The notes under the pieces are model-generated. The model searched no databases, had not been told where the DNA came from, and saw only the letters and a list, made by a program, of their open reading frames with translations. From Ruminiclostridium josui JCM 17888 (lineage in GTDB: Bacteria > Bacillota > Clostridia > Acetivibrionales > DSM-1351), in the NCBI RefSeq assembly GCF_000526495.1, contig NZ_JAGE01000002.1:806001-870000 (forward strand): a DNA stretch of 64,000 nucleotides. Reading direction: 5' to 3'. Each line of letters starts with the position of its first letter. The first letter of the stretch is position 1. This document shows, in pieces, positions 1 through 64,000 of the stretch. The position numbers and the translations under genes are program-made.

Positions 1-1551
1 TTTTTTCTGTTTTCTAAGTTCAGTTATTTCTTTTTGAGGAATTCCTGACAGCTTGGAAATAATTCTATCTGTAAAGCCCATTTTCTTAGCTTTTTTTAGA
101 ATATCCTTATCCAGCTGTTCTTTGCTTACAGTTTTAAGCTTTTCTTCCATTAATACAAGTTCTTTAATCTTACAAAGGAAGAAATAATCTATCTTTGTTA
201 TTTCATGAATTTCTTCAACTGTTATAGACCGTCTTATTGCTTCTGCAATGACAAATATTCTTTCATCGTTAATGTCATGAAGCTTTTTTAATATCTCGCT
301 GCCTTCAAGATTTTTATATATTTCCTGTTCCAGTGTGAATATTCCCAGTTCAAGTGAACGGATGGCTTTCATTAGAGCCGCCTCAAAGGAACTGCTTATG
401 GACATTACCTCTCCTGTTGCCTTCATCTGGGTTCCCAGTGTTCTCTTTGCCTTTACAAATTTGTCAAAAGGCCATTTTGGTATTTTTACTACAACATAGT
501 CAAGAGTAGGCTCAAAGCAAGCATATGTCTTTCCTGTTACGGCATTTTTTATTTCATCTAGACCGTAGCCTATTGCAATCTTTGAAGCAACCTTTGCTAT
601 TGGGTATCCTGTTGCTTTTGATGCAAGTGCCGATGATCTGCTAACTCTTGGGTTTACTTCTATTACTGCATATTCAAAACTTGTTGGATGCAAGGCAAAT
701 TGTACATTACAACCTCCCTGTATTCCCAAGGCTGATATTATTTTCAGTGCAGAGGTTCTAAGCATTTGATATTCTTTGTCTGCAAGTGTCTGGGAAGGTG
801 CAACAACAATACTGTCTCCGGTATGAACTCCTACAGGGTCGATGTTTTCCATGTTACATACTGTTATAACATTTCCCTTACCGTCTCTCATTACCTCATA
901 TTCTATTTCTTTCCAACCTGATATACATTTTTCAATAAGTACCTGATGAACACGGCTGAGTCTAAGTCCGTTTTCCCCTATTTCTCTCAGTTCTTCTTCA
1001 TTATAGACGATTCCTCCCCCGGTACCTCCAAGGGTATACGCAGGTCTGACAATAACCGGATAATCAATCTCACGGGCAAATTCTACAGCGTCCTCTATTG
1101 TGGTAACAACCTTACTGGCAATACAAGGCTCACCAATACGCTCCATTGTGTCCTTGAAATCCTGTCTGTCTTCAGCCATTTTTATAGCTTCAGTAGCTGT
1201 TCCCAGAAGCTTTACTCCATGTTCCTGTAAAAAACCTGATTCTGCAAGTTCCATTGCCAGATTTAGGCCTGTCTGCCCTCCCAGCGTAGGTAAGATGCTA
1301 TCAGGTTTTTCACATCTTATTATATTTTTTACTACTTCCGCTTTTAGGGGTTCTATATAAACCTTATCAGCTATATTCGTATCAGTCATTATGGTAGCAG
1401 GGTTACTGTTTACCAGTACTACTTCTATTCCCTCTTCTTTGAGAGCCTGACACGCTTGGGTTCCGGCATAGTCAAATTCTGCCGCTTGACCTATTATTAT
1501 CGGACCTGAGCCGATAACCAATACTTTATGTATATCATTACGTTTAGGCAT
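1..1551 (-). CDS. carB: carbamoyl-phosphate synthase large subunit, 3' part outside window
   Basis: Last visible gene of the pyrimidine operon. The frame is open for 517 codons from an ATG at 1551, behind GGAGG at the right distance, to the window edge, so about half of the usual ~1060-residue protein is seen. CarB uses ammonia released by CarA, bicarbonate and two ATP to make carbamoyl phosphate. The visible part is the first carboxyphosphate ATP-grasp half: [17 protein letters not shown] near residue 14, then an ATP-grasp core with [12 protein letters not shown] and the [20 protein letters not shown] stretch. It starts 22 bases after carA stops, so the two subunits are co-translated. No damage is seen; it is incomplete only because of the window edge. 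Confidence 0.97.
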
Positions 1552-1573
1552 GTGTTATATCCTCCAACTTCTT

Positions 1574-2656
1574 TTATAAGCTATTTTTTGAATAATCTAT
1601 CATTTTAATGAACTCGTCGAACAAATATGCTGTGTCTCCAGGCCCCGGTGATGCTTCAGGGTGAAATTGCACAGTGAAAAGAGGAGCATTTTTGTACTTT
1701 ATTCCTTCGATAGTTCCATCGTTCATATTTATATGGCTTACAGTCATGGTTTCTTTATTAAGTGATTCTTCGACAATTGTATACCCATGATTTTGGGAAG
1801 TAATGTAGGTGAGATCCTTTTCTATATCTTTTACTGGATGGTTACAGCCCCTATGCCCGTATTTGAGTTTTATTGTATTGGCTCCGTTAGCTAATGCTGT
1901 TAACTGATGTCCAAGGCAAATTCCGAACATTGGCTTTTTACCAATAAGTTTTTTAATTGTATCTATTTGGAACTGACAATCCTTTGGGTCCCCAGGTCCG
2001 TTAGAAAGCATTATTCCATCCGGTTCTATTCCCAAAACTTCATCCGCCGTTGCCGTAGCCGGAAAAACATGAACATCACAGCCTCTGTTTAATAATGATC
2101 TTACAATATTTTGCTTTAAGCCGTAATCCATAAGAGCTATTTTGTAACCTTCGCCCTTGTAGTGCTTTATTTCATTTGTAGTTACCTGTAATACAGGGTT
2201 GCTAATTGTATAGCTGTTTACCTTTGCAAGTTCTTCTTGTATATTTTCAAGCTGTTCTGCCGTAATTATAGTACCTTTCATGGTTCCATTGTTACGAAGA
2301 ATTCTAGTTAATGCCCTTGTATCAATACCTTCAAGACCTGTTATTTCATTTCTTTTTAAGTATTCATTCAAGGTTTCAATTGATCTCCAGTTACTGGGAG
2401 TTTTGCAAAGCTCCCTGACTATAAAACCTTTTACCTGAGGTTTCAAGGATTCAATATCATCTATATTTACACCATAGTTGCCTATTAATGGATAAGTCAT
2501 ACATACTATTTGTCCGCAGTATGACGGGTCTGTCAGAACTTCCTGATACCCTGTCATACCTGTATTAAAAACCACTTCTCCAATTACCTTTCCTTCCATT
2601 CCGAAGCTGTTTCCCTCGAATACCGTACCATCTTCCAGCAATAAAAATGCCTTCAT
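1574..2656 (-). CDS. carA: carbamoyl-phosphate synthase small (glutaminase) subunit
   Basis: Hydrolyses glutamine and channels ammonia to CarB. The 360 residues have the normal family length. The N-terminal CPSase_sm domain opens MKAFLLLEDGTVFEGNSFG and contains the NTGMTGYQEVLTDPSY signature. The C-terminal class I glutamine amidotransferase domain shows the nucleophile Cys247 in MFGICLGHQL and the His332/Glu334 pair in FHPEASPGP. It lies between pyrF and carB in the pyrimidine operon with a 27-base gap to pyrF, and should be controlled by the PyrR attenuator upstream of pyrR. A complete ordinary gene. Confidence 0.98.
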   Translation of the reverse strand: MKAFLLLEDGTVFEGNSFGMEGKVIGEVVFNTGMTGYQEVLTDPSYCGQIVCMTYPLIGNYGVNIDDIESLKPQVKGFIVRELCKTPSNWRSIETLNEYLKRNEITGLEGIDTRALTRILRNNGTMKGTIITAEQLENIQEELAKVNSYTISNPVLQVTTNEIKHYKGEGYKIALMDYGLKQNIVRSLLNRGCDVHVFPATATADEVLGIEPDGIMLSNGPGDPKDCQFQIDTIKKLIGKKPMFGICLGHQLTALANGANTIKLKYGHRGCNHPVKDIEKDLTYITSQNHGYTIVEESLNKETMTVSHINMNDGTIEGIKYKNAPLFTVQFHPEASPGPGDTAYLFDEFIKMIDYSKNSL

Positions 2657-2683
2657 ATTCTCACCTCTGTGTCTTCTTTTTAT

Positions 2684-3622
2684 TTACCTGCCAAGTGCCG
2701 TGTTTAAATCTTCTTTCATTCTTAAAACCTCTGCCCTAGCAGCATCCGCAAATTTCTCTTCAGTATATTCATTTTTCCATGTTTCTGATTTATATGCACA
2801 AATTACGCTTCTGGAAGCATTCACAATTGCACCAAGTCCATCTCTGTTGAAGGAATTTGCACAATCTCTTGCTGTCCCACCTTGTGTTCCATATCCAGGA
2901 ACCAGAATATATGCATTTTTCATAATTGACCTTAACAATTTTGCCTGATTAGGATATGTGGCTCCAACTACTGCTCCAACACTGCTATAGCCATATTTAC
3001 CCATAAGAGGTTTTCCCCATTCCTGTACATATCCGGCCATAACTTCATAAATGCTCTTGCATTGCTCAGTTACCAAATCTTGAAGCTGACCAGAGGATTT
3101 ATTGGATGTTTTTACTAGTATGAATATTCCCTTGTCAAAACTTATACAGTCCTGAATAAAAGGTTTAACTCCATCAATACCCAGATATGGACTAACTGTA
3201 AGAGCATCTACATCAAAAACCTTTTGCTTTACTCCATCGTCTATTTCAGTTTCACCAAGAAAACTCTTTGAATAAGCCTCGGCAGTTGTACCAATATCAT
3301 TTCTCTTTGCGTCTGCTATAACAATTAACCCCTTACTCTTTGCATATTTGCAGGTCTCCTGGAAAGCAATTAATCCATCAATTCCATACATTTCGTAGTA
3401 AGCAAGCTGTGGTTTAACTGCTGGCACTTCATCGTATATTGAATCAATTATCATTTTATTAAAGGTTAGAATAGCTTCTGAAGCTCCCTTTAAATTTTTA
3501 CCGTATTCTTTAAAGGCTTTGTCTTTAATAAAAGCCGGCACATATTCAGTCTTTGGATCCAACCCTACAACAGTAGGATTATTCTTTTCCTGTATACTCT
3601 CAATAAGTCTGTCAATAAACAT
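2684..3622 (-). CDS. pyrF: orotidine 5'-phosphate decarboxylase (long, type 2 form)
   Basis: Decarboxylates OMP to UMP, the last step of de novo pyrimidine synthesis. The active-site signature ADAKRNDIGTTA is near residue 105, with the catalytic Lys and Asp pair. At about 312 residues it belongs to the long PyrF subfamily 2 rather than the ~235-residue Bacillus type. The frame also has an ATG at 3634, but the ATG at 3622 has GGAG six bases upstream while the outer one has only a weak site, so I chose 3622. It sits between pyrC and carA on the same strand. Confidence 0.96.
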   Translation of the reverse strand: MFIDRLIESIQEKNNPTVVGLDPKTEYVPAFIKDKAFKEYGKNLKGASEAILTFNKMIIDSIYDEVPAVKPQLAYYEMYGIDGLIAFQETCKYAKSKGLIVIADAKRNDIGTTAEAYSKSFLGETEIDDGVKQKVFDVDALTVSPYLGIDGVKPFIQDCISFDKGIFILVKTSNKSSGQLQDLVTEQCKSIYEVMAGYVQEWGKPLMGKYGYSSVGAVVGATYPNQAKLLRSIMKNAYILVPGYGTQGGTARDCANSFNRDGLGAIVNASRSVICAYKSETWKNEYTEEKFADAARAEVLRMKEDLNTALGR

Positions 3623-3682
3623 TTTTATCTCCATTTCCGGGCAATTTATAAACTATTTTTTAAGCCCAATGCATAATAATTT

Positions 3683-4969
3683 TTATAACAGTACCTTTTT
3701 TCTCACCACAGGGTTTCCGCCCACAATGGTATACTGGGGCTGACCGTATAGTGAAAACCCGTTAAACGGTGAATTTCTGCTCTTTGACTCAAATTTTGAA
3801 ACATCTACTTTATATTGTTCATTTATATCAAAAATCATGAGATCAGCCAGTTTGCCAACTTCAATGGTACCTTTGTTAAGTCCTAACATTTGTGACGGAT
3901 TAAAACTCATTTTATATACAAGTTCTTTTAGTGTAAGGTGCCCAGGCTTGACCAGATAGGTAATTGCCAGTGGAAATGCTGTTTCAAAACCAACCATCCC
4001 ATTTGCGGCAATTTTAAATTCTACATTTTTTTCGTCAATATGATGAGGTGCGTGATCTGTTGAGATAATATCTATGGTGCCATCCTTCAAGCCTTGAATT
4101 ATTGCATCCACATCCTTTTGTGTCCTTAATGGAGGATTTACCTTTGCATTTGTGTTAAAACCTTCACATGCATTATCCGTGAGTGTAAAATAGTGAGGAC
4201 AAGTTTCTGCCGTTACCTTTACACCTCTTCTTTTTGCATTTCTTATTAAGTCAACTCCCAACTCTGTACTTACATGAGCTATGTGAATTGTTGCCTTTGT
4301 GTATTCTGCCAGTATCAAATCTCTTGCAATCATTACTTCTTCAGCAGGAGCAGGATTGCCTTTTAACCCTAGAATTGATGACTGGAAGCCTTCATTCATA
4401 AGCCCTTCGTCTACCAGGTCAAGATCTTCACAGTGTGAAATAATTGTTATATCAAACATTGAGGCATATTGCATTGCCTTTTTCATTAATGAAGAATTAC
4501 CCACAGGTCTGCCGTCATCTGAAAGTGCAACCGCTCCGGCAAATTTGAGCTCCCCAATTTCACTCAGTTCCTCTCCTTTCAGCCCTTTTGACACTGCTCC
4601 AATAGGAAATACGTTTACAATACCATCAGTTTTTGCCTTATTTATTACATACTTAATCAGTGCTTCATTATCCAATACCGGGTTGGTATTTGGCATGCAT
4701 GCAACCGAGGTAAAACCGCCCTTTGCCGCACTTCTCGTTCCTGTCTCAATATCTTCCTTGTACTCATAACCGGGGTCTCTCAAGTGACAATGAGCATCTA
4801 CAAGGCCTGGAAATACATACAAGCCATTTGCATCGATTACTTCACATCCAGTTTCATCTATGTCACTTCCTATATCATGGATAATTCCATCCACTGCCAA
4901 TATGTCTGTAACACTGTCTAAACCGGTTTTTGCGTCCACAACATGTCCGTTTTTAATCAGTAACTTCAT
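3683..4969 (-). CDS. pyrC: dihydroorotase, class I
   Basis: Cyclises carbamoyl-aspartate to dihydroorotate. The zinc site [16 protein letters not shown] is near residue 58, further metal ligands lie in HCED and HIAHVS, and the catalytic Asp is in ISTDHAPHH near residue 304. The 428 residues and the long C-terminal amidohydrolase extension are typical of class I enzymes. The start overlaps the end of pyrB by 17 bases, a sign of translational coupling. Part of the PyrR-controlled operon. Confidence 0.97.
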
Positions 4970-5894
4970 TTACGGTTCCCCTCCTTGTTAAAAGATATAG
5001 TAGTGCCATTCTCACTGCAACTCCATTAGTTACTTGTTCGTTTATGAAGGACTGTTCTCCGTCAGTAACTGAGGTAGAAAGCTCAACCCCTCTGTTTACA
5101 GGGCCGGGATGAAGCACTATTGCATCCTCCTTGGCAAGCTTTAACCTCTTGTCGTCCACTCCGAAAAATCTTGCATATTCTCTTATTGTGGGGAACAACC
5201 CCTTCTTCTGACGCTCTAACTGAATTCTTAGTCCCATGACAACATCAGCATCAAGCATTGCTTCCTGAACCGTACTGAAAACATTTACGCCCATTTTTTC
5301 AATTTCAGGAGGCATCAATGTGGCAGGCCCGGATACATTAACTTCGGCTCCCATTTTTGTCAGTCCCCATATATTGCTTCTGGCAACTCTGCTGTGAAGT
5401 ATATCTCCTATGATAGCCACCTTTAGGCCTTTTAATGTACCCTTTTTCTCAAGTATTGTAAACATGTCAAGTAAAGCTTGTGTGGGATGTTCATTCATAC
5501 CGTCTCCGGCATTTATTATTGAAGATTTTACGTTTTTAGCAAGAAGATGAGGTGCTCCAGACATGGGGTGCCTCATTATTATTATATCTGAGCCCATAGC
5601 GTCAATTGTTTTTCCTGTGTCAATTAATGTTTCACCTTTTTGAACGCTGCTGCTTGATGCGGATATATTTGCGGCGCTGGCTCCCATATACTTGGAAGCC
5701 AGTTCAAATGAAAGTCTTGTTCTTGTACTGTTTTCATAGAATAGTGTAATGATTGATTTTCCCTGTAGATGCGCTGTTTTTTTGTTGTTTGATGTAACAA
5801 TACATTTCATTGTTTTTGCAGTATTCAGAATATACTCAATTTCTTCTGCTGAAATATCCCTCAGTCCCAGTAAATCTTTGGATTTCAAGTTCAT
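4953..5894 (-). CDS. pyrB: aspartate carbamoyltransferase catalytic subunit
   Basis: Condenses carbamoyl phosphate with aspartate. The carbamoyl-phosphate loop [13 protein letters not shown] is at about 52-64, [12 protein letters not shown] near 135 and the aspartate-loop region [10 protein letters not shown] near 262. The 313 residues match the family. No pyrI regulatory gene is present, as is usual for PyrR-controlled Firmicutes operons. It begins 13 bases after pyrR ends and overlaps pyrC at its 3' end. Confidence 0.97.
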
Positions 5895-5907
5895 ATTTCT
5901 TTTTCTC

Positions 5908-6444
5908 CTATTCCTTCCCCGTTATAGTAACATTATTTAAACCGTCAATTTCAAAAACATTAACGTGTACTATCTCACTTCTTGATGTAGGCACGTTCTT
6001 TCCTACATAATCAGGCCTTATGGGAAGTTCTCTGTGTCCTCTGTCAATTAGTACTGCAAGCTGAATCATTTTGGGTCTGTTTATGTCCATAAGTGCGTCT
6101 ATGGCTGCTCTTACGGTTCTTCCCGTATAAATTACGTCATCAACAAGGACCAGTTTCTTTCCCGCAATATCAAAGTTTATTTCTGTACCGTTTATAACGG
6201 GATGCTCATTTAAGAGGCTTAGATCGTCACGATATAATGTTATGTCTAGAATTCCTACTGGAATTTCTTTACCTTCAACATCTTTTATTTTATTTGCTAT
6301 TCTGGCTGCAAGAGGAACTCCTCTTCTCTGAATTCCTATCAGAACCAGATTCTCCACTCCCTTATTTTTTTCAATAATTTCATGGGAAATTCTTGTTATA
6401 GCTCTTGTTATTGCGTTTTCATCCATTAACTCGGTATGTCCCAT
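5908..6444 (-). CDS. pyrR: bifunctional pyr operon attenuator / uracil phosphoribosyltransferase
   Basis: PyrR binds UMP or UTP and then the leader RNA of its own operon, allowing the attenuator terminator to form. Members also have weak uracil phosphoribosyltransferase activity. The PRPP loop [16 protein letters not shown] is near residue 100, and the preceding [14 protein letters not shown] region is typical. An ATG at 6462 is possible, but AGGAG lies eight bases before the ATG at 6444, giving 178 residues, close to the ~180 of known PyrR. First gene of the operon; its leader carries a PyrR hairpin and a terminator. Confidence 0.96.
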
Positions 6445-6526
6445 AAGTTCGTCTCCTCTCATTTTTACAGCATATATTTAATATAAACCTGTACATACAA
6501 TTGATTCGCCGATTTTATTACCTACT

Positions 6527-6558
6527 AAAAAAGCTTCCTGCCATAAGGCAAGAAGCTT
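6527..6558 (-). terminator. pyr operon attenuator terminator
   Basis: Read on the minus strand, arms AAGCTTCTTGCC and GGCAGGAAGCTT form a 12-bp stem (one G-U) around a 4-base loop, followed by a T-run. It lies between the promoter and pyrR, not after a gene, so it is an attenuator. Confidence 0.88.
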
Positions 6559-6621
6559 AACATATACAAATACAACCATCCTTTGATGATTATACAAAAA
6601 TCCAAGTATATTTTAATATCT

Positions 6622-6654
6622 CACCTTATAGCCTCTCTGGACTAATTTAAAGGT
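6622..6654 (-). promoter_or_regulatory. PyrR-binding loop in the pyr leader
   Basis: On the minus strand the leader reads AGTCCAGAGAGGCTATAAGG (6624-6643), matching the conserved PyrR-binding motif (A/G-UCC-N-G-N-GAGG). Flanking ACCTT and AAGGT plus TAG and CTA pair into the expected bulged anti-antiterminator hairpin. Known biology: PyrR with UMP binds here and favours the downstream terminator, switching off pyrRBCF-carAB. Confidence 0.88.
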
Positions 6655-6673
6655 AACTCTCTTTTCACATGAA

Positions 6674-6702
6674 ATGATACCATATCAACAACTGCTTGTC
6701 TA
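6674..6702 (-). promoter_or_regulatory. probable pyr operon promoter
   Basis: On the minus strand TAGACA, 17 bases, TATCAT. It overlaps the stop codon of the upstream rluD-like gene and lies just upstream of the PyrR hairpin, as expected for an attenuated leader. The -35 differs from TTGACA at one base. Confidence 0.6.
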
Positions 6703-7614
6703 GACATTTTCTCTCAATTGATTTAATATACTTTGGAAATATTCAGGCACTGCTGTCTCAAACTTCATATCTTCACCGGTAACAGGATGTTGAAATGAAA
6801 GTCTCCATGCATGAAGTACCTGGCCTTTTGATTTATACTTTTGCTTTCTCCTTCCATATACCAAATCTCCGATAATAGGATGGTTTATATAGGCCATGTG
6901 CACTCTTATCTGATGAGTTCTTCCTGTTTCAAGTTTTAACTCAAGATAGGTGGCATTTTGAAATCTCTCCACTACCTTGAAATGGGTAATAGCATTTCTT
7001 CCGTTTTCGATATTAACACACATCTTCTTTCTTTCAACAGGATGTCTTCCTATAGGGGCATCAATTTTTCCGGCGTTTTCATATATAATACCGTCAACTA
7101 GCGCAATGTATTCCCTTTTTATATCATGAGTTTTAAGCTTCTCAGAAAGCCTTTCATGAGCAATGTTACTTTTGGCAACCACTAGCAGTCCAGATGTATC
7201 TTTGTCAATTCTATGAACAATTCCGGGTCTAATAACCCCGTTTATGTCGGACAAACTGTCACCGCAGTGTTTCATTAGTGCATTAACTAAAGTACCTGTG
7301 TAGTTTCCAACAGCAGGGTGCACCACCATTCCCTTTGGCTTATTTATAACTATAATATGCTTGTCCTCATATACAATATCCAAAGGAATATCTTCCGGCT
7401 CTACGTCAAGAATTTCAGCGTCGGGAACATTAACTTTTATACTGTCACCCGGCTTCACCTTATAGTTTGACTTTACCTGCACTTCATTGGCCCATATATT
7501 ACCATCTAAGCAAAGCTTTTGTATATAGGATCTCGAATAGTCTTCCAGTTTGCCAGCAAGCCACGAATCAATTCTTACTCCATCTGTATCACATTCTAAA
7601 ATAAACTCTTTCAA
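6700..7614 (-). CDS. RluA/RluD family 23S rRNA pseudouridine synthase (YlyB-like)
   Basis: An N-terminal S4 RNA-binding domain (DSWLAGKLEDYSRSYIQKL) precedes a pseudouridine synthase domain with the catalytic Asp in VHRIDKDTSGLLVV and the family motifs GRTHQIRVHMAY and INKPKGMVVHPA. It lies directly downstream of lspA, as ylyB does in Bacillus. The longer frame starts at a GTG at 7653 inside lspA, but a clear GGAGG sits six bases before a TTG at 7614, giving 304 residues, which I prefer. The exact target uridine cannot be read from sequence. Confidence 0.93.
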   Translation of the reverse strand: MKEFILECDTDGVRIDSWLAGKLEDYSRSYIQKLCLDGNIWANEVQVKSNYKVKPGDSIKVNVPDAEILDVEPEDIPLDIVYEDKHIIVINKPKGMVVHPAVGNYTGTLVNALMKHCGDSLSDINGVIRPGIVHRIDKDTSGLLVVAKSNIAHERLSEKLKTHDIKREYIALVDGIIYENAGKIDAPIGRHPVERKKMCVNIENGRNAITHFKVVERFQNATYLELKLETGRTHQIRVHMAYINHPIIGDLVYGRRKQKYKSKGQVLHAWRLSFQHPVTGEDMKFETAVPEYFQSILNQLRENV

Positions 7615-7639
7615 AGCAACCTCCGTGAACATATATGAA

Positions 7640-8131
7640 TTATTTTGTTTCACCCTGAACCTGTTCTGGTTTAGCAGTTTCAGGTTTTTCTTCTTTATAC
7701 AGGAACAATATATATATCATAAGTAGAATTGTTCCTACAACAACTAGTATATCCGCAACATTAAAGGTTGGAAAAACGTATGAGCCAAAATGAAATTCCA
7801 GAAAATCTACAACGCTTCCACCGCTGAAAATCCTATCGTAAAGATTTCCCAAAGCACCTCCAAGAATAAGCGACAAGGAAAGACGTAAAAACTTATGTTT
7901 ATACTTTATGAGAAAGTACAATATGGCCAAAGATACTATTGATACCATTAAAATAAGAAAAATCGTTTTTCCTTGTAAAATACTGAAAGCAGCACCTTTA
8001 TTTTCTAGATGCCTCAAGTAAAAAAAATCCTTTATGACGGTTACGGGATTACCTACAATTTTATCCAATACCCAGACCTTGGAAAGTCTGTCTATTGCAA
8101 ATCCCACTATAATTATCAACGCCCAAAGCAT
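7640..8131 (-). CDS. lspA: lipoprotein signal peptidase (signal peptidase II)
   Basis: Membrane aspartyl protease that cleaves prolipoproteins before the lipid-modified cysteine. About 163 residues with four hydrophobic segments; conserved blocks NKGAAFS, GGALGNLYDRI (catalytic Asp) and NVADILVVVG (second catalytic Asp). The frame extends to 8176, but GGAGG lies five bases before the ATG at 8131 and the family starts with a membrane segment as MLWALIII does here. Followed by the rluD-like gene, the usual Firmicutes pairing. Confidence 0.96.
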   Translation of the reverse strand: MLWALIIIVGFAIDRLSKVWVLDKIVGNPVTVIKDFFYLRHLENKGAAFSILQGKTIFLILMVSIVSLAILYFLIKYKHKFLRLSLSLILGGALGNLYDRIFSGGSVVDFLEFHFGSYVFPTFNVADILVVVGTILLMIYILFLYKEEKPETAKPEQVQGETK

Positions 8132-8162
8132 ATTAATCCTCCATTCATTTTTTAAAATATAA

Positions 8163-9809
8163 TTATTGCGGCACATACCACTGTGAAAAATCGTTATAGC
8201 TGTTCCATATATTTGGATTTACAGCTCCTTTTATATTTTTACTGCACAATAGACTATTATTGATAAAATACAAACCTATGTATGGCCTTTCATCTAAAAC
8301 AGTTTTTAAAAGGTTAGTATATAAACTTTTCTGCTTTTCACCATCAGGTTGAGATAAAATCTGTTGAAGATACCCATCAACTACAGGATTGCTGAATTTT
8401 GCCGTATTAAGACCTGTCTTAATATTATCCGAAGAGTATGCAAAAGACAAATCGGGTTTTGTTGAAATCTTATATCCCAGCAAAGCCATATCATATGCAC
8501 CTGATTTTATTCTGTTCTGTACATTCTCCCAAGTAAGCTTTTCAACCTCTACAGTTATTCCATTTTTAGCTAATTGAGCAGCTATTGCATTAGCAGTATT
8601 TACTCTTAATTCATTTTCCTGATTAACAATAAGCTTCAGTGAAAATGCTTTACTGTTTGTTTTACTTACATATTTATTATGGGAAAGAACATATCCGTTT
8701 TGTGTCATAAGCTGTTTTGATTTTTTTAAATCTGAATACTGTTCAATGTTTACCAGTTGGTTTATCCATGAGTTTGGAAAAAGAGGTAACTCAGCAGGTA
8801 CAGCTATACCATATGCCGCAGTATCAATAAGCTTTTTCTTATCAATAAAACCTGCTAGGGCACTTCTCAAACTCTTATTTGCCATTGGCCCTTTTGTTAT
8901 ATTCAGGGATAGAAATTCATAATTTTTACTTGGGTAACGTTTTAGTGAAATATCAGTCCGACCAATGTAATTTTTAAACTCACTGTAATCAGTCGTTACA
9001 ACATCAACATCTCTGGACTGAAAGGCATTAGTAGCTTTTCCTGTGTTCTGAAATATTTTGACCTCCACAGATTGTATATAAGGAGTTGTCAACTCAGAAT
9101 CACCTTTGTTCCACCAATTATCGTTGGCTTTTAGTTTTACCCCTGTTTTTGCATCATATGAGACAAAAGTATAAGGCCCAGTACCTATAGGTGCAAGATT
9201 TTTCTTTGAACTTTTTTCGCTTAGTTTTTCTTTGTTATAGTAATGTATTGGTATAATTGGAAAAGTCAGGCTATATATCATTAAGGCATCGGGTTGTTTC
9301 AAAGAAATTACAACCGAATTATTATTACCTGCTGAAACAGATGCAATATTTTGTAAACCCGCCGCATATACACTGCCGTTCTTAGTATCTAAGATACTGT
9401 TTATTGAAAACACAACATCCCCTGATTGAAGCGGTGCACCATCATGCCATTTGATTCCATTTTTTAAAGTTATTGTTATTTTTAACCCATCAGCCGAGGT
9501 TACTGCACTTTGAGCTAAAACAGGAACCGGCTGCTGTTTCTCATCTAATTTGAAAAGTCCCTCAAATACCAAACCCAAAAAATCTTGAACATACTGGTTG
9601 TTTGTTACAATTGGATTAAGTGTATCTACAGGTGTACTGAAAAGACGTACTGAACCTCCTTTTTCAGGGCCTTTGTCCAACACATCATATTTTCCTTCAT
9701 AGATATCCTCAACCTGATTATTTGATTTTATATTAAGATTAACAGTACATGCTGAAAGCATTAGTCCTGTAATTATCAGTAAAGAAATAAGTCTTATAGA
9801 TTTTGCCAT
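8163..9809 (-). CDS. oligopeptide-type ABC transporter substrate-binding lipoprotein (SBP_bac_5)
   Basis: Extracellular solute-binding protein of the DppA/OppA family. A hydrophobic N-terminus ends in a lipobox, LMLSACTVN, with the acylated cysteine near residue 21. The body has the family blocks GLFKLDEKQQPVPVLAQS, KWHDGAPLQSGDVVFS and IGTGPYTFVSYD. The 548 residues fit the family. No permease or ATPase genes are adjacent, so it probably serves a transporter encoded elsewhere, or acts as a peptide or signal sensor. The next gene downstream is lspA, which would process it. Confidence 0.9.
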   Translation of the reverse strand: MAKSIRLISLLIITGLMLSACTVNLNIKSNNQVEDIYEGKYDVLDKGPEKGGSVRLFSTPVDTLNPIVTNNQYVQDFLGLVFEGLFKLDEKQQPVPVLAQSAVTSADGLKITITLKNGIKWHDGAPLQSGDVVFSINSILDTKNGSVYAAGLQNIASVSAGNNNSVVISLKQPDALMIYSLTFPIIPIHYYNKEKLSEKSSKKNLAPIGTGPYTFVSYDAKTGVKLKANDNWWNKGDSELTTPYIQSVEVKIFQNTGKATNAFQSRDVDVVTTDYSEFKNYIGRTDISLKRYPSKNYEFLSLNITKGPMANKSLRSALAGFIDKKKLIDTAAYGIAVPAELPLFPNSWINQLVNIEQYSDLKKSKQLMTQNGYVLSHNKYVSKTNSKAFSLKLIVNQENELRVNTANAIAAQLAKNGITVEVEKLTWENVQNRIKSGAYDMALLGYKISTKPDLSFAYSSDNIKTGLNTAKFSNPVVDGYLQQILSQPDGEKQKSLYTNLLKTVLDERPYIGLYFINNSLLCSKNIKGAVNPNIWNSYNDFSQWYVPQ

Positions 9810-9850
9810 TGTTTTTCTCCAACAAATAATCTTATTAAAAACATTTTATC

Positions 9851-10678
9851 TTATTTAAGCATCATAACCGCTGCCAAACTACCCGTTTTCCCTTTATCCC
9901 CCCTATAGGAGAAAAAAAGGTCAGTATTGCATTTCGTACATATATCACTTATCAGAATATTCTTTTCTGGAACACCTGTCTCCACCAAAACATGCCTTAT
10001 GATTCTTTGCAAATCCATATAGTACTTTCCGTTCCTATATTCCGAATACCTATCACACCAACTGAATTTTTCCTTAAAGCTGTCATATACTTCCTTACCT
10101 ACCTCAAAGCAATTCTTACATATGGAAGGCCCGATTGCAACAATAATATCTTCATAATTGCTATTATAAGTATTTTTCATAAGAACTAATGCTTCGTATG
10201 ATATATTTTTTACCGTACTTTTCCAACCGGAGTGAACTGCCGTTGTGGCTTTTTTTACAGGGTCAAAAAATAGTACAGGGACACAGTCAGCATAAAAGGT
10301 TACTAAAGGAATCCCCGGCTGATTTGTTGAAAGACCGTCAAAACCAACAATATCACTTTCCACAGTCAAACCTTTCCCTGCATCTGCTTCACTAACTATT
10401 TTAATTTTTTTGTCGTGTACCTGGTTAGACAGAACCACTTTATTGTAATCAACCCCAATTGCCTCTGTAAGCCGCCTATAGTTTTCACAAACATTTTCTC
10501 TAATGTCATTCTTGTTAAAACTAAGGTTCAAAGAAGAAAACTCTCCTTGGCTTACACCTCCAAGTCTTGTAGTAAAACAGTGTGTAAGCATATGCTCGTA
10601 TTCTTTAAGGTTTTGAAACTGAATATATATTAAATCATTCTTTTGATTTAATGTAATTTTTTCATTGCTTGTTATCAT
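9851..10678 (-). CDS. pgeF: peptidoglycan editing factor / multicopper-oxidoreductase-type laccase domain (YlmD/YfiH)
   Basis: DUF152 family. Known members remove incorrectly incorporated L-Ser from UDP-MurNAc, and some also show purine nucleoside phosphorylase activity. Zinc ligands are visible in AVHSGWKSTVKN and in the SICKNCFEVG segment, with FYADCVPVLFFDP between. The frame begins at a TTG at 10702, but the ATG at 10678 has GGGGG a few bases upstream, giving 275 residues. It almost touches ymdB (10-base gap), so the two are probably co-transcribed. Confidence 0.9.
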   Translation of the reverse strand: MITSNEKITLNQKNDLIYIQFQNLKEYEHMLTHCFTTRLGGVSQGEFSSLNLSFNKNDIRENVCENYRRLTEAIGVDYNKVVLSNQVHDKKIKIVSEADAGKGLTVESDIVGFDGLSTNQPGIPLVTFYADCVPVLFFDPVKKATTAVHSGWKSTVKNISYEALVLMKNTYNSNYEDIIVAIGPSICKNCFEVGKEVYDSFKEKFSWCDRYSEYRNGKYYMDLQRIIRHVLVETGVPEKNILISDICTKCNTDLFFSYRGDKGKTGSLAAVMMLK

Positions 10679-10688
10679 TCTGCCCCCA

Positions 10689-11483
10689 TTATTTTCCGTC
10701 AAAAGAATCTGCTACTTTAAATATACGCTCAATATTAATACATTTTCCGGTTTTTTCATCAACTTCTAGGTGAATAGCACAAAACTGTACTCTGCCCCTA
10801 GCAACCTCAAATTTCTGAGGCATTCTAGTAATAAATCTCTCAATAATTAATTCCTTATCTACACCAATTACACCGTCATAAGGCCCTGTCATTCCAACAT
10901 CGGAAATCAACGCAGTACCGCATGGCAAAATTCTCTCATCTGCAGTTTGTACATGTGTGTGTGTTCCTGCAAGACAGCATATTCTTCCATCCAGATACCA
11001 AGCAAGAGCACACTTTTCAGATGTGGCTTCTGCGTGCATATCTACAAAAACCACCTTGGTTTTTGATTTTATCTCTTGTAATTCTCTGTCTGCAACCTGA
11101 AAAGGACAATCAATGCTATCCATATAAACCCTTCCCATAAGATTTAATACAGCCAGTTCTTTACCATTTGATTTCAGTATAGTGTATCCTCTACCCGGAA
11201 CATTTCCAGGCAAGTTTGCCGGCCTAATAATATTTTCATCAGAGTCTATAAAATTAAGAATTTCCTTCTTTGACCATGTGTGATTTCCCATTGTAATACA
11301 GTCAACACCTGATTTGTATAGCTCCTGAGCAATCAAATAGGTTATGCCGCTTCCTGCAGCTGAATTTTCGCCGTTGGCAATACAAAAATCTATTCCCAGT
11401 TCCCTTTTCAGTTGTGGAACAAATTCTTTTACAGCCTTTCTTCCGGGATTTCCAAAAATGTCACCAATAAAAAGTATCTTCAA
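10689..11483 (-). CDS. ymdB: YmdB family metallophosphoesterase
   Basis: TIGR00282 family. Bacillus YmdB is a 2',3'-cyclic nucleotide phosphodiesterase affecting biofilm and sporulation decisions. The dimetal site is complete: GDIFGNPGRKAV at the N-terminus, NGENSAAGSG, MGNHTWSKKE, the DMHAEATSEK block and GTHTHVQTADE. The 264 residues are normal. It lies downstream of rny, as in Bacillus, but a strong terminator separates them, so it likely has its own promoter in 11484-11620. Confidence 0.95.
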   Translation of the reverse strand: MKILFIGDIFGNPGRKAVKEFVPQLKRELGIDFCIANGENSAAGSGITYLIAQELYKSGVDCITMGNHTWSKKEILNFIDSDENIIRPANLPGNVPGRGYTILKSNGKELAVLNLMGRVYMDSIDCPFQVADRELQEIKSKTKVVFVDMHAEATSEKCALAWYLDGRICCLAGTHTHVQTADERILPCGTALISDVGMTGPYDGVIGVDKELIIERFITRMPQKFEVARGRVQFCAIHLEVDEKTGKCINIERIFKVADSFDGK

Positions 11484-11622
11484 TTCTTTGCCTCCAAAAA
11501 TTTAATTAAGCTATTATTATTATGTACAGACATTCATTTTTAAGTACGTAATGCCGTAATCTATAACAATTATAATACATATATCAATAAAAAGTAACAC
11601 TTTAATAGATACATGCTAAATA

Positions 11623-11655
11623 AATAAAAAAGCGTGGAATCCACGCTTTTTTATT
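11623..11655 (-). terminator. terminator after rny
   Basis: GCGTGGA and TCCACGC arms flanked by A-run and T-run form a long, nearly perfect dyad. It lies 13 bases beyond the rny stop and, being symmetric, could act in both directions. Confidence 0.9.
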
Positions 11656-11667
11656 TATTTTAATTAA

Positions 11668-13236
11668 TTATTTTGCATATTCAATAGCTCTAGTTTCCCT
11701 TAACAGAGTAACTTTAATCTGTCCGGGATATTCAAGCTCATCTTCAATTTTCTTAACTATTTCTCTTGCTTTCAGAACTATATCTGTGTCATTTACAACA
11801 TCAGGCTTAACCATAATTCTGATTTCTCTTCCTGCCTGAATTGCAAAACACTTTTCAACTCCATCAAAGGAGTTTGCAATCTCTTCAAGCTTCTCAAGAC
11901 GCTTGATGTAGGATTCCAGTGTTTCTCTTCTCGCACCTGGTCTTGCAGCTGAAATAGAATCCGCAGCCTGTACAAGAACTGAAACTACATTTGTTGCCTC
12001 TACATCACCATGGTGAGAAAGGATTGCATTTACCACATCAGCACTTTCCTTGTACTTCTTAGCCACATCGGCACCGATAGTAACATGGGAACCTTCCACT
12101 TCATGGTCAATAGCCTTTCCTATGTCATGCAATAAACCTGCTCTTTTTGCAAGTTGAACATCAACACCAAGTTCAGCAGCCATTATACCTGCCAGGTGAG
12201 ATACCTCTATAGAATGGTTAAGTACATTCTGTCCGTAACTTGTTCTGAACTTAAGTTTACCTAAAAGCCTTACAAGTTCCGGATGCAAGCCGTGCACTCC
12301 TGTTTCAAATGCTGCATTGTCACCTTCCTGACGAATAGTGTTGTCAACCTCTTTTTTAGCCTTTTCAACCATTTCTTCGATTCTTGCAGGATGAATTCTT
12401 CCATCAAGAATAAGCTTCTCAAGAGTTAATCTGGCAACCTCTCTTCTTATAGGATCAAATCCGGACAATATTACAGCCTCCAGTGTATCATCAATAATTA
12501 AATCAATTCCTGTCAAGGTCTCAAGAGTCCTTATGTTTCTACCCTCACGACCTATGATTCTTCCCTTCATCTCATCATTAGGTAAAGGTACTACAGAAAC
12601 GGTAGCTTCAGATACATGATCGGCAGCGCACTTCTGAATTGCAGTTGCCAATATATCCTTTGCCTTGCGGTCTGCTTCCTGCTTTGCGTTAGACTCAATT
12701 TCCTTTATTAGCGCCGCAGCCTCGTGTTTTACTTCGTTTTCTATGTTACGAAGCAAGTATTCTTTAGCATCTTCTACAGATAATCCTGCAATTCTTTCGA
12801 GCTCTTCAGTTTGTTTCTTAACAAGCTCTTCGGACTGCTCTTGCAAAACTTCAATATCCTTCAGTTTTTTATTTAAAGCTTCATCTTTCTGTTCAAGAGC
12901 TTCTACTTTCTTATCGAGTGTTTCTTCCTTCTGAACGAGCCTTCTTTCCAGCCTCATAAACTCATTTCGTCTATCCTTGATATCCCTGTCAAGTTCTACT
13001 CTGCTTTTATGAATTTCTTCTTTAGCTTCAAGAAGTGCTTCCCTCTTCTTACTCTCACCTTGTTTCAAAGCCTCTCCAACAATTCTTTGGGCCTCCTGCT
13101 CGGCACTGCCTATATGGGCTTCTGCCTGCTTTTTTCTGGCCTCAAATCCTCTATCATAAAATATTTTAGAAGCAATAACTGCAATAATTAATCCGCAGGC
13201 CAATCCAATTAGAATATTAACTATTATCTTAAACAC
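11668..13236 (-). CDS. rny: ribonuclease Y
   Basis: Membrane-anchored endoribonuclease starting bulk mRNA decay. Order: one N-terminal membrane helix (residues ~4-26), a long charged coiled coil (~30-200), a KH domain ([15 protein letters not shown]) and an HD domain with [11 protein letters not shown] and [12 protein letters not shown]. The 522 residues match the family. The start is unusual: the only in-frame candidate of normal type is a GTG lying inside the Shine-Dalgarno stretch AAGGAGGAGGTG, with almost no spacing. A downstream non-standard start is possible. Confidence 0.96.
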
Positions 13237-13681
13237 CTCCTCCTTATTCAGTTTTCAAAGCTCAATTTTCATAATTCGTAATTAACGATTTTTAAATTGG
13301 AATAAAAACAGAAATGAACCTATAAAGGTCTATGTACTGTAGAATAGCACAAATAATAATAACTAAGCAGTATATGGCTATGACCGATACAAATAATGTA
13401 TAAAACTCAATCATATGAGACGTTTTACTAAATATGTCATTTAAACTACACATAATACCAGAATTTTCCTATAATCCTAGCTGAAGCTTTTTTAACATTA
13501 ATAAAACAAACCTGCATATATATATTAGCCTAAATAGCTTAATAATCAATTAATATAACTCTACAATACGAACTGTCTCTTACTCCATAATCAATTTAAT
13601 TGTAAACTTATTTAATTTTTATGTCAAGAATGAAAAGTACAAACACTCTTCCTTTGATTTTGTTATTATTGACCAAGGAAG
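13237..13681. other. 445-base spacer between folD and rny
   Basis: AT-rich. It must hold the promoter for rny (minus strand). Apart from one weak 40-codon frame (13292-13414) I see no gene, RNA or clear hairpin. Confidence 0.6.
13292..13414 (-). CDS. possible 40-residue membrane peptide (doubtful)
   Basis: An ATG-started frame, MIEFYTLFVSVIAIYCLVII onward, ending with TAA, is strongly hydrophobic across residues 5-25. There is no Shine-Dalgarno sequence before the ATG, and AT-rich DNA gives such frames by chance. Recorded because it is the only frame in a long spacer upstream of rny. Confidence 0.2.
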   Translation of the reverse strand: MIEFYTLFVSVIAIYCLVIIICAILQYIDLYRFISVFIPI

Positions 13682-14536
13682 TTACAGACTGTTTTGCAAC
13701 AAGGCTGCTTTATATGTATTTTTCATCAACATGGCTCTAGTCATGGGGCCTACTCCACCTGTTACCTTTGTAATTGCAGATGCTATTTCGGAAACCTCAG
13801 CAAATTGAACATCCCCAACTAGTTTTCCATCTGCTCCCCTTGACACACCTACATCAATAACAACTGCACCCGGTTTTACAAATTCAGGTTTAATAAACTC
13901 AGCTTTACCAATGGCAACTACCAGAATATCTGCATTTTTACATACATCCTGAATATTGGCAGTTTTGGAATGACATATGGTTACTGTTGCATTCTTTGCA
14001 AGAAGCAAAATAGCCTGTGGCTTTCCAACTATATTACTTCTGCCAACTACAACGCAGTTCTTTCCTGATATTTCAATATTATTTTCTTCCAGCAATTCTA
14101 CAACCCCAGCTGGAGTACATGGCAAAAATTCAGGTTTTCCAATCATTAGCTTTCCAACATTCATAGGATGAAAACAATCAGCATCCTTATCTGGACTTAT
14201 TGCTGCAATAACCTTATCTTCATTTATATGCGCCGGTAACGGTAGTTGTACAAGTATTCCGTTTACAGAGGCATCATTATTTAATGTTTCAATTAAATCC
14301 AGTAATTCCTCTTCTTGAGTACTTGCAGGAAGAGCGTATTCAAATGATTTAATACCAATTTCAGCACAATCGTTCTTTTTGTGGTTTACATATACTCTTG
14401 ACGCAGGGTCATCGCCTACAATAATAACTGCAAGTCCGGGATTTATACCCTTTAACTTCAAATCTTCTATTTTTGCTTTCAGCTCAGACTTAACTTTTGC
14501 TGCAAGCTCAGTTCCATTCAAAACTTTGGCAGACAT
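13682..14536 (-). CDS. folD: methylenetetrahydrofolate dehydrogenase / cyclohydrolase
   Basis: Bifunctional enzyme interconverting 5,10-methylene-, methenyl- and 10-formyl-tetrahydrofolate. Signatures: YVNHKKNDC with the catalytic Lys near residue 54, VQLPLPAHINEDKV, the NADP site VVGRSNIVGKP and the C-terminal GGVGPMTRAML. The 284 residues are standard. It follows the ygiQ-like gene with a 52-base gap and may be transcribed with it. Confidence 0.97.
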   Translation of the reverse strand: MSAKVLNGTELAAKVKSELKAKIEDLKLKGINPGLAVIIVGDDPASRVYVNHKKNDCAEIGIKSFEYALPASTQEEELLDLIETLNNDASVNGILVQLPLPAHINEDKVIAAISPDKDADCFHPMNVGKLMIGKPEFLPCTPAGVVELLEENNIEISGKNCVVVGRSNIVGKPQAILLLAKNATVTICHSKTANIQDVCKNADILVVAIGKAEFIKPEFVKPGAVVIDVGVSRGADGKLVGDVQFAEVSEIASAITKVTGGVGPMTRAMLMKNTYKAALLQNSL

Positions 14537-14588
14537 GGTTTCTTCCTTTCCTTTTTCCTAAGTATTTTTACAACTATTACATTTTATT

Positions 14589-16643
14589 TTATCGTTTTTT
14601 TCTTGTCAAATTTTTCATGTCACCCGATTTTGATTTAGCATTTGTATAAGCTGTCTTTCTACTTTGTTTTCTATTTTTGTTACTATTTTCCCTATATGTT
14701 TGCTTTGTGGATTTCCTGTCTTTTCCAGTATTTGATTTTTTTTCTCCTCTTGAACTTCTTCTTTTGCTGCCTTCACCGGCTGTTTTTCCCTTGCTGGGTA
14801 CATTACCATACTGCTTGCCTCTTAATGGTTTTACAAGACAATTAGGGCCAAATCCGATAAGGTCTTCTCTATTCGCTTCCTTTAGTGCTTCTATAACAAG
14901 ATGATAATTTTCCTTTTTTCGGTACTGTAATAAGGCTCTTTGCATGGCTTTTTCTTTAGGTGTTTTTGCCACATAAACCTTCTTCATGTTCCTTGCATCA
15001 TAACCTGTATAGAACATACAGGTTGAAAGTGTTCCAGGTGTCGGATAAAAATCCTGAACCTGTTCAGGCATATATCCCTGCTGTTTCAAATATTCAGCCA
15101 ATTCTACTGCAGCATTTAAGTCACTGCCCGGATGGCTTGAAATCAAGTATGGAACTAGATACTGCTCCTTATTAATTTTTTTGTTAATATCATAAAACTT
15201 CTTTACAAATCGATCGTAAAGCTGTCTTTTTGGTTTTCCCATTTTCTCTAAAACCCTATCCACTACATGCTCAGGTGCAACTTTAAGCTGACCGCTGACA
15301 TGATGCTCACATAATTCAGTAAAAAAGTCGTCATTTTTGTCAAGCATTAAGTAGTCGTAACGTATTCCTGAACGAATAAATACTTTCTTAACATCAGGAA
15401 GTGCTCTGAGTTTACGTAATAGTTCCAGATACTCAGAATGATCTACTATCAGATTTTTACAAGGTTCAGGATGTAAACATTGCTTATCTTTGCAGACACC
15501 GTTTTTAACCTGTTTTTTACAGGCAACATTCCTAAAGTTAGCTGTAGGGCCGCCAACATCGTGTATATATCCTTTAAATCCCTGTGTCCAGGTGAGTTTT
15601 TTTGCCTCATTTAATATTGATGCCTGACTCCTTTTTTGAATTACCCTGCCCTGATGAAAATTTAAGGCACAAAAAGAACAGCCGCCATAGCAGCCTCTGT
15701 GACTAGTTATGCTAAATTCTACCTCATTAATTGCAGGAATACCACCGTACTTTTCGTAAACCGGATGGTATGTCCTTTCGTACGGAAGTGCATAAATCCT
15801 GTCCAACTCAGCAGTTGATAAAGGCATTGTAGGAGGATTCTGAACAAGATACCTGTCCCCGTGGGGTTGTACTAATGTTCTTCCATTTATTGCATCCTGC
15901 TCGTTATACTGGATTTTAAAGGCTTCAGCATATACTTTTTTATTTTCCTGTACTGCTTCAAAGGAAGGCAATACAGCTACTTTCTTATTTCCATTTGAAT
16001 CAATAGCCTCCCTGATTTCAGCAGGAAGTTCTTCGTACCTTGCAAGGTATGCGGTGCCTCGTAAATTCTTGATACTGTGGATAGGAACATCTTTTTTTAG
16101 CAACCTGGCCATCTCAGTTATTGGCTTTTCACCCATTCCGTAAATCAGAAGGTCAGCTTTTGAATCTACAAGAATTGATCTCCTTACTTTATCTTCCCAG
16201 TAGTCATAATGTGCAAATCTTCTAAGACTTGCTTCAAGCCCTCCTATTATAACAGGTGTATCCTTAAATATCTCTTTTATTTTATTTGCATATACTATAA
16301 CAGCCCTGTCAGGTCTGTATCCGGCTTTACCACCCGGAGAATACAAATCCGTGGATCTTTTCTTTTTACTGGCTGTGTAATGGTTTACCATTGAATCTAT
16401 AACTCCTGAGGATATAAGTACACCATACTTTGGCCTTCCCAGTTTCTTAAAATCTTCGTTGTTTTTCCAGTTGGGCTGGGCGATTATTCCAACCTTGAAG
16501 CCCTCGCTTTCCAAAACTCTGGTTATTATTGCATGTCCAAAACTGGGATGATCCACGTAAGCATCTCCGCTTATATACAGAAAATCAAGCTGATCCCAGC
16601 CTTTTTCATTCATGTCTTCAAAACTTATTGGTAAAAAACTCAT
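14589..16643 (-). CDS. YgiQ family (UPF0313) radical SAM protein
   Basis: A large radical SAM protein of unknown substrate. Cluster cysteines are in [18 protein letters not shown] near residue 316 (CxxxCxxC). The N-terminus ([20 protein letters not shown]) and the [17 protein letters not shown] block are family-specific. A second cysteine group, [10 protein letters not shown] with nearby CKKQ, CKDKQC and HPEPC, is also typical. The C-terminal ~60 residues are Lys/Arg/Ser-rich, low-complexity and probably disordered, possibly nucleic-acid-contacting. Located between folD and the TPR gene; no substrate can be inferred. Confidence 0.94.
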
Positions 16644-16745
16644 TTATTCACCTTGTACTAACCTTGTAAATGTCAGTACTACCTTATTTGTTATTTGATA
16701 TTTTCTATGTTATTTTAACACAAATAAGGTTACAGTAAACAATAA

Positions 16746-18509
16746 TTACGAAACCAATTCTATAAAATCAGAATTTGATCTCATGTAATCAAAAACGCTG
16801 TTACGGGAAATTTCCTCTTTTATGTCTGAATCCTTACTTATTGCCTTCTTTAGATTATCTAGTGCAATATCCTGCTTTTTCATTAATGCATAAACAGCTG
16901 CTATATTATAATACAATTCGCTCTCCTCCATTCTGTCATCGAGAGCTTTTCCATATGCCTTGATTGCTTCATCATATTGCTTTAATTCGGTTAATGATGC
17001 CCCCAGATAGTAATATACATCCTTGTCCTTTGGATTTAGCTCAACAGCTCTTGCAAAGGCATCTGCAGAGTCTTCATATCTCTCCAGTTCAAACAAAACA
17101 ACACCCATGTTAAAATAAAGTCTGAAATTGTCAGGATTCACTTTAATTCCTGCAGTATATGCAGCAAGAGACTCAACATGTCTTTGACATTTTGCAAACA
17201 CTATTCCAAGGTTGTTATATGCATCTATAAAATCTGGCTTTATCTGAATTACAGCCCTGTAACAATCTATTGCTTTTTCTGCTTCATCAGTCTCATCATA
17301 GATTAAACCCAGTTTGAAATAACTTTCGTAATTTTGCTGATTACGACTTATGGTTTGCTTATATTCAGTAATTGCATTTTTGTACTCTTTATTTTGAAAA
17401 TAACATTCTGCAAGGTTATAATGTCCAACATAATCAACGTCGTTAATTGTTATATATGTTTTAAAAACCTTAATAGCTTCGGAATACTGTGCTATCGACA
17501 TATACAACTTACCAAGGAAGATATATGCTTCTTTCTGCCTGGGATTGTTTTTAATACATGTTTCAAAACGTACTTTCGCCTCTTCTGTATTGCCCAGTTC
17601 AACTAAAAGTTTTCCCAGGGATAATGATAGTTCATAGTTGCTATCATCATTTTTCAGTAAATCTTCATAGTACATCACCGCATCTGCTTGCCTGCCTGTT
17701 ATTGTATAAATCCTGCCAATTCCTTCCTTTGCATTAGTACACTCAGGATTTAATTCCAGGGACTTAAAGAAATTTTCCAAGGCAAGTTCTGTTTTTCCCA
17801 TATTGAAATATGTTATACCTATATTTACATAAACTAGATATTTTTTTTCAAATTGCTCATTCAACTCCAATACCTTTCTATAGCAAGATACTGCCTCTCT
17901 AAACATTCCTTTTTTAAAGCATACATTTCCATAGTTGAAAAAAAGATTTCCTGGAGTTTGTGTAATGTCAAGCATACCTTTATATATTTCGTATGCAAAA
18001 TCATAATTTCCTTGACTGTATCCGTTCACAGCTTGAATTAATTTCTTTTTTATTCCAAAAAATAAATCATCTTTCAGTGAATTTAATTCAGCAATAATAT
18101 CATCAACAGAATCTTCATTTTCCAATACATCCATAACTCTTTGGTATGTCTCCGGTGTACTGACAGATGAGGATTCGGGCAAACTATTTTCAGCTTGCGG
18201 CATTATTTTATTTTCAACTGTTATATACTCCTGATGTCTTTCTATAGTTCTGTGACCTTTTATCGCTAACCTATAATCCTGTATAATAAAACATAAGGGA
18301 ATTGCTATCCCGAATGCAATATAGAAAATTTCTACACTATTACTGATTTTTACATCATTCACAAGAGATAGAATTACTATGGTTAATGCTGAAAGCTGAA
18401 TTGTAAAAGAAACAAGGGTTACAGCCTTTTTAGTTTTTAAAAGTCTGTAAAATACATAAGAAAGAAGTAAAATCATTAATAAAGCATTAAATGTAGTTAA
18501 AATAAACAT
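16746..18509 (-). CDS. membrane-anchored tetratricopeptide repeat protein
   Basis: Two predicted N-terminal membrane helices (residues ~3-22 and ~30-80) are followed by a linker and about a dozen TPR units from residue ~170 to the end, recognisable by repeats such as ELYYNIAAVYALMKK and VYYYLGASLTELKQYDEAIK. TPR arrays hold protein complexes; no catalytic domain is visible. The ftsK gene lies upstream with a terminator between. Function unknown. Confidence 0.85.
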   Translation of the reverse strand: MFILTTFNALLMILLLSYVFYRLLKTKKAVTLVSFTIQLSALTIVILSLVNDVKISNSVEIFYIAFGIAIPLCFIIQDYRLAIKGHRTIERHQEYITVENKIMPQAENSLPESSSVSTPETYQRVMDVLENEDSVDDIIAELNSLKDDLFFGIKKKLIQAVNGYSQGNYDFAYEIYKGMLDITQTPGNLFFNYGNVCFKKGMFREAVSCYRKVLELNEQFEKKYLVYVNIGITYFNMGKTELALENFFKSLELNPECTNAKEGIGRIYTITGRQADAVMYYEDLLKNDDSNYELSLSLGKLLVELGNTEEAKVRFETCIKNNPRQKEAYIFLGKLYMSIAQYSEAIKVFKTYITINDVDYVGHYNLAECYFQNKEYKNAITEYKQTISRNQQNYESYFKLGLIYDETDEAEKAIDCYRAVIQIKPDFIDAYNNLGIVFAKCQRHVESLAAYTAGIKVNPDNFRLYFNMGVVLFELERYEDSADAFARAVELNPKDKDVYYYLGASLTELKQYDEAIKAYGKALDDRMEESELYYNIAAVYALMKKQDIALDNLKKAISKDSDIKEEISRNSVFDYMRSNSDFIELVS

Positions 18510-18628
18510 TTTTGCACCCCCACGTATTTTATAAATTTTCTTTAGCTAGTCCACTATCAAAGTGTATATTTATAAAATAGTTATGAGAAAATGCAGATAT
18601 TTATACCCCGACGGGAAATAATTGATTC

Positions 18629-18672
18629 AAAAAAATAATGTATGAATTATTTTTTTGTAATCCATACATTAT
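18629..18672 (-). terminator. terminator after ftsK
   Basis: On the minus strand AATGTATG and CATACATT form a stem extended by ATTA/TAAT, followed by a run of seven T, just downstream of the ftsK/spoIIIE stop. Confidence 0.8.
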
Positions 18673-18707
18673 CCAATAATTTTTTTTATATTAAATTATA
18701 TGTAATA

Positions 18708-21224
18708 TTACTGTTCTGACTTTTGCCTGTCATTCTGGTTCATTTGCATTTCCATCCACTGCTGTTTTGAAATCAGCACTTGTCTTGGTTTACTGCCCTC
18801 AAACCTACCAACTATATTTCTTGCTTCCATTTGGTCTATTATTCTAGCAGCTCTTGAATAACCTACCTTGAACTTCCTTTGAATTAGTGAAACGGATGCT
18901 TGTCCAGCATCAACAACCATCTCTATAGCTTGATTCAAAAGTTCATCGTTATCTCCAGGGTTTTCATCTTTTCCTGTAGCCTGATCATTTATTTTTTCAA
19001 TTATATCTTCATCATATGAGGTGTAACCCTGTGTTTTAATAAATTCTACTACTCTTTCGACTTCCATATCAGATACAAATGAACCCTTTACTCTCAAAGG
19101 CTTTGGCTCTCCAACAGGATAAAACAACATGTCTCCCTTTCCAAGAAGCTTTTCTGCCCCGCTCATATCAAGGATTGTCCTTGAGTCTACCTGTGACGAC
19201 ACGGCAAAAGAAATTCTTGAAGGTATATTGGCTTTTATAACTCCGGTAATTACATCTACAGAAGGTCTTTGTGTTGCAATAACCAAGTGCATTCCGGCTG
19301 CTCTTGCCATCTGTGCCAAACGACATATTGCATCTTCTACATCATTAGGAGCAACCATCATAAGGTCCGCAAGTTCGTCTACTATAATTACAACATGAGG
19401 CAACATACCCTCCTCATTATTTGCCTTTAGCATTGTATTGTATCCCTTTAAGTCTCTTACTCCCTTATCAGCAAACAATTTGTACCTGTTTACCATTTCC
19501 TGTACTGCCCAATTAAGAGCTCCCGCAGCCTTCTTTGGGTCTGTAACCACCGGTATCAGCAAATGAGGAATACCGTTATAAATTCCAAGCTCAACTACTT
19601 TTGGGTCAACCATAAGAAGTTTAACCTCTTCTGGTGATGCCTTAAATAAAATACTCATTATCAAACTATTGATACATACACTTTTTCCGGAGCCGGTAGC
19701 ACCTGCAACCAGCAAATGTGGCATTTTAGCAATATCTGCAACAACAGTTTCACCTGAAATATCTTTGCCCACCGAAAAAGCAAGTTTTGATGGATGATTT
19801 GAAAATTCTCTTGATTCTATAATGTCTTTTAAAAGCACAGCTGACATTTCCTTGTTTGGAACTTCTATGCCAACAGCAGCTTTTCCCGGAATTGGCGCTT
19901 CTATTCTTACGCCTGCTGCTGCAAGATTAAGGGCTATATCATCGGCTAAATTTACAATCTTGCTAACCTTTACTCCGGGACTTGGTTGTATTTCATATCT
20001 GGTAACAGCAGGCCCACGACTGATATTAATAACTCGTGCATCAACTCCAAAGCTTTTTAACGTATCCTCTAACTTCTTTGCCCCTTCAAGTGCAACATTC
20101 TTTAATGCCTTAACATTGAGATCGTCCTTATTTGAATCAAGTAAATCCGTTGAAGGATAATTATATACTCTAGGTTTCTGTATCTCCGTCTGAGGTATAA
20201 CAACTTCATCTTGATTACTTTCATCAGCATCAACTGTTTCTGTCTCTGAAGGCTGACTTACTTGACTATCTGTATTTTCATCAGGGATACTGTGACTCTC
20301 CAAATCGTCAATGGAATTGGTGTCCGGACATAATCCCGCATCCTTTATGTCGGATATTACAAGTTCATCTGCAACATCGTTAAATCCTGTAAGACTAACA
20401 GTAAATTCTTCTGTCTCTTCCTCAGCAGCTTCAACCTCTGTCTCCTGATTTTCGGGTTCTGACTCAATCTTATTAGCTGATTTTCCTCTGTTCTCACGCT
20501 CTATTTTAAAGTTGATTATTTTTCTCTTTTTATTAGGTTTTTCCTCGCTATCTTCAGTAACTTCTGCGTCATTTTCAGCCTCTTCCTGAGCTTCCATTCT
20601 CTCTTGCTTCTTTAACTTTCTGTTCTCATTAGCTGATTTCATTTTATTGGAGAAGTATAACGAAACATTTTTAAGGAAAGCAGCCATAGAAACATTAGTA
20701 AGCAAAATTACATCTATAATAGATATAGTTGTAAGAATTATTACAGTTCCCAAAACCTGAAAAGTCATCAAAAACGGCAGACTTAATAGACCTCCGAGTA
20801 TACCCCCACCGGACAATACTTTTCCGTCCACATAAAATTTTGAAATACTATAAAATAAGCCTCTGCCCGAATACTCTTCGTAATCGAATACTGATACTTG
20901 AATAAATGCTGATAGTAATACCAATAGTATTCCAAAATATATTACCCGTCGTCTAAAATTATGACTATCCATTTTAAAAATCATAGCCACACCATACACT
21001 ATTAAAACAACAGGAACCACATAGGCTACTACACCAAGAAAACCAAGCATAACATTTGTTATACCTTTTCCGAAAACACCCATGGATTTTGTAAATATAA
21101 AACTGAAAAAAGACAGAATTCCGAAAGCAAATAGAATAAGACCTAAAATTTCATTTTTATATTTCGAAAAGCCGCTTTCAACTCGTCTATATTTTTTCCT
21201 CTTTTTTACTTTTTTGGCCTGCAA
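18708..21224 (-). CDS. ftsK: DNA translocase FtsK/SpoIIIE
   Basis: Moves chromosomal DNA across the division or sporulation septum. Domains in order: four N-terminal membrane helices (~30-190), an acidic low-complexity linker (~205-345), the alpha/beta motor with Walker [16 protein letters not shown] near residue 510 and Walker [14 protein letters not shown], and a C-terminal gamma winged helix ([20 protein letters not shown]) that reads KOPS-type sequences. The frame opens with a GTG at 21239, but that GTG lies inside the GGGGTG ribosome site; a TTG at 21224 is better spaced, giving 838 residues. Bracketed by terminators, so a single-gene unit. Confidence 0.96.
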
Positions 21225-21321
21225 AAAATAACACCCCACAGTTAATGTTAAATGATATAATCTACATAAAATATGTTTGTAATTATATCATATTTTCGAT
21301 TATTATTCCATTAACACACAA

Positions 21322-21364
21322 AACCCTTGGAAACAGGTCTTTTCGCCTTGTTTCTAAGGGCTTA
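21322..21364 (-). terminator. terminator after the divIVA unit
   Basis: On the minus strand AAGCCCTTAGAAACA pairs with TGTTTCCAAGGGTTTT around an A-rich loop, ending in T-rich sequence. It closes the HlyD-yggS-sepF-yggT-ylmH-divIVA run. Confidence 0.8.
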
Positions 21365-21386
21365 AAAGTTTTAATTCTGTATTAAC

Positions 21387-21851
21387 TTATTCAGTATCAG
21401 TATCTGTGTCAAATAATTGCTTAAGTAATTCCAGCTGAGATAATAAAAGTGTTTCCGACTTGGTTTTAAAAAGGTGGAGTCTTTTCTTCATTTCTTCATA
21501 TTCAAAACGAATTTTAATAACCTCTTGGTTGGCATCATCGATTATCCTCTGAGCCTTCAATTCCGCCTCTTTTATAATATTTTCTGCCTTTTCATAGGAA
21601 TTTTTCTTAATTTCCTCGCCGGTTTGCTGCGCTACTATCAGTGTATTTTGAAGGGACTCCTCAATATTTTTGTAATGCTGAATACCTTCATTTAATACTG
21701 AAATCCTATCTTTAAGCTCTATATTTTCTTTTATGTAAAGCTCATAATCCTGTATTACACTGTCCAATACTTCGTTAACCTGGTCCTCATTATATCCCAT
21801 AAAATTTTTCTTAAATTTTATATTATCAAGATCATTAGGCGTATAATTCAT
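21387..21851 (-). CDS. divIVA: DivIVA domain protein
   Basis: Curvature-sensing scaffold for poles and septa. The N-terminal membrane-binding motif (TPNDLDNIKFKKNFMGYNED, residues 4-23) is followed by coiled coil to residue ~145. At 154 residues it is a short family member. It is last in the sepF-yggT-ylmH-divIVA block, the conserved Gram-positive division cluster next to ftsZ in many species. A strong terminator follows. Confidence 0.93.
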   Translation of the reverse strand: MNYTPNDLDNIKFKKNFMGYNEDQVNEVLDSVIQDYELYIKENIELKDRISVLNEGIQHYKNIEESLQNTLIVAQQTGEEIKKNSYEKAENIIKEAELKAQRIIDDANQEVIKIRFEYEEMKKRLHLFKTKSETLLLSQLELLKQLFDTDTDTE

Positions 21852-21880
21852 AAATGGTCATCCTTTCCTGAGACATCAAA

Positions 21881-22663
21881 TTATTCAAAACGTTTTATAA
21901 CTATGCTGATTCTGTCCTTTCTGGTGTTTCCTAAAACCTTTTCCAGAACAATTCTTCCCATTCCCCGTATTGAAATTACATCTCCCTCAGCCAACATTTT
22001 GGATGGGCTTTGAACCAGTTCCCAGTTTACGTTAACTCTCTGTGCTTTAAAATAGTCCATTATCTTGGTTCTTGACAATCCAAACCCGCTGGATGCAACG
22101 GAATCCACACGAAGAGAAGCTACCGTGGTGCTTATGCTCCGTTCTTTCTTATGGGGCGGAGTAAATTGATATATATCACACTCTTGACATTGAACCTTTA
22201 CATTACCAATTTTGTCCAAATTGTATAATATATATTCCGCTATTTTATCAACAACAAAAACATCTGCAAATTTTTCACTAACAAGTATATCTCCAATTTT
22301 TTCTCTTTTGATTCCCAATCCAAGTAATGAGCCAAGATAATCTCTATGTGAAAGCTTATTTTCAATAACGGGTGTTATTCTCAATAAGCTTATAGGAGTA
22401 TTATAAGGAATATCCTCCTCAATAAAATCACTGCTTATTACAACTATAGTCCGTTCTGCCCCTTCATAACCACCTGCTAATTTATAAAAGACATCTTTAA
22501 CCCTGTCCAAAACCTTTTTAGCAACAGAAGCTTCATAAGGAGAAAGAAAATCCGTATACGCAAAAGAGGAATAATGGCACTGTTCAACCTTGTCCAATAA
22601 ACGCGAAACAAGCACCCTATCCTCTAGTTTTGAAACCATCTTTAATAATTCGTTTTTATCCAT
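21881..22663 (-). CDS. ylmH: YlmH family S4-domain RNA-binding protein
   Basis: The N-terminal half has the YlmH fold (DFLSPYEASVAKKVLDRV; FIEEDIPYNTPISLLRITP), and the C-terminal S4 domain (SGFGLSRTKIMDYFKAQRVN; AEGDVISIRGMGRIVLEK) binds RNA. YlmH proteins are linked to ribosome quality control and to division gene clusters. The 260 residues are typical. Seven bases separate it from yggT. Confidence 0.93.
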   Translation of the reverse strand: MDKNELLKMVSKLEDRVLVSRLLDKVEQCHYSSFAYTDFLSPYEASVAKKVLDRVKDVFYKLAGGYEGAERTIVVISSDFIEEDIPYNTPISLLRITPVIENKLSHRDYLGSLLGLGIKREKIGDILVSEKFADVFVVDKIAEYILYNLDKIGNVKVQCQECDIYQFTPPHKKERSISTTVASLRVDSVASSGFGLSRTKIMDYFKAQRVNVNWELVQSPSKMLAEGDVISIRGMGRIVLEKVLGNTRKDRISIVIKRFE

Positions 22664-22669
22664 AAATTC

Positions 22670-22960
22670 CTAATATACAAATATTCTAAATATACTAAAA
22701 ACCACATTTCTAATTACTTCAATAAGCAGAAATGCAACAATTGGAGAAAAATCCATCATAGACAGCATGGAATTATTAAATATACTAGATCTGCTCAGCA
22801 TATTACGAATAGGTGAAAGTACCGGCTCGGTAATAGCATGTAACAAATCTATTAATTTGTTATCCCTTGATATTGGAAACCATGAAAGAACTGCTCTGGC
22901 CACCAAAACTAACTCAAAGGCAAACAACACACTATTTATAGCTCTATAAACTGAATACAT
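22670..22960 (-). CDS. YggT/YlmG family membrane protein
   Basis: 96 residues with two hydrophobic segments (about 8-28 and 70-92) separated by the family signature ITEPVLSPIRNMLSR. YggT proteins are small integral membrane proteins tied to division and osmotic tolerance in various bacteria. It lies between sepF and ylmH in the usual order. Confidence 0.92.
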   Translation of the reverse strand: MYSVYRAINSVLFAFELVLVARAVLSWFPISRDNKLIDLLHAITEPVLSPIRNMLSRSSIFNNSMLSMMDFSPIVAFLLIEVIRNVVFSIFRIFVY

Positions 22961-22991
22961 CTAAAATATTCCTCCAATGTAAGAGACAAAA

Positions 22992-23462
22992 CTATTTTGC
23001 CCATGGGAAAACAGTTTTATTTCTTAGTTCATCCTTTAAATCGCCACTAACATCTACATTATTAGGAGCTATAACGAAAATATCACAGGAAACTTTTTGA
23101 ATGCTTCCATCAAGTGCATATACAGAACCGCTTAGAAAATCAATTATTCTCTGAGCATCCTGCTTTTCAATGCCTTCAAGATTTATAACTACAGGTTTTT
23201 TGTTCTTTAAATGATCGCAAATATCTTGTGCATCGTCAAAAGTATTCGGTTGTGATACAACCATTTTAAACTGATTTCCGGTATGAATATTTACAACCTT
23301 ACCTGACTGCTGCTTTTTTGAGCTATTAAAGAAGTGTGTCTGAATAGGCTCTTCTTTAACATCTTCCTTTGCACTCAATTCCTGCTCTTCATATTCATAT
23401 TCATCCTCATCAACAGCTTCCCAGCCTACAAAATTAAACACTTTGTTAAGAAGTTTTGACAT
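22992..23462 (-). CDS. sepF: cell division protein SepF
   Basis: FtsZ-associated membrane anchor. An N-terminal amphipathic membrane helix (MSKLLNKVFNFVGW), an acidic linker and a C-terminal DUF552 domain (VVNIHTGNQFKMVVSQPNTF; VINLEGIEKQDAQRIIDFLS). A TTG at 23468 could also start the frame; the ATG at 23462 has GGGGG about ten bases upstream. It is followed by yggT and preceded by yggS, as in Bacillus (ylmE-sepF-ylmG-ylmH-divIVA). Confidence 0.95.
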   Translation of the reverse strand: MSKLLNKVFNFVGWEAVDEDEYEYEEQELSAKEDVKEEPIQTHFFNSSKKQQSGKVVNIHTGNQFKMVVSQPNTFDDAQDICDHLKNKKPVVINLEGIEKQDAQRIIDFLSGSVYALDGSIQKVSCDIFVIAPNNVDVSGDLKDELRNKTVFPWAK

Positions 23463-23519
23463 TTTCAAATACCCCCTGAGTCTTTAGTAAATATATTTTT
23501 TGTCCATTGTTCATTTATA

Positions 23520-24227
23520 CTACTTTTGAGGATAATTTCGCTTTCCAAAAATACCTGTTCCGATTCTGACAATATTTGCACCTTCTTCGATGGCAACCTC
23601 AAAATCATTGCTCATACCCATGGAAAGATAATCCATACTAACATTATCTATTCTTTTACTCTTTATGTCAATAAAAATGTCGTAAAGATTCTTAAATATA
23701 GGTCTTATTTCCTGGGTATTCTCGGTAAATGGGGCTATAGTCATCATTCCCCTTAAAGATAAATTCTCTAATTGGGAAATATACTCCACATATTCATTAA
23801 CTTCTTCCGGTCGAATTCCAAACTTCGTTTCTTCACCTGAAACATTTACTTGTAATAAAACATTCATTTTTTTGCCTGCTTTACCTGCTCGGCTGTTAAT
23901 TTCTTTTGCCAGTTCAAAGCTGTCTACAGAATGTATCATATGAACTTTATCAATGATATACTTCACTTTATTTGTTTGCAAATGCCCTATTAAATGCCAT
24001 TTTATTGATTCATCAAACTTATCGTACTTTTCCAAGAGTTCCTGTACCCTGTTTTCACCAAAGTCCAGAACTCCGTATTCACTAACATTTCTTATTCTAT
24101 CAACCCCAACGGTTTTAGTGACAGCAATAAGCTTGATGTCTTCTGCTTTTCTCCCGCTTTTTTCTGCGGCGATTTTTATTCTGGAGTATATATCATCCAG
24201 GTTTTTATTTATAGTTCCATCAATCAA
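23520..24227 (-). CDS. YggS/YlmE family PLP homeostasis protein
   Basis: PLP-binding, alanine-racemase-like barrel without enzymatic activity, known to hold vitamin B6 and amino-acid pools in balance. Signatures: KLIAVTKTVGVDRIR with the PLP lysine near residue 37, DFGENRVQELLEKYD, WHLIGHLQTNKVKYI and DYLSMGMSNDFEVAIEEGA. It starts with TTG behind GGAGGG and overlaps the HlyD-like gene by 8 bases, so they are translationally coupled. Confidence 0.95.
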   Translation of the reverse strand: MIDGTINKNLDDIYSRIKIAAEKSGRKAEDIKLIAVTKTVGVDRIRNVSEYGVLDFGENRVQELLEKYDKFDESIKWHLIGHLQTNKVKYIIDKVHMIHSVDSFELAKEINSRAGKAGKKMNVLLQVNVSGEETKFGIRPEEVNEYVEYISQLENLSLRGMMTIAPFTENTQEIRPIFKNLYDIFIDIKSKRIDNVSMDYLSMGMSNDFEVAIEEGANIVRIGTGIFGKRNYPQK

Positions 24228-25473
24228 TTATCTGTCCCTCCTGTACGTTTTTTGGATTTAAAATGTATGTATTATAAAGCGCTACTGATGACTCCCCATC
24301 GGGATTATCAATTATTGCTGCATCATCATTCATCCCTACTATTTTTACCTCTTTAAACGTAGCTGTATTTCCTTTTAATAAACATATTTTAGCAGTCTGG
24401 TTATTGATATTAATATCTTGGAGGCAACTGCGAGGAACTTTCAAACCACTATAACTGGATAATACCACATCAACATTTATCCTTCGCATACCTATAGTTT
24501 CATCTAAACCAGTATCATATTTAAACGAAATAACCTTTTTTCCGTTAATAACATCTGAATTGTAATTTATCACTGCATCCATACTGTAGCCTATATCATT
24601 AATTCGGAGAGTTACAAGCTTATCCTTAGTCAAGTCCTTTGCTGCTTTTTGGTCCACTACAGCAACCATATAATTATCCAAATCTTTTACTATCTTGGCA
24701 ATAGGCTCTCCTTTTTTTACATCAACCACATTAAAGTCCCTGTTTGTATTTTTAACTGTGATATTTTCTAAATCCTGAGGAGTAGCACTTTTAATAAAGT
24801 TCGGAGTCAGAAGCGATTCGTAACCGTCTATGGCAAAGGATATCAATCCAGCTGAATCAACCCTTACCTCCTTAACATTATTGCTTAGTCTCCTTTCAAT
24901 TTCGGCTTTTTCGCTGATTAGCCTGTTTATATATTTTGCAGATTTACTGTTATCACCAAATATATCGGACTTTCTGTAAACAATGCTGTCAATATCGGAC
25001 ATAGTATCGTAGCTTTCAACCAAGCTTCCTCTTATTGACTGCTGCCCTAATTTTTTCACCTTTTCAATTATTTCAGAGTCTAGCTTTATTATGTCCCCGG
25101 AGAAAACACCTAAATTTTCTTTTTGAGCTTTTTGTGCACTGCTTATTTGCATTTCCTTTTTTTTAAGTTCTTCGTAAGTTGAAACGGGAACATTTTTAAC
25201 TATAGTAGCTATTCTGTAAAATGCAGGAACCTTTTCACCCTCTACCGCATCCATAACACAATTACCGTCATCAGGAGAATCTATAACCTTTTCATTTCTT
25301 ATCAATATACCATCAACATTCTGAACTACTTCTATTTTGCCATTCTTCAATATGTCTTTTTCAACAGTATTGCCAAATGTTATGTAAAGCAATGATGGCA
25401 GATATATCAGTAGAAAGATTCCCGTAATCAGTGTGCCTGTTTTAATGCCTTTGATTTTGAATACATTCCCCAT
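24220..25473 (-). CDS. HlyD-like membrane protein coupled to yggS
   Basis: 417 residues with one N-terminal membrane helix (~14-33) and a large extracellular part resembling an HlyD/periplasmic-adaptor barrel-sandwich (KNGKIEVVQNVDGILIRNEK; VDSAGLISFAIDGYE). No ABC or RND transporter genes are adjacent. Its overlap with yggS places it at the head of the division-linked operon in this genome. Role unknown; the HlyD call rests on fold-level similarity. Confidence 0.75.
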   Translation of the reverse strand: MGNVFKIKGIKTGTLITGIFLLIYLPSLLYITFGNTVEKDILKNGKIEVVQNVDGILIRNEKVIDSPDDGNCVMDAVEGEKVPAFYRIATIVKNVPVSTYEELKKKEMQISSAQKAQKENLGVFSGDIIKLDSEIIEKVKKLGQQSIRGSLVESYDTMSDIDSIVYRKSDIFGDNSKSAKYINRLISEKAEIERRLSNNVKEVRVDSAGLISFAIDGYESLLTPNFIKSATPQDLENITVKNTNRDFNVVDVKKGEPIAKIVKDLDNYMVAVVDQKAAKDLTKDKLVTLRINDIGYSMDAVINYNSDVINGKKVISFKYDTGLDETIGMRRINVDVVLSSYSGLKVPRSCLQDININNQTAKICLLKGNTATFKEVKIVGMNDDAAIIDNPDGESSVALYNTYILNPKNVQEGQIID

Positions 25474-25521
25474 TTGTTCCCCCTACATATTACCTTTTCT
25501 TTAGTGTTATTTATTTTGCAT

Positions 25522-26808
25522 CTACTTTACCATTCCCTGATGGAATAATTTTTGTAAAGCAATAATATTACCCAGCTTTACATGTTCATATACAAGACCA
25601 CCTTGCATATATGCCACATAAGGCTCTTTGATAGGTGCATCAGCACTAAGTTCAATGGAAGACCCCTGTACAAATGCTCCAGCTGCCATAATAACCGGTG
25701 AATCATATCCCGGCATGTCCCATGGTTGTGGTGTAACATAAGAATCTACTGGTGAACCCTTCTGTATGCCTTGACAAAATGCAATAAGGCTTTCTTTATT
25801 ATTAAATTTTACTGATTGTATTATATCACTTCTGTGTGACTTTACGGAAGGCATTGTCTCAAATCCTGCCAGCTCCATAAGTGCAGCACAAAATACGGCA
25901 CCCTTGAGGCTTTCTGCTACCACATGGGGTGACATAAATAAACCTTGGAACATAAGCCTGTTATTTCCCAAAGAAGCACCCACCTCTTTGCCAAGGCCCG
26001 GAGATGTAAGCCTGTATGCTGCCTGCTCTACCAGGTGTTTCTTTCCAGCTATATAACCGCCGGTTAATGCTAACCCTCCACCGGGGTTCTTTATTAATGA
26101 ACCTGCTATTATATCTGCTCCTACCTGTGTAGGCTCTAAAACCTCAACAAACTCTCCATAACAGTTATCAACCATTACTATTATGTTACTGTTAACTTCT
26201 TTAACTGCTTCTATTACACTTTTAATGTCCTGAATGGATAATGCATCTCTCCAGGAATATCCCCTTGAACGTTGAATCATTGCCATTTTAGTTTTAGCAG
26301 ACACTGTTGCCTTTATCTTATCCAGTTGAGGTTTTCCATCCTTTAAATCAACCTGTTTGTAAGTTACCCCAAACTCCTTTAAGGAGCCGCAATTTTCACC
26401 TCTTATTCCAATTACTTCTTCAAGAGTGTCATAGGGTTTTCCTGTAACAGCCACCAGTTCGTCACCAGGTCTGAGATTTCCAAAAAGGCAAAGTGCAAGT
26501 GCCTGGGTACCAGAAACAATCTGATGGCGTACAAGGGCGTCCTCGGTTTGAAATATATCAGCATAAACACTGTCCAGAACTTCTCTTCCCCTGTCATCAT
26601 AGCCATAGCCAGTTGTTCCATTGAAATGAGAATCGCTTAGTTTGTTTTCCTGCATTGCCTTTATTACTTTCATCTGGTTCAGTTGCTTTATGCTGTCAAT
26701 TCGTACAAATACCTCTTGCGCATTATTTTCAGCTTGTTCAGCTAATTCGATAACCTTATCATCTATTTCAAACTTCTTCTTTAAAAATTCTCTTGTTTGT
26801 AAATCCAT
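25522..26808 (-). CDS. methionine gamma-lyase family PLP protein (YnbB, 'aluminium resistance' family)
   Basis: PLP-dependent fold type I enzyme of the Met_gamma_lyase Pfam family. The probable PLP lysine is in AGSLIKNPGGGLALTGGYIAG near residue 240, with MVDNCYGEFVEVLEP upstream and SGTQALALCLFGNLRPGDE for the phosphate site. The family name comes from annotation; the physiological reaction is not established. Its ATG at 26808 has a GAGGA site. Divergent from the RluA-family gene on the plus strand. Confidence 0.92.
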   Translation of the reverse strand: MDLQTREFLKKKFEIDDKVIELAEQAENNAQEVFVRIDSIKQLNQMKVIKAMQENKLSDSHFNGTTGYGYDDRGREVLDSVYADIFQTEDALVRHQIVSGTQALALCLFGNLRPGDELVAVTGKPYDTLEEVIGIRGENCGSLKEFGVTYKQVDLKDGKPQLDKIKATVSAKTKMAMIQRSRGYSWRDALSIQDIKSVIEAVKEVNSNIIVMVDNCYGEFVEVLEPTQVGADIIAGSLIKNPGGGLALTGGYIAGKKHLVEQAAYRLTSPGLGKEVGASLGNNRLMFQGLFMSPHVVAESLKGAVFCAALMELAGFETMPSVKSHRSDIIQSVKFNNKESLIAFCQGIQKGSPVDSYVTPQPWDMPGYDSPVIMAAGAFVQGSSIELSADAPIKEPYVAYMQGGLVYEHVKLGNIIALQKLFHQGMVK

Positions 26809-26972
26809 TGGTAAAATTCCTCTTTCGTAGTTTATATATACATGATTTTATCTACTTTGTTTTGCTTTATCAAGTTAATTATAAAACTTTTGCGTATCAA
26901 ATTCCATTTATAGTACAATATATCAAGCATGCTATAACATTTATTGCTGCCATATATGTCAGGAGGATATTA

Positions 26973-27872
26973 ATGATACTAGATAGGATAGTAAATGAGA
27001 ATGAAGTTGGAAAAACTCTGAAATATGTTTTGAAAAATGAACTTCAGCTTTCTGAAAGACTTATAAAAAAACTAAAATTACAACAAAAAATTTATGTAAA
27101 CGAACATCCTGAAAGAGTTAATTATATAGTGCAGGCTGCGGACAGGATCAAAGTAATACTTAATTTAGAGGAAGAATGTGAGCATATTGAGCCCCAGGAT
27201 ATACCTCTTGATATTATATATGAAGATGAATGTATGCTGGTTTTAAATAAGCAGCCGAATATAGTGGTGCATCCTACCAGTTACCACCCTCATAACACTA
27301 TAGCCAATGGCATTGTTTTTTACCTGAAACAAAAGGGTATTACCAAAAAAGTGCGACCTGTCAGCCGTCTTGACAGAGAAACTTCAGGTATTATTATTTT
27401 TGCAAAAAACCAGTTTACTCAGGAAATGCTCATCCGGCAAATGCATTCCAATTTGTTTAAAAAAGAATATTTAGGTGTAGTACAGGGTATACCTGAAAAG
27501 AATGAAGGGACTATAAATCTTCCAATAGCAAGAAAGCCCGACAGTATTATGCTAAGGCATATTTCCGAGGAAGGCGCACCCTCAATAACACATTATAAGG
27601 TTCTAAAGAGCTTTCCTTTACATAATTCTGCCTTATTGGAATTTAAACTTGAAACAGGACGGACACACCAGATAAGAGTTCATTGTCACGCAATGGGTTT
27701 TCCAATCTATGGTGACACTTTATATTCTGAAAATACAAATTTATTCATTTCCCGGCAGGCTCTTCATTCATATAGAACTGAGATACTTCATCCTGTTACC
27801 CGAAAAGAAGTTATATTCACGGCAGAGCTGCCTTCTGATATAGCCGGATTATTGGAAATACTAAGCAAATAA
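26973..27872 (+). CDS. RluA family pseudouridine synthase
   Basis: A second RluA-type enzyme in the window. Start ATG at 26973 behind AGGAGG; the longer frame from 26793 has no ribosome site and runs through a promoter region. The N-terminal S4-like part (LQLSERLIKKLKLQQKIYVN) precedes the catalytic domain: LNKQPNIVVHPTSYH, catalytic Asp in VSRLDRETSGIIIFAK and LETGRTHQIRVHCHAMG. 299 residues; modified RNA site unknown. Confidence 0.92.
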   Translation: MILDRIVNENEVGKTLKYVLKNELQLSERLIKKLKLQQKIYVNEHPERVNYIVQAADRIKVILNLEEECEHIEPQDIPLDIIYEDECMLVLNKQPNIVVHPTSYHPHNTIANGIVFYLKQKGITKKVRPVSRLDRETSGIIIFAKNQFTQEMLIRQMHSNLFKKEYLGVVQGIPEKNEGTINLPIARKPDSIMLRHISEEGAPSITHYKVLKSFPLHNSALLEFKLETGRTHQIRVHCHAMGFPIYGDTLYSENTNLFISRQALHSYRTEILHPVTRKEVIFTAELPSDIAGLLEILSK

Positions 27873-27883
27873 TATGTAAATAT

Positions 27884-27912
27884 TTTACACTAAGTATGTC
27901 TTATGATACTAT
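27884..27912 (+). promoter_or_regulatory. possible promoter of the MerR-type gene
   Basis: TTTACA, 17 bases, TACTAT, about 50 bases before the MerR-type start. Modest match. Confidence 0.4.
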
Positions 27913-27965
27913 CAAAATAGAAATGTACGTGTCTATATACATAGTAATAGGGGGTAGATAGTTCT

Positions 27966-28556
27966 ATGGATGTACTCAAGGAAAGATATACAATAACAGA
28001 ACTAAGCACAGCTTTAAATATAACAGACCATGCTTTAAGGTTTTATGAAAAGGAATTTGGGCTAAACATTCCCAAAGATAACAGAGGAAGACGGTATTAC
28101 ACTACTGATCTGGCAAACGTAATGTACCAGATAAAAGCAATGCGTGACCAAGGTCTGGAACTAAAGGCAATAAGGAAAATTCTTGAGGACGAAAATATTA
28201 TAAAACCTAAAGATATTAGTATCCCTATACCGGTTGAACAACTTCCTGCCGTGGTTTCAAAAAGAATGGAAGAACTGAGCAGTGCTGAACTGTCTATGAT
28301 ACTAGATGCCTTAAACGGTATTAAAGAGCAGCTTTTTAATAATGTTGCCGCAGAATTTGTAAGCACTCGAGAACATATTTCAAAGGAAATTCATAGCTCC
28401 AAGCTAGAACTTGGAGCTTGTGTTGAAAATAGTTCCCGTAAGCTGGAAATTAAAATGGACAAGCATTTTCAGGAGGTAGACAGGTATATTACCAATTGGA
28501 GAGAACGAAAAAACACAACTCTCGCAGGTAAACTGAAAAAGCTCATCGGAAAATAG
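27966..28556 (+). CDS. MerR-family transcriptional regulator
   Basis: The N-terminal MerR winged helix (YTITELSTALNITDHALRFY; RGRRYYTTDLANVMYQIKAM) is followed by a ~120-residue coiled-coil tail with a basic end. No effector-binding domain or Cys metal site is evident, so the signal is unknown. Start ATG follows GGGGGT. Divergent neighbours do not suggest a target. Confidence 0.85.
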   Translation: MDVLKERYTITELSTALNITDHALRFYEKEFGLNIPKDNRGRRYYTTDLANVMYQIKAMRDQGLELKAIRKILEDENIIKPKDISIPIPVEQLPAVVSKRMEELSSAELSMILDALNGIKEQLFNNVAAEFVSTREHISKEIHSSKLELGACVENSSRKLEIKMDKHFQEVDRYITNWRERKNTTLAGKLKKLIGK

Positions 28557-28619
28557 GCGATCCCCTTTCCAATCTGCAGATAGGAATTCATAATTCCTAT
28601 CTGCTAAAAACTTTATATT

Positions 28620-29018
28620 TTAATCCTTCAACGCTATACCTTTAGCATCTTTATTAATAGAACCGGCAAGAATCAAAATACCTTCTATAAGTCCCCAAAC
28701 CCAAATGATTGGTGAAAATATAAAGCAAGATAAAACCGTTAGTAACAACTGTGCAAGACCAATCCCTATATATCCTAGATAAAATCTGTGAACACCGAAC
28801 ATACCCAGGAAGATTCCAAACAATCCTGCAGCAAGCTTTGATTTTTGCTGTCCGTAATTAGTTAAACTAAATCCACATTTCATACATATTTGAGACATTG
28901 AATCAGTTGCCTCACCGCATAAAGGACAAAAATTATTCCCTTTTCCTGTAGGAACCCCACATGTAACACATATAACAGCCTGATCATTCATAACGTTTCC
29001 GCAATTTCTGCAATACAT
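28620..29018 (-). CDS. zinc-ribbon and TM2 domain membrane protein
   Basis: Two zinc ribbons at the N-terminus (CRNCGNVMNDQAVICVTCG and CPLCGEATDSMSQICMKCG) are followed by a TM2 domain (LFGIFLGMFGVHRFYLGYIG) and a second membrane helix. Start ATG at 29018 follows GGAGG; the longer frame to 29042 lacks one. 132 residues. Function of TM2 proteins is largely unknown. Confidence 0.85.
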   Translation of the reverse strand: MYCRNCGNVMNDQAVICVTCGVPTGKGNNFCPLCGEATDSMSQICMKCGFSLTNYGQQKSKLAAGLFGIFLGMFGVHRFYLGYIGIGLAQLLLTVLSCFIFSPIIWVWGLIEGILILAGSINKDAKGIALKD

Positions 29019-29210
29019 AAATATACCTCCTGATTTTTTCAAAAATATATGGTTAATAATATTTAATTACTGAACATACAAATTTCTTAATTGTATTTAC
29101 ATTATAATATACGATTGTGAAGATTGTATGTCTGATTATTTTATTCTGCTTTATATATTAATTTATCAAAAAAATAAAATCAATAATACAATGCATAAAC
29201 TTTAATATTA

Positions 29211-29239
29211 TTGCAATGAAAAATCATATAGTATATAAT
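29211..29239 (+). promoter_or_regulatory. promoter of ychF
   Basis: TTGCAA, 17 bases, TATAAT, about 50 bases before the ychF start. Good sigma-A match in an otherwise empty 247-base spacer. Confidence 0.65.
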
Positions 29240-29288
29240 TCTTATGGTATTTTTTGATGTTACAAACCATGAGAGGATAGATATATAA

Positions 29289-30383
29289 ATGAAATTAGGA
29301 ATTGTAGGACTACCTAACGTAGGAAAAAGCACCCTTTTTAATGCTATAACAAAAGCAGGTGCAGAAAGTGCAAATTATCCGTTTTGTACTATTGAACCAA
29401 ATGTTGGAATTGTAGCTGTTCCTGACGAAAGACTGGACATGCTTGCAAAAATGTATAACCCTGAAAAAGTAACCCCTACTGTAATCGAATTTGTTGACAT
29501 TGCAGGACTTGTTAAAGGTGCAAGCAAAGGTGAAGGATTGGGAAATAAATTCCTTTCTCACATAAGAGAAGTTGATTCAATAGTTCATGTTGTAAGATGT
29601 TTTGAGGATAGCAATATTGTTCATGTTGACGGTTCCATCGGTCCAAAAAGGGACATTGAAACAATTAACCTTGAATTGATTTTCTCAGACCTTGAAATGA
29701 TAGAGAGAAGAATCGACAGAACAAAAAAAATGCTTAAGTCAGGAGACAAAAAATTTCAGGTTGAATTGGAGCTTTACGAATCCATAAAGGCACACCTTGA
29801 AAGCGGAAAACCAGTAAGGTCAATGTCTTTTGATCAAGAGCAACAGCAGTTGGTTGACCAGTTGTTTCTTATAACAATAAAACCTGTTCTTTATGCTGCA
29901 AATGTTTCCGAAGAAGACCTATCTTCTCTGGATAACAACAGATTCCTTGCGGAGCTTAAAGAAGTAGCTGCTGAAGAAAATTCAGAAGTTATGGTAATTT
30001 GTGCAAAGATTGAGGAAGAAATTGCTCAGCTGGATGATGCTGAAAAAGCTGACTTTCTCGAAGCTATGGGATTGGAAGAATCAGGTCTGGACAAGCTTAT
30101 TAAAGCAAGTTACAAAATTTTGGGACTTATAAGCTATTTGACTGCCGGTCCACAGGAAGTAAGAGCATGGACTATTACAAAAGGAACTAAAGCACCTCAG
30201 GCTGCAGGAAAAATCCATAGTGATTTTGAAAGAGGTTTTATCAGAGCTGAAATTGTAGCTTATGATGATTTAATTAGCTGTGGTTCATATACCGTTGCAA
30301 AGGAAAAAGGTCTGGTTCGTTCCGAAGGTAAAGAATATGTGATGCAAGACGGAGATGTTACATTATTCAGATTTAATGTTTAA
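29289..30383 (+). CDS. ychF: redox-regulated ATPase YchF (Obg family)
   Basis: Universal Obg-like P-loop protein that prefers ATP and associates with the ribosome. Walker A GLPNVGKSTLFNA at residues 7-19, switch VEFVDIAGLVKGASKGEGLG and a C-terminal TGS domain (TITKGTKAPQAAGKIHSDFERGF). The 364 residues are normal. Monocistronic, with its own promoter and terminator. Confidence 0.97.
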   Translation: MKLGIVGLPNVGKSTLFNAITKAGAESANYPFCTIEPNVGIVAVPDERLDMLAKMYNPEKVTPTVIEFVDIAGLVKGASKGEGLGNKFLSHIREVDSIVHVVRCFEDSNIVHVDGSIGPKRDIETINLELIFSDLEMIERRIDRTKKMLKSGDKKFQVELELYESIKAHLESGKPVRSMSFDQEQQQLVDQLFLITIKPVLYAANVSEEDLSSLDNNRFLAELKEVAAEENSEVMVICAKIEEEIAQLDDAEKADFLEAMGLEESGLDKLIKASYKILGLISYLTAGPQEVRAWTITKGTKAPQAAGKIHSDFERGFIRAEIVAYDDLISCGSYTVAKEKGLVRSEGKEYVMQDGDVTLFRFNV

Positions 30384-30396
30384 TTTTACAATTATA

Positions 30397-30428
30397 AAAC
30401 CTGCTGTTTATTAAAAACAGCAGGTTTT
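30397..30428 (+). terminator. terminator after ychF
   Basis: AAAACCTGCTGTTT pairs with AAACAGCAGGTTTT around a short loop, 13 bases after the ychF stop. The symmetric A/T flanks could serve the opposing ymaF-like gene too. Confidence 0.88.
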
Positions 30429-30480
30429 ACCTTTATATTCACCATTGCTTATTCTGCACCGTATAAATCCCCTGTAAACA

Positions 30481-30804
30481 TTAATTTTTCTTAAGGAAGG
30501 ATGTGTCTCCTGCTATAATCTGAACATGATTTTTTGTAAAATCTGCATTTCCCATATAGACATGATAATGTCCACCGTATACATAAATAGCAGGACTAGT
30601 GGCAATTCTATAATGATGAACATGACCATCTTCTAACGTAGTTGATCCTTCAATATAGTGTATATGCCCTATCTGGTCACTAGTTTCATTAGTATTGCCG
30701 GAATATTGATGAACGTGTCCTTTATTATTTGAAGTCTTTCCGGCAAAACTATGTGAGTGAAGCGTATTTCCCATATTACCTTGTTTCCCTCCTTTATAAT
30801 TCAT
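30481..30804 (-). CDS. YmaF family histidine-rich protein
   Basis: 107 residues with repeated His-x-His units separated by ~15-17 residues (HSHSF, GHVHQY, GHIHYI, GHVHHY, GHYHVY). This matches the YmaF family of small Firmicutes proteins of unknown role; the spacing suggests a repeat fold that could bind metal (inference). The start is uncertain: a clean AAGGAGG lies inside the frame ~13 bases before an internal ATG near codon 11. Confidence 0.75.
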   Translation of the reverse strand: MNYKGGKQGNMGNTLHSHSFAGKTSNNKGHVHQYSGNTNETSDQIGHIHYIEGSTTLEDGHVHHYRIATSPAIYVYGGHYHVYMGNADFTKNHVQIIAGDTSFLKKN

Positions 30805-30886
30805 ATGCGGACAAGATTACATAAGTTAACCGCTTGATACTATTTTATGTTTACATATTTCTTTTTGTTACACATTTTAGAAAAAC

Positions 30887-30917
30887 AAAAAACCCGAATT
30901 TATGTTTTCGGGTTTTG
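30887..30917 (-). terminator. terminator after cheW
   Basis: On the minus strand AAAACCCGAA and TTCGGGTTTT form the stem, followed by a T-run, about 20 bases beyond the cheW stop. Confidence 0.88.
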
Positions 30918-30935
30918 TTATGTAAACAATATATT

Positions 30936-31403
30936 TTAATTTTCATTTTCTGAAAGTGCCGTTGTTACCTCTTCTATCTCTTCGCTATTTAAAATTTCAT
31001 TTAAATCAATTATTGAAAAAAGCTTCCCGTCATTTTTACCTATACCTTTTATATATTTCTTGCTGTTTAATTTTATAACTGCTTCAGACCTATCAACAGA
31101 ATTCTCATTTAGATTTATTATTTCAGTAACATTGTTTACCATAAATCCGTATAATTGATCATCCTTTTCAGTTATTATTATCTTTGTCTTTTTTGTTACC
31201 TCTGATTCTCCTAAATTAAATCTCTTATTAAGGTCTACCACGGGAACTACTTTTCCTCTTAGATTATATATTCCTTTGATATAATCGGGCATTTGTGGAA
31301 CTAGTGATATTGATCCATATTTCTCTATTTTATAGACAATTGAAGTCTCCACACTACAAAGCTCATTGTTCAATTCAAATACTACAACCTGTATGTCGTT
31401 CAT
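30936..31403 (-). CDS. cheW: CheW-type coupling protein
   Basis: A single CheW domain over the full 155 residues: FELNNELCSVETSIVYKIEK, the NLRGKVVPVVDLNKRF core and IIITEKDDQLYGFMVNNV. CheW links chemoreceptors to CheA. No other chemotaxis gene is nearby, so it is an orphan copy bounded by its own terminator. Could serve a non-motility chemosensory array. Confidence 0.92.
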   Translation of the reverse strand: MNDIQVVVFELNNELCSVETSIVYKIEKYGSISLVPQMPDYIKGIYNLRGKVVPVVDLNKRFNLGESEVTKKTKIIITEKDDQLYGFMVNNVTEIINLNENSVDRSEAVIKLNSKKYIKGIGKNDGKLFSIIDLNEILNSEEIEEVTTALSENEN

Positions 31404-31566
31404 TTTTCCAACCCCCCGAAGAATAAATTAAACTCTGCCATATTTATATTATCACACCGAATAAGCTTTTTAAAGAAATATTGATAGATTCTTTTATAAT
31501 CAAAATTTTTTTGTTATAATACTCTTGTGTTTTATGCAAAATGATTTATAAGGATTGGTTATATTT

Positions 31567-31770
31567 ATGGAAAAGAGTAGAATTGAACGATTGAATGAGT
31601 TAGCAAGAAAGGCAAAATCGGGTTCTCTTACGAGTTCTGAGTTAGCTGAAAGAGATAAGCTAAGAAAAGAATATATCGAAGCATTTCGTGCCAATTTAAA
31701 GGCTACGCTTGACAACACAGTTATTGTTGACGCTAACGGAAACAGAAGAAGTCTTAGAAAGGACAATTAA
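31567..31770 (+). CDS. DUF896 family small protein (YnzC/SosA-like group)
   Basis: 67 residues: MEKSRIERLNELARKAKSG, a two-helix hairpin, then RKEYIEAFRANLKATLDNT and a basic C-terminus. This is the DUF896/YnzC signature; the Bacillus YnzC is in an SOS-controlled unit but has no settled function. Start ATG at 31567 with AAGGA about eleven bases upstream. A terminator follows. Confidence 0.9.
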   Translation: MEKSRIERLNELARKAKSGSLTSSELAERDKLRKEYIEAFRANLKATLDNTVIVDANGNRRSLRKDN

Positions 31771-31798
31771 TTTCTTAAATATTCGGGTTTATTAGCAA

Positions 31799-31838
31799 TA
31801 AACCGGGAACAGGGTATAGTAACACCTTTCCCGGTTTA
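31799..31838 (+). terminator. terminator between convergent genes
   Basis: AAACCGGGA and TCCCGGTTT form a 9-bp stem around a long loop; T-rich on the plus side. Lies between the DUF896 gene and a minus-strand gene, probably serving both. Confidence 0.7.
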
Positions 31839-31856
31839 GTTTATGTCCTGTAAGCT

Positions 31857-32645
31857 TTAATTTATATATTTCCCCATGGGAGGCAACTTCTCTAGTACCT
31901 TTTTTTCTAATTTATCCAGTACCTCTTTTGCAGTCCTTATATCCGTGTCCATATCATCCCTGAATTTCATAACAGCAACTTCATCATCGAGCATATCTGA
32001 TTCTGAAAAAGGAAAACTATTCCTTATAGCCTGTATCTCATTCTGAACTGCTTCTCTTCGCTCTTTAATTGCAGTAATCTGTTTTTCCAAATCTTCATAT
32101 TTTTCGCTTATATGGGCAAAATCTTTAATAACTTTTTTATGAAGCTTTTTAAGTTTTTCTATGTCTCCCTGTTTATATGCCTTTTCTACTGTCTTCCAGG
32201 TTCTTTTTTTACTTTTATCTTGATTCATTTCCAACTCAGGATGAATATAACTTGCTATTTCCAGATATATTTCCTTCATTTCCAATTCACTTTCACGTCT
32301 CTTCTTTTCCATTGCATAGTCTATTGAATGAACGTACTCTATTTCTAAACGCATTTTTTTAAGTACTTCGTAGTGCTTTTTAAATTCCTTTTCCAATTCT
32401 CTGTCAATGTATGAAAAGTCTATTGGTATTTTAAATTTTTCACATGTTTCTATCATTTCTAGTTTTAGTTTGTTTCTGGCAATAGCAAGTTCAAGTTTAT
32501 GAAGCTCATACCTTGGTTCTCCAAGTTTGGCTACAAATTCATTTTTAAGAATTTCAGCCTCATACAGCATCATGTAATCCTTCTCAACTAAAGCTTCTGC
32601 CAAAAGTTTCCTATTTAATATGTATAGTTCAATTAATTTATTCAC
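31857..32645 (-). CDS. coiled-coil protein of unknown function
   Basis: 262 residues, almost all helical and highly charged, with coiled coil at about 60-140 and 160-250. No signal peptide, membrane segment or catalytic motif. It starts 23 bases after the ABC exporter gene stops, on the same strand, so it may be co-transcribed with the exporter pair. I do not recognise the family. Confidence 0.7.
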   Translation of the reverse strand: MNKLIELYILNRKLLAEALVEKDYMMLYEAEILKNEFVAKLGEPRYELHKLELAIARNKLKLEMIETCEKFKIPIDFSYIDRELEKEFKKHYEVLKKMRLEIEYVHSIDYAMEKKRRESELEMKEIYLEIASYIHPELEMNQDKSKKRTWKTVEKAYKQGDIEKLKKLHKKVIKDFAHISEKYEDLEKQITAIKERREAVQNEIQAIRNSFPFSESDMLDDEVAVMKFRDDMDTDIRTAKEVLDKLEKKVLEKLPPMGKYIN

Positions 32646-32668
32646 TTAGCAACACCTATCTTTATTAT

Positions 32669-34414
32669 TTAGTCACTCTGATTATTCTCATATTGACTTA
32701 AATATAATTTTTGATAAAATCCATTCTTTTTCAGTAAGTCTTCATGACTTCCCTGTTCAACAATCCTTCCATTATTCATAACAAGTATAACATCCGCTTC
32801 TTTAATGGTTGAAAGACGATGGGCAATTATAAAGCTTGTCCTTCCTTCCATCATTTTCAAAAAAGCTTTCTGTATATTTAACTCCGTTCTTGTATCAACA
32901 CTGCTGGTAGCCTCATCCAATATTAGCATAGGAGGAATAACCAACATAACTCTTGCAATAGTCAATAGCTGTCTTTGGCCCTGTGACAAGTTACCTCCAC
33001 CCTCTGTCAACTCTGTTTCATAACCTTTTGGAAGTCTCTTGATAAAGCTGTGTGCATTTGCTGAAACTGCAGCTTTTTTTACTTCTTCATCAGTAGCTTC
33101 AGGTTTTCCATATGCTATGTTTTCACGGATTGTCCCCGCAAAAAGCCATGTGTCCTGAAGAACCATTCCAAAAGACTGTCTAAGACTGTCTTTTGATATT
33201 TTGCTTATACTTTTATCATCAATATATATATTCCCTTTATCGGTTTCGTAAAAACGCATTAACAGATTAACAAGAGTTGTTTTTCCTGAACCTGTTGGTC
33301 CAACTATTGCAATCCTCTGGCCTTCCTTAACATTAAGGTTAAAGTCTTGTATCAAAGGCTTTTCCTTAACATAAGAAAATGAAACATCGTCGAATCTAAC
33401 ATTGCCGTTAGTTTTCTTTAATTCAATCTCTGTAATATCAGCCCGTTTCTCAACTTTTTCATCCATTACCGCAAAAACTCTTTCTGCAGAAGCAATAGCA
33501 CTCTGTATCTGAGTAGTTACACTTGTTACATTGTTTATGGGTTGAGAAAAGTAGGTTGAATATGTCAGAAAGCTAGAAATATAACCGATACTTAACCTGC
33601 CGGCCAGTGCAGCTATACCACCCGTCATTCCAAGTAAAACATATGTTATATTGTTTACCAAACGGGTAGACGGGTTTACTAAGGATGAATAAAACTGTGC
33701 CCATCTTCCACAGGTATACAAACGTCCGTTAATTTCCTCAAATTTCTTCTGAGCTCTTTCCTCATAATTGAATGCTTTTACAACCTTCTGATTTCCTATA
33801 ATCTCTTCAATATAACCATTTAACTCGCCATTAACCTTTGACTGTTCCTTAAACATTTTTGATGAACGCCTTGTTATAAATGATGCGATTAAAAATGTAA
33901 CAGGTGTCATTACAATTACTATAAGTGTAATCCAAGGATTCAAAACAAACATAAAAATAAGTGAACCCACAATGGATATTATACCAGTAAAAAACTGAGT
34001 AACAGACTGATATATCCCTTCACTTATATTTTCCATGTCATTTGTTAGCCTGCCCATTATATCTCCATGGGGCTTTTGATCAAAAAACCGTAAAGGCATT
34101 TTGAGAATATGGTCAAATGCATCTTTTCTCAACTTCTCTACTGTTTTATTTGACAATACAGCCGTAATTACCTGCAAACTCCATTGAAAAAAAGCACTTA
34201 CTAGATACAAAATTACTATAATTATAACAATATTTAGTATACTTTTGAAATCCACCTGCCCTTGTCCAACAATAGCATCAACACCTTTACCTATTATAAA
34301 TGGACCTGCTACCATAAGTATATTACTTAATGCTGCAAATAGCACTGCTCCCAACAGATATGCCTTATGGATTAAAATGTATCTGCAGAGGCGTTTAACG
34401 GCATCACTTTTCAT
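32669..34414 (-). CDS. ABC exporter half-transporter, catalytic-site-intact subunit
   Basis: Six-helix membrane domain (residues ~1-320) then an ATPase: Walker A GPTGSGKTTLVN, signature written LSQGQRQLLTIARV instead of LSGGQ, Walker B MLILDEATSSVD with the catalytic Glu, and H-loop IIAHRLSTI. It overlaps the preceding ABC gene by 4 bases. Pairing with that partner, which has a degenerate Walker B, indicates a heterodimeric exporter of the BmrCD/TM287-288 type. Substrate unknown; multidrug export is plausible. Confidence 0.9.
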   Translation of the reverse strand: MKSDAVKRLCRYILIHKAYLLGAVLFAALSNILMVAGPFIIGKGVDAIVGQGQVDFKSILNIVIIIVILYLVSAFFQWSLQVITAVLSNKTVEKLRKDAFDHILKMPLRFFDQKPHGDIMGRLTNDMENISEGIYQSVTQFFTGIISIVGSLIFMFVLNPWITLIVIVMTPVTFLIASFITRRSSKMFKEQSKVNGELNGYIEEIIGNQKVVKAFNYEERAQKKFEEINGRLYTCGRWAQFYSSLVNPSTRLVNNITYVLLGMTGGIAALAGRLSIGYISSFLTYSTYFSQPINNVTSVTTQIQSAIASAERVFAVMDEKVEKRADITEIELKKTNGNVRFDDVSFSYVKEKPLIQDFNLNVKEGQRIAIVGPTGSGKTTLVNLLMRFYETDKGNIYIDDKSISKISKDSLRQSFGMVLQDTWLFAGTIRENIAYGKPEATDEEVKKAAVSANAHSFIKRLPKGYETELTEGGGNLSQGQRQLLTIARVMLVIPPMLILDEATSSVDTRTELNIQKAFLKMMEGRTSFIIAHRLSTIKEADVILVMNNGRIVEQGSHEDLLKKNGFYQKLYLSQYENNQSD

Positions 34415-36162
34415 GACTTAGCTACCTCGCTTTTTCTTTGTGAATAGTATATTTCTTGATAAACAGCGCAAGATTCCAGCAATTCTTCATTTTTACCTAT
34501 TCCTGCTATTTCTCCGTCTTCCATTACTATAATTATATCTGCGTCTCTGATTGCAGCTACTCTTTGTGTTACCATTATTATTGTAAGCCCTTTGAGATTA
34601 TCCTTGATTTGTCTTCTTAAAGCTGCATCTGTAGCATAATCCAAAGCACTTGTACTGTCATCCAAAATAAGTATTTCAGGCCTTTTGACCACCGCCCTTG
34701 CAATTGCAAGTCTCTGTTTCTGCCCACCTGAAAGATTCCCTCCGCCCTGGGTAATGTGAGTCTTAATGCCCTCAGGTTTTTGCTTTATAAATTCCATTGC
34801 CTGTGCAATTTCGGCAGCCCAATAAATATCCTTTTCATGTGCCTGCTCATTTCCCCACTTTATGTTTTCCTCGATAGTTCCTGAAAATAGCACTGATTTC
34901 TGAGGAACAAGTCCTATTTTTTGTCTTAACTCCTGTTGTTTGATATTCCTAATATCTAATCCGTTTATCAAAATTTGGCCATCCGTAGTATCATAAAATC
35001 TGGCAATAAGGTTTATAAGTGTGGATTTTCCTGACCCGGTAGAACCTATTATACCTACTGTTTGTCCACTTTTTATTTCAAATGAAATATTTTTCAAAGC
35101 GTATTCGGAGGCTTCATCATATGTAAATTGTACATTTCTGAAGTCAATCAATGGTTTACCATTTGAATCGTCACATATAGACTGAACACCTAATTCATTG
35201 TCTAATCTGTCCACTACAGAAGGCTGAGTCTCCAATATCTCATTTACCCTGTTTGCTGAAGCTGCTGCTTTTGTAAATGTAACAACCAAATTTGCAAATA
35301 CAATAAGTGCGGAAAGAATCATATTTATATAGTTGATATAAGCAATTATTTCACCTTGAGTCATTGTACCATGATATACCTGTATTCCGCCAAACCATAG
35401 TATTGCAGCAACACCAAGGTTAACTATAACCGTTGTAGCCGGATTTAGAAGTGCTGAAACCTTACCTACACTTATAGACATATCTGCATACTGGGTGTTA
35501 CCTTTTGAAAAACGTTCTCTTTCCTTGTCCAGTTTTGCAAATGCACGTATTACTCGGACTCCGGACAAATTTTCACGTATTATTACTGACAATATATCAA
35601 GCTTTTTCTGTACTGCTTTATAGAGCGGTATTGTTCTTGACATTATTAAATATATAACCACTGCAAACAATGGCATTGTTATAAATAGTATTACGGACAG
35701 CTTAAAGTTGATGGTCATCGCCATTATCAAACCACCAATGCAAAGAAAAGGAACTCTGACTACAAGTCTTATTAGCATAGCCACCGCAAACTGGAGCTGA
35801 TTTACATCACTGGTTATTCTATTTATGAGAGAAGGAGTTCCTATTTTATCAAGTTCATTAAAGGAATATTCTTGTATTTTTTTAAATAAAAGGTTTCTCA
35901 TTGATGTTCCAAACCCTTGTGAAGCTATAGATGCATAATACTGGCATATATATGCAGAACCAGCTCCAGTTATGGCGATTGCAACCATTATCCCTCCCAT
36001 CATGTATACATATGATGGATTGTTTGCTTTTACACCATTGTCAATGAGTTTTGCCATTAATAAAGGTATTGTTAATTCAAGTATTGCTTCAAACAATTTA
36101 AATGCCGGACCTAAAACAACTTGTTTGAGATATGGCTTTAAATATTTTATTAATTTAAACAA
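34411..36162 (-). CDS. ABC exporter half-transporter, degenerate-site subunit
   Basis: Six-helix membrane domain and an ATPase with Walker A GSTGSGKSTLIN and a canonical signature LSGGQKQRLAIARA, but Walker B reads LILDDSTSALD, where Asp replaces the catalytic Glu, and the H-loop reads MVTQRVAAI without the usual His. These are hallmarks of the non-hydrolysing site in heterodimeric exporters. First gene of the pair; the stop overlaps the partner's start (ATGA). Confidence 0.9.
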   Translation of the reverse strand: MFKLIKYLKPYLKQVVLGPAFKLFEAILELTIPLLMAKLIDNGVKANNPSYVYMMGGIMVAIAITGAGSAYICQYYASIASQGFGTSMRNLLFKKIQEYSFNELDKIGTPSLINRITSDVNQLQFAVAMLIRLVVRVPFLCIGGLIMAMTINFKLSVILFITMPLFAVVIYLIMSRTIPLYKAVQKKLDILSVIIRENLSGVRVIRAFAKLDKERERFSKGNTQYADMSISVGKVSALLNPATTVIVNLGVAAILWFGGIQVYHGTMTQGEIIAYINYINMILSALIVFANLVVTFTKAAASANRVNEILETQPSVVDRLDNELGVQSICDDSNGKPLIDFRNVQFTYDEASEYALKNISFEIKSGQTVGIIGSTGSGKSTLINLIARFYDTTDGQILINGLDIRNIKQQELRQKIGLVPQKSVLFSGTIEENIKWGNEQAHEKDIYWAAEIAQAMEFIKQKPEGIKTHITQGGGNLSGGQKQRLAIARAVVKRPEILILDDSTSALDYATDAALRRQIKDNLKGLTIIMVTQRVAAIRDADIIIVMEDGEIAGIGKNEELLESCAVYQEIYYSQRKSEVAKS

Positions 36163-36215
36163 TGAATAACTTCCTCCAATTTTACGTTAACTTATTTTCC
36201 CAAAATTACAACTAA

Positions 36216-36707
36216 CTAAAGATACATGTCTTCAAGTATTGCTAAACCAGTTTTTGTTTTAAAGTACTTATTTCTAACAGCAGTTACAGCATTTCTATCC
36301 ATGTCATCTTCATATATGTTCACGAGGAAATCCGCTTCAACCAGTATTTGAAAATCTATTCCATCTATTTTATTATAACTGTGGTGATGTCCTATTATAT
36401 AACAAACCCGTTCAATAATATCATTATCTATATGGTATTTATTCATTATCGCTTTAGCTATTGCAGGTCCTTCCTTTTCCTGATATGGTCCCGCAGATGA
36501 ATTATACTTTTTTTCAGCCTCTTTGATTCCTATATCGTGAAGTATTCCAGAAAGGTTTACAATCAGCAATTCTTTATCATCAAGCTGCTCTAATGCGCCT
36601 ATAGTATTACAAAAGCTATAAACCTTTAAAGCATGGTTAACACGTTTAACATCTTTGTTAAAATAGTTTATCATTTCCTTTATTATTTTGTCCGAATTTA
36701 GTATCAT
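36216..36707 (-). CDS. HD-domain hydrolase (YqeK/HDIG-like)
   Basis: 163 residues with an HD domain: VNHALKVYSF (first His), LSGILHDIGIKEAEKK (HD pair near residue 53) and IIGHHHSYNKIDG. Phosphohydrolase activity on a nucleotide is the general expectation; substrate unknown. 53 bases upstream of the ABC pair on the same strand. Confidence 0.85.
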   Translation of the reverse strand: MILNSDKIIKEMINYFNKDVKRVNHALKVYSFCNTIGALEQLDDKELLIVNLSGILHDIGIKEAEKKYNSSAGPYQEKEGPAIAKAIMNKYHIDNDIIERVCYIIGHHHSYNKIDGIDFQILVEADFLVNIYEDDMDRNAVTAVRNKYFKTKTGLAILEDMYL

Positions 36708-36998
36708 ATTTGTCCCCCTTTAGTCGAATTTACCCATTTCTATCAATTATATTTCATTGATATTTGAAAAACAATGCACATAATAGAAAATTTCACAGGA
36801 GAGCTTTTGTGTTTATCTTTTTCATGATTTCCTTAACATAGCTTATAGAGGACTTAAAATTGAGAGTACTATTGCCAATCCCGCTATTTCTATACCTTTT
36901 CTTAATTTAATGAATCTAGGGATTGGTCTTTTGGTTTATATAATTTTACCTAAGATACCTTTTGTAAGGAGATACCTGATATAACCACTTTGATTATA
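36708..36998. other. gene-free spacer
   Basis: AT-rich. On the plus strand CTGATATA (near 36975) and TATATCAG (ending 37001) form a hairpin that overlaps the stop codon of the adjacent 26-codon gene and may end its transcript. Nothing else is seen. Confidence 0.5.
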
Positions 36999-37079
36999 TC
37001 AGGCTATATTATTCCATCCCCAAAGAAGAAATACTACTGCGAGAAGCATAATAATTAATCCAAGTATCTTTTTATTCAA
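36999..37079 (-). CDS. 26-residue single-span membrane peptide
   Basis: A short frame starting with TTG at 37079, eight bases after a strong AGGAGG site, and ending TGA at 36999. The product begins MNKKILGLIIMLLAVVFLLW and ends in GWNNIA: a Lys-rich start and a single ~16-residue membrane helix. Strong ribosome site, charged-then-hydrophobic layout and position in an otherwise empty 490-base spacer all support a real small membrane protein. Family not recognised. Confidence 0.6.
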   Translation of the reverse strand: MNKKILGLIIMLLAVVFLLWGWNNIA

Positions 37080-37197
37080 GAATACTCCCTCCTCTAAAGC
37101 ATTCAAATATTCTAAAACACATCTACGTTTCCTAGTATAAATAATAAATATGTTTTATTTGTGTCTTATTTGTAACTTTTTCTAAAAAAAGTATTTA

Positions 37198-38658
37198 TTA
37201 GAGAAGTGGTGATAATAGCCTGCAAAGGCTTTCCAACATTTTTGACACTGTGCCCCTTTTTTTATAATCTTCTTCAGTTACCTCCTTGCATATATTAAGG
37301 TCATTGTAGAATATCCTTGAACATTTATCAGTAATTTCACGGCCGTACATAAATGCATTGATTTCAAAATCCAATGAAAAACTTCTCATATCCATATTTG
37401 TAGAACCTATAGAACAGCAAGTATCGTCTATTACTATCATTTTTGAATGTAAAAAACCTGGATATAGGTAAACCTTTACTCCAAAATCCATAACGTCTTC
37501 AATATAGGATGTTGTTACCTTATACACAACTCTTTTGTCAGGTACTTCAGGTATCTGTATAATCACATTTACTCCCGACATTGCAGCATTTTGAATAGCC
37601 TCAAGAAATGAATCATCCGGGACAAAATAAGGGGTTTGAATGAGAATGGAGTATTTTGCAGAATTAATCATTTTTATCATGCCCCTCTTTATCTCCTCTG
37701 CATTGGTATCGGGTCCGCTTGACACCATTTGAATAGCTACATTTCCACATTCTTCTTTTTTGATTGGTTTAAAGTACATATCCAACCTTCCAAAGTCCAC
37801 TTCTTTTTTGGAAGCATACAACCAATCAGTCATAAACCTAAGTTGAAGGCAATAAACGCTGCTTCCTGTTATTTTTAGATGAGTATCCCTCCAAGGCTTG
37901 ATTCTTTTGTGCAATCCCAGATATTCATCACCTATATTAATTCCTCCAACATATCCTATCTTTCCGTCAATGACCACTATCTTCCTGTGATTTCTATAGT
38001 TGACTTTAAGGTAGTTGTCTATTGAATTTGAAAAGAAACTTAGTACCTCTCCTCCGTTATCTATAATAGTTTTAAATGCTCTATACGGAAAAAAAAGATT
38101 TTGCCCATGATCGAATAGTACTCTTACAACAACACCTTGTTTTGCTTTTTTAGCAAGAGCGTTTATTATCTTTGTACCGATTTTATCGTTTTTAATAATG
38201 AAATAAAGCATATGAATAGAAGTTTCAGCACCTTCTATATCCCTTAACAGAGAATCGTATTTATCCTGAGTGTAAGTGAATATCTCTACTTTGTTGTCAT
38301 TTGTAAAAGGACTTTGGGACAAATTAATATTAAAGTTTATGAGCTGCTTTACATAATGATTATAGGATTCCTCAAACATGGTTTCATCATATGAAACAGT
38401 ACCTAACGTTTGGTAAATCTCTCTACTGTACTCAACGTCTTTATGATTTTTTATATGAAATTTCTTCTTTTTTAAATTTAATGGCCTACCAAATATCAGA
38501 TATAATAATAAGCCTGCTACAGGCAGTAGAGTAAGGGCTAAAATCCAACTCAAAGCACGAACAGGCTTTTTTCTTTCAAAAAAGAGTGCTGTTATAACAA
38601 AAAAAGTGTTTGATATTATTATAATTAACGAAAGTGCTGAATATAAGTTAGTATTCAT
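37198..38658 (-). CDS. cls: cardiolipin synthase (two-HKD phospholipase D type)
   Basis: Makes cardiolipin from two phosphatidylglycerols at the membrane. Two N-terminal membrane helices (~7-27, ~36-56) are followed by two HKD motifs: NHRKIVVIDGKIGYVGGINIG near residue 220 and LHSKMIVIDDTCCSIGSTNM near 398. The 486 residues match the family. Starts 3 bases after recO stops, so probably in the recO transcript. Confidence 0.95.
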   Translation of the reverse strand: MNTNLYSALSLIIIISNTFFVITALFFERKKPVRALSWILALTLLPVAGLLLYLIFGRPLNLKKKKFHIKNHKDVEYSREIYQTLGTVSYDETMFEESYNHYVKQLINFNINLSQSPFTNDNKVEIFTYTQDKYDSLLRDIEGAETSIHMLYFIIKNDKIGTKIINALAKKAKQGVVVRVLFDHGQNLFFPYRAFKTIIDNGGEVLSFFSNSIDNYLKVNYRNHRKIVVIDGKIGYVGGINIGDEYLGLHKRIKPWRDTHLKITGSSVYCLQLRFMTDWLYASKKEVDFGRLDMYFKPIKKEECGNVAIQMVSSGPDTNAEEIKRGMIKMINSAKYSILIQTPYFVPDDSFLEAIQNAAMSGVNVIIQIPEVPDKRVVYKVTTSYIEDVMDFGVKVYLYPGFLHSKMIVIDDTCCSIGSTNMDMRSFSLDFEINAFMYGREITDKCSRIFYNDLNICKEVTEEDYKKRGTVSKMLESLCRLLSPLL

Positions 38659-38661
38659 ATC

Positions 38662-39411
38662 TCACTCCAGCTTTAATTGTTTCAGATAATCAAGTTTTCT
38701 GTACTCTTTTCCGATATGCTCCTTTATGTATCTTTTAGATATTTCCCCTAATTCTTTTATTGATTCCTGGGAAAGTGAAAAATTAAACAGCTTTTGAGGG
38801 CTGCTAAATATTATATATTTTAACGCTTTGACTGTACCCGGCAGCAGAGATATAGACCTTGACTTTGGATTTGAGCAATCCTTACAAACCAGACCCGAAC
38901 TGTCAAAATCAAAGTACATATTCTCATCCTGTGCTTTTTTACAGTATACACAACTTATAACATGGGGCTCATATCCCAACAGGGACATGAGCCTTAATTC
39001 AAAAACTCTGGTTACAAGTTTTAGTGGACGGTTGGTTTTGGATATTACGTAGAGTGTGTTTAATAAAAGCCGAAGAACCTCTTCCGATGGTTCTCCCTCC
39101 TGAACATTATCCGAAATCAACTCAAGTATATGAGAGCAGTATGTCAGTTTTTCAATATCATTTCTTATTTCATAATTCGGCTCTATTACCTGACAGCTTG
39201 ACATGTTGTAAAGTTCTTTTCCTTTAAACAACATATATTCACTATAGGCAAAAAGCTGTGACCCTGCACTCAATGAACTTTTAGCTCTTCTTGCATTCTT
39301 TGCAGCTATTGATATTTTACCTTCTTCAGCAGTAAGTACCGTTATGATTTTGTCAGCTTCACCGGTATTTACTTCTTTAATAACTACTCCCTTATAATTA
39401 ACATAACTCAT
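38662..39411 (-). CDS. recO: DNA repair protein RecO
   Basis: Mediates RecA loading through RecF/RecR. N-terminal OB fold (YKGVVIKEVNTGEADKIITV) and a C-terminal helical part with a zinc site, CVYCKKAQDENMYF ... LVCKDC. The 249 residues are normal. Follows era and yqzL, as in Bacillus. Confidence 0.95.
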   Translation of the reverse strand: MSYVNYKGVVIKEVNTGEADKIITVLTAEEGKISIAAKNARRAKSSLSAGSQLFAYSEYMLFKGKELYNMSSCQVIEPNYEIRNDIEKLTYCSHILELISDNVQEGEPSEEVLRLLLNTLYVISKTNRPLKLVTRVFELRLMSLLGYEPHVISCVYCKKAQDENMYFDFDSSGLVCKDCSNPKSRSISLLPGTVKALKYIIFSSPQKLFNFSLSQESIKELGEISKRYIKEHIGKEYRKLDYLKQLKLE

Positions 39412-39431
39412 TATTAACCCCGATTTGTTGC

Positions 39432-39566
39432 TTAAACTTCTGTTTCCTCTTGCATGACATTCTCTGCTGTCTCAGACTTAAACTTTTCTTCGATCTCTTT
39501 CATCAGAACATAAGAATCAATACTTCCTGTTGTTTTAAAAACATTCCATACAAAGTCCAGTAACAT
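39432..39566 (-). CDS. yqzL: YqzL family small protein
   Basis: A 44-codon gene shorter than common gene-calling limits. It starts with ATG at 39566, nine bases after AAGGGGG, and ends TAA at 39432. The product opens MLLDFVWNVFKTTGSIDSYV and continues LMKEIEEK, the YqzL pattern (DF-W-F-TGSID-Y-L-KE). In Bacillus yqzL also lies between era and recO, so position and sequence agree. Function unknown. Confidence 0.85.
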   Translation of the reverse strand: MLLDFVWNVFKTTGSIDSYVLMKEIEEKFKSETAENVMQEETEV

Positions 39567-39654
39567 AAATGTCATCCCCCTTGGCATAAATATTCTGTTA
39601 GAATTATTTTTTCTACATAATATATTCTCTCACAATCCACCAAGAGTATACCCT

Positions 39655-40551
39655 TTATTTCTTACTGGTTTTATAACCCAGTGTTTTGAGCATATTATCA
39701 CTATTTCTCCAGTCTGGCTTTACTTTGACCCACAGTTCAAGAAAAACCTTAGTATCCAACAGACGTTCAATTTCGTATCTTGCCGCACTTCCGATTTTTT
39801 TAAGCATATTTCCTTGCTTACCTATAATTATACCTTTATGGGAACTTTTTTCGCAGTATATAGTAGCCTGAATATTTATAAGCCCATCTTCTCTTTCCTT
39901 GAAAGAAGTAACTTCCACACCAACACCGTGAGGAACCTCGTCATCAAGATTAAGAAGAACTTTTTCCCTTATCATTTCAGCAGCTATTACTTTTTCAGGC
40001 TGGTCTGTAAGCATATCTTCTGAAAAAAACTGCGGTCCCTCTGGAATATGTTTTAGTGCTTCTTTTATTATTATATCTATACCATCATTCTTTAATGCCG
40101 AAATTGGAATGATTGACTTAAAGTCCATAAGTTTATTGTAGCTATCTATTATTGTCAGCAATTTTTCCTTATTAATTAAATCAACTTTGTTCAGTATAAG
40201 AAAGACAGGAGTTTTAGCCTGCTTTAACTGTTGTATGATGCTAATATCCTGAGCTCCCGGTTGTGCATTCGCTTCAACCAAAAACAGAACTAAATCAACT
40301 TCCTTTATTGTCTCGGAAGCAACGTTTACCATATATTCACCTAGTTTGGTTTTTGGTTTGTGAATACCCGGAGTATCAATTAATATAAGTTGACATTCTT
40401 CATTTGTTATTACACCTCTTATAGTATTTCTTGTAGTCTGGGGTTTGTCCGACATTATTGCAATTTTCTGACCTGTTATCGCATTTAAAAGTGTTGATTT
40501 TCCTACATTAGGCCTTCCTATTACTGATACAAAACCTGATTTATATGACAT
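39655..40551 (-). CDS. era: GTPase Era
   Basis: Ribosome assembly GTPase that binds the 3' end of 16S rRNA. G1 GRPNVGKSTLLN at residues 12-23, G3 LIDTPGIHKPKT, G4 LNKVDL, and a C-terminal KH domain with GIIIGKQGNMLKKIG. The frame runs to 40608, but GGAGG lies five bases before the ATG at 40551, giving 298 residues, the usual length. Between cdd and yqzL. Confidence 0.97.
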   Translation of the reverse strand: MSYKSGFVSVIGRPNVGKSTLLNAITGQKIAIMSDKPQTTRNTIRGVITNEECQLILIDTPGIHKPKTKLGEYMVNVASETIKEVDLVLFLVEANAQPGAQDISIIQQLKQAKTPVFLILNKVDLINKEKLLTIIDSYNKLMDFKSIIPISALKNDGIDIIIKEALKHIPEGPQFFSEDMLTDQPEKVIAAEMIREKVLLNLDDEVPHGVGVEVTSFKEREDGLINIQATIYCEKSSHKGIIIGKQGNMLKKIGSAARYEIERLLDTKVFLELWVKVKPDWRNSDNMLKTLGYKTSKK

Positions 40552-40570
40552 TGTCTCCTCCAATAAATTA

Positions 40571-40960
40571 TTAAAATGTTCTAAATGCGTTTGGAAGTAA
40601 ATCTCCAAGCCTTATTTTTTTATATTCACCATTTTTTTTAGTACAGATTAATTCCATATCATCATCTGCAAATTCAGCCATTACTTGCCTGCAAATACCG
40701 CAGGGATATATGTAATCCTCGTCATCACTGGCTATAGCGATTTTATCAATCTTTATTCTGCCCTCTTCTGAAACAGCCTTAAATATTGCAGTTCTTTCAG
40801 CACAGTTTGTTGCGCCAAAAGAAGCTATTTCAACATTACAGCCAGTATATACTTTTCCTGAGGCTGTTAATAGTGCAGCCCCCACCCTGAATTTAGAATA
40901 AGGGACATAGGCTGTATCCATGGCCTTTCTTGCACAAGATGCTAGCTCCATATCATTCAT
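40571..40960 (-). CDS. cdd: cytidine deaminase
   Basis: Zinc enzyme of pyrimidine salvage. Ligands and catalytic Glu in TNCAERTAIF near residue 53 and PCGICRQVMAEF near 88; substrate loop GCNVEIASFG. 129 residues, the short tetrameric type. Between dgkA and era. Confidence 0.96.
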   Translation of the reverse strand: MNDMELASCARKAMDTAYVPYSKFRVGAALLTASGKVYTGCNVEIASFGATNCAERTAIFKAVSEEGRIKIDKIAIASDDEDYIYPCGICRQVMAEFADDDMELICTKKNGEYKKIRLGDLLPNAFRTF

Positions 40961-40976
40961 CTTGATGCCTCCTTTT

Positions 40977-41366
40977 TTATTTATAACAATATGCTAGTAA
41001 CATACTTAATTTATGTATAACTTTATCCCACAAAATAAGTAATCCTATTACAATACTAAAAATTGCCGATACAAATACTGCACCTGCCGAAACGTCTTTA
41101 ATTATCTTTGCTTTTGGGTGGTATACATCAACTATTATGTTAACTACAACTTCTACAGCTGTATTAATCAATTCGAAGCAAATTACCATTGCTATTGTAA
41201 GGCATAGAATAGTAAACTCAATTTTGCTAACCCTAACCCACAAGGACAGTAATATTACAATAGTCCCTATTGCCAAATGAATTTTCATGTTTCTTTCATT
41301 TACAATAGTATACCAAATACCTTGAAAAGCATTATTAAAGCTCTCTATAGGATTTCTGTTTTTCAT
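40977..41366 (-). CDS. dgkA: DgkA family undecaprenol / diacylglycerol kinase
   Basis: Small three-helix membrane kinase; in Gram-positives the substrate is undecaprenol. Signature CFELINTAVEVVVNIIVD near residue 70 and AKIIKDVSAGAVFVSAIFS. GAGGAG lies a few bases before the ATG at 41366; a TTG at 41378 inside that site is a poorer choice. 129 residues. Just downstream of ybeY. Confidence 0.94.
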   Translation of the reverse strand: MKNRNPIESFNNAFQGIWYTIVNERNMKIHLAIGTIVILLSLWVRVSKIEFTILCLTIAMVICFELINTAVEVVVNIIVDVYHPKAKIIKDVSAGAVFVSAIFSIVIGLLILWDKVIHKLSMLLAYCYK

Positions 41367-41374
41367 AGCACTCC

Positions 41375-41860
41375 TCAATCTCTAGGAAGTCCAATCTCCT
41401 TTAAAATATCCTCTTGTTTTTTAAACATTACCTCTTCCTCAGTCTTTTCCATATGATCATATCCTAAAAGGTGAAAACAGGAATGGGCAGTAAGAAAAGC
41501 CATCTCTCTTTCAAAACTGTGGCCGTAGGCTTCCGCCTGTCTCATGGCAGTTTCAGCAGAAATAATAATATCTCCCAGAATCAACTCTCCCATTTCAAGG
41601 TCATAGTCCCCTTCATCAGATATAAGCTTACCATCTTTAAAATCTACCATAGGGAAAGAAAGAACATCTGTAGATTTATCTATATTCCTATGTTCTTTGT
41701 TTATATCTCTTATCTCCTCGTCATCTACAATTAAAACACTTATTTCGTAATCTTTCTCAAGCTTCTCTGACTTCATACACAGTTCTATTGTTTTTTCTAT
41801 AAGTCTTTCTATTTTTTTGTCTAATATGACTTTGTCCTGCTCATTTTCAATTATTATCAA
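41375..41860 (-). CDS. ybeY: endoribonuclease YbeY (rRNA maturation)
   Basis: Metal-dependent RNase for 16S 3'-end maturation. The His cluster is TAHSCFHLLGYDH near the C-terminus, with LSFPM and LGDIIISAETAMRQAEAYGH upstream. The longest frame reaches 41929, but GGAGG lies eight bases before a TTG at 41860; this gives 161 residues, the family length, and overlaps the pgpH stop by 14 bases. Confidence 0.95.
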   Translation of the reverse strand: MIIIENEQDKVILDKKIERLIEKTIELCMKSEKLEKDYEISVLIVDDEEIRDINKEHRNIDKSTDVLSFPMVDFKDGKLISDEGDYDLEMGELILGDIIISAETAMRQAEAYGHSFEREMAFLTAHSCFHLLGYDHMEKTEEEVMFKKQEDILKEIGLPRD

Positions 41861-44084
41861 GTTTTTTTCCTCCACCAGTCCTTTTAACTTCCAAATCCTT
41901 TTCCTTATTATACTCTTCCTTTTCCTCAATAAAAATATCCTTTTTCAACGATTCTTTTATTTCAGGATATTGTTCTCTCGCATGGAAATACCCGCTGAGC
42001 ACTCTCATAAAGGAATTCGCTATAGTATCAAGGTCTGAAAGAGTAAGCTGACACATATCCAGTTGACCGTCATCAAGCTTATCCTTGATTATTTTCCTTA
42101 TCAACCCTTCTATTTTCCCTTCCGTTTTGTCTGTCATTGATCTTACAGCTGCTTCTACCGAATCAGCCAACATAACAACAGCCGCTTCTTTCGTTTGGGG
42201 TCTTGGACCTTCATATCTGAAATTCTCCTGCTTTATTTCTTCCTCTCCCCCAGCTTTCAATGCCCTATGATAAAAGTAAGCTACCAGAGTTGTGCCATGG
42301 TGCTGTTTTATTATATCTCTGATTGCAGTAGGAAGTTTATACTTTATAGCAATATCTACCCCATCCTTGGCATGTGATGTTATGACTAGAGTACTAAGAT
42401 TGGGGGTCATCCTGTCATGAGGGTTTTCGTTCATCTGATTCTCTTTAAAAAAGTCCGGTCTTTTCAACTTTCCAACATCATGAAAATAAGCACCTGCTCT
42501 GGACAATAAAGCATTTCCTCCTATATCCTCCGTAGCTATCTCTGCTAAATTTCCTACCATGAGACTGTGATGATAAGTTCCAGGTGCTTCTATCAGTAAT
42601 CTTTTTAACAACGGATGATTAGGATTAGAAATTTCTAGCAATTTTAATGGCGTTACAATATTAAAAACACTTTCTAAAAATGGCAAGAATCCTATAGTAA
42701 GTACCATTGATACCAGCCCGTTTAGAAAGACTGCTATGCTGTCAGTTATTATTGTTTGCAGGTCACTTTTGTATATAAAGTTTAGTGCAGTTATAAGCAC
42801 GACATTTATCAACCCAAGCAGTATCCCATTCATGGACAATTTGCTGCGTTGGCTTGCTTTTGTTACAAGAAAAGCAGAAATAACCCCACAAATTAGGCCC
42901 ATAATCAAAAACTTATTGTCGCCCTTAACCATAATAGAAATTCCGACTGTAAGTACACAGTTTATTACAACAGCAAGCTCCATATTTAAAAGTATTGAGA
43001 CCAGCATTGTACCTACAAAAATGGGTATTACAAGACCCTCATAGTATGGATAGAGACATCTGGCCAGAACAAGTATTATAGATACTATTAAGGATAATAA
43101 TAGCAAGTCCTTTCTGTCGTTATATATTTTATTGTTGTATTTTTTTAGAAACACTATAACTAATCCTGCAAGAAATAGAATAGTTGCAAGAATACCTATT
43201 GAAAAAAGATAATCATATTTACTTCTTGTTTCCAGCAAATTTAGCTCTTCAAGAAGCTGCAGCTTATCCTCAGTTACCACATCACCAAAGCTTATAATCC
43301 TTGATTCCTTCTTGATTTTCACAATATTTGCATCATTATTGTAGGCCTCCTGCTGTTTCTTTGCAGTAGCCTCTTCATCTATAACCCTGTTTGGCTTTAA
43401 TATTGCTTTTACAAGCTGATTACCTATGTTTTTTAATTCCTGACTTATTCCCTGTTCACTTTGATAACTGTTTTGCAGCCTATGTATATGAATAGCAAGA
43501 TTGCTTTCAGTTACCTCTTCAGACATAGCATCCGAGACAAGTTGTCGGGTAATCTCTTCAAAATTATCAAGTTCTGTTTCTGAAATTTTGGTTACAAGAT
43601 AATTTATCTGATCTGCTGACAACGGTATATTAAGCTGAGAGACATGCTGTGTAAGGCTATTTATTGCTTCCTCACGGGCCTGTTTCAAATAGACATCATA
43701 ATCCCGGCTGTTTGTACTTACACCAAGCTGTCTTAAATATCTATCAATGCTATCTCTGGCAGATGATACTGCCTTGAAAAAATCATCTTTCTTATAAATA
43801 ACCTCTACAAAAGCTTTTGTATCTTCCTTAGTAACAGGCTCAACACTATCTCTTGCAGAGATTCTATTTTTTTCTGTCAGAACCTCGTTAACCAAATCTC
43901 TAGGTGCAGTAATATCATAAGTAGACACATCCCCTACACTTAATCTGTATTTCTTAGGCAGTGCCCCTGTCTGAATTAATATAAACGAAATCAGTACTGT
44001 AATAATAACAAGAAAAGCACGCTGAAAAGCGAAATTTCTCGTAATCTTTTTCAGCCTGCTATTAGTTTTCTTCTTTTTTATCAT
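41847..44084 (-). CDS. pgpH: 7TM-HD cyclic-di-AMP phosphodiesterase (PgpH/YqfF)
   Basis: An N-terminal extracellular 7TMR-HDED region (~60-300) after one membrane helix, seven membrane helices (~300-480), then a cytoplasmic HD domain with PGTYHHSLMVGNLAE, YFHDVGKLKRPDFF and ITSHAKDGVDIA. Known PgpH proteins hydrolyse c-di-AMP. GGGGG before the ATG at 44084 favours this start over 44138; 745 residues. Between phoH and ybeY, the conserved order. Confidence 0.95.
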   Translation of the reverse strand: MIKKKKTNSRLKKITRNFAFQRAFLVIITVLISFILIQTGALPKKYRLSVGDVSTYDITAPRDLVNEVLTEKNRISARDSVEPVTKEDTKAFVEVIYKKDDFFKAVSSARDSIDRYLRQLGVSTNSRDYDVYLKQAREEAINSLTQHVSQLNIPLSADQINYLVTKISETELDNFEEITRQLVSDAMSEEVTESNLAIHIHRLQNSYQSEQGISQELKNIGNQLVKAILKPNRVIDEEATAKKQQEAYNNDANIVKIKKESRIISFGDVVTEDKLQLLEELNLLETRSKYDYLFSIGILATILFLAGLVIVFLKKYNNKIYNDRKDLLLLSLIVSIILVLARCLYPYYEGLVIPIFVGTMLVSILLNMELAVVINCVLTVGISIMVKGDNKFLIMGLICGVISAFLVTKASQRSKLSMNGILLGLINVVLITALNFIYKSDLQTIITDSIAVFLNGLVSMVLTIGFLPFLESVFNIVTPLKLLEISNPNHPLLKRLLIEAPGTYHHSLMVGNLAEIATEDIGGNALLSRAGAYFHDVGKLKRPDFFKENQMNENPHDRMTPNLSTLVITSHAKDGVDIAIKYKLPTAIRDIIKQHHGTTLVAYFYHRALKAGGEEEIKQENFRYEGPRPQTKEAAVVMLADSVEAAVRSMTDKTEGKIEGLIRKIIKDKLDDGQLDMCQLTLSDLDTIANSFMRVLSGYFHAREQYPEIKESLKKDIFIEEKEEYNKEKDLEVKRTGGGKKLDNN

Positions 44085-44106
44085 TGGCTTTCCCCCGAAT
44101 CCAAGC

Positions 44107-45087
44107 TCACTTTTTGTTTGAATCATGTTTCGAATCATGTTTATCGTATGCGACTATAATCTTTTGCACCAGTTCATGTCTCACAACATCTTTTTCTGTA
44201 AGATTAACAAATGATATTCCATCTATATCCGCAAGTATATTAGTAACCTCTCTGAGGCCTGATTTCTTGTCTCCCGGCAAATCAATCTGTGTAATATCAC
44301 CAGTAATAACTGCCTTTGAATTAAACCCAATTCTTGTGAGAAACATTTTCATCTGTTCAGGAGTTGTATTCTGGGCTTCATCCAATATTATAAATGAATT
44401 GTCCAATGTTCTTCCTCTCATATATGCAAGAGGTGCAATCTCAATCATGCCTCGCTCCAGATACTTTAAATAAAGGTCCGCACCCATAATCTCATATAAC
44501 CCATCATATAAAGGTCTTAAATATGGGTCAACCTTATTCTGTAAATCCCCGGGTAAAAATCCAAGTTTCTCTCCAGCCTCTACTGCCGGCCTTGTCAGGA
44601 TAATCCTGTCAACTTCCTTATTTCTGAATGCCGTTACAGCCATGGCCACAGCCAGAAAAGTTTTTCCAGTCCCGGCAGGACCAATACCAAAGACTATGTC
44701 ATTCTTTTTAATGGCATCAACATAAATCTTTTGACCATGGGTTTTATATTTAATCTGCTTTCCCTTTGCAGTAAGGCAAACATAATCTGTAAGAATCTCA
44801 TCCGCCTTTTCTATCTGTTTCTCATTAGATAAACCTACCAAATACAACACATTTTGCCTAGTAATAGACTGTCCTTGTTTTGCAATGTCAAGAAGCTTGT
44901 TAAGAACCGTTTCCGCCTTGCTTACGCTATCGGACTCGCCACTTATTCTGATAGATGTATCTCGTGTTAAAACTTTTACCTTAAATGCTTCCTCTATAAT
45001 CTTTATGTTTTCATCATAATTACCAAATATATTCATTGCATGTTCAATTTTAAAAAATTCTATACTTCTCTCAGTTATATCCGCCAA
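44107..45087 (-). CDS. phoH: PhoH family ATPase (YqfE/PhoH-like)
   Basis: RNA-associated P-loop ATPase. Walker A FGIGPAGTGKTFLAVAM near residue 133 and Walker B SFIILDEAQNTTPEQM near 229, with an N-terminal KH-like half. The 326 residues are typical. Between yqfD and pgpH; the link to ybeY is conserved across bacteria, consistent with a role in RNA metabolism. Confidence 0.95.
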   Translation of the reverse strand: MADITERSIEFFKIEHAMNIFGNYDENIKIIEEAFKVKVLTRDTSIRISGESDSVSKAETVLNKLLDIAKQGQSITRQNVLYLVGLSNEKQIEKADEILTDYVCLTAKGKQIKYKTHGQKIYVDAIKKNDIVFGIGPAGTGKTFLAVAMAVTAFRNKEVDRIILTRPAVEAGEKLGFLPGDLQNKVDPYLRPLYDGLYEIMGADLYLKYLERGMIEIAPLAYMRGRTLDNSFIILDEAQNTTPEQMKMFLTRIGFNSKAVITGDITQIDLPGDKKSGLREVTNILADIDGISFVNLTEKDVVRHELVQKIIVAYDKHDSKHDSNKK

Positions 45088-45093
45088 ATATAA

Positions 45094-46290
45094 TTAGCCT
45101 CCTATCATCTGTGTAACTCCAATTTCTTCTATACATTCTACCATCACCGTGGCAATTATCTTACCATCATCATTTTCGGTATAATATACATTCTTTTTAG
45201 CTATTTCTGCTCCTTGCGGTATCTGTTCCTGTACTTGTTTATACGCCTTTTCGGCTGCTAGTTGTTTTGCGCTGTCAATATCAAGGTTCTCCTGTATCAA
45301 TTCGTACTCATAGTATTTATCAACAACCCATTCCACTGGTAAAGCAAGATTCTTGCCTAAACAAAGTCTCTTTTTTACCTCTACATGTTCAGAATTATTA
45401 TATGGAATTTTTCTATGAAATAATTTGAATTTTTTTGTAAAAAAAACAAGAGAGTACCTATCTTTCTCAAAACCCGTTCTTTTTGTTTTAACAAGGGTTT
45501 GCTCCACCTGACTGCTGGCTTCATACCATGTCCTGGCTTTTACTGAGCCCATTGAGTGCACCATAAGCGGAGGAGCTTCAGGATTTTTTACGTTCTCTAT
45601 TGTTCCGGTAACAAGCAGCTGGCCTTTTGTTACTGTATCACCAATTTTAACTGTTTCAAGGCCTTCTTTAGCTACTATTGAGTATATAACACCATCCTTT
45701 GCTGCAACCAAATCGCATGGTAAATTTTTATCTATTAAATCCGGAGGTTTTACCCTTTCAGAAACATTAACAAAAACCCTTGTCCCCCGAACTGAAACAC
45801 TAATCCTTGAGAGATCATTTATCCCAAGCATTATGTTATCTACTACGTTATCAGGATTTATGCTAAACTTTAACGCTCCGGGCTTTATTCCGTTCTCAGA
45901 CAGCTTCTCTAATATAACTTCTGTGGCAACCTTGTCATTTCCGGTAACCGACACATCCCATATAAATGAGGATATTATGAAAAAAGTAATTATACATACA
46001 GCTGAACCGATAATAAATGCCTTTCGGTTTTTGTATTTATATATTAAAAAGGGAAGACCCTTTTTACTGTTAATATGTACTCTGCACCGGGATTTCTTTG
46101 CAACAGGCCTTAGCCTTCTAAAATCTTCTATGCTGATTTTCATAGCCAGCTTGCTACTGCTAATCCATTTTATATTCCATAGTCTAATCTGCCGATGGGT
46201 ACATATATTAATAAATTTTTCCAAAAAATATCCTTCGACTATTATAATAACATATCCAAGTATATAATTCCACAACCTCCAAATTAACAT
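45094..46290 (-). CDS. yqfD: sporulation protein YqfD
   Basis: Conserved endospore-former membrane protein (sigma-E regulon in Bacillus; known as SpoIV-like). One membrane helix at ~90-112, followed by an extracellular region with NDLSRISVSVRGTRVFVNVS (POTRA/FtsQ-like) and a C-terminal tail. The 398 residues match. Six bases upstream of phoH, 32 bases after yqfC. Confidence 0.92.
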   Translation of the reverse strand: MLIWRLWNYILGYVIIIVEGYFLEKFINICTHRQIRLWNIKWISSSKLAMKISIEDFRRLRPVAKKSRCRVHINSKKGLPFLIYKYKNRKAFIIGSAVCIITFFIISSFIWDVSVTGNDKVATEVILEKLSENGIKPGALKFSINPDNVVDNIMLGINDLSRISVSVRGTRVFVNVSERVKPPDLIDKNLPCDLVAAKDGVIYSIVAKEGLETVKIGDTVTKGQLLVTGTIENVKNPEAPPLMVHSMGSVKARTWYEASSQVEQTLVKTKRTGFEKDRYSLVFFTKKFKLFHRKIPYNNSEHVEVKKRLCLGKNLALPVEWVVDKYYEYELIQENLDIDSAKQLAAEKAYKQVQEQIPQGAEIAKKNVYYTENDDGKIIATVMVECIEEIGVTQMIGG

Positions 46291-46322
46291 TTTCGTTACC
46301 CCCGTATTTCCCCTTGAAGTAA

Positions 46323-46664
46323 TTACTTTAGGAATTCAAGTGACAGTATGTTTCCGTATACCATAATATTCTCTGCAGTAATTTCTTTAATATAAATATC
46401 AGTTCCTGTTAATTTAATAATCCCGGACGTAGTATTCACACGTATTACTCCTTCCCCATACTCTACTATTCCTTTATAGTTTTCGATAATAACATCCCCG
46501 TTGCCCAGCATAACAAGTTTAGGCATATTTAAAACAATCTCTTTAGGTAACTCAAGCATCTCAGTAATTTTTTCTCTTAAAGTAGATTTATTACTTTTTA
46601 CCGAAGGAGTTTTTATTCTTTTATTATTTTTGCTTTTAGCTGCTGACCTCATTCTCCCCGCCAT
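46323..46664 (-). CDS. yqfC: sporulation protein YqfC
   Basis: Small YabP/YqfC-fold protein of spore formers: LELPKEIVLNMPKLVMLGNG, then ENYKGIVEYGEGVIRVNT. Start ATG at 46664, six bases after GAGGG; a TTG two codons further upstream is possible. About 113 residues, with a basic N-terminal extension compared with Bacillus. Paired with yqfD as always. Confidence 0.9.
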   Translation of the reverse strand: MAGRMRSAAKSKNNKRIKTPSVKSNKSTLREKITEMLELPKEIVLNMPKLVMLGNGDVIIENYKGIVEYGEGVIRVNTTSGIIKLTGTDIYIKEITAENIMVYGNILSLEFLK

Positions 46665-46682
46665 ATCCAACCCTCTAATCGT

Positions 46683-47612
46683 TTAATTTGCCAAATCCTG
46701 AACATTACCGAATTCATAGCCTTGTTCCCGGGCACCTTTGATAATCATACCCAAAGCATCTGCATTATCTTTCGACACCGCGTGAAGCAACATAATCTCA
46801 CCATTATGAAGATTACGCATTACTACTTTATATGTATATTCAGGACCTCTTACCTTATCCCTGTACCAGTCATCATATGCAAAACTCCAGAAAAGGTTGC
46901 AATATCCAAGCTTACTTGTAATACTCAGTGTACGTTCACTGTATTCCCCCTTTGGTGGTCTTAGAAAATTCATTTTTGCACCAAATTTTTCTGTAAATGC
47001 ACGCTCCAGCCCCACCACTTCCTCTTCGATTTGAGCATCACTTTTTTCTGGGAGGCTTGGGTGATGTATTGTATGGTTTCCAACAGTATGTCCTTCCTCA
47101 ACCATCCTACGTACTAAATCCTGATGCTCTTTGAGATACGGACCAGTTATAAAAAAAGCTGCCTTTACATTATTATCCCTGAGTGTATCAAGAATTTGCG
47201 CTGTATATCCATTTTCATAACCTTCATCAAATGTAAGATAAATTATCTTTTTATTTACATCTCCAAGATATTTAGCTCCATATTTTGAAAGCAGCTCAGG
47301 AGTTCCCGGATCAGCTCTTGGTATTTGGTTATTTGGCTGTCTCGCCATTCCCCAGCATCTTTTTTTATCGTTTGGATAGGAGCTTTTATCGGCTACTTTT
47401 CCTTCTGTAGATAAGCTATTTCCTTCAACAAGCCTTCCTGTCAGCTCAGTAGAAAAATCAACTTTGCTACTGCTTGAAGTGTATACCCCTTCAATATCAG
47501 AAAACTCGGAATAAGAATTTAAATCCCTATGTTTCTTTATTATAAAAAATGCAAAAATCAAAGTAACGCACACTATCAAAGTCATTATGGTAATCGCCTT
47601 ATTTTTTTTCAA
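46683..47612 (-). CDS. pdaA: polysaccharide deacetylase, PdaA-like (spore cortex delta-lactam synthesis)
   Basis: NodB-fold deacetylase. One N-terminal membrane helix, then the family block YLTFDEGYENGYT (PdaA-type, in place of TFDDG), HTVGNHTIHHPSLP metal motif and FLRPPKGEYSE. PdaA removes acetyl from MurNAc on the way to muramic delta-lactam. GGAGG before a TTG at 47612 supports this start over 47669; 309 residues. Upstream of yqfC, consistent with a sporulation role. Confidence 0.88.
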   Translation of the reverse strand: MKKNKAITIMTLIVCVTLIFAFFIIKKHRDLNSYSEFSDIEGVYTSSSSKVDFSTELTGRLVEGNSLSTEGKVADKSSYPNDKKRCWGMARQPNNQIPRADPGTPELLSKYGAKYLGDVNKKIIYLTFDEGYENGYTAQILDTLRDNNVKAAFFITGPYLKEHQDLVRRMVEEGHTVGNHTIHHPSLPEKSDAQIEEEVVGLERAFTEKFGAKMNFLRPPKGEYSERTLSITSKLGYCNLFWSFAYDDWYRDKVRGPEYTYKVVMRNLHNGEIMLLHAVSKDNADALGMIIKGAREQGYEFGNVQDLAN

Positions 47613-47723
47613 TCTTATTACCTCCGTCATCACAGTTATGTAAAAATCTGAAATAAAAATGTTTCTCATATATTTATATATAGTTCGTCTACCTTTTTAG
47701 AACAACTTTTACCTATAACAAAA

Positions 47724-47766
47724 AAATCCTCAAAGAAGTGAGTTATATCACTCTCTAAGGATTCTT
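47724..47766 (-). terminator. terminator after the DUF881 pair
   Basis: On the minus strand AATCCTTAGAGAGTGATATA pairs with CTCACTTCTTTGAGGATT, followed by a T-run, ~20 bases past the second DUF881 stop. It separates these genes from pdaA. Confidence 0.82.
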
Positions 47767-47784
47767 ACAATACAAATTTTATGT

Positions 47785-48489
47785 TTATTTGGTGTTTTCC
47801 ACTACTTTAAGTTTATCTGTTTTTATTAACTCTTCACCTATTGGAGGAATTTCAATATTATCTGATTTCTGAACACTGACATCTACAAATACTTTAATTT
47901 GCTCAAAAACCCCTCCTACCATATTTAATGCATTAACTGCGTCATCAGGATCTACTATAGCCTTTATTACATATGGTGGAAGTACATGCCTGCCATTAAC
48001 ATTTATGTATCCACCAGCCCCTCTGACTTCACTAGTATCAATTATTCTTTGGTCATTTATTGAAAGTGCCTGGGCATCTGTAGCTCTCAGTTCATTTAAT
48101 ACAAACAAAAGATCATCATCTTCCACACTTAAAGCATCGTCCTTGCTGAAGGTAACAATAACCCCTCTGCCTTTAACTTTGGTTAATCCTGCAACAGTTT
48201 TCAGCTTTTGTATTTCATCTGACAAAAGTTTTAGATTTTCATCTGAGTTACCTCTTGCATTCTCAAACTTAGATAATTGAGTTTGTAATTCATTAAGCTT
48301 CGCTCTTAAATTCTCATTATTTTTCTGCTCATTCAGTATTTTTACCACCAGATCATCTTTCTTCTGATTTTCCAATGTCATTACCTTTGCATTATTTCGT
48401 ATACTTTGAAACTGCCATGACAGCGCAAGTCCAAGAATTACACAAACTACCGCTATGGATATGTTTCTACTTCTCCTTTTTGTTTTCAT
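47785..48489 (-). CDS. DUF881 family protein, second copy
   Basis: 234 residues: one N-terminal membrane helix (~9-26), coiled coil (~35-95), then the DUF881 fold with GRGVIVTFSKDDALSVEDDD and NELRATDAQALSINDQRI. Its start overlaps the end of the first copy by 23 bases. The Bacillus relatives YlxW/YlxX are in the division-gene region; function unclear. Confidence 0.9.
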   Translation of the reverse strand: MKTKRRSRNISIAVVCVILGLALSWQFQSIRNNAKVMTLENQKKDDLVVKILNEQKNNENLRAKLNELQTQLSKFENARGNSDENLKLLSDEIQKLKTVAGLTKVKGRGVIVTFSKDDALSVEDDDLLFVLNELRATDAQALSINDQRIIDTSEVRGAGGYINVNGRHVLPPYVIKAIVDPDDAVNALNMVGGVFEQIKVFVDVSVQKSDNIEIPPIGEELIKTDKLKVVENTK

Positions 48490-49198
48490 TATCTACTACC
48501 TCCAGCTTGGAAATCAATCCATTGATGTCATTCATGAATTTTGGTATAACAATGTTATTTTTCTGTTCTACAGTAACACGCTTTTTATATTGTATAAGTC
48601 CGCTTACTACGTTACTGTTCTTTATTGCAGAGTATAATTTACCAGGATCACCAATAGCCTTTATTTCAAAAGGAACTGCATACCTGTTTTTATTTATTTT
48701 TATGGTAGGGCCTGTGCAAATCTGCTCACTAGTTGCAATAAGCCTTTCATCATTTATTGCTATGGCCTGTGCTCCGGCAACTCTCAAATCATTTATAATA
48801 CCATAAATCTCGTAATCGTGAATTATATAATTCATTTGACTTTCGGGGTCAGGATTTTCTGCATCATTTAAGGTTATAACTATACCATCCCCGGTCACAT
48901 CCGTTAATCCTGATATAAATTTAAGGTAATCCAGCTCACTTTTCAAGCTGTTACTAGAATTCGTTCCTGGAGAAGCTTTTAGAAAATCTTCCTTTTTTTG
49001 TTCCAGTTCTGCTATCTGTGCCTTATACTGCTCTCCTTCTTTAACTCTTGTATCCAGTTGACTTTTTAACCTGTTATAATCAAGTGTAAGAGCAGATTGT
49101 TTTTGCATGCTAACTGTACTTCTTATCTGTACTGTAACTAGCATACCCAAAATGGCAAATATGATAAATAGAATAATAAAATTGTCTTTTACCTTCAT
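48467..49198 (-). CDS. DUF881 family protein, first copy
   Basis: 243 residues with the same plan as its neighbour: membrane helix (~7-25), coiled coil (~35-75), then GDGIVITLNDAENPDPESQM and INDLRVAGAQAIAINDERLI. Tandem DUF881 genes of similar length suggest paralogues acting together at the membrane. First gene of this unit; the promoter must be in 49199-49310. Confidence 0.9.
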   Translation of the reverse strand: MKVKDNFIILFIIFAILGMLVTVQIRSTVSMQKQSALTLDYNRLKSQLDTRVKEGEQYKAQIAELEQKKEDFLKASPGTNSSNSLKSELDYLKFISGLTDVTGDGIVITLNDAENPDPESQMNYIIHDYEIYGIINDLRVAGAQAIAINDERLIATSEQICTGPTIKINKNRYAVPFEIKAIGDPGKLYSAIKNSNVVSGLIQYKKRVTVEQKNNIVIPKFMNDINGLISKLEVVDNENKKEK

Positions 49199-49312
49199 TA
49201 TAGCCTCTTTTGTATACTTATTATTTCTCCTTGGTTTCCTATTATATAATTTTACTTTTTATAAACAGTTTTTTCAAGGAAAAACATTTTTACTTATTTT
49301 TTAAGTTTTTCA

Positions 49313-49342
49313 TTGACAAAATTATATAGTCTATTGTATACT
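49313..49342 (+). promoter_or_regulatory. promoter of tRNA-Trp
   Basis: TTGACA, 18 bases, TATACT; the expected start is a few bases before the tRNA at 49355. Confidence 0.75.
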
Positions 49343-49354
49343 AATATTCGTCTT

Positions 49355-49430
49355 AGGGGAGTAGCGCAATTGGTAGAGTAGCGGTCTCCAAAACCGTCGG
49401 CTGCGGGTTCAAGTCCTGTCTCCCCTGCCA
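49355..49430 (+). tRNA. tRNA-Trp (anticodon CCA)
   Basis: Acceptor arms AGGGGAG and CTCCCCT pair fully, then G and encoded CCA. D-loop has TTGGTAGAG, T-arm GCGGGTTCAAGTCCTGTC. The anticodon loop CTCCAAA sits on CGGT/ACCG, giving anticodon CCA. An accessory region begins right after it, and tRNA 3' ends are common integration sites. Confidence 0.96.
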
Positions 49431-49469
49431 AAGAAAAGCTTAGAGCCATAATGGTTCTAGGCTTTTCTT
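49431..49469 (+). terminator. terminator after tRNA-Trp
   Basis: AAGAAAAGC...TTAGAGCC pairs with GGTTCTAG...GCTTTTCTT around a short loop, starting immediately after the CCA end. Confidence 0.85.
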
Positions 49470-49501
49470 ATGTTTAATAATCAGTTAACATAATTTTTTA
49501 T

Positions 49502-49520
49502 GGGTACTATTTGGGTACTA
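49502..49520. repeat. tandem GGGTACTA direct repeat
   Basis: GGGTACTA occurs twice, 11 bases apart. Repeated GGTAC(T/C) words of this kind are often seen at the 3' end of tyrosine integrase genes next to tRNA genes; on the minus strand a short open tail (…STQIVPI…) crosses it. Possible integrase or attachment-site scar; weak. Confidence 0.35.
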
Positions 49521-49607
49521 ACCATATTTTTGACGAACTCAAACCGCCTCACATTTGCAAAGTTACTGCCTTATTTTGTTTTAGTCCCCATCATAATTTT
49601 AGCTGTA

Positions 49608-49943
49608 TCATTGTAATATATGGGGAATATTTCCTATATCACGATAACAATTTGAAATCATAGTCCACACGGATTTATAGCCTGTTCTTAAACCCGGTAA
49701 TACACCAATCAGGATCCCAAAAAACAAAATTGCATATGTTATAACCAGCCAGAGGAATAAGTAGCTTTTGAGTTTTTCAGGTTTATCTGTCGCGAACTCT
49801 TTTTCTATAATCTCCTTGACCTTGGCATTCAAATAAGCCTTGTGTATTGCATCGAGTAAGGAATATACTGCATCATTTGGTATGGTACTGTTTAAGCTGT
49901 TCCTGATAGAAATTATAAATTGTTCCTGTCCAGCTAGCCATAG
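49608..49943 (-). pseudogene. 5'-truncated membrane protein gene
   Basis: The frame is open from a stop at 49944-49946 to a stop at 49608. The only plausible start, a TTG at 49832 with AAGG upstream, gives 74 residues with one membrane helix (FLWLVITYAILFFGILIG) after a basic N-terminus. But coding-like sequence (AGQEQFIISIRNSLNSTIP and onward) continues upstream in the same frame without a start, suggesting the 5' end is lost. Family not recognised. Confidence 0.45.
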
Positions 49944-50030
49944 TTACCTATACATCAAAAACAAACATAAATCCTCTTGATTTGTGGTAAGTATCGAAAC
50001 GGATAGAATATCACTAATCTTTTAAAATAA

Positions 50031-50053
50031 GGAAGCAGAATTGATCTGCTTCC
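50031..50053 (-). terminator. terminator after the HTH gene
   Basis: GGAAGCAGA and TCTGCTTCC form a 9-bp stem with a 5-base loop, followed on the minus strand by TTATTTT, 11 bases past the HTH stop. Confidence 0.82.
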
Positions 50054-50064
50054 TAGTTGATAAA

Positions 50065-50448
50065 TTAAGCTATTTTTATAACATCATCTTGACGGAATAA
50101 CAAGTCAGCACTCATATTGAACTTTTTACATATAGTGGACACTTCAGTTATCATGAACCCGGATCCATAGTCGCGATTTTCTTTGTGCCTATATGTACTC
50201 GCCGGCATTGATAATAACTTAGCCATTTCAGCTTGAGTTATTCCATTCATTATTCTGACTATCTTTAAGATAAAAAACCCTTTGCGATTCAATTTACTAA
50301 GCTTTGATAAAATACTATTTCCTATTTCAGTAGCTTTATTCTTTGTAAGCACTAACTCACTTTCTTCTCCATGGCATATTGGAATACAGATCTTTACTTG
50401 CGAACCATTGCAATCTAGTCTTTCGGTATTATATATTTTAACATTCAT
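50065..50448 (-). CDS. XRE-type helix-turn-helix regulator
   Basis: 127 residues. The C-terminal half is an HTH_3 domain: IMNGITQAEMAKLLSMPAST, then STICKKFNMSADLLF. The N-terminal ~55 residues are not recognised. Transcribed in the same direction as the excisionase-like set upstream; likely a regulator of the integrated element. Terminator follows. Confidence 0.75.
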   Translation of the reverse strand: MNVKIYNTERLDCNGSQVKICIPICHGEESELVLTKNKATEIGNSILSKLSKLNRKGFFILKIVRIMNGITQAEMAKLLSMPASTYRHKENRDYGSGFMITEVSTICKKFNMSADLLFRQDDVIKIA

Positions 50449-50555
50449 GACATAAGCCTCCTATTTATATTGCTAATTTCTAAAAGTTGCGAAATCTCCA
50501 TTATTAACTGACTTATGCTTTTGTGGATTGATTATCTCATCTTTTGTAATAAACT

Positions 50556-50840
50556 CTACTTTTTCATGGAATTTAAAATAGATTGTATTTCAAAACCATC
50601 AACGATACCTTGCTTATATGCTTCCATTTCATAAACATGAATAGTTTTATCTAGAGCAGCTTCATACTTGTATACTAAGTCTTTATACTCTTTATTATGC
50701 TTTCGTGGTATAAGTTTTTCGATTGAAGTTAGTGCTTTATTTGAAAGTTCAGATGCAGCATGATATTCCTCGTATTGCAGCACACTGCTTGATTCAACTA
50801 TTTCACGGGTTCGTGATTGAACTACACTTTCTTTTAACAT
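50556..50840 (-). CDS. hypothetical helical protein of the element
   Basis: Start ATG at 50840 six bases after AAGGAGG, giving 94 residues; helical, charged, no membrane segment or known motif. It overlaps the 3' end of the 58-codon gene upstream by 38 bases, so translation is probably coupled. Family not recognised. Confidence 0.6.
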   Translation of the reverse strand: MLKESVVQSRTREIVESSSVLQYEEYHAASELSNKALTSIEKLIPRKHNKEYKDLVYKYEAALDKTIHVYEMEAYKQGIVDGFEIQSILNSMKK

Positions 50841-50979
50841 AGACATCCTCCTTCTTTTTTACCCTTGAAGGAAGCTCAAGAAATGATATAATGATATTGA
50901 GCTTATCCTTAAGGGATGGTTCGGCGATAGCTCCTGCTGACTTTGGACGGTTGTAGGGGCTATCATTGCTTTTATTCAT
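50803..50979 (-). CDS. hypothetical 58-residue protein
   Basis: Start ATG at 50979 behind GAAGGTG; product begins MNKSNDSPYNRPKSAGAI, basic and partly disordered. Overlaps the excisionase-like stop by 8 bases and the next gene by 38. Coupling to both neighbours argues that it is translated, but nothing about function can be read. Confidence 0.5.
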   Translation of the reverse strand: MNKSNDSPYNRPKSAGAIAEPSLKDKLNIIISFLELPSRVKKKEDVYVKRKCSSITNP

Positions 50980-51157
50980 TTTTTTCACCTTCAATAAACA
51001 ATATTAAATCCTCTTTAAGTATCCTGTAATCTCTTCCAGGCTTAAATGCTTTTAATTTTCCTGCATGTATTGCTCTCTGAATAGTTAGATTACTGACCTG
51101 TAAAAATTCAGCAACTTGCTTTAGTGTTAATATATCAGGTAGTTTTTCATAACCCAA
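50972..51157 (-). CDS. excisionase-like HTH DNA-binding protein
   Basis: 61 residues forming a single MerR/HTH_17-type winged helix: ILTLKQVAEFLQVSNLTIQR, then AGKLKAFKPGRDYRILKEDL. This is the pattern of helix-turn-helix excisionases and small phage regulators. Starts with TTG at 51157 after AAAAGGA. First gene of a three-gene minus-strand set; a phased TATCAT array lies just upstream, a likely binding site (inference). Confidence 0.8.
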   Translation of the reverse strand: MGYEKLPDILTLKQVAEFLQVSNLTIQRAIHAGKLKAFKPGRDYRILKEDLILFIEGEKNE

Positions 51158-51185
51158 GTCCTTTTCACCACCTTTTCCAATTTTG

Positions 51186-51232
51186 ATATCATTTTATATC
51201 ATATATTATCATTAGTCAATATATATTATCAT
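51186..51232. repeat. 10-bp-phased TATCAT array
   Basis: (A/T)TATCAT occurs at 51186, 51196, 51206 and 51226: spacings 10, 10 and 20 bp, i.e. one DNA turn, with one position skipped. It lies 29-75 bases upstream of the excisionase-like gene. Helically phased direct repeats suit cooperative binding by a small HTH protein. Confidence 0.6.
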
Positions 51233-51326
51233 ATACTAGCAATTCATAGAAACAAATATCTATATACTTTAGCAGAATAGACTTATAACTTCAACATTTG
51301 ATTCATTGTTAAATCCACACATATTC

Positions 51327-51355
51327 TTATATTACCGAACGGTTCGGTAATATAA
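51327..51355. repeat. perfect dyad 1 (14-bp arms)
   Basis: Left arm TTATATTACCGAAC, centre G, right arm its exact complement. Core half-site TTACCGAAC. Confidence 0.85.
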
Positions 51356-51388
51356 TTTGATTGCCCAAATTGCAGGTTATAAGCTCCA

Positions 51389-51408
51389 TTACCAAATATA
51401 TTTGGTAA
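51389..51408. repeat. perfect dyad 2
   Basis: TTACCAAATA followed by its exact complement, no unpaired centre. Half-site TTACCAAAT. Confidence 0.85.
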
Positions 51409-51435
51409 ATATACAGAATGCAACACCATAAACAT

Positions 51436-51456
51436 GTTGCCGAAAATTTCGGCAAC
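51436..51456. repeat. perfect dyad 3
   Basis: GTTGCCGAAA, centre A, exact complement. Half-site TTGCCGAAA. Confidence 0.85.
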
Positions 51457-51560
51457 TTAACTACTGGGTTTTTTGGAAAGAATTAAGTTGACATTTGATA
51501 GTCTTAGAATTTTTTAAATTTGAATACAATAGGTAACACTAATATTTGAGCTTATAAGTA

Positions 51561-51583
51561 TGTTGTGAAAAATTTTCACAACA
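51561..51583. repeat. perfect dyad 4
   Basis: TGTTGTGAAAA, centre A, exact complement. Half-site TTGTGAAAA, resembling the Rex redox-repressor operator (TTGTGAA...TTCACAA). Confidence 0.85.
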
Positions 51584-51600
51584 ATAAAAGAATGAAACTG

Positions 51601-51629
51601 CAGTTTGCCTAATGCATTTTTGCAAACTG
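51601..51629. repeat. stem-loop 5
   Basis: CAGTTTGC and GCAAACTG with a 13-base loop. Different layout from the other dyads. Confidence 0.65.
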
Positions 51630-51682
51630 TATTGACGGTTGAATTTATCTGTAATATTACCATACCATTCAGTGATATTAAT

Positions 51683-51705
51683 GGTTGTCAAAAGTTTTGA
51701 CAACC
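51683..51705. repeat. perfect dyad 6
   Basis: GGTTGTCAAAA, centre G, exact complement. Half-site TTGTCAAAA. Confidence 0.85.
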
Positions 51706-52115
51706 TATGACGTAAGAATTTATTTCAAAGATAATAAGTAATCATTCCACGAGATAATGCTGTATAGCCCTGTCATAAATGCTACACTATCAAAGCACCG
51801 CTTGGATCCTTGAAGTTTATTAAAACCTCTTAAGATTATTTATAGTGTGTGAAATTGCATATTGTATAGTTGATGGGACTGTAAACAGCCTGAGTGGAAT
51901 GGCATATATCAAAGATCATTCAGATTTTCAGAATTGATTAAGGCTTGATATAAAATTAAAGCAAGAATTCTCGGCTGTATAACGGAAATAATCCTTCCTT
52001 GACAAATTTGTGTTTTTTAATTCATAGGTTTTCAAGTGGTTTATGTCAAATTATTGTTAACCATATTTACACAATATCTTAAACGCACCCGGAAAACACA
52101 TGGTTTATATTATAT

Positions 52116-53030
52116 TTACTTATCATTCAACCTTGCAAGACCTGTATGGAAGTCTGTTAAACTTCTTTCTTTATACTCCTTATAAAAAAGTTGATTATAG
52201 TTATCCGGAATAAAATATGTACTGTTTTCATATGAAGAACCATATTTAAATGCTACACTTCCTAAAAGTAATAGCTTATTTGTATCTATTTTGTACCGAA
52301 ATATCCCTTTGTATGGGGTCACTCCGAGATTCAGATAAAGATATCGCGATAATAAATTATACATGAAATGCTTTTTTGAATCTTCGTTCATACTTTTCCA
52401 TTTAGCAAAAGATTGTTCATCTGAAATATTAAAATAAATCTCACTTTTTTCCAAATTGTCTATGAAGGTTATATCAAAAAGTAATTCATTTGTTGGAGTG
52501 ACAAAGACGGTATTGTTTATTTTTAGTGAGTCCAGCCAACGGCATAAATGATTACGAAGCATGCCCTCCCATTCATATCCGTCACTAAAAGTCTTATAAT
52601 AAAATGACTTATTTGCTTCAATGTTAGTTCTAAAATCATTTATTGCTATAGAGTCTTTGTCATCATCAAGTAAATTTGCATTTTTGAAAAAAATCCAAAT
52701 ATCCGGCTTTGCATATAATTTGCTGAGTTCAGATGCCAATATAAACTCTTCCTGGGTTCCAGAGGAATATTTTCCGGTGGGTGTACCCCATTTTCGCCAC
52801 AGGAGCATTAAGAATAGATCACACTCCAATATACTTTTATTTATTAATTCTTGAGGCCGTCCTTTACCCGGCAATGTATCTTCCCAACCCAATGGCTCAA
52901 TATGGTATCCCATAGAGTGTCCTTTAATTTCATTAACTTCGTCAATTACTTTTAAAAATATCTTTCTTTCCTCATTTAAATCATTCGGCGATGCTATAAA
53001 AACACGTAGTACTGTGTATTTTAATGTCAT
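52116..53030 (-). CDS. DUF4062 (TIR-like) domain protein
   Basis: 304 residues. The N-terminal ~150 residues match DUF4062, a TIR-related fold found at the front of many defence and signalling proteins: LRVFIASPNDLNEERKIFL at 8-26, LGWEDTLPGKGRPQELINKS, CDLFLMLLWRKWGTPTGKYS and GTQEEFILASEL. The C-terminal half is not recognised and has no NTPase motif, so this is not a full STAND protein. First gene right of the dyad region; the next gene upstream on the same strand is 230 bases away. Defence role is inference. Confidence 0.75.
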   Translation of the reverse strand: MTLKYTVLRVFIASPNDLNEERKIFLKVIDEVNEIKGHSMGYHIEPLGWEDTLPGKGRPQELINKSILECDLFLMLLWRKWGTPTGKYSSGTQEEFILASELSKLYAKPDIWIFFKNANLLDDDKDSIAINDFRTNIEANKSFYYKTFSDGYEWEGMLRNHLCRWLDSLKINNTVFVTPTNELLFDITFIDNLEKSEIYFNISDEQSFAKWKSMNEDSKKHFMYNLLSRYLYLNLGVTPYKGIFRYKIDTNKLLLLGSVAFKYGSSYENSTYFIPDNYNQLFYKEYKERSLTDFHTGLARLNDK

Positions 53031-53260
53031 ATGTCTCTCCTCAAATATTTTTCCTTAAAATATTATTAAAACAAGGCTATTAAAAACTTGTGGCTCAGCA
53101 TACATTCATATACATTTAAAGTAATTCATCACTAAAATTTAATACCCAGAATTCTTATGCCTCTGCTATGCCCCACATAGCGTTATTATTCGAAATTTCT
53201 AACCTTAACACTGCATATAAGTAATTACATTCAAGTATTCCTTGAAAACGACGTATATTA

Positions 53261-54100
53261 TTAATAAAAGGACTGAAATCTGCAAAGCAAATTATGTGTA
53301 TTTAAAATCACCAATTGGAACCTAAATATCGCCTCATCAATAGAAGGCAATCCCGGATGACATCCTTGTGGATGGAGCCTATTCCACAATCCTTGGATAT
53401 AACCTTTATTATCCCCTGTCCATTCATTTAGATTTATATCAAGTATTGGCTTAAAGCATTTTACTAAAACCTGCATTGCTGTTGGAGTATTTGCTGGAAC
53501 AATGCTTGCAATATTACTGTTTGAAGTCTCCTTATTTTTTATGAATTGAGCCATTTCTACAAATAAACTTTCAGTATAGGTTCTTAATTGGCTGTTTAAT
53601 GCCGCATAATTTGCTCCCAAATAGCTTCCCTTAGCTTGTTCATAATGACCTTTTGTTGTAGCGAATCCATAGATATTGAGAATGTCAATAATAGAATCTT
53701 CTTTATTCGAAATTTCAAAATCTTCCGGTAATTTTCGTATTAATTTATTGTTTTCGATGTCAATATCGTAACCGTCAAATCTTAAATATTTGTACAAATT
53801 AGGATATTTATCAAAACATATACTTTCTGTGCTATAGAAATTATAACAACTGTAATTTGATAATAAATAGGATATTCGGTCCTCAACAATAAGAGTTACA
53901 ATATCATTCTTATAATTATCCCGAATACCTTGATTTTGAACAAGGAATTTTGCTATTGCTACTTTTTTCTTTTTTATAGAATCCGCAGGTGCCAGAACTA
54001 TCTTATCATCCAAATCATACTTCAAAAGATACATGTCTAAAGACGCGTGATCTTCTGGCATTGACATTACAATATCAGTTATAACTTGTTTTGAAAACAT
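53261..54100 (-). CDS. unknown protein with HEPN/abortive-infection-like C-terminal half
   Basis: 279 residues, start behind GGGGG. I do not recognise the N-terminal half. The C-terminal half has a helical pattern YEQAKGSYLGANYAALNSQL followed by RTYTESLF, then LWNRLHPQGCHPGLPSIDEA and a final helix IFRFQLVILNTHNLLCRF. The A-x(n)-Y-x-G-x-Y-x-A-x(n)-R-x(n)-E pattern and the H-P-G turn resemble HEPN and Abi C-terminal domains (inference). No catalytic R-x4-H is certain. Sits between the DUF4062 and DUF2971-like genes, same strand. Confidence 0.6.
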   Translation of the reverse strand: MFSKQVITDIVMSMPEDHASLDMYLLKYDLDDKIVLAPADSIKKKKVAIAKFLVQNQGIRDNYKNDIVTLIVEDRISYLLSNYSCYNFYSTESICFDKYPNLYKYLRFDGYDIDIENNKLIRKLPEDFEISNKEDSIIDILNIYGFATTKGHYEQAKGSYLGANYAALNSQLRTYTESLFVEMAQFIKNKETSNSNIASIVPANTPTAMQVLVKCFKPILDINLNEWTGDNKGYIQGLWNRLHPQGCHPGLPSIDEAIFRFQLVILNTHNLLCRFQSFY

Positions 54101-54140
54101 AATAGCCCCCGTTTAATTTATAAATTATTTTAGTACTTAA

Positions 54141-54764
54141 TTATTTCACTATAGGCGTAATCGCTGTAATACCAGCTATATTTTCGAGTATATGTTTGCC
54201 AGCTTTATCCATGAATTCTTTGTAGGATTTACTGGTTCCTAATAAGACGTATACGGATTTTAAATCAAAATCAAAGTTTCCTTTAACCCTCCACTCTCTT
54301 TCATGAGACCAATCTATAATATTTTCTTTGTCATCTAAATTATATGACACTATACGCCACCATTCCTCTTTTGGCAAAATTCCTTCAGCAATTTCAGGTT
54401 TTTCATAGAATACAGGCCTTCCTCCTTTTTTGAACACGTTTCTTTTTAAGAAAATAAGCCCGTCTGAGGAATATCGTGTTTTACCCCCTAGTTCTTCTCG
54501 AAATTCCTTTTCATGCAATATATTTTGCCCAATACCATAGATGGGAGCATCTTGAAAACAGACAGCAGTGTGCCCCCCACGAATATACCCCCTAACATCA
54601 CTTCCAATTATTTGTTTATCATTTAATATTTTTAGCAACACATCTACTGAACTTAGTATACTTCCATCGTCTTGTAATTGTTCCCTTGTTAAATGTGTAA
54701 GTGTTGCTGTTATATCTGATCGGTTTAAAAATCTTTTTGACCATTTGTCATAATCATAACCCAT
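54141..54764 (-). CDS. DUF2971 / AbiGi-like protein
   Basis: 207 residues from an ATG at 54764 (GGAGG five bases upstream; ATG at 54776 overlaps that site). Pattern: LTHLTREQLQDDGSILSSVD, then LLKILNDKQIIGSDVRG, AVCFQDAPIYGIG, GRPVFYEKPEIAEGILPKEE and the acidic motif DWSHEREWRVKG. These blocks recall DUF2971 and AbiGi-type proteins, some of which have an ADP-ribosyltransferase-like fold (inference). 40 bases upstream of the HEPN-like gene, so probably one operon. Confidence 0.6.
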   Translation of the reverse strand: MGYDYDKWSKRFLNRSDITATLTHLTREQLQDDGSILSSVDVLLKILNDKQIIGSDVRGYIRGGHTAVCFQDAPIYGIGQNILHEKEFREELGGKTRYSSDGLIFLKRNVFKKGGRPVFYEKPEIAEGILPKEEWWRIVSYNLDDKENIIDWSHEREWRVKGNFDFDLKSVYVLLGTSKSYKEFMDKAGKHILENIAGITAITPIVK

Positions 54765-54938
54765 AGTATCCTCCATATAAACCCCTTATATAGTTATTTA
54801 TTCTTCATTCATACATAATTTTCCTTTTTAAAAATAGACATTTTCACAGCTAAAACCAAAAAGTTCGATCTTGAGCATTACTTTTCACTCTCTCAACGTC
54901 GACTACCGCATCACTAGGGCCTAATTAAATTTGTGGAG

Positions 54939-54957
54939 TTTTGCAAATTTTGCAAAA
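54939..54957. repeat. perfect dyad 7
   Basis: TTTTGCAAA, centre T, exact complement. Same 9-1-9 layout as the 51-kb dyads, but a more divergent half-site. Confidence 0.75.
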
Positions 54958-54989
54958 GTATTTTCAATCAACCAAACTGATTGGTAGAG

Positions 54990-55299
54990 TTACAGGCAGT
55001 AATCATCTGAGTCTCCAGAAGTGTACCGTATAATCTCAACTGGATTTCAGCTGCCACCTTCTCCAATGACAGCAGATTTAATAGGCTTGTCCAACAGTTC
55101 TAGTTCCCGAACCATTTTCTGAGGTTCAGCAATCAATTTCGAGATCCTTCTTGTCTAAATATTCAGTTCTGATATTTTTATCCATAAGGGCTTCAATTTT
55201 CTGTTTAAACTGGCTAATTATATTTTCGATCTAGTCCTTCAGATCCTCATTTTCATCTCCTACAACGAATAAAAGTGATGGCTGAAGCTTTTCTGCATT
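54990..55299 (-). pseudogene. decayed gene of the element
   Basis: Coding-like minus-strand sequence with two in-frame stops and one frameshift. Readable pieces: NAEKLQPSLLFVVGDENEDL, IENIISQFKQKIEALMDKN, RTEYLDKKDLE, then shifted LIAEPQKMVRELELLDKPI, KSAVIGEGG and NPVEIIRYTSGDSDDYCL before a stop. Original identity unknown; the element has lost genes here. Confidence 0.55.
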
Positions 55300-55302
55300 A
55301 AT

Positions 55303-55329
55303 TATATTGTCAAAATTTTTGACGATATA
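55303..55329. repeat. dyad 8 (one mismatch) near a promoter
   Basis: Core TTGTCAAAA, centre T, TTTTGACGA, with arms extended by TATA. One wobble position breaks perfect symmetry. Same half-site as dyad 6. Ends 29 bases upstream of the -35 box at 55359. Confidence 0.75.
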
Positions 55330-55358
55330 TCAGTAATCAATAGTCATGCAATTAATAG

Positions 55359-55387
55359 TTGACAATATTATCCAATTGTTATATTAT
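55359..55387 (+). promoter_or_regulatory. promoter of the small-ORF / sce7726 unit
   Basis: TTGACA, 17 bases, TATTAT on the plus strand, about 100 bases before the 55-codon frame. Dyad 8 lies just upstream, a possible control site. Confidence 0.65.
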
Positions 55388-55490
55388 TAAAGTGTAGGTC
55401 AGATTACATAGAATATGTTTTCTGGCCTTTTTATATCCTTCTGTGGACCTCTATTACATACGCATTTATTATTGAAAGGGGTCTGATACA

Positions 55491-55658
55491 ATGAGAGACA
55501 AAATGTCATTATCTTATATTTGGTATCCTGAGCAGTATTTTATGGTAAGGAGGATTATTGAATCTGCAGGCTTTAATCCAATCATACTTGATGAGTTAAT
55601 TGAGCTTTATGTGAATCGTGAAAGGACATATTTTGAATATTATAATTCAAAGAGGTAA
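55491..55658 (+). CDS. 55-residue hypothetical protein
   Basis: ATG at 55491, ten bases after AAAGGGG; the product begins MRDKMSLSYIWYPEQYFMVR and ends in a helix with repeated aromatic residues (RTYFEYYNSKR). It has a good promoter and a ribosome site, and lies upstream of the sce7726-like gene in the same orientation. Family not recognised; could be a leader peptide, antitoxin or regulator. Confidence 0.5.
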   Translation: MRDKMSLSYIWYPEQYFMVRRIIESAGFNPIILDELIELYVNRERTYFEYYNSKR

Positions 55659-55790
55659 TTAAATACTTATCCTCTGCAGCGTATGTCAGAGGAAATACAT
55701 AGATTCGAACTGAAACAGTTATTTTTAAAGAATCAATATCATTTAATTGTCTAAATTGATTGTAAGTTGCGGTGAAATTGGGAATGTATA

Positions 55791-55814
55791 TTGTTATAAT
55801 GTTAAGTATAACAA
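55791..55814. promoter_or_regulatory. inverted repeat before the sce7726-like gene
   Basis: TTGTTATA and TATAACAA, 8-bp arms, 8-base spacer, 20 bases upstream of the ATG. It contains TATAAT, so it may be an operator over a second promoter, although no -35 at the right distance is clear. Confidence 0.45.
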
Positions 55815-55834
55815 TGGGTGACAAGGGGTAAATC

Positions 55835-56683
55835 ATGGAGGAACTACTAAGCATACTTGAAAGCAAATATAGCCTTATTGAATTACAAAAAATTGCTACA
55901 AAGCTAGACAAGACATTCCGCCTAAATAGCTTTTGGAATGGCTGGCTAGAATTGGAACAAGTATTTTACAATGTCAATTTAAATATAAATGATCTTAAGT
56001 CAAAATATCTCTATAGAGATATTTATAATGCTATTATTATGAAATACGGAAAAACCGAAAGGATTGTCAAATATTATTTAACTAAAGAATTTATCAATAA
56101 TGATAATGAAGTATGCTTATATGAATTTAATGTTGGTAATAGTAGATTAGATTTCGGAAGAATTAATGGCAGATCATACGCATATGAAATCAAAACTGAA
56201 TTAGACAATACAAATAGGCTATTGGATCAGTTATCCGACTATATTAATGTATTTGAATTCATAAATGTTGTTATACACGAAAAGCATTTATCAAAAATTA
56301 AATCTCTCATCCCCAGGAATGTGGGTATAATCCAATATACATTCAACGAAAATGGAATGGCTTTTGATTCAATCAGAAAGCCTAAAGAAAATAAAAACAT
56401 GAAAAAGTTAAGTCAGCTAGAAATTATGAATACAGACGACCTAGACTATATAATTAAAAAAATAATTAATGTTAGTCAAGTTCCAAGGTTTAAGTCTGAG
56501 AAACTTAAGTTTGTAAATAAGCATTTTAATAAATACCAATTTAACGATGTATTTAAGGAAGCTATAAAAAATAAACAGTCAAAAAAATGGAAGCATATCA
56601 AAGATAATTTTGATATGCTTAAACCCATTGAATTACAAGACGCCTATATTTATGAATATGATATTAAACAATTGAATTGCTAA
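55835..56683 (+). CDS. sce7726-family protein, PD-(D/E)XK nuclease-like
   Basis: 282 residues, ATG six bases after AAGGGG. The central block YEFNVGNSRLDFGRINGRSY, then AYEIKTELDNTNRLLDQLSD, matches the sce7726 family and a PD-(D/E)XK nuclease core: Asp106 and the E-x-K motif (Glu118, Lys120), with Glu97 as a further acid. The N-terminal ~90 residues are helical. Its last 20 bases overlap the end of the sce7725-like gene on the opposite strand. Nuclease activity is inferred from the motif; the family function is not known to me. Confidence 0.75.
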   Translation: MEELLSILESKYSLIELQKIATKLDKTFRLNSFWNGWLELEQVFYNVNLNINDLKSKYLYRDIYNAIIMKYGKTERIVKYYLTKEFINNDNEVCLYEFNVGNSRLDFGRINGRSYAYEIKTELDNTNRLLDQLSDYINVFEFINVVIHEKHLSKIKSLIPRNVGIIQYTFNENGMAFDSIRKPKENKNMKKLSQLEIMNTDDLDYIIKKIINVSQVPRFKSEKLKFVNKHFNKYQFNDVFKEAIKNKQSKKWKHIKDNFDMLKPIELQDAYIYEYDIKQLNC

Positions 56684-57725
56684 TCTTATAGTCCATTGTA
56701 TCAATAAAATGACTTATTGTTACAGTCTTCCATTTTGTTGGATTATTTGGATTTTCAATTCTGCCATTAAAATTATTAATTATTGAACAGCCATTACACG
56801 AAGTTTTATGTTTTGGTGTCAATTTATTATTCCAGTGATCCGATTTTAGATATTTGACTAAGAGATCAGTCTCGTATGAATTTGGATCCTTCTCTATTCC
56901 CCTAAAGCCATGATGTACAAAAGTATCCATTTCAATTGTCAGATATGCAGGATAAGAGACACCTCCACTGTATATTGGGTTAGTTCTTATACCTGCCGTA
57001 TCACCAAAATAATTAAAGTATTTTTTAAAATCATCATAGTAGTCAAAATCTATACATTCGTAAGCAACATCATTTATTCTGATATCTCTATTAGGAAGCT
57101 TTGGGAAAGTCAATTCAGAATATATTTGTTTAATTACAATGGATTTAAATCCTTTTTGTACTTGAAATGACTGGATTTTCTTTACTTCTCTCGATATAGA
57201 TGCTTTTTCAAAGCTAAAGTTCTCTAAATTATAAATAAGAAAATCTTTTTTCCCAATTAAATTGAAAAGTTCTGCTTCTATTGTTGCCAGCTTCTTCACC
57301 TCAACCATATAAGCTATTCTGCTTGATATATTTGAGAGTGATTTTTTTAGATCAGCTAAATCCCCAGCCTTGTAATTATCAAGATTTACTTCAATTACAG
57401 GTATAACATTCGTATATTTTGCAAATCTAATTAATATATCTCTATGGAAGTTCCTATTTGAATTAATATTTTTATAAAAGGCTTCAACAGGCTTTTTTAA
57501 TTTTTTATGTGACAGATTTAGATTTCTTGGGATCGTTATAAAAAAATCGTTATCAGGTTTCGATTTAATTAGTTCTTCGATATCATCAATTATACTTGCT
57601 TTTCCCTTCTCTTTCTTAATATCCTTAACTATTCGGATAAGCGGCATTACATTGTCACTAAAGAATTGATGAGACAGTGCATTGAGCTCCCCATCTAAGC
57701 TCATTAATGCAGGTACATACTTCAT
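56664..57725 (-). CDS. sce7725 / T4 beta-protein-family protein
   Basis: 353 residues. The N-terminus MKYVPALMSLDGELNALSHQ, then VMPLIRIVKD, follows the beta-protein pattern (Y-x-P-x(n)-GE-x-x-AL, then PLI-x-I). Middle: IAYMVEVKKLATIEAELFN; C-terminal CNGC near residue 310 could bind metal. The partner sce7726 gene is convergent and overlapping by 20 bases; the two families are named together, and this tail-to-tail pair supports joint function (inference). Confidence 0.7.
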   Translation of the reverse strand: MKYVPALMSLDGELNALSHQFFSDNVMPLIRIVKDIKKEKGKASIIDDIEELIKSKPDNDFFITIPRNLNLSHKKLKKPVEAFYKNINSNRNFHRDILIRFAKYTNVIPVIEVNLDNYKAGDLADLKKSLSNISSRIAYMVEVKKLATIEAELFNLIGKKDFLIYNLENFSFEKASISREVKKIQSFQVQKGFKSIVIKQIYSELTFPKLPNRDIRINDVAYECIDFDYYDDFKKYFNYFGDTAGIRTNPIYSGGVSYPAYLTIEMDTFVHHGFRGIEKDPNSYETDLLVKYLKSDHWNNKLTPKHKTSCNGCSIINNFNGRIENPNNPTKWKTVTISHFIDTMDYKISNSIV

Positions 57726-58095
57726 TTAAATCCCCCTTGAAAATTTAGTAATTACGTTAATGTGTCACTTAATTGCATTATACCATATACTTACATATCT
57801 ATACAATATTTTACATTTTTTAAAGTATTAGATTAATAGCATTTTGAGAACGTGATGAACTGGAAATATACTAATACTCATAGTAGGCCGCATCCACTTG
57901 ATAAAGTGCTATGGATTTTATCCACTTCTTCGAAATAATTTTGCACTTTGATCCCTAAGAAAGGGACAAAGGTAAACAATAATTTATTTACGAAATGATC
58001 AATATTCATTTCCATAAAATTTCCTTAATATAAATTAAGGTAAGAAGTGCATCTTGGAAGGAAATACAACATAATTTATTTATCTAGCGTTTTTC

Positions 58096-58145
58096 CGGGG
58101 TTCGCGAGCACCGCAAGCTTTTTTGACTTCCCGGAAGTACCTTTT
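58096..58145. repeat. 50-bp dispersed repeat, copy A
   Basis: Starts CGGGGTTCGCGAGC and ends GGAAGTACCTTTT. Aligns without gaps to copy B (62371-62420) with 43 of 50 identical. On the minus strand it opens AAAAGGTACTTCC and holds a hairpin of CGGGG type. From memory such sequences occur beside phage cos/terminase regions (inference). Confidence 0.8.
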
Positions 58146-58174
58146 TGCTACCTTGTGCTTGTTTCTTAAATAAC

Positions 58175-58200
58175 AAAAAAGAGATAGATAAGACTATCTC
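58175..58200 (-). terminator. terminator after the 181-residue gene
   Basis: On the minus strand GAGATAG and CTATCTC form the stem, followed by TTTTTT, 16 bases past the stop at 58216. Confidence 0.82.
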
Positions 58201-58215
58201 CTTTTTATATAACAT

Positions 58216-58761
58216 TCAAGTTTGGTTATATTCAGCGTCTTTATTTTTTAGTATTTCTTTACATTTTCTTAATGCTTTTGCTACAAATTTCCTTTCATTT
58301 TCAGTAAGGTCGTAGTAATTCCTTTTATTTGCTAATATAGCAAATAATTTATAGATATATGAATAGTCATTTATAATTTCAGCATTAAATTTCACGAGAT
58401 CATATTTAACTTTATCATATTCATCAAAGTAAAATTTATATGACCAATTCAAGTTTGGTGGTCCCTGTTTCAACCCTGAATTTAATGCCATCATTAACCG
58501 GTCATCTATTTGAGTATAGTTTCTTTCAATTTCTTGTATTAAAAAAGAATTAATAAAAAATTCAGCTAATATCTTATTCTCTTTCTTCTGTTCTTTTAGC
58601 CTATTTCTTTCTTCAGTAATTTCTCTAGTAACTGCATCCATTGCACCTTTATATGACCATTTACCACCAATATGACCACTTACTATTGCTCCTATAAAAC
58701 CAACTAGTGCTCCTGTAAGTCCTGCTCCAGCACTTAATAGAGCTATTTGAGTATCATTCAA
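58216..58761 (-). CDS. hypothetical membrane-anchored protein
   Basis: 181 residues from a TTG at 58761 behind GAGGTG. One N-terminal Gly-rich membrane helix (ALLSAGAGLTGALVGFIGAI, ~7-28), then a charged helical cytoplasmic part. No known domain. Own terminator, so probably a single-gene unit of the element; such small anchored proteins are common cargo. Confidence 0.7.
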   Translation of the reverse strand: MNDTQIALLSAGAGLTGALVGFIGAIVSGHIGGKWSYKGAMDAVTREITEERNRLKEQKKENKILAEFFINSFLIQEIERNYTQIDDRLMMALNSGLKQGPPNLNWSYKFYFDEYDKVKYDLVKFNAEIINDYSYIYKLFAILANKRNYYDLTENERKFVAKALRKCKEILKNKDAEYNQT

Positions 58762-58921
58762 ACATTACACCTCTATTCACATTTTTCATATTTCTCACAA
58801 TATTATCTAAACATTATGTAGTCAAATTACACCCCTCAATGCCCACAGCTATCACTAACTTAATCTACCTTTATAAATAAAAATGTGTTTTTTACAACCA
58901 CTTTCTTAAAAAATAATCTAT

Positions 58922-58943
58922 AAAAAAGAGCCCGAAGGCTCTC
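58922..58943 (-). terminator. terminator after the zinc-ribbon gene
   Basis: GAGAGCC-TTCG-GGCTCT hairpin with T-run on the minus strand, immediately after the stop at 58945. Confidence 0.85.
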
Positions 58944-58944
58944 A

Positions 58945-59517
58945 TTATTTATTTTCATAATGTTCAATCATTCTTTTTAGTTTCTCTGGTAGATAAATAT
59001 AAATTTCATTAGCATCATCAAAGTACCCATCACTAATAGCTTCTTCCCAATATTGCCTTGCTTCCTCATAGTAAGGTAATTGTAATCGTCTGTAAAAATC
59101 TATCCATTTTCGGATATCTGCTACCATTGTCTTATACTCTGGCATATGATATGGTCCAGGATCAAGTAATGCAGTTAATTCAACTATTCCTCTCTCTCCA
59201 AGAAAACTCTCTAAGTCTGAATCTGAATCATATTTATAGCATCCATCTCTATTGTGTTTTTTTGGTGATGCTGAAAAGTGATGTACAATTACAAAGTCGT
59301 CAATTTCTTGATTTAAATTTCTATTCCATTGTACATATCCGTCTTTAGGAGATTGAATAACTTCTCCACAAACATCACATATCCACTGCCCTAATGGTTT
59401 TAATTTCAAATATACCATCTCCCCTCTATTTCCAATATTCTCATAAAAATAAAAATTCCTGCAACCAGGGGAATTTAAGTCTGCTAAAAAAGAGACATAT
59501 CGTCTATTTTTCCACAC
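58945..59517 (-). CDS. hypothetical protein with zinc-ribbon-like cysteine pair
   Basis: 190 residues if started at 59517; a start near 59418 (MVYLKLKPLGQWICDVCGEV) is as likely, since GGGGAG lies there. CDVCG is followed by VIVHHFSASPKKHNRDGC, so Cys and His could bind one zinc. The C-terminal half is helical. Resembles small Bacillus/Clostridium accessory proteins of unknown function. Confidence 0.6.
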   Translation of the reverse strand: MWKNRRYVSFLADLNSPGCRNFYFYENIGNRGEMVYLKLKPLGQWICDVCGEVIQSPKDGYVQWNRNLNQEIDDFVIVHHFSASPKKHNRDGCYKYDSDSDLESFLGERGIVELTALLDPGPYHMPEYKTMVADIRKWIDFYRRLQLPYYEEARQYWEEAISDGYFDDANEIYIYLPEKLKRMIEHYENK

Positions 59518-59674
59518 TATGCTAACTGGCTAGCTTCTTTCGTGGTTAAGAATCATCCCATTAATATATTTTATTGTCCGAGTTAAAATCCCTCCTATAT
59601 ATAAGGTTGAAAATGGCCAAAATGCCAATTCCTAAACAAAGGCGATCCCGAAGGCTTATTTTATATCATGTTAC

Positions 59675-59971
59675 TTAATGGGGGTTTACAACCCATCTAA
59701 TTGCAAGCTCTAAGCATTCCTCTATTGTATCTCCATCTTGCCACGGATAGGTGGCCTCTGCCCAAACCTTGTATATCTTTCCGCCTATTTCGAATTCAAC
59801 CCTTTCCTCATAGTCAGCATAGTATTGTGGAATAGCTCCGCTTTTTATATTATGAGATGCAGTTATTTTAACCTCGCGACCATCAACCATGTTTAAAACT
59901 ATAGAGTTTGAGCTTATACCCCAAATTTCTGCAACTTCAGGGTATACGTCTTTTTTAATATTTATCGGCAA
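59675..59971 (-). CDS. hypothetical small protein
   Basis: 98 residues from a TTG at 59971 seven bases after GGAGG (an ATG at 59983 lies within that site). Mostly beta-type sequence: INIKKDVYPEVAEIWGISSN and IGGKIYKVWAEATYPWQDGD. It follows the 96-residue gene closely on the same strand. Family not recognised. Confidence 0.55.
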   Translation of the reverse strand: MPINIKKDVYPEVAEIWGISSNSIVLNMVDGREVKITASHNIKSGAIPQYYADYEERVEFEIGGKIYKVWAEATYPWQDGDTIEECLELAIRWVVNPH

Positions 59972-59994
59972 AACAATCTCCTCCATGATATATT

Positions 59995-60285
59995 TTAGAA
60001 GTCCATATATGTCCATCCATGTAGTTTGTATACTTCCATATACTTCTTTATATCAGCTTCATTATCCGAATCAATTTCAAGCATATGTAAAGTAACTAAA
60101 CATTCATCCCTTTGATAATTAATACTAACTTGAACAACTTCATGTTCACACGGATCTTTAAATGCACTATCACTAATGAAGTCACCTTTACAAGGAATTA
60201 TGCTTGACTCAAATTCTTTATATACTGGTCGATAGGTTCTTGGCTTGCCTTTAAGTAATATTTGTTGCATTAACTGAATTTTCAA
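59995..60285 (-). CDS. hypothetical small protein
   Basis: 96 residues from a TTG at 60285 six bases after AAGGAGGTG; a GTG at 60294 is inside the site. Starts MKIQLMQQILLKGKPRTYRP; contains CKGDFISDSAF and ends YKLHGWTYMDF. No known domain. In the same set of small minus-strand genes as its neighbours. Confidence 0.55.
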   Translation of the reverse strand: MKIQLMQQILLKGKPRTYRPVYKEFESSIIPCKGDFISDSAFKDPCEHEVVQVSINYQRDECLVTLHMLEIDSDNEADIKKYMEVYKLHGWTYMDF

Positions 60286-60358
60286 ATTATTCACCTCCTT
60301 TTAATTTCCATAATTCTCCATAAATATTGAATTTCCTGCTTATATGAGATTTATATCT

Positions 60359-60397
60359 GTTAAAAGGGAGACATTATCCGTCTATCTCCCTTTTAAC
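60359..60397 (-). terminator. strong hairpin after the coiled-coil gene
   Basis: GTTAAAAGGGAGA and TCTCCCTTTTAAC form a 13-bp stem with a 13-base loop, ~30 bases past the stop at 60426. Confidence 0.75.
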
Positions 60398-60425
60398 AAA
60401 ACAAGTGAACTAATTCAATTGAGTC

Positions 60426-61028
60426 CTACTTATTCCACCATATGAAACCTCGGTATGATGGTTTATTCTTTTTAAATTCATTTATCTGGTCATTTAGCTT
60501 CTGAAATTCCTTGTCATTAGTAATATCGGCCTTTTTAGAAACTAAGCTCATAATAGCTTCTTCATTCATTTCAGGGAAGAATCCTGAATAAAATAACTTG
60601 TGAGAAATTAAACTTTTCCTTTCTTCGTCAAGCCTTTCAGCCTCTTCTATCAATTCCCTTATATGTTTGTCCAACTCATACTGCCTCTTCAATCGTTCAA
60701 GACGTTCAATACATTCTTTCCTATATTCACCTGCTGCAGCTTTCAGCAGTACTTCTTTGTCCTGCATACTAATTGAATTATTTGCCTTCTGCCGACGGTA
60801 TGCCTCATTACGTCCGGTTATTTCAATAAGTTCAGTATTTAGGTTTTTGATTTTACTTTCGCTATATTCTTTACCTGTCAGCTCTGCCTGAACCTGCTTA
60901 TCAAACTCTGAATCAAGTGATTTCTGCAATGCTGCCTTTTTACTTTCCAACTCTTTAATCTTTTTACTGATAGTAGCCTCTTGTTTTAAATATTTTTCTT
61001 TTAGATCTGATAATAGTTTTTCAAACAT
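60426..61028 (-). CDS. coiled-coil protein of the phage-like module
   Basis: 200 residues from an ATG at 61028 behind AAAGGGG; the longer frame to 61145 has no ribosome site. Highly charged heptad-type helix through most of its length (EKYLKQEATISKKIKELESK and following). No enzymatic motif. Scaffold- or tail-associated roles are possible but unsupported. Confidence 0.6.
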   Translation of the reverse strand: MFEKLLSDLKEKYLKQEATISKKIKELESKKAALQKSLDSEFDKQVQAELTGKEYSESKIKNLNTELIEITGRNEAYRRQKANNSISMQDKEVLLKAAAGEYRKECIERLERLKRQYELDKHIRELIEEAERLDEERKSLISHKLFYSGFFPEMNEEAIMSLVSKKADITNDKEFQKLNDQINEFKKNKPSYRGFIWWNK

Positions 61029-61151
61029 TTGTCTTTCCCCTTTCACTTTTAAATAAAAGCTATTTAATCTTTGGATAAATACATTACTAACAAAGATTAT
61101 TTCGTTATCAACTGCTGCATTATTTACGTTTAGCTCCAGCAGCAATAATGT

Positions 61152-61372
61152 TTAAATAGATCTGTCCAATTTAGTGCTACCCTTTACATTCGTCACAGAT
61201 CTGCTGCCGTTAGATCCTTTAACAATGGAATTAATACCATTATTGAATGAATTTATTTTTCCGATAAGAACAGAAATAACGGATTCATCATTCACCGGTA
61301 TTTTTTTTTACAAATATCAAGAATTTCTTGGTACTGCTCTGGAGTTTTCTTAAAATCTTTTAGTTTCTTATT
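61152..61372 (-). pseudogene. frameshifted paralogue of the adjacent small gene
   Basis: Reads KKLKDFKKTPEQYQEILDIC, then a run of nine A (61301-61309), after which the frame stops; adding one A restores IPVNDESVISVLIGKINSFN and on to a stop at 61152. The first part matches the intact neighbour (LKEYRDNPKQYEEIKRMC). There is no start codon: an in-frame stop lies just upstream. A tandem duplicate that has decayed, unless the A-run is a sequencing error or a slippage site. Confidence 0.6.
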
Positions 61373-61390
61373 TTATAAACCATCCATGTT

Positions 61391-61585
61391 CTATAAAGTT
61401 CCTTGATTTCTTCTTCGTTTGTCCATAGCAAATCCAATTGCTCTTACCTTAGCTGATGTCGTTTTACTCTGCTGCAAAATATCATTAATATCAGTCTCAT
61501 CAGTAACAGATATATTTCGTTGTCCACACATCCTTTTAATTTCCTCGTATTGTTTTGGATTGTCTCTATATTCCTTAAGTTTCAT
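61391..61585 (-). CDS. hypothetical 64-residue protein
   Basis: ATG at 61585 nine bases after AAGGAG. Product MKLKEYRDNPKQYEEIKRMC onward, ending in a basic tail (MDKRRRNQGTL). A decayed tandem paralogue follows directly. The K-L-K-x-Y/F-x(n)-P-x-Q-Y pattern is shared by both. Function unknown. Confidence 0.55.
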   Translation of the reverse strand: MKLKEYRDNPKQYEEIKRMCGQRNISVTDETDINDILQQSKTTSAKVRAIGFAMDKRRRNQGTL

Positions 61586-61714
61586 ATTGTACACTCTCCT
61601 TTAGATAAAAAATATTAATCTATGTAAAGCGAAATTCGGTTCGCAAACCTCTGCCTCCTCATGGAGAAGGACTTATATTTTTACAACAGCTTTAATTTAG
61701 CAACCACTCCTTTA

Positions 61715-62101
61715 TTAATCGTCTTTATCATCGGTATATGGTACCCAAATAACTTCCCTAGGAATTTTAACATTCATCGTAAGTTCTGAGGCTCTCCAGT
61801 GTGACGGGTTATAATATTCCTTAATCTCATATGCGACTCCCTTTAATTCGGTTCTCCAACGGAGTAATACTACAAGCCTCTCTTTGATTTTTTTGCAATT
61901 CGGATCCTTAGCCGGATCTGCGGTGTTTAGTTTAAGAGTTTTAAAAACTTCGTTCAGTTCTTGTATTCTTGCTGTCAAAAGATCAATTGACTCACAGTAT
62001 TGCTGGTAAAGTACTTTCATATTTGGATAATAACTTACATCATAGCTAGCATTTATATTGGATCCCTTGCTTTTATGAGAAACCTTTTTACTCTTACTCA
62101 T
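61715..62101 (-). CDS. hypothetical phage-type protein
   Basis: 128 residues, ATG behind GGAGGG. Basic N-terminus (MSKSKKVSHKSKGSNINASY), helical middle (IDLLTARIQELNEVFKTLKL) and a C-terminus ending in YTDDKDD. The stop of a short upstream frame (62104-62259) overlaps its ribosome site. It is the first sizeable gene after repeat copy B, the position a small terminase subunit would take, but I cannot show that by sequence. Confidence 0.55.
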   Translation of the reverse strand: MSKSKKVSHKSKGSNINASYDVSYYPNMKVLYQQYCESIDLLTARIQELNEVFKTLKLNTADPAKDPNCKKIKERLVVLLRWRTELKGVAYEIKEYYNPSHWRASELTMNVKIPREVIWVPYTDDKDD

Positions 62102-62103
62102 TG

Positions 62104-62259
62104 CTATCCCTCCTCAGGTCCTGTAGAATATAATTGGAGCTGGGCCTGAAGAAGGTCCTTTTTTATTGTGTTGATATATCTTGCCACTTCCGAATTTTTG
62201 TACCTTTTTGAGGTATCTTGATTACCTGAAAATAATACTCCAGTATTCGATTGAAACAA
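62104..62259 (-). CDS. possible 51-residue protein coupled to the next gene
   Basis: TTG-started frame without a clear ribosome site; the C-terminal part NSEVARYINTIKKDLLQAQL, then QLYSTGPEEG, is coding-like and helical. Its TAG stop lies between the GGAGG and the ATG of the gene that follows. Start uncertain. Confidence 0.35.
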   Translation of the reverse strand: MFQSNTGVLFSGNQDTSKRYKNSEVARYINTIKKDLLQAQLQLYSTGPEEG

Positions 62260-62370
62260 TACTATTTTCTATAGTTTAAGAGTATTTCCATCGTATAAAA
62301 ATTTGAAATGACTTAAGCAATTTTTAGGAAGGAAGTGCCTGTAAATTTTGTAGTCATACTTTTGAGATTT

Positions 62371-62420
62371 CGGGGTTCGCGAGCCCCGCTAACTTTTTTA
62401 ACTGGCTGGAAGTACCTTTT
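62371..62420. repeat. 50-bp dispersed repeat, copy B
   Basis: CGGGGTTCGCGAGCCCCG forms a perfect small hairpin; ends GGAAGTACCTTTT, overlapping the stop of the gene at 62419. 43 of 50 positions equal copy A, 4275 bases away, same orientation. The spacer 62102-62418 holds otherwise only the short coupled frame. Confidence 0.8.
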
Positions 62421-62970
62421 ATACCATTCCTTCTGCTTTTTCTTCTTTTTCTTTAATTATGTAACCGTGATTATCCTCTGTCAGCACCCTACAGTGGCTC
62501 TCTGCATGACCACCGAGTGAAAGAATTCCATGAATGTGGGCCATACCACAATATGGACACATAATCTTCACTGTATGTTTTTTTATCTCTATTGGATGTA
62601 CCACTGGATAGCCGTCCTCCTGTTCCTTCTCAATGTATTCAATACCAGCAATATAGTGCATCAACCTGTCTAGCTCCTGGGCAAACTGATATGCTGCCGG
62701 TAATTTCATATTGATATCTGTATGCCAGCCTATGTTTGGATTTCTTGTGCTGGTAGCGATATGCTCCTTAAATTTTTCGATAATCGCATTAACACTAGAA
62801 TACAGAATATCTTTTATCTCTTTATCCGGATCCGTTCGTACACTTGAAAAGTTTCCGATTATGCGAGCTGAATTCCGGTAAAATAACACCGTCACACATG
62901 GCACATTTAAAGAAGTGCACTGCTTAAGGAATTGCTTAATATCGGATCCTTTTTCTATCGTTCTTAACAT
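62419..62970 (-). CDS. hypothetical protein with C-terminal zinc ribbon
   Basis: 183 residues, ATG behind GGAGA. C-terminal IMCPYCGMAHIHGILSLGGH followed by AESHCRV gives a C-x2-C ... H ... C zinc site. The N-terminal part is an alpha/beta region (CVTVLFYRNSARIIGNFSSV). Located between the primase and repeat copy B; family not recognised. Confidence 0.6.
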   Translation of the reverse strand: MLRTIEKGSDIKQFLKQCTSLNVPCVTVLFYRNSARIIGNFSSVRTDPDKEIKDILYSSVNAIIEKFKEHIATSTRNPNIGWHTDINMKLPAAYQFAQELDRLMHYIAGIEYIEKEQEDGYPVVHPIEIKKHTVKIMCPYCGMAHIHGILSLGGHAESHCRVLTEDNHGYIIKEKEEKAEGMV

Positions 62971-63215
62971 GTCTTTTCTCCTTCCTCTTATTGATTCTAC
63001 ATCTGCAGTTTCTAATGACTATTTTTTGAAGCTTTTTATACTTCAAGTAATGTTTTCAAAATGGTCAATTTTATATAGTCCGTATTCATCGAAACCTCCA
63101 TTTTATTGTGGATTATTTTTACTTGTGACACCCTGTGATAACCTTTCTCTAAATTCTCCTATAAGAATCAAGTCTATAGAAAAATTAAGAGATTAGCCGT
63201 CACGGTTGTCACATT
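62971..63215. other. spacer between primase and zinc-ribbon gene
   Basis: 245 bases, AT-rich; no gene or clear hairpin seen. Probably contains the promoter of the gene at 62419-62970. Confidence 0.45.
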
Positions 63216-64000
63216 TTACATTCTTTTTCTGGTAGCAGCGTCAAGCTCATCATCATCGAGAATGCTAGTTTGCTGATTTAAGAAACTTATGTTGCTCTGT
63301 ATTTCTGGATTTATCCTAATACCTATCCACCGAGTACCATACCTACTATGCTTTTTTTCAAAACCCTTATCCTTGAGTGCTTTAGCAAACTCATTCGAAC
63401 TTCGTCGATACTCATTGTTTTCCTGACACCATTTGTCATATGTAGAAAATAATTTACTTCCGGATTCTTCGAATTGATCAAGGTCACAACAGTCACAAAT
63501 AAATCTGCTCAGCCAGTCCTCTCCTGCAGCATAATCTTCCGTTGATTGTTTTACTGCAGTTGGTATTTGTATGTGATAATTATTTTTGATATATGCCGTG
63601 GCTCCTTCAATAATCCATGAAAGGATAGCATCAGCATCGGCGTTGTATAGTACTCCGGCAAAATCTTTAATCTGCCTTTTACCTTGTATGTTCGCCCTGA
63701 AAGGTACTACCATTATTCGCCTCCAAGTTCCAGTATCGTTACTGCCTACTTTAGGTAAATGGTTTGTTGAAAGAATAAGTGTATGTGATGGTAAAAAAGA
63801 ACGCTCCTTTTGGTACAACTCACGGCCGGTAATTGGATCCGAACTAGCCAGCCTCTTCAACATTGCTCCTGACAGTCTACGTCCTTCTTCTGTCTCAAAA
63901 GCAGTGACAAAGCGTTTCCCTTCAATTGATGTAATACCAACCGGCTGTTTACCGTCTCGCTGACTCATTAATACTTCCGGATTGATTTCACCTGCATAAG
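63216..64000 (-). CDS. phage/plasmid primase-helicase, P4/D5 family, 5' part outside window
   Basis: The frame stays open to the window edge (the ATG at 63968 is internal; upstream residues YAGEINPEVL continue the protein). Matches the C-terminal SF3 helicase region of P4-type primases: ETEEGRRLSGAMLKRLASSD, PITGRELYQKERSFLPSHTL, ILSTNHLPKVGSNDTGTWRR (sensor region), then a D5_N-like winged-helix tail. These proteins start replication in satellites, phages and integrative elements. The Walker A part would be upstream, outside the window. Confidence 0.9.
   Translation of the reverse strand, partial: YAGEINPEVLMSQRDGKQPVGITSIEGKRFVTAFETEEGRRLSGAMLKRLASSDPITGRELYQKERSFLPSHTLILSTNHLPKVGSNDTGTWRRIMVVPFRANIQGKRQIKDFAGVLYNADADAILSWIIEGATAYIKNNYHIQIPTAVKQSTEDYAAGEDWLSRFICDCCDLDQFEESGSKLFSTYDKWCQENNEYRRSSNEFAKALKDKGFEKKHSRYGTRWIGIRINPEIQSNISFLNQQTSILDDDELDAATRKRM

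Follow-up and report, generated by a model that had tools for sequence, protein, structure and literature searches.

In phage operator clusters of the lambda OL/OR type, the operators of one repressor share one sequence. Some phage replication origins lie inside the initiator gene, as in lambda O and SPP1 gene 38. Clustering is normal for centromeres. As for the individual centromere sites, the available text of one study describes the members of parS families as 16-bp palindromes, most of them perfect, which resemble one another but are each specific to a replicon and are not bound by non-cognate ParB (PMC5450999). Palindromes with symmetric, replicon-specific variation are also what we observed in the array of dyads analysed here. 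The original prediction, made from the letters of this DNA, held that no named element has this look. This was not quite right, since perfect palindromes whose bases vary with the replicon predominate in parS families, in the accessible part of that study (PMC5450999). Judging from sequence comparisons, the dyads of the array are probably docking sites for phage-type DNA-binding proteins.

The dyad array and its host element

The array lies in a 958-bp intergenic region (51158..52115, no strand assigned) between an excisionase-like gene and a DUF4062 gene. All positions refer to the window, that is, the whole stretch of 64,000 nucleotides that was analysed. Zero ORFs of at least 60 aa were found between 51157 and 52116, in agreement with the claim that the array is gene-free. 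All five perfect dyads named in the original prediction were confirmed at their positions, and none of them is assigned a strand. D1 (51327..51355) is a perfect 29-bp dyad with arms of 14, one central base and the half-site TTACCGAAC. D2 (51389..51408) is a perfect 20-bp dyad with arms of 10, an even centre without a central base and the half-site TTACCAAAT. D3 (51436..51456) is perfect over 21 bp, with arms of 10 and one central base (GTTGCCGAAA-A-TTTCGGCAAC). D4 (51561..51583) and D5 (51683..51705) are both perfect over 23 bp, with arms of 11 and one central base; the inner 19 bp of D4 read TTGTGAAAAATTTTCACAA, and the half-site of D5 is GTTGTCAAAA. All five are complementary up to the very centre. 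The half-sites and the pattern TTRYSRAAN matched the sequence as they had been read, and the description of the dyads as mostly having one unpaired central base holds for four of the five. The exception, D2, is even-centred, so its spacing is off by one base. Among the odd dyads (D1, D3, D4 and D5), the half-sites differ at 6 of 10 mirrored columns. Shuffling the arms of these four dyads within the array allows 24 arrangements only, which limits the power of such a test to 1/24.

Compared with shuffled sequence, the dyads were far above chance. Thirty first-order Markov shuffles of the window gave an expectation of 0.27 dyads with arms of at least 10 per 64 kb; seven were observed in the whole window, five of them within the 379 bases of the array. 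Local shuffling of 51200-52110 (arms of at least 9, n = 2000) yielded no dyad in 1934 cases, one in 65 and two in 1, compared with the five observed. The array was also the sole place with at least three dyads (arms of at least 10) within 400 bp in 1,198,084 bases, a set made up of the window and the fetched loci (169 sequences, partly overlapping, copies of the array locus excluded). Relaxing the threshold to arms of at least 8 in the same 1,198,084 bases added one extra place, locus L073. A scan of the 4.47-Mb own genome for the 19-mer TTRYSRAANNNTTYSRYAA pointed the same way: all four exact matches (4/4) belong to the array. When one mismatch was tolerated, the own genome gave 37 matches and the reversed control 66; with up to two mismatches, the window gave 6, where 5.7 were expected. 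The loose motif is thus not enriched, the enrichment being limited to perfect, clustered dyads. The perfect dyads are a property of the array locus and do not represent a regulon spread over the genome.

No orthologous copy of the array was found. Used as a similarity query against phages and plasmids, the array returned no match, and neither did a scan of viral contigs with the pair-spacing pattern and the D1 pattern. The fetched parts of the sister tRNA-Trp elements of four genomes (G009, G007, G004 and G008) held no comparable array. The dyads do not form iteron-type direct repeats, direct-repeat copies at the dyads being only 68-76% identical to the reference. Searching 60 relatives with the array region returned mainly a 113-bp dispersed repeat rather than the dyads. 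By its distribution, this sequence (51978-52090 in the window) is a dispersed short repeat: it recurs at 96% in a prophage region of G002, where it adjoins a gene that looks holin-like by eye, G009 has it at 91%, and G006 has five copies.

The array belongs to an integrative element of approximately 19.2 kb. The element is bounded by a duplication of the 3' part of a tRNA-Trp gene (49355-49430) together with its flank; attL lies at 49386..49466 on the + strand, and the duplicate, attR, at G000:C2:874548-874628. The excisionase-like gene encodes an HTH_17 protein of 61 aa (50972..51157, - strand) whose start codon is 170 bp from D1, so that the array occupies the stretch 170-550 bp upstream of this start. 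A gene for a 127-aa protein (50065..50448, - strand) has the same orientation; its match to HTH_3, of repressor-like type, is weak. At its far end the element encodes a tyrosine integrase and an Xre repressor, and the window also holds the C-terminal part of a D5-type primase/helicase (63216..63968, - strand), the complete gene of which (810 aa) is at L009:216-2648. DUF4062, Beta-protein and nuclease-like genes are among the cargo, and eight further ORFs of the element had no Pfam match. The cargo at 52116-57725 has a defence-like appearance, with a DUF4062 protein (PADLOC PDC-S60), a cll match and a member of the Beta_protein family. The integrase of the element (L009:3922-5340) carries an HTH_26/HTH_3-like domain at residues 143-196, between its SAM-like and catalytic domains. 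Just inside both ends of the element, at 49502-49520 in the window and at L009:5402-5420, we observed the tandem repeat GGGTACTATTTGGGTACTA; these repeats are possibly integrase arm sites.

Dyads inside PHROG_1733 genes

The search with the motif was blind to gene families, and it reached the PHROG_1733 family repeatedly. In 39 relatives there were 48 exact matches to the 19-mer outside the own genome, only 5 of which were fully symmetric; four of these five loci were fetched, and two of the five (G036 = L051 and G016 = L063) proved to be in family genes. Scanning GTDB contigs with GTTGYSRAAANTTTYSRCAAC gave 46 stretches, three of them (L115, L093 and L084) in or beside family genes or fragments, and the viral contigs gave four stretches, one of them (L066) in or beside a family gene or fragment. 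Because L115 equals L063 and L132 equals L051 within the domain, these loci are not independent. The remaining matches in GTDB contigs were mostly isolated dyads, several with flanks that look terminator-like by eye.

PHROG_1733, a helix-turn-helix (HTH) with a coiled coil and no assigned function, was matched by all nine members scanned (9/9), while Pfam gave similarity to UPF0137 and DUF3102 at sub-threshold level only. The L051 domain was matched in 190 of 50,697 phage records (174 from Streptococcus phages including a satellite, 10 from Bacillus, 3 from Faecalibacterium, 2 unnamed and 1 from Staphylococcus), in 11 of 72,556 plasmid records and in 6 of 291 genomes of the class, the own remnant counted. 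Genes for replication or recombination are found close to several of the homologs. An AimR/AimP pair precedes the PHROG_1733 gene in L165, a replicon of Bacillus velezensis. The accessible portions of the literature on dyads in phage genes, on origins, on partition and on satellites contained no description of dyads inside PHROG_1733 genes.

In several of the motif matches, the dyad lies within one phage gene, immediately behind the helix-turn-helix, where its translation reads, for instance, YIVKNFHNI or YVAKNFGNI. We compared the dyads with synonymous-codon permutations in a set of genes that was not picked for dyads. Of 50 family loci, 21 were dropped for sharing their best dyad with another locus and one for stop codons, leaving 28 rows that represent 27 distinct genes, one row being a duplicate. 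The permutation gave p <= 0.01 in 10 rows and p <= 0.05 in 12, and the other 16 of the 28 had no significant dyad. The dyad followed the HTH in 10 of the 12 significant rows and preceded it in L152 and L155. The Cetobacterium members beside ParA had no dyad at the usual place. From these codon comparisons, the in-gene dyad reads as a nucleic-acid feature in part of the family.

The in-gene dyads vary yet stay symmetric, as seen in TATATTGTGAAAAATTTTCACAATATA (L051), TATGTTCGGAAAAATTTTCCGAACATA (L126) and ACCGTTGTCGCACAATGCGACAACGGT (L152, where a loop of three bases separates the arms). A set of 20 members, related to one another and picked because they show a dyad, had 90% of its positions paired, compared with 59% after the arms had been shuffled between members (0 of 2000 shuffles). 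Since this set was selected and its members are related, the permutation test and the following comparison of SPbeta-type genes weigh more. Four SPbeta-type genes have 44-46 of 48 residues identical on the N-terminal side and 90-107 of 106-109 on the C-terminal side up to residue 200, but merely 15-24 of 42-44 in the cassette formed by the HTH and the dyad. Their dyads differ as well, for example TTTGATTGTCGGAAATTCCGACAATCAAA in L145 vs TTGATTGTGACAAATTGTCACAATCAA in L165; three are perfect over arms of at least 9 bp and the fourth has one mismatch. By eye, the phage Lugh and the fecal phage L155 show the same co-change of HTH and dyad on a smaller scale. Covariation of the arms between related genes is thus present in the class that we propose, PHROG_1733 cognate dyads. 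As the HTH and the dyad change together between near-identical flanks, the dyad may be regarded as the cognate double-stranded site of the protein, and the co-change favours such a recognition site over a hairpin. Some features are compatible with a hairpin, namely AAA-type loops in Streptococcus members (L146) and a wobble pair in L073 and L149. In L132 (12 kb) and L145 (6.4 kb), no dyad or hairpin (loop 0-5, arms of at least 8) was found besides the in-gene one.

The window dyads resemble the in-gene dyads, and the element itself retains a trace of the family. A decayed PHROG_1733-type gene fragment (55258..55329, - strand; YIVKNFDNIINAEKLQPSLLFVV), found by two queries, contains D6 (55304..55328, - strand), a near-perfect dyad with 12-bp arms and one mismatch. 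The element thus holds a dyad of the same kind within the remains of a PHROG_1733-type gene; by motif match alone, D6 is within chance. The inner 19 bp of D4 are identical to the in-gene dyad of the prophage gene L051 (= L132), and D4 was absent from the 60 motif-scan loci. D5 shares its half-site with the dyad inside the gene of L063 (= L115, L128); this half-site occurs in 7 of the 60 motif-scan loci, once in a gene (L115) and six times outside the family. The arms of D3 also occur in 7 of the 60: in L084 and L093, which are family fragments from Clostridiaceae UBA7994, in a free cluster of Gemmiger (L073), and as isolated dyads outside the family in L070, L082, L090 and L110. Because the arms of D3 and D5 are also found outside the family, their matches alone say little. 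For D1 and D2, we found no in-gene counterpart. We first considered that the gene fragments might start right at the dyad, but dropped this view, as the homology in L093 already sets in several codons before it.

Two other loci have free dyads in numbers. In L084, three perfect free dyads lie beside the gene fragment, and the genome of this locus has two PHROG_1733 homolog matches. The array of Gemmiger formicilis (L073:5727-5963) is flanked by an Xre gene and a Zeta-like gene, with an integrase nearby. It has four perfect dyads (arms of at least 8), six hairpins by script and eight dyads or hairpins by eye, one of which is D3; another dyad of this locus has the half-site GTTGTCCAA of the fecal phage gene L155. 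A search of the Gemmiger genome with a single query of Faecalibacterium type detected no PHROG_1733 homolog, and the Gemmiger array, used as a similarity query, matched nothing among phages and plasmids.

Candidate sites for phage proteins and competing readings

The reading that we prefer, with a probability of roughly 0.48, is that D1-D5 are free-standing double-stranded sites of mixed specificity for homodimeric PHROG_1733-class HTH proteins. The original prediction had offered a choice between dimeric DNA-binding proteins with related specificities and structured DNA or RNA. The co-change of HTH and dyad in the family speaks for the former, and for structured RNA there was no match in Rfam. 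In the mechanism that we propose, the phage PHROG_1733 gene, which often carries a single dyad in its own reading frame, beside the HTH codons, exchanges the HTH and the dyad as one unit, so that protein and site stay matched. The element of the window holds a decayed piece of such a gene (the one with D6) and, upstream of the excisionase-like operon, what would be five sites of different specificity. From the sequence comparisons we infer that the PHROG_1733 protein binds the dyad. No intact PHROG_1733-class protein was found in the own genome, and the presumed ligand is therefore external or lost; proteins of resident or incoming phages may bind the window sites in trans. The effect would be control or titration, most simply of the transcription of the xis-like operon or of the phage protein itself. 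The cluster could be cast as a sensor, decoy, centromere or relic.

Should the preferred reading hold, a dyad cluster without explanation becomes tied to a family of phage and plasmid DNA-binding proteins, and that family gains a candidate site, namely the palindrome within the gene. If a protein has its cognate site in its coding sequence and both are swapped as a cassette, changes in DNA-binding specificity can be studied in a clean natural setting.

The best-placed alternative, less likely but with a fair share of the probability, is a parS-like centromere cluster. The dyads would be, or would once have been, the partition site of the element or a plasmid-like forerunner, and the cognate protein at the ParB position would since have decayed to the fragment at 55.3 kb. 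PHROG_1733 homologs lie directly downstream of ParA in L168, L169 and L172, from Cetobacterium and Fusobacteria ZRK30 plasmids, an arrangement counted in two distinct Fusobacteria plasmids. The family phrog_12047, 'ParB-like partition nuclease', was matched over residues 122-251 by two SPbeta-type members, L145 (3e-9) and L165 (9e-10). The other four of the six members scanned had no phrog_12047 match, and Pfam reported a ParB domain in none of eight PHROG_1733-type proteins. Given the adjacency to ParA and the ParB-like matches, the proteins of the family may bind centromeres in the manner of ParB and serve phages as regulators. Replicon-specific palindromes are, besides, the known look of parS families, as far as the available text goes (PMC5450999). 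However, Pfam showed no ParA in the 20 distinct ORFs that were scanned from the element, a centromere would not be expected to combine five specificities in a single cluster, and most of the homologs found are phage-borne.

A more specific proposal within the preferred reading, itself rather doubtful, assigns the cluster a purpose. It would be a library of non-self phage sites, kept by an element that has itself lost the protein, with one perfect site for each of several phage lineages beside the excision operon; through whichever phage protein turns up, it would sense infection and lead to excision, or else titrate that protein. Under this proposal, the Gemmiger array would be a second case, and mixed-specificity arrays would be a means for an integrative island to recognise several phages.

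It seems improbable that the array works as a series of short hairpins in RNA or single-stranded DNA (a transcript, a single-strand origin or a packaging signal), where pairing is all that is selected. RNA folding of the two strands yielded z-scores of -5.95 for one and -5.11 for the other, the hairpins seen by eye in L073 have AAA loops and one G-U pair, and covariation within the array would be natural for hairpins. On the other hand, the complementarity of all five dyads reaches the very centre, more than a hairpin requires, and they keep conserved TT and AA positions. The co-change of HTH and dyad in the SPbeta-type genes is a signature of DNA binding. Over 49000-54000, Rfam (E <= 1) reported only the tRNA, leaving the array without a family match, and at L073 none of its five matches reached the gathering score. 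Quite improbable, too, is the idea that each dyad is a functionless remnant of a PHROG_1733 gene or of recombination at such genes. Gene fragments that bear dyads do exist in the window (D6), in L084 and in L093, but the five dyads are free of mismatches and none has recognisable gene remains alongside; searching the window for remains of PHROG_1733 genes found the fragment at 55.3 kb only, with nothing beside D1-D5. Least probable of all are operators for the element's own HTH_17, HTH_3 or Xre repressor, independent of PHROG_1733: the position upstream of the HTH_17 start would suit them, but one repressor should bind one sequence, the odd-dyad half-sites differ as widely as described above, and the listed dyads include none of this kind ahead of the Xre repressor.

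Comparison with known systems

The array and the lambda-type OL/OR clusters both have a number of dyads in front of an early or excision gene; unlike the operators in the lambda-type clusters, the window dyads do not share one sequence. The origins within initiator genes would resemble the PHROG_1733 family in that the gene of a DNA-binding protein contains its own site, so that specificity and site travel together, and in the location of several homologs near replication or recombination genes. They differ in that PHROG_1733 genes have one dyad each and no iterons, and the two S. thermophilus phages examined carry separate annotated replication genes.

The likeness to type I parS (chromosomal parS and the Bsr parS of Burkholderiales) extends to mostly perfect palindromes, a similar base pattern and dimeric HTH binders, as described in the accessible text (PMC5450999). 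In addition, some PHROG_1733 members adjoin ParA, and the C-terminal part of two members resembles a ParB-like family. By contrast, the window dyads are longer (19-29 bp vs 16), have an A/T centre and mostly an odd central base; no ParA was found in the element, five variants share one cluster, and the site of the phage PHROG_1733 genes is often inside the gene. Owing to the differences in length, centre, ParA and mixed variants, we do not file the array as parS. By analogy, replicon-specific parS is nonetheless the closest known look.
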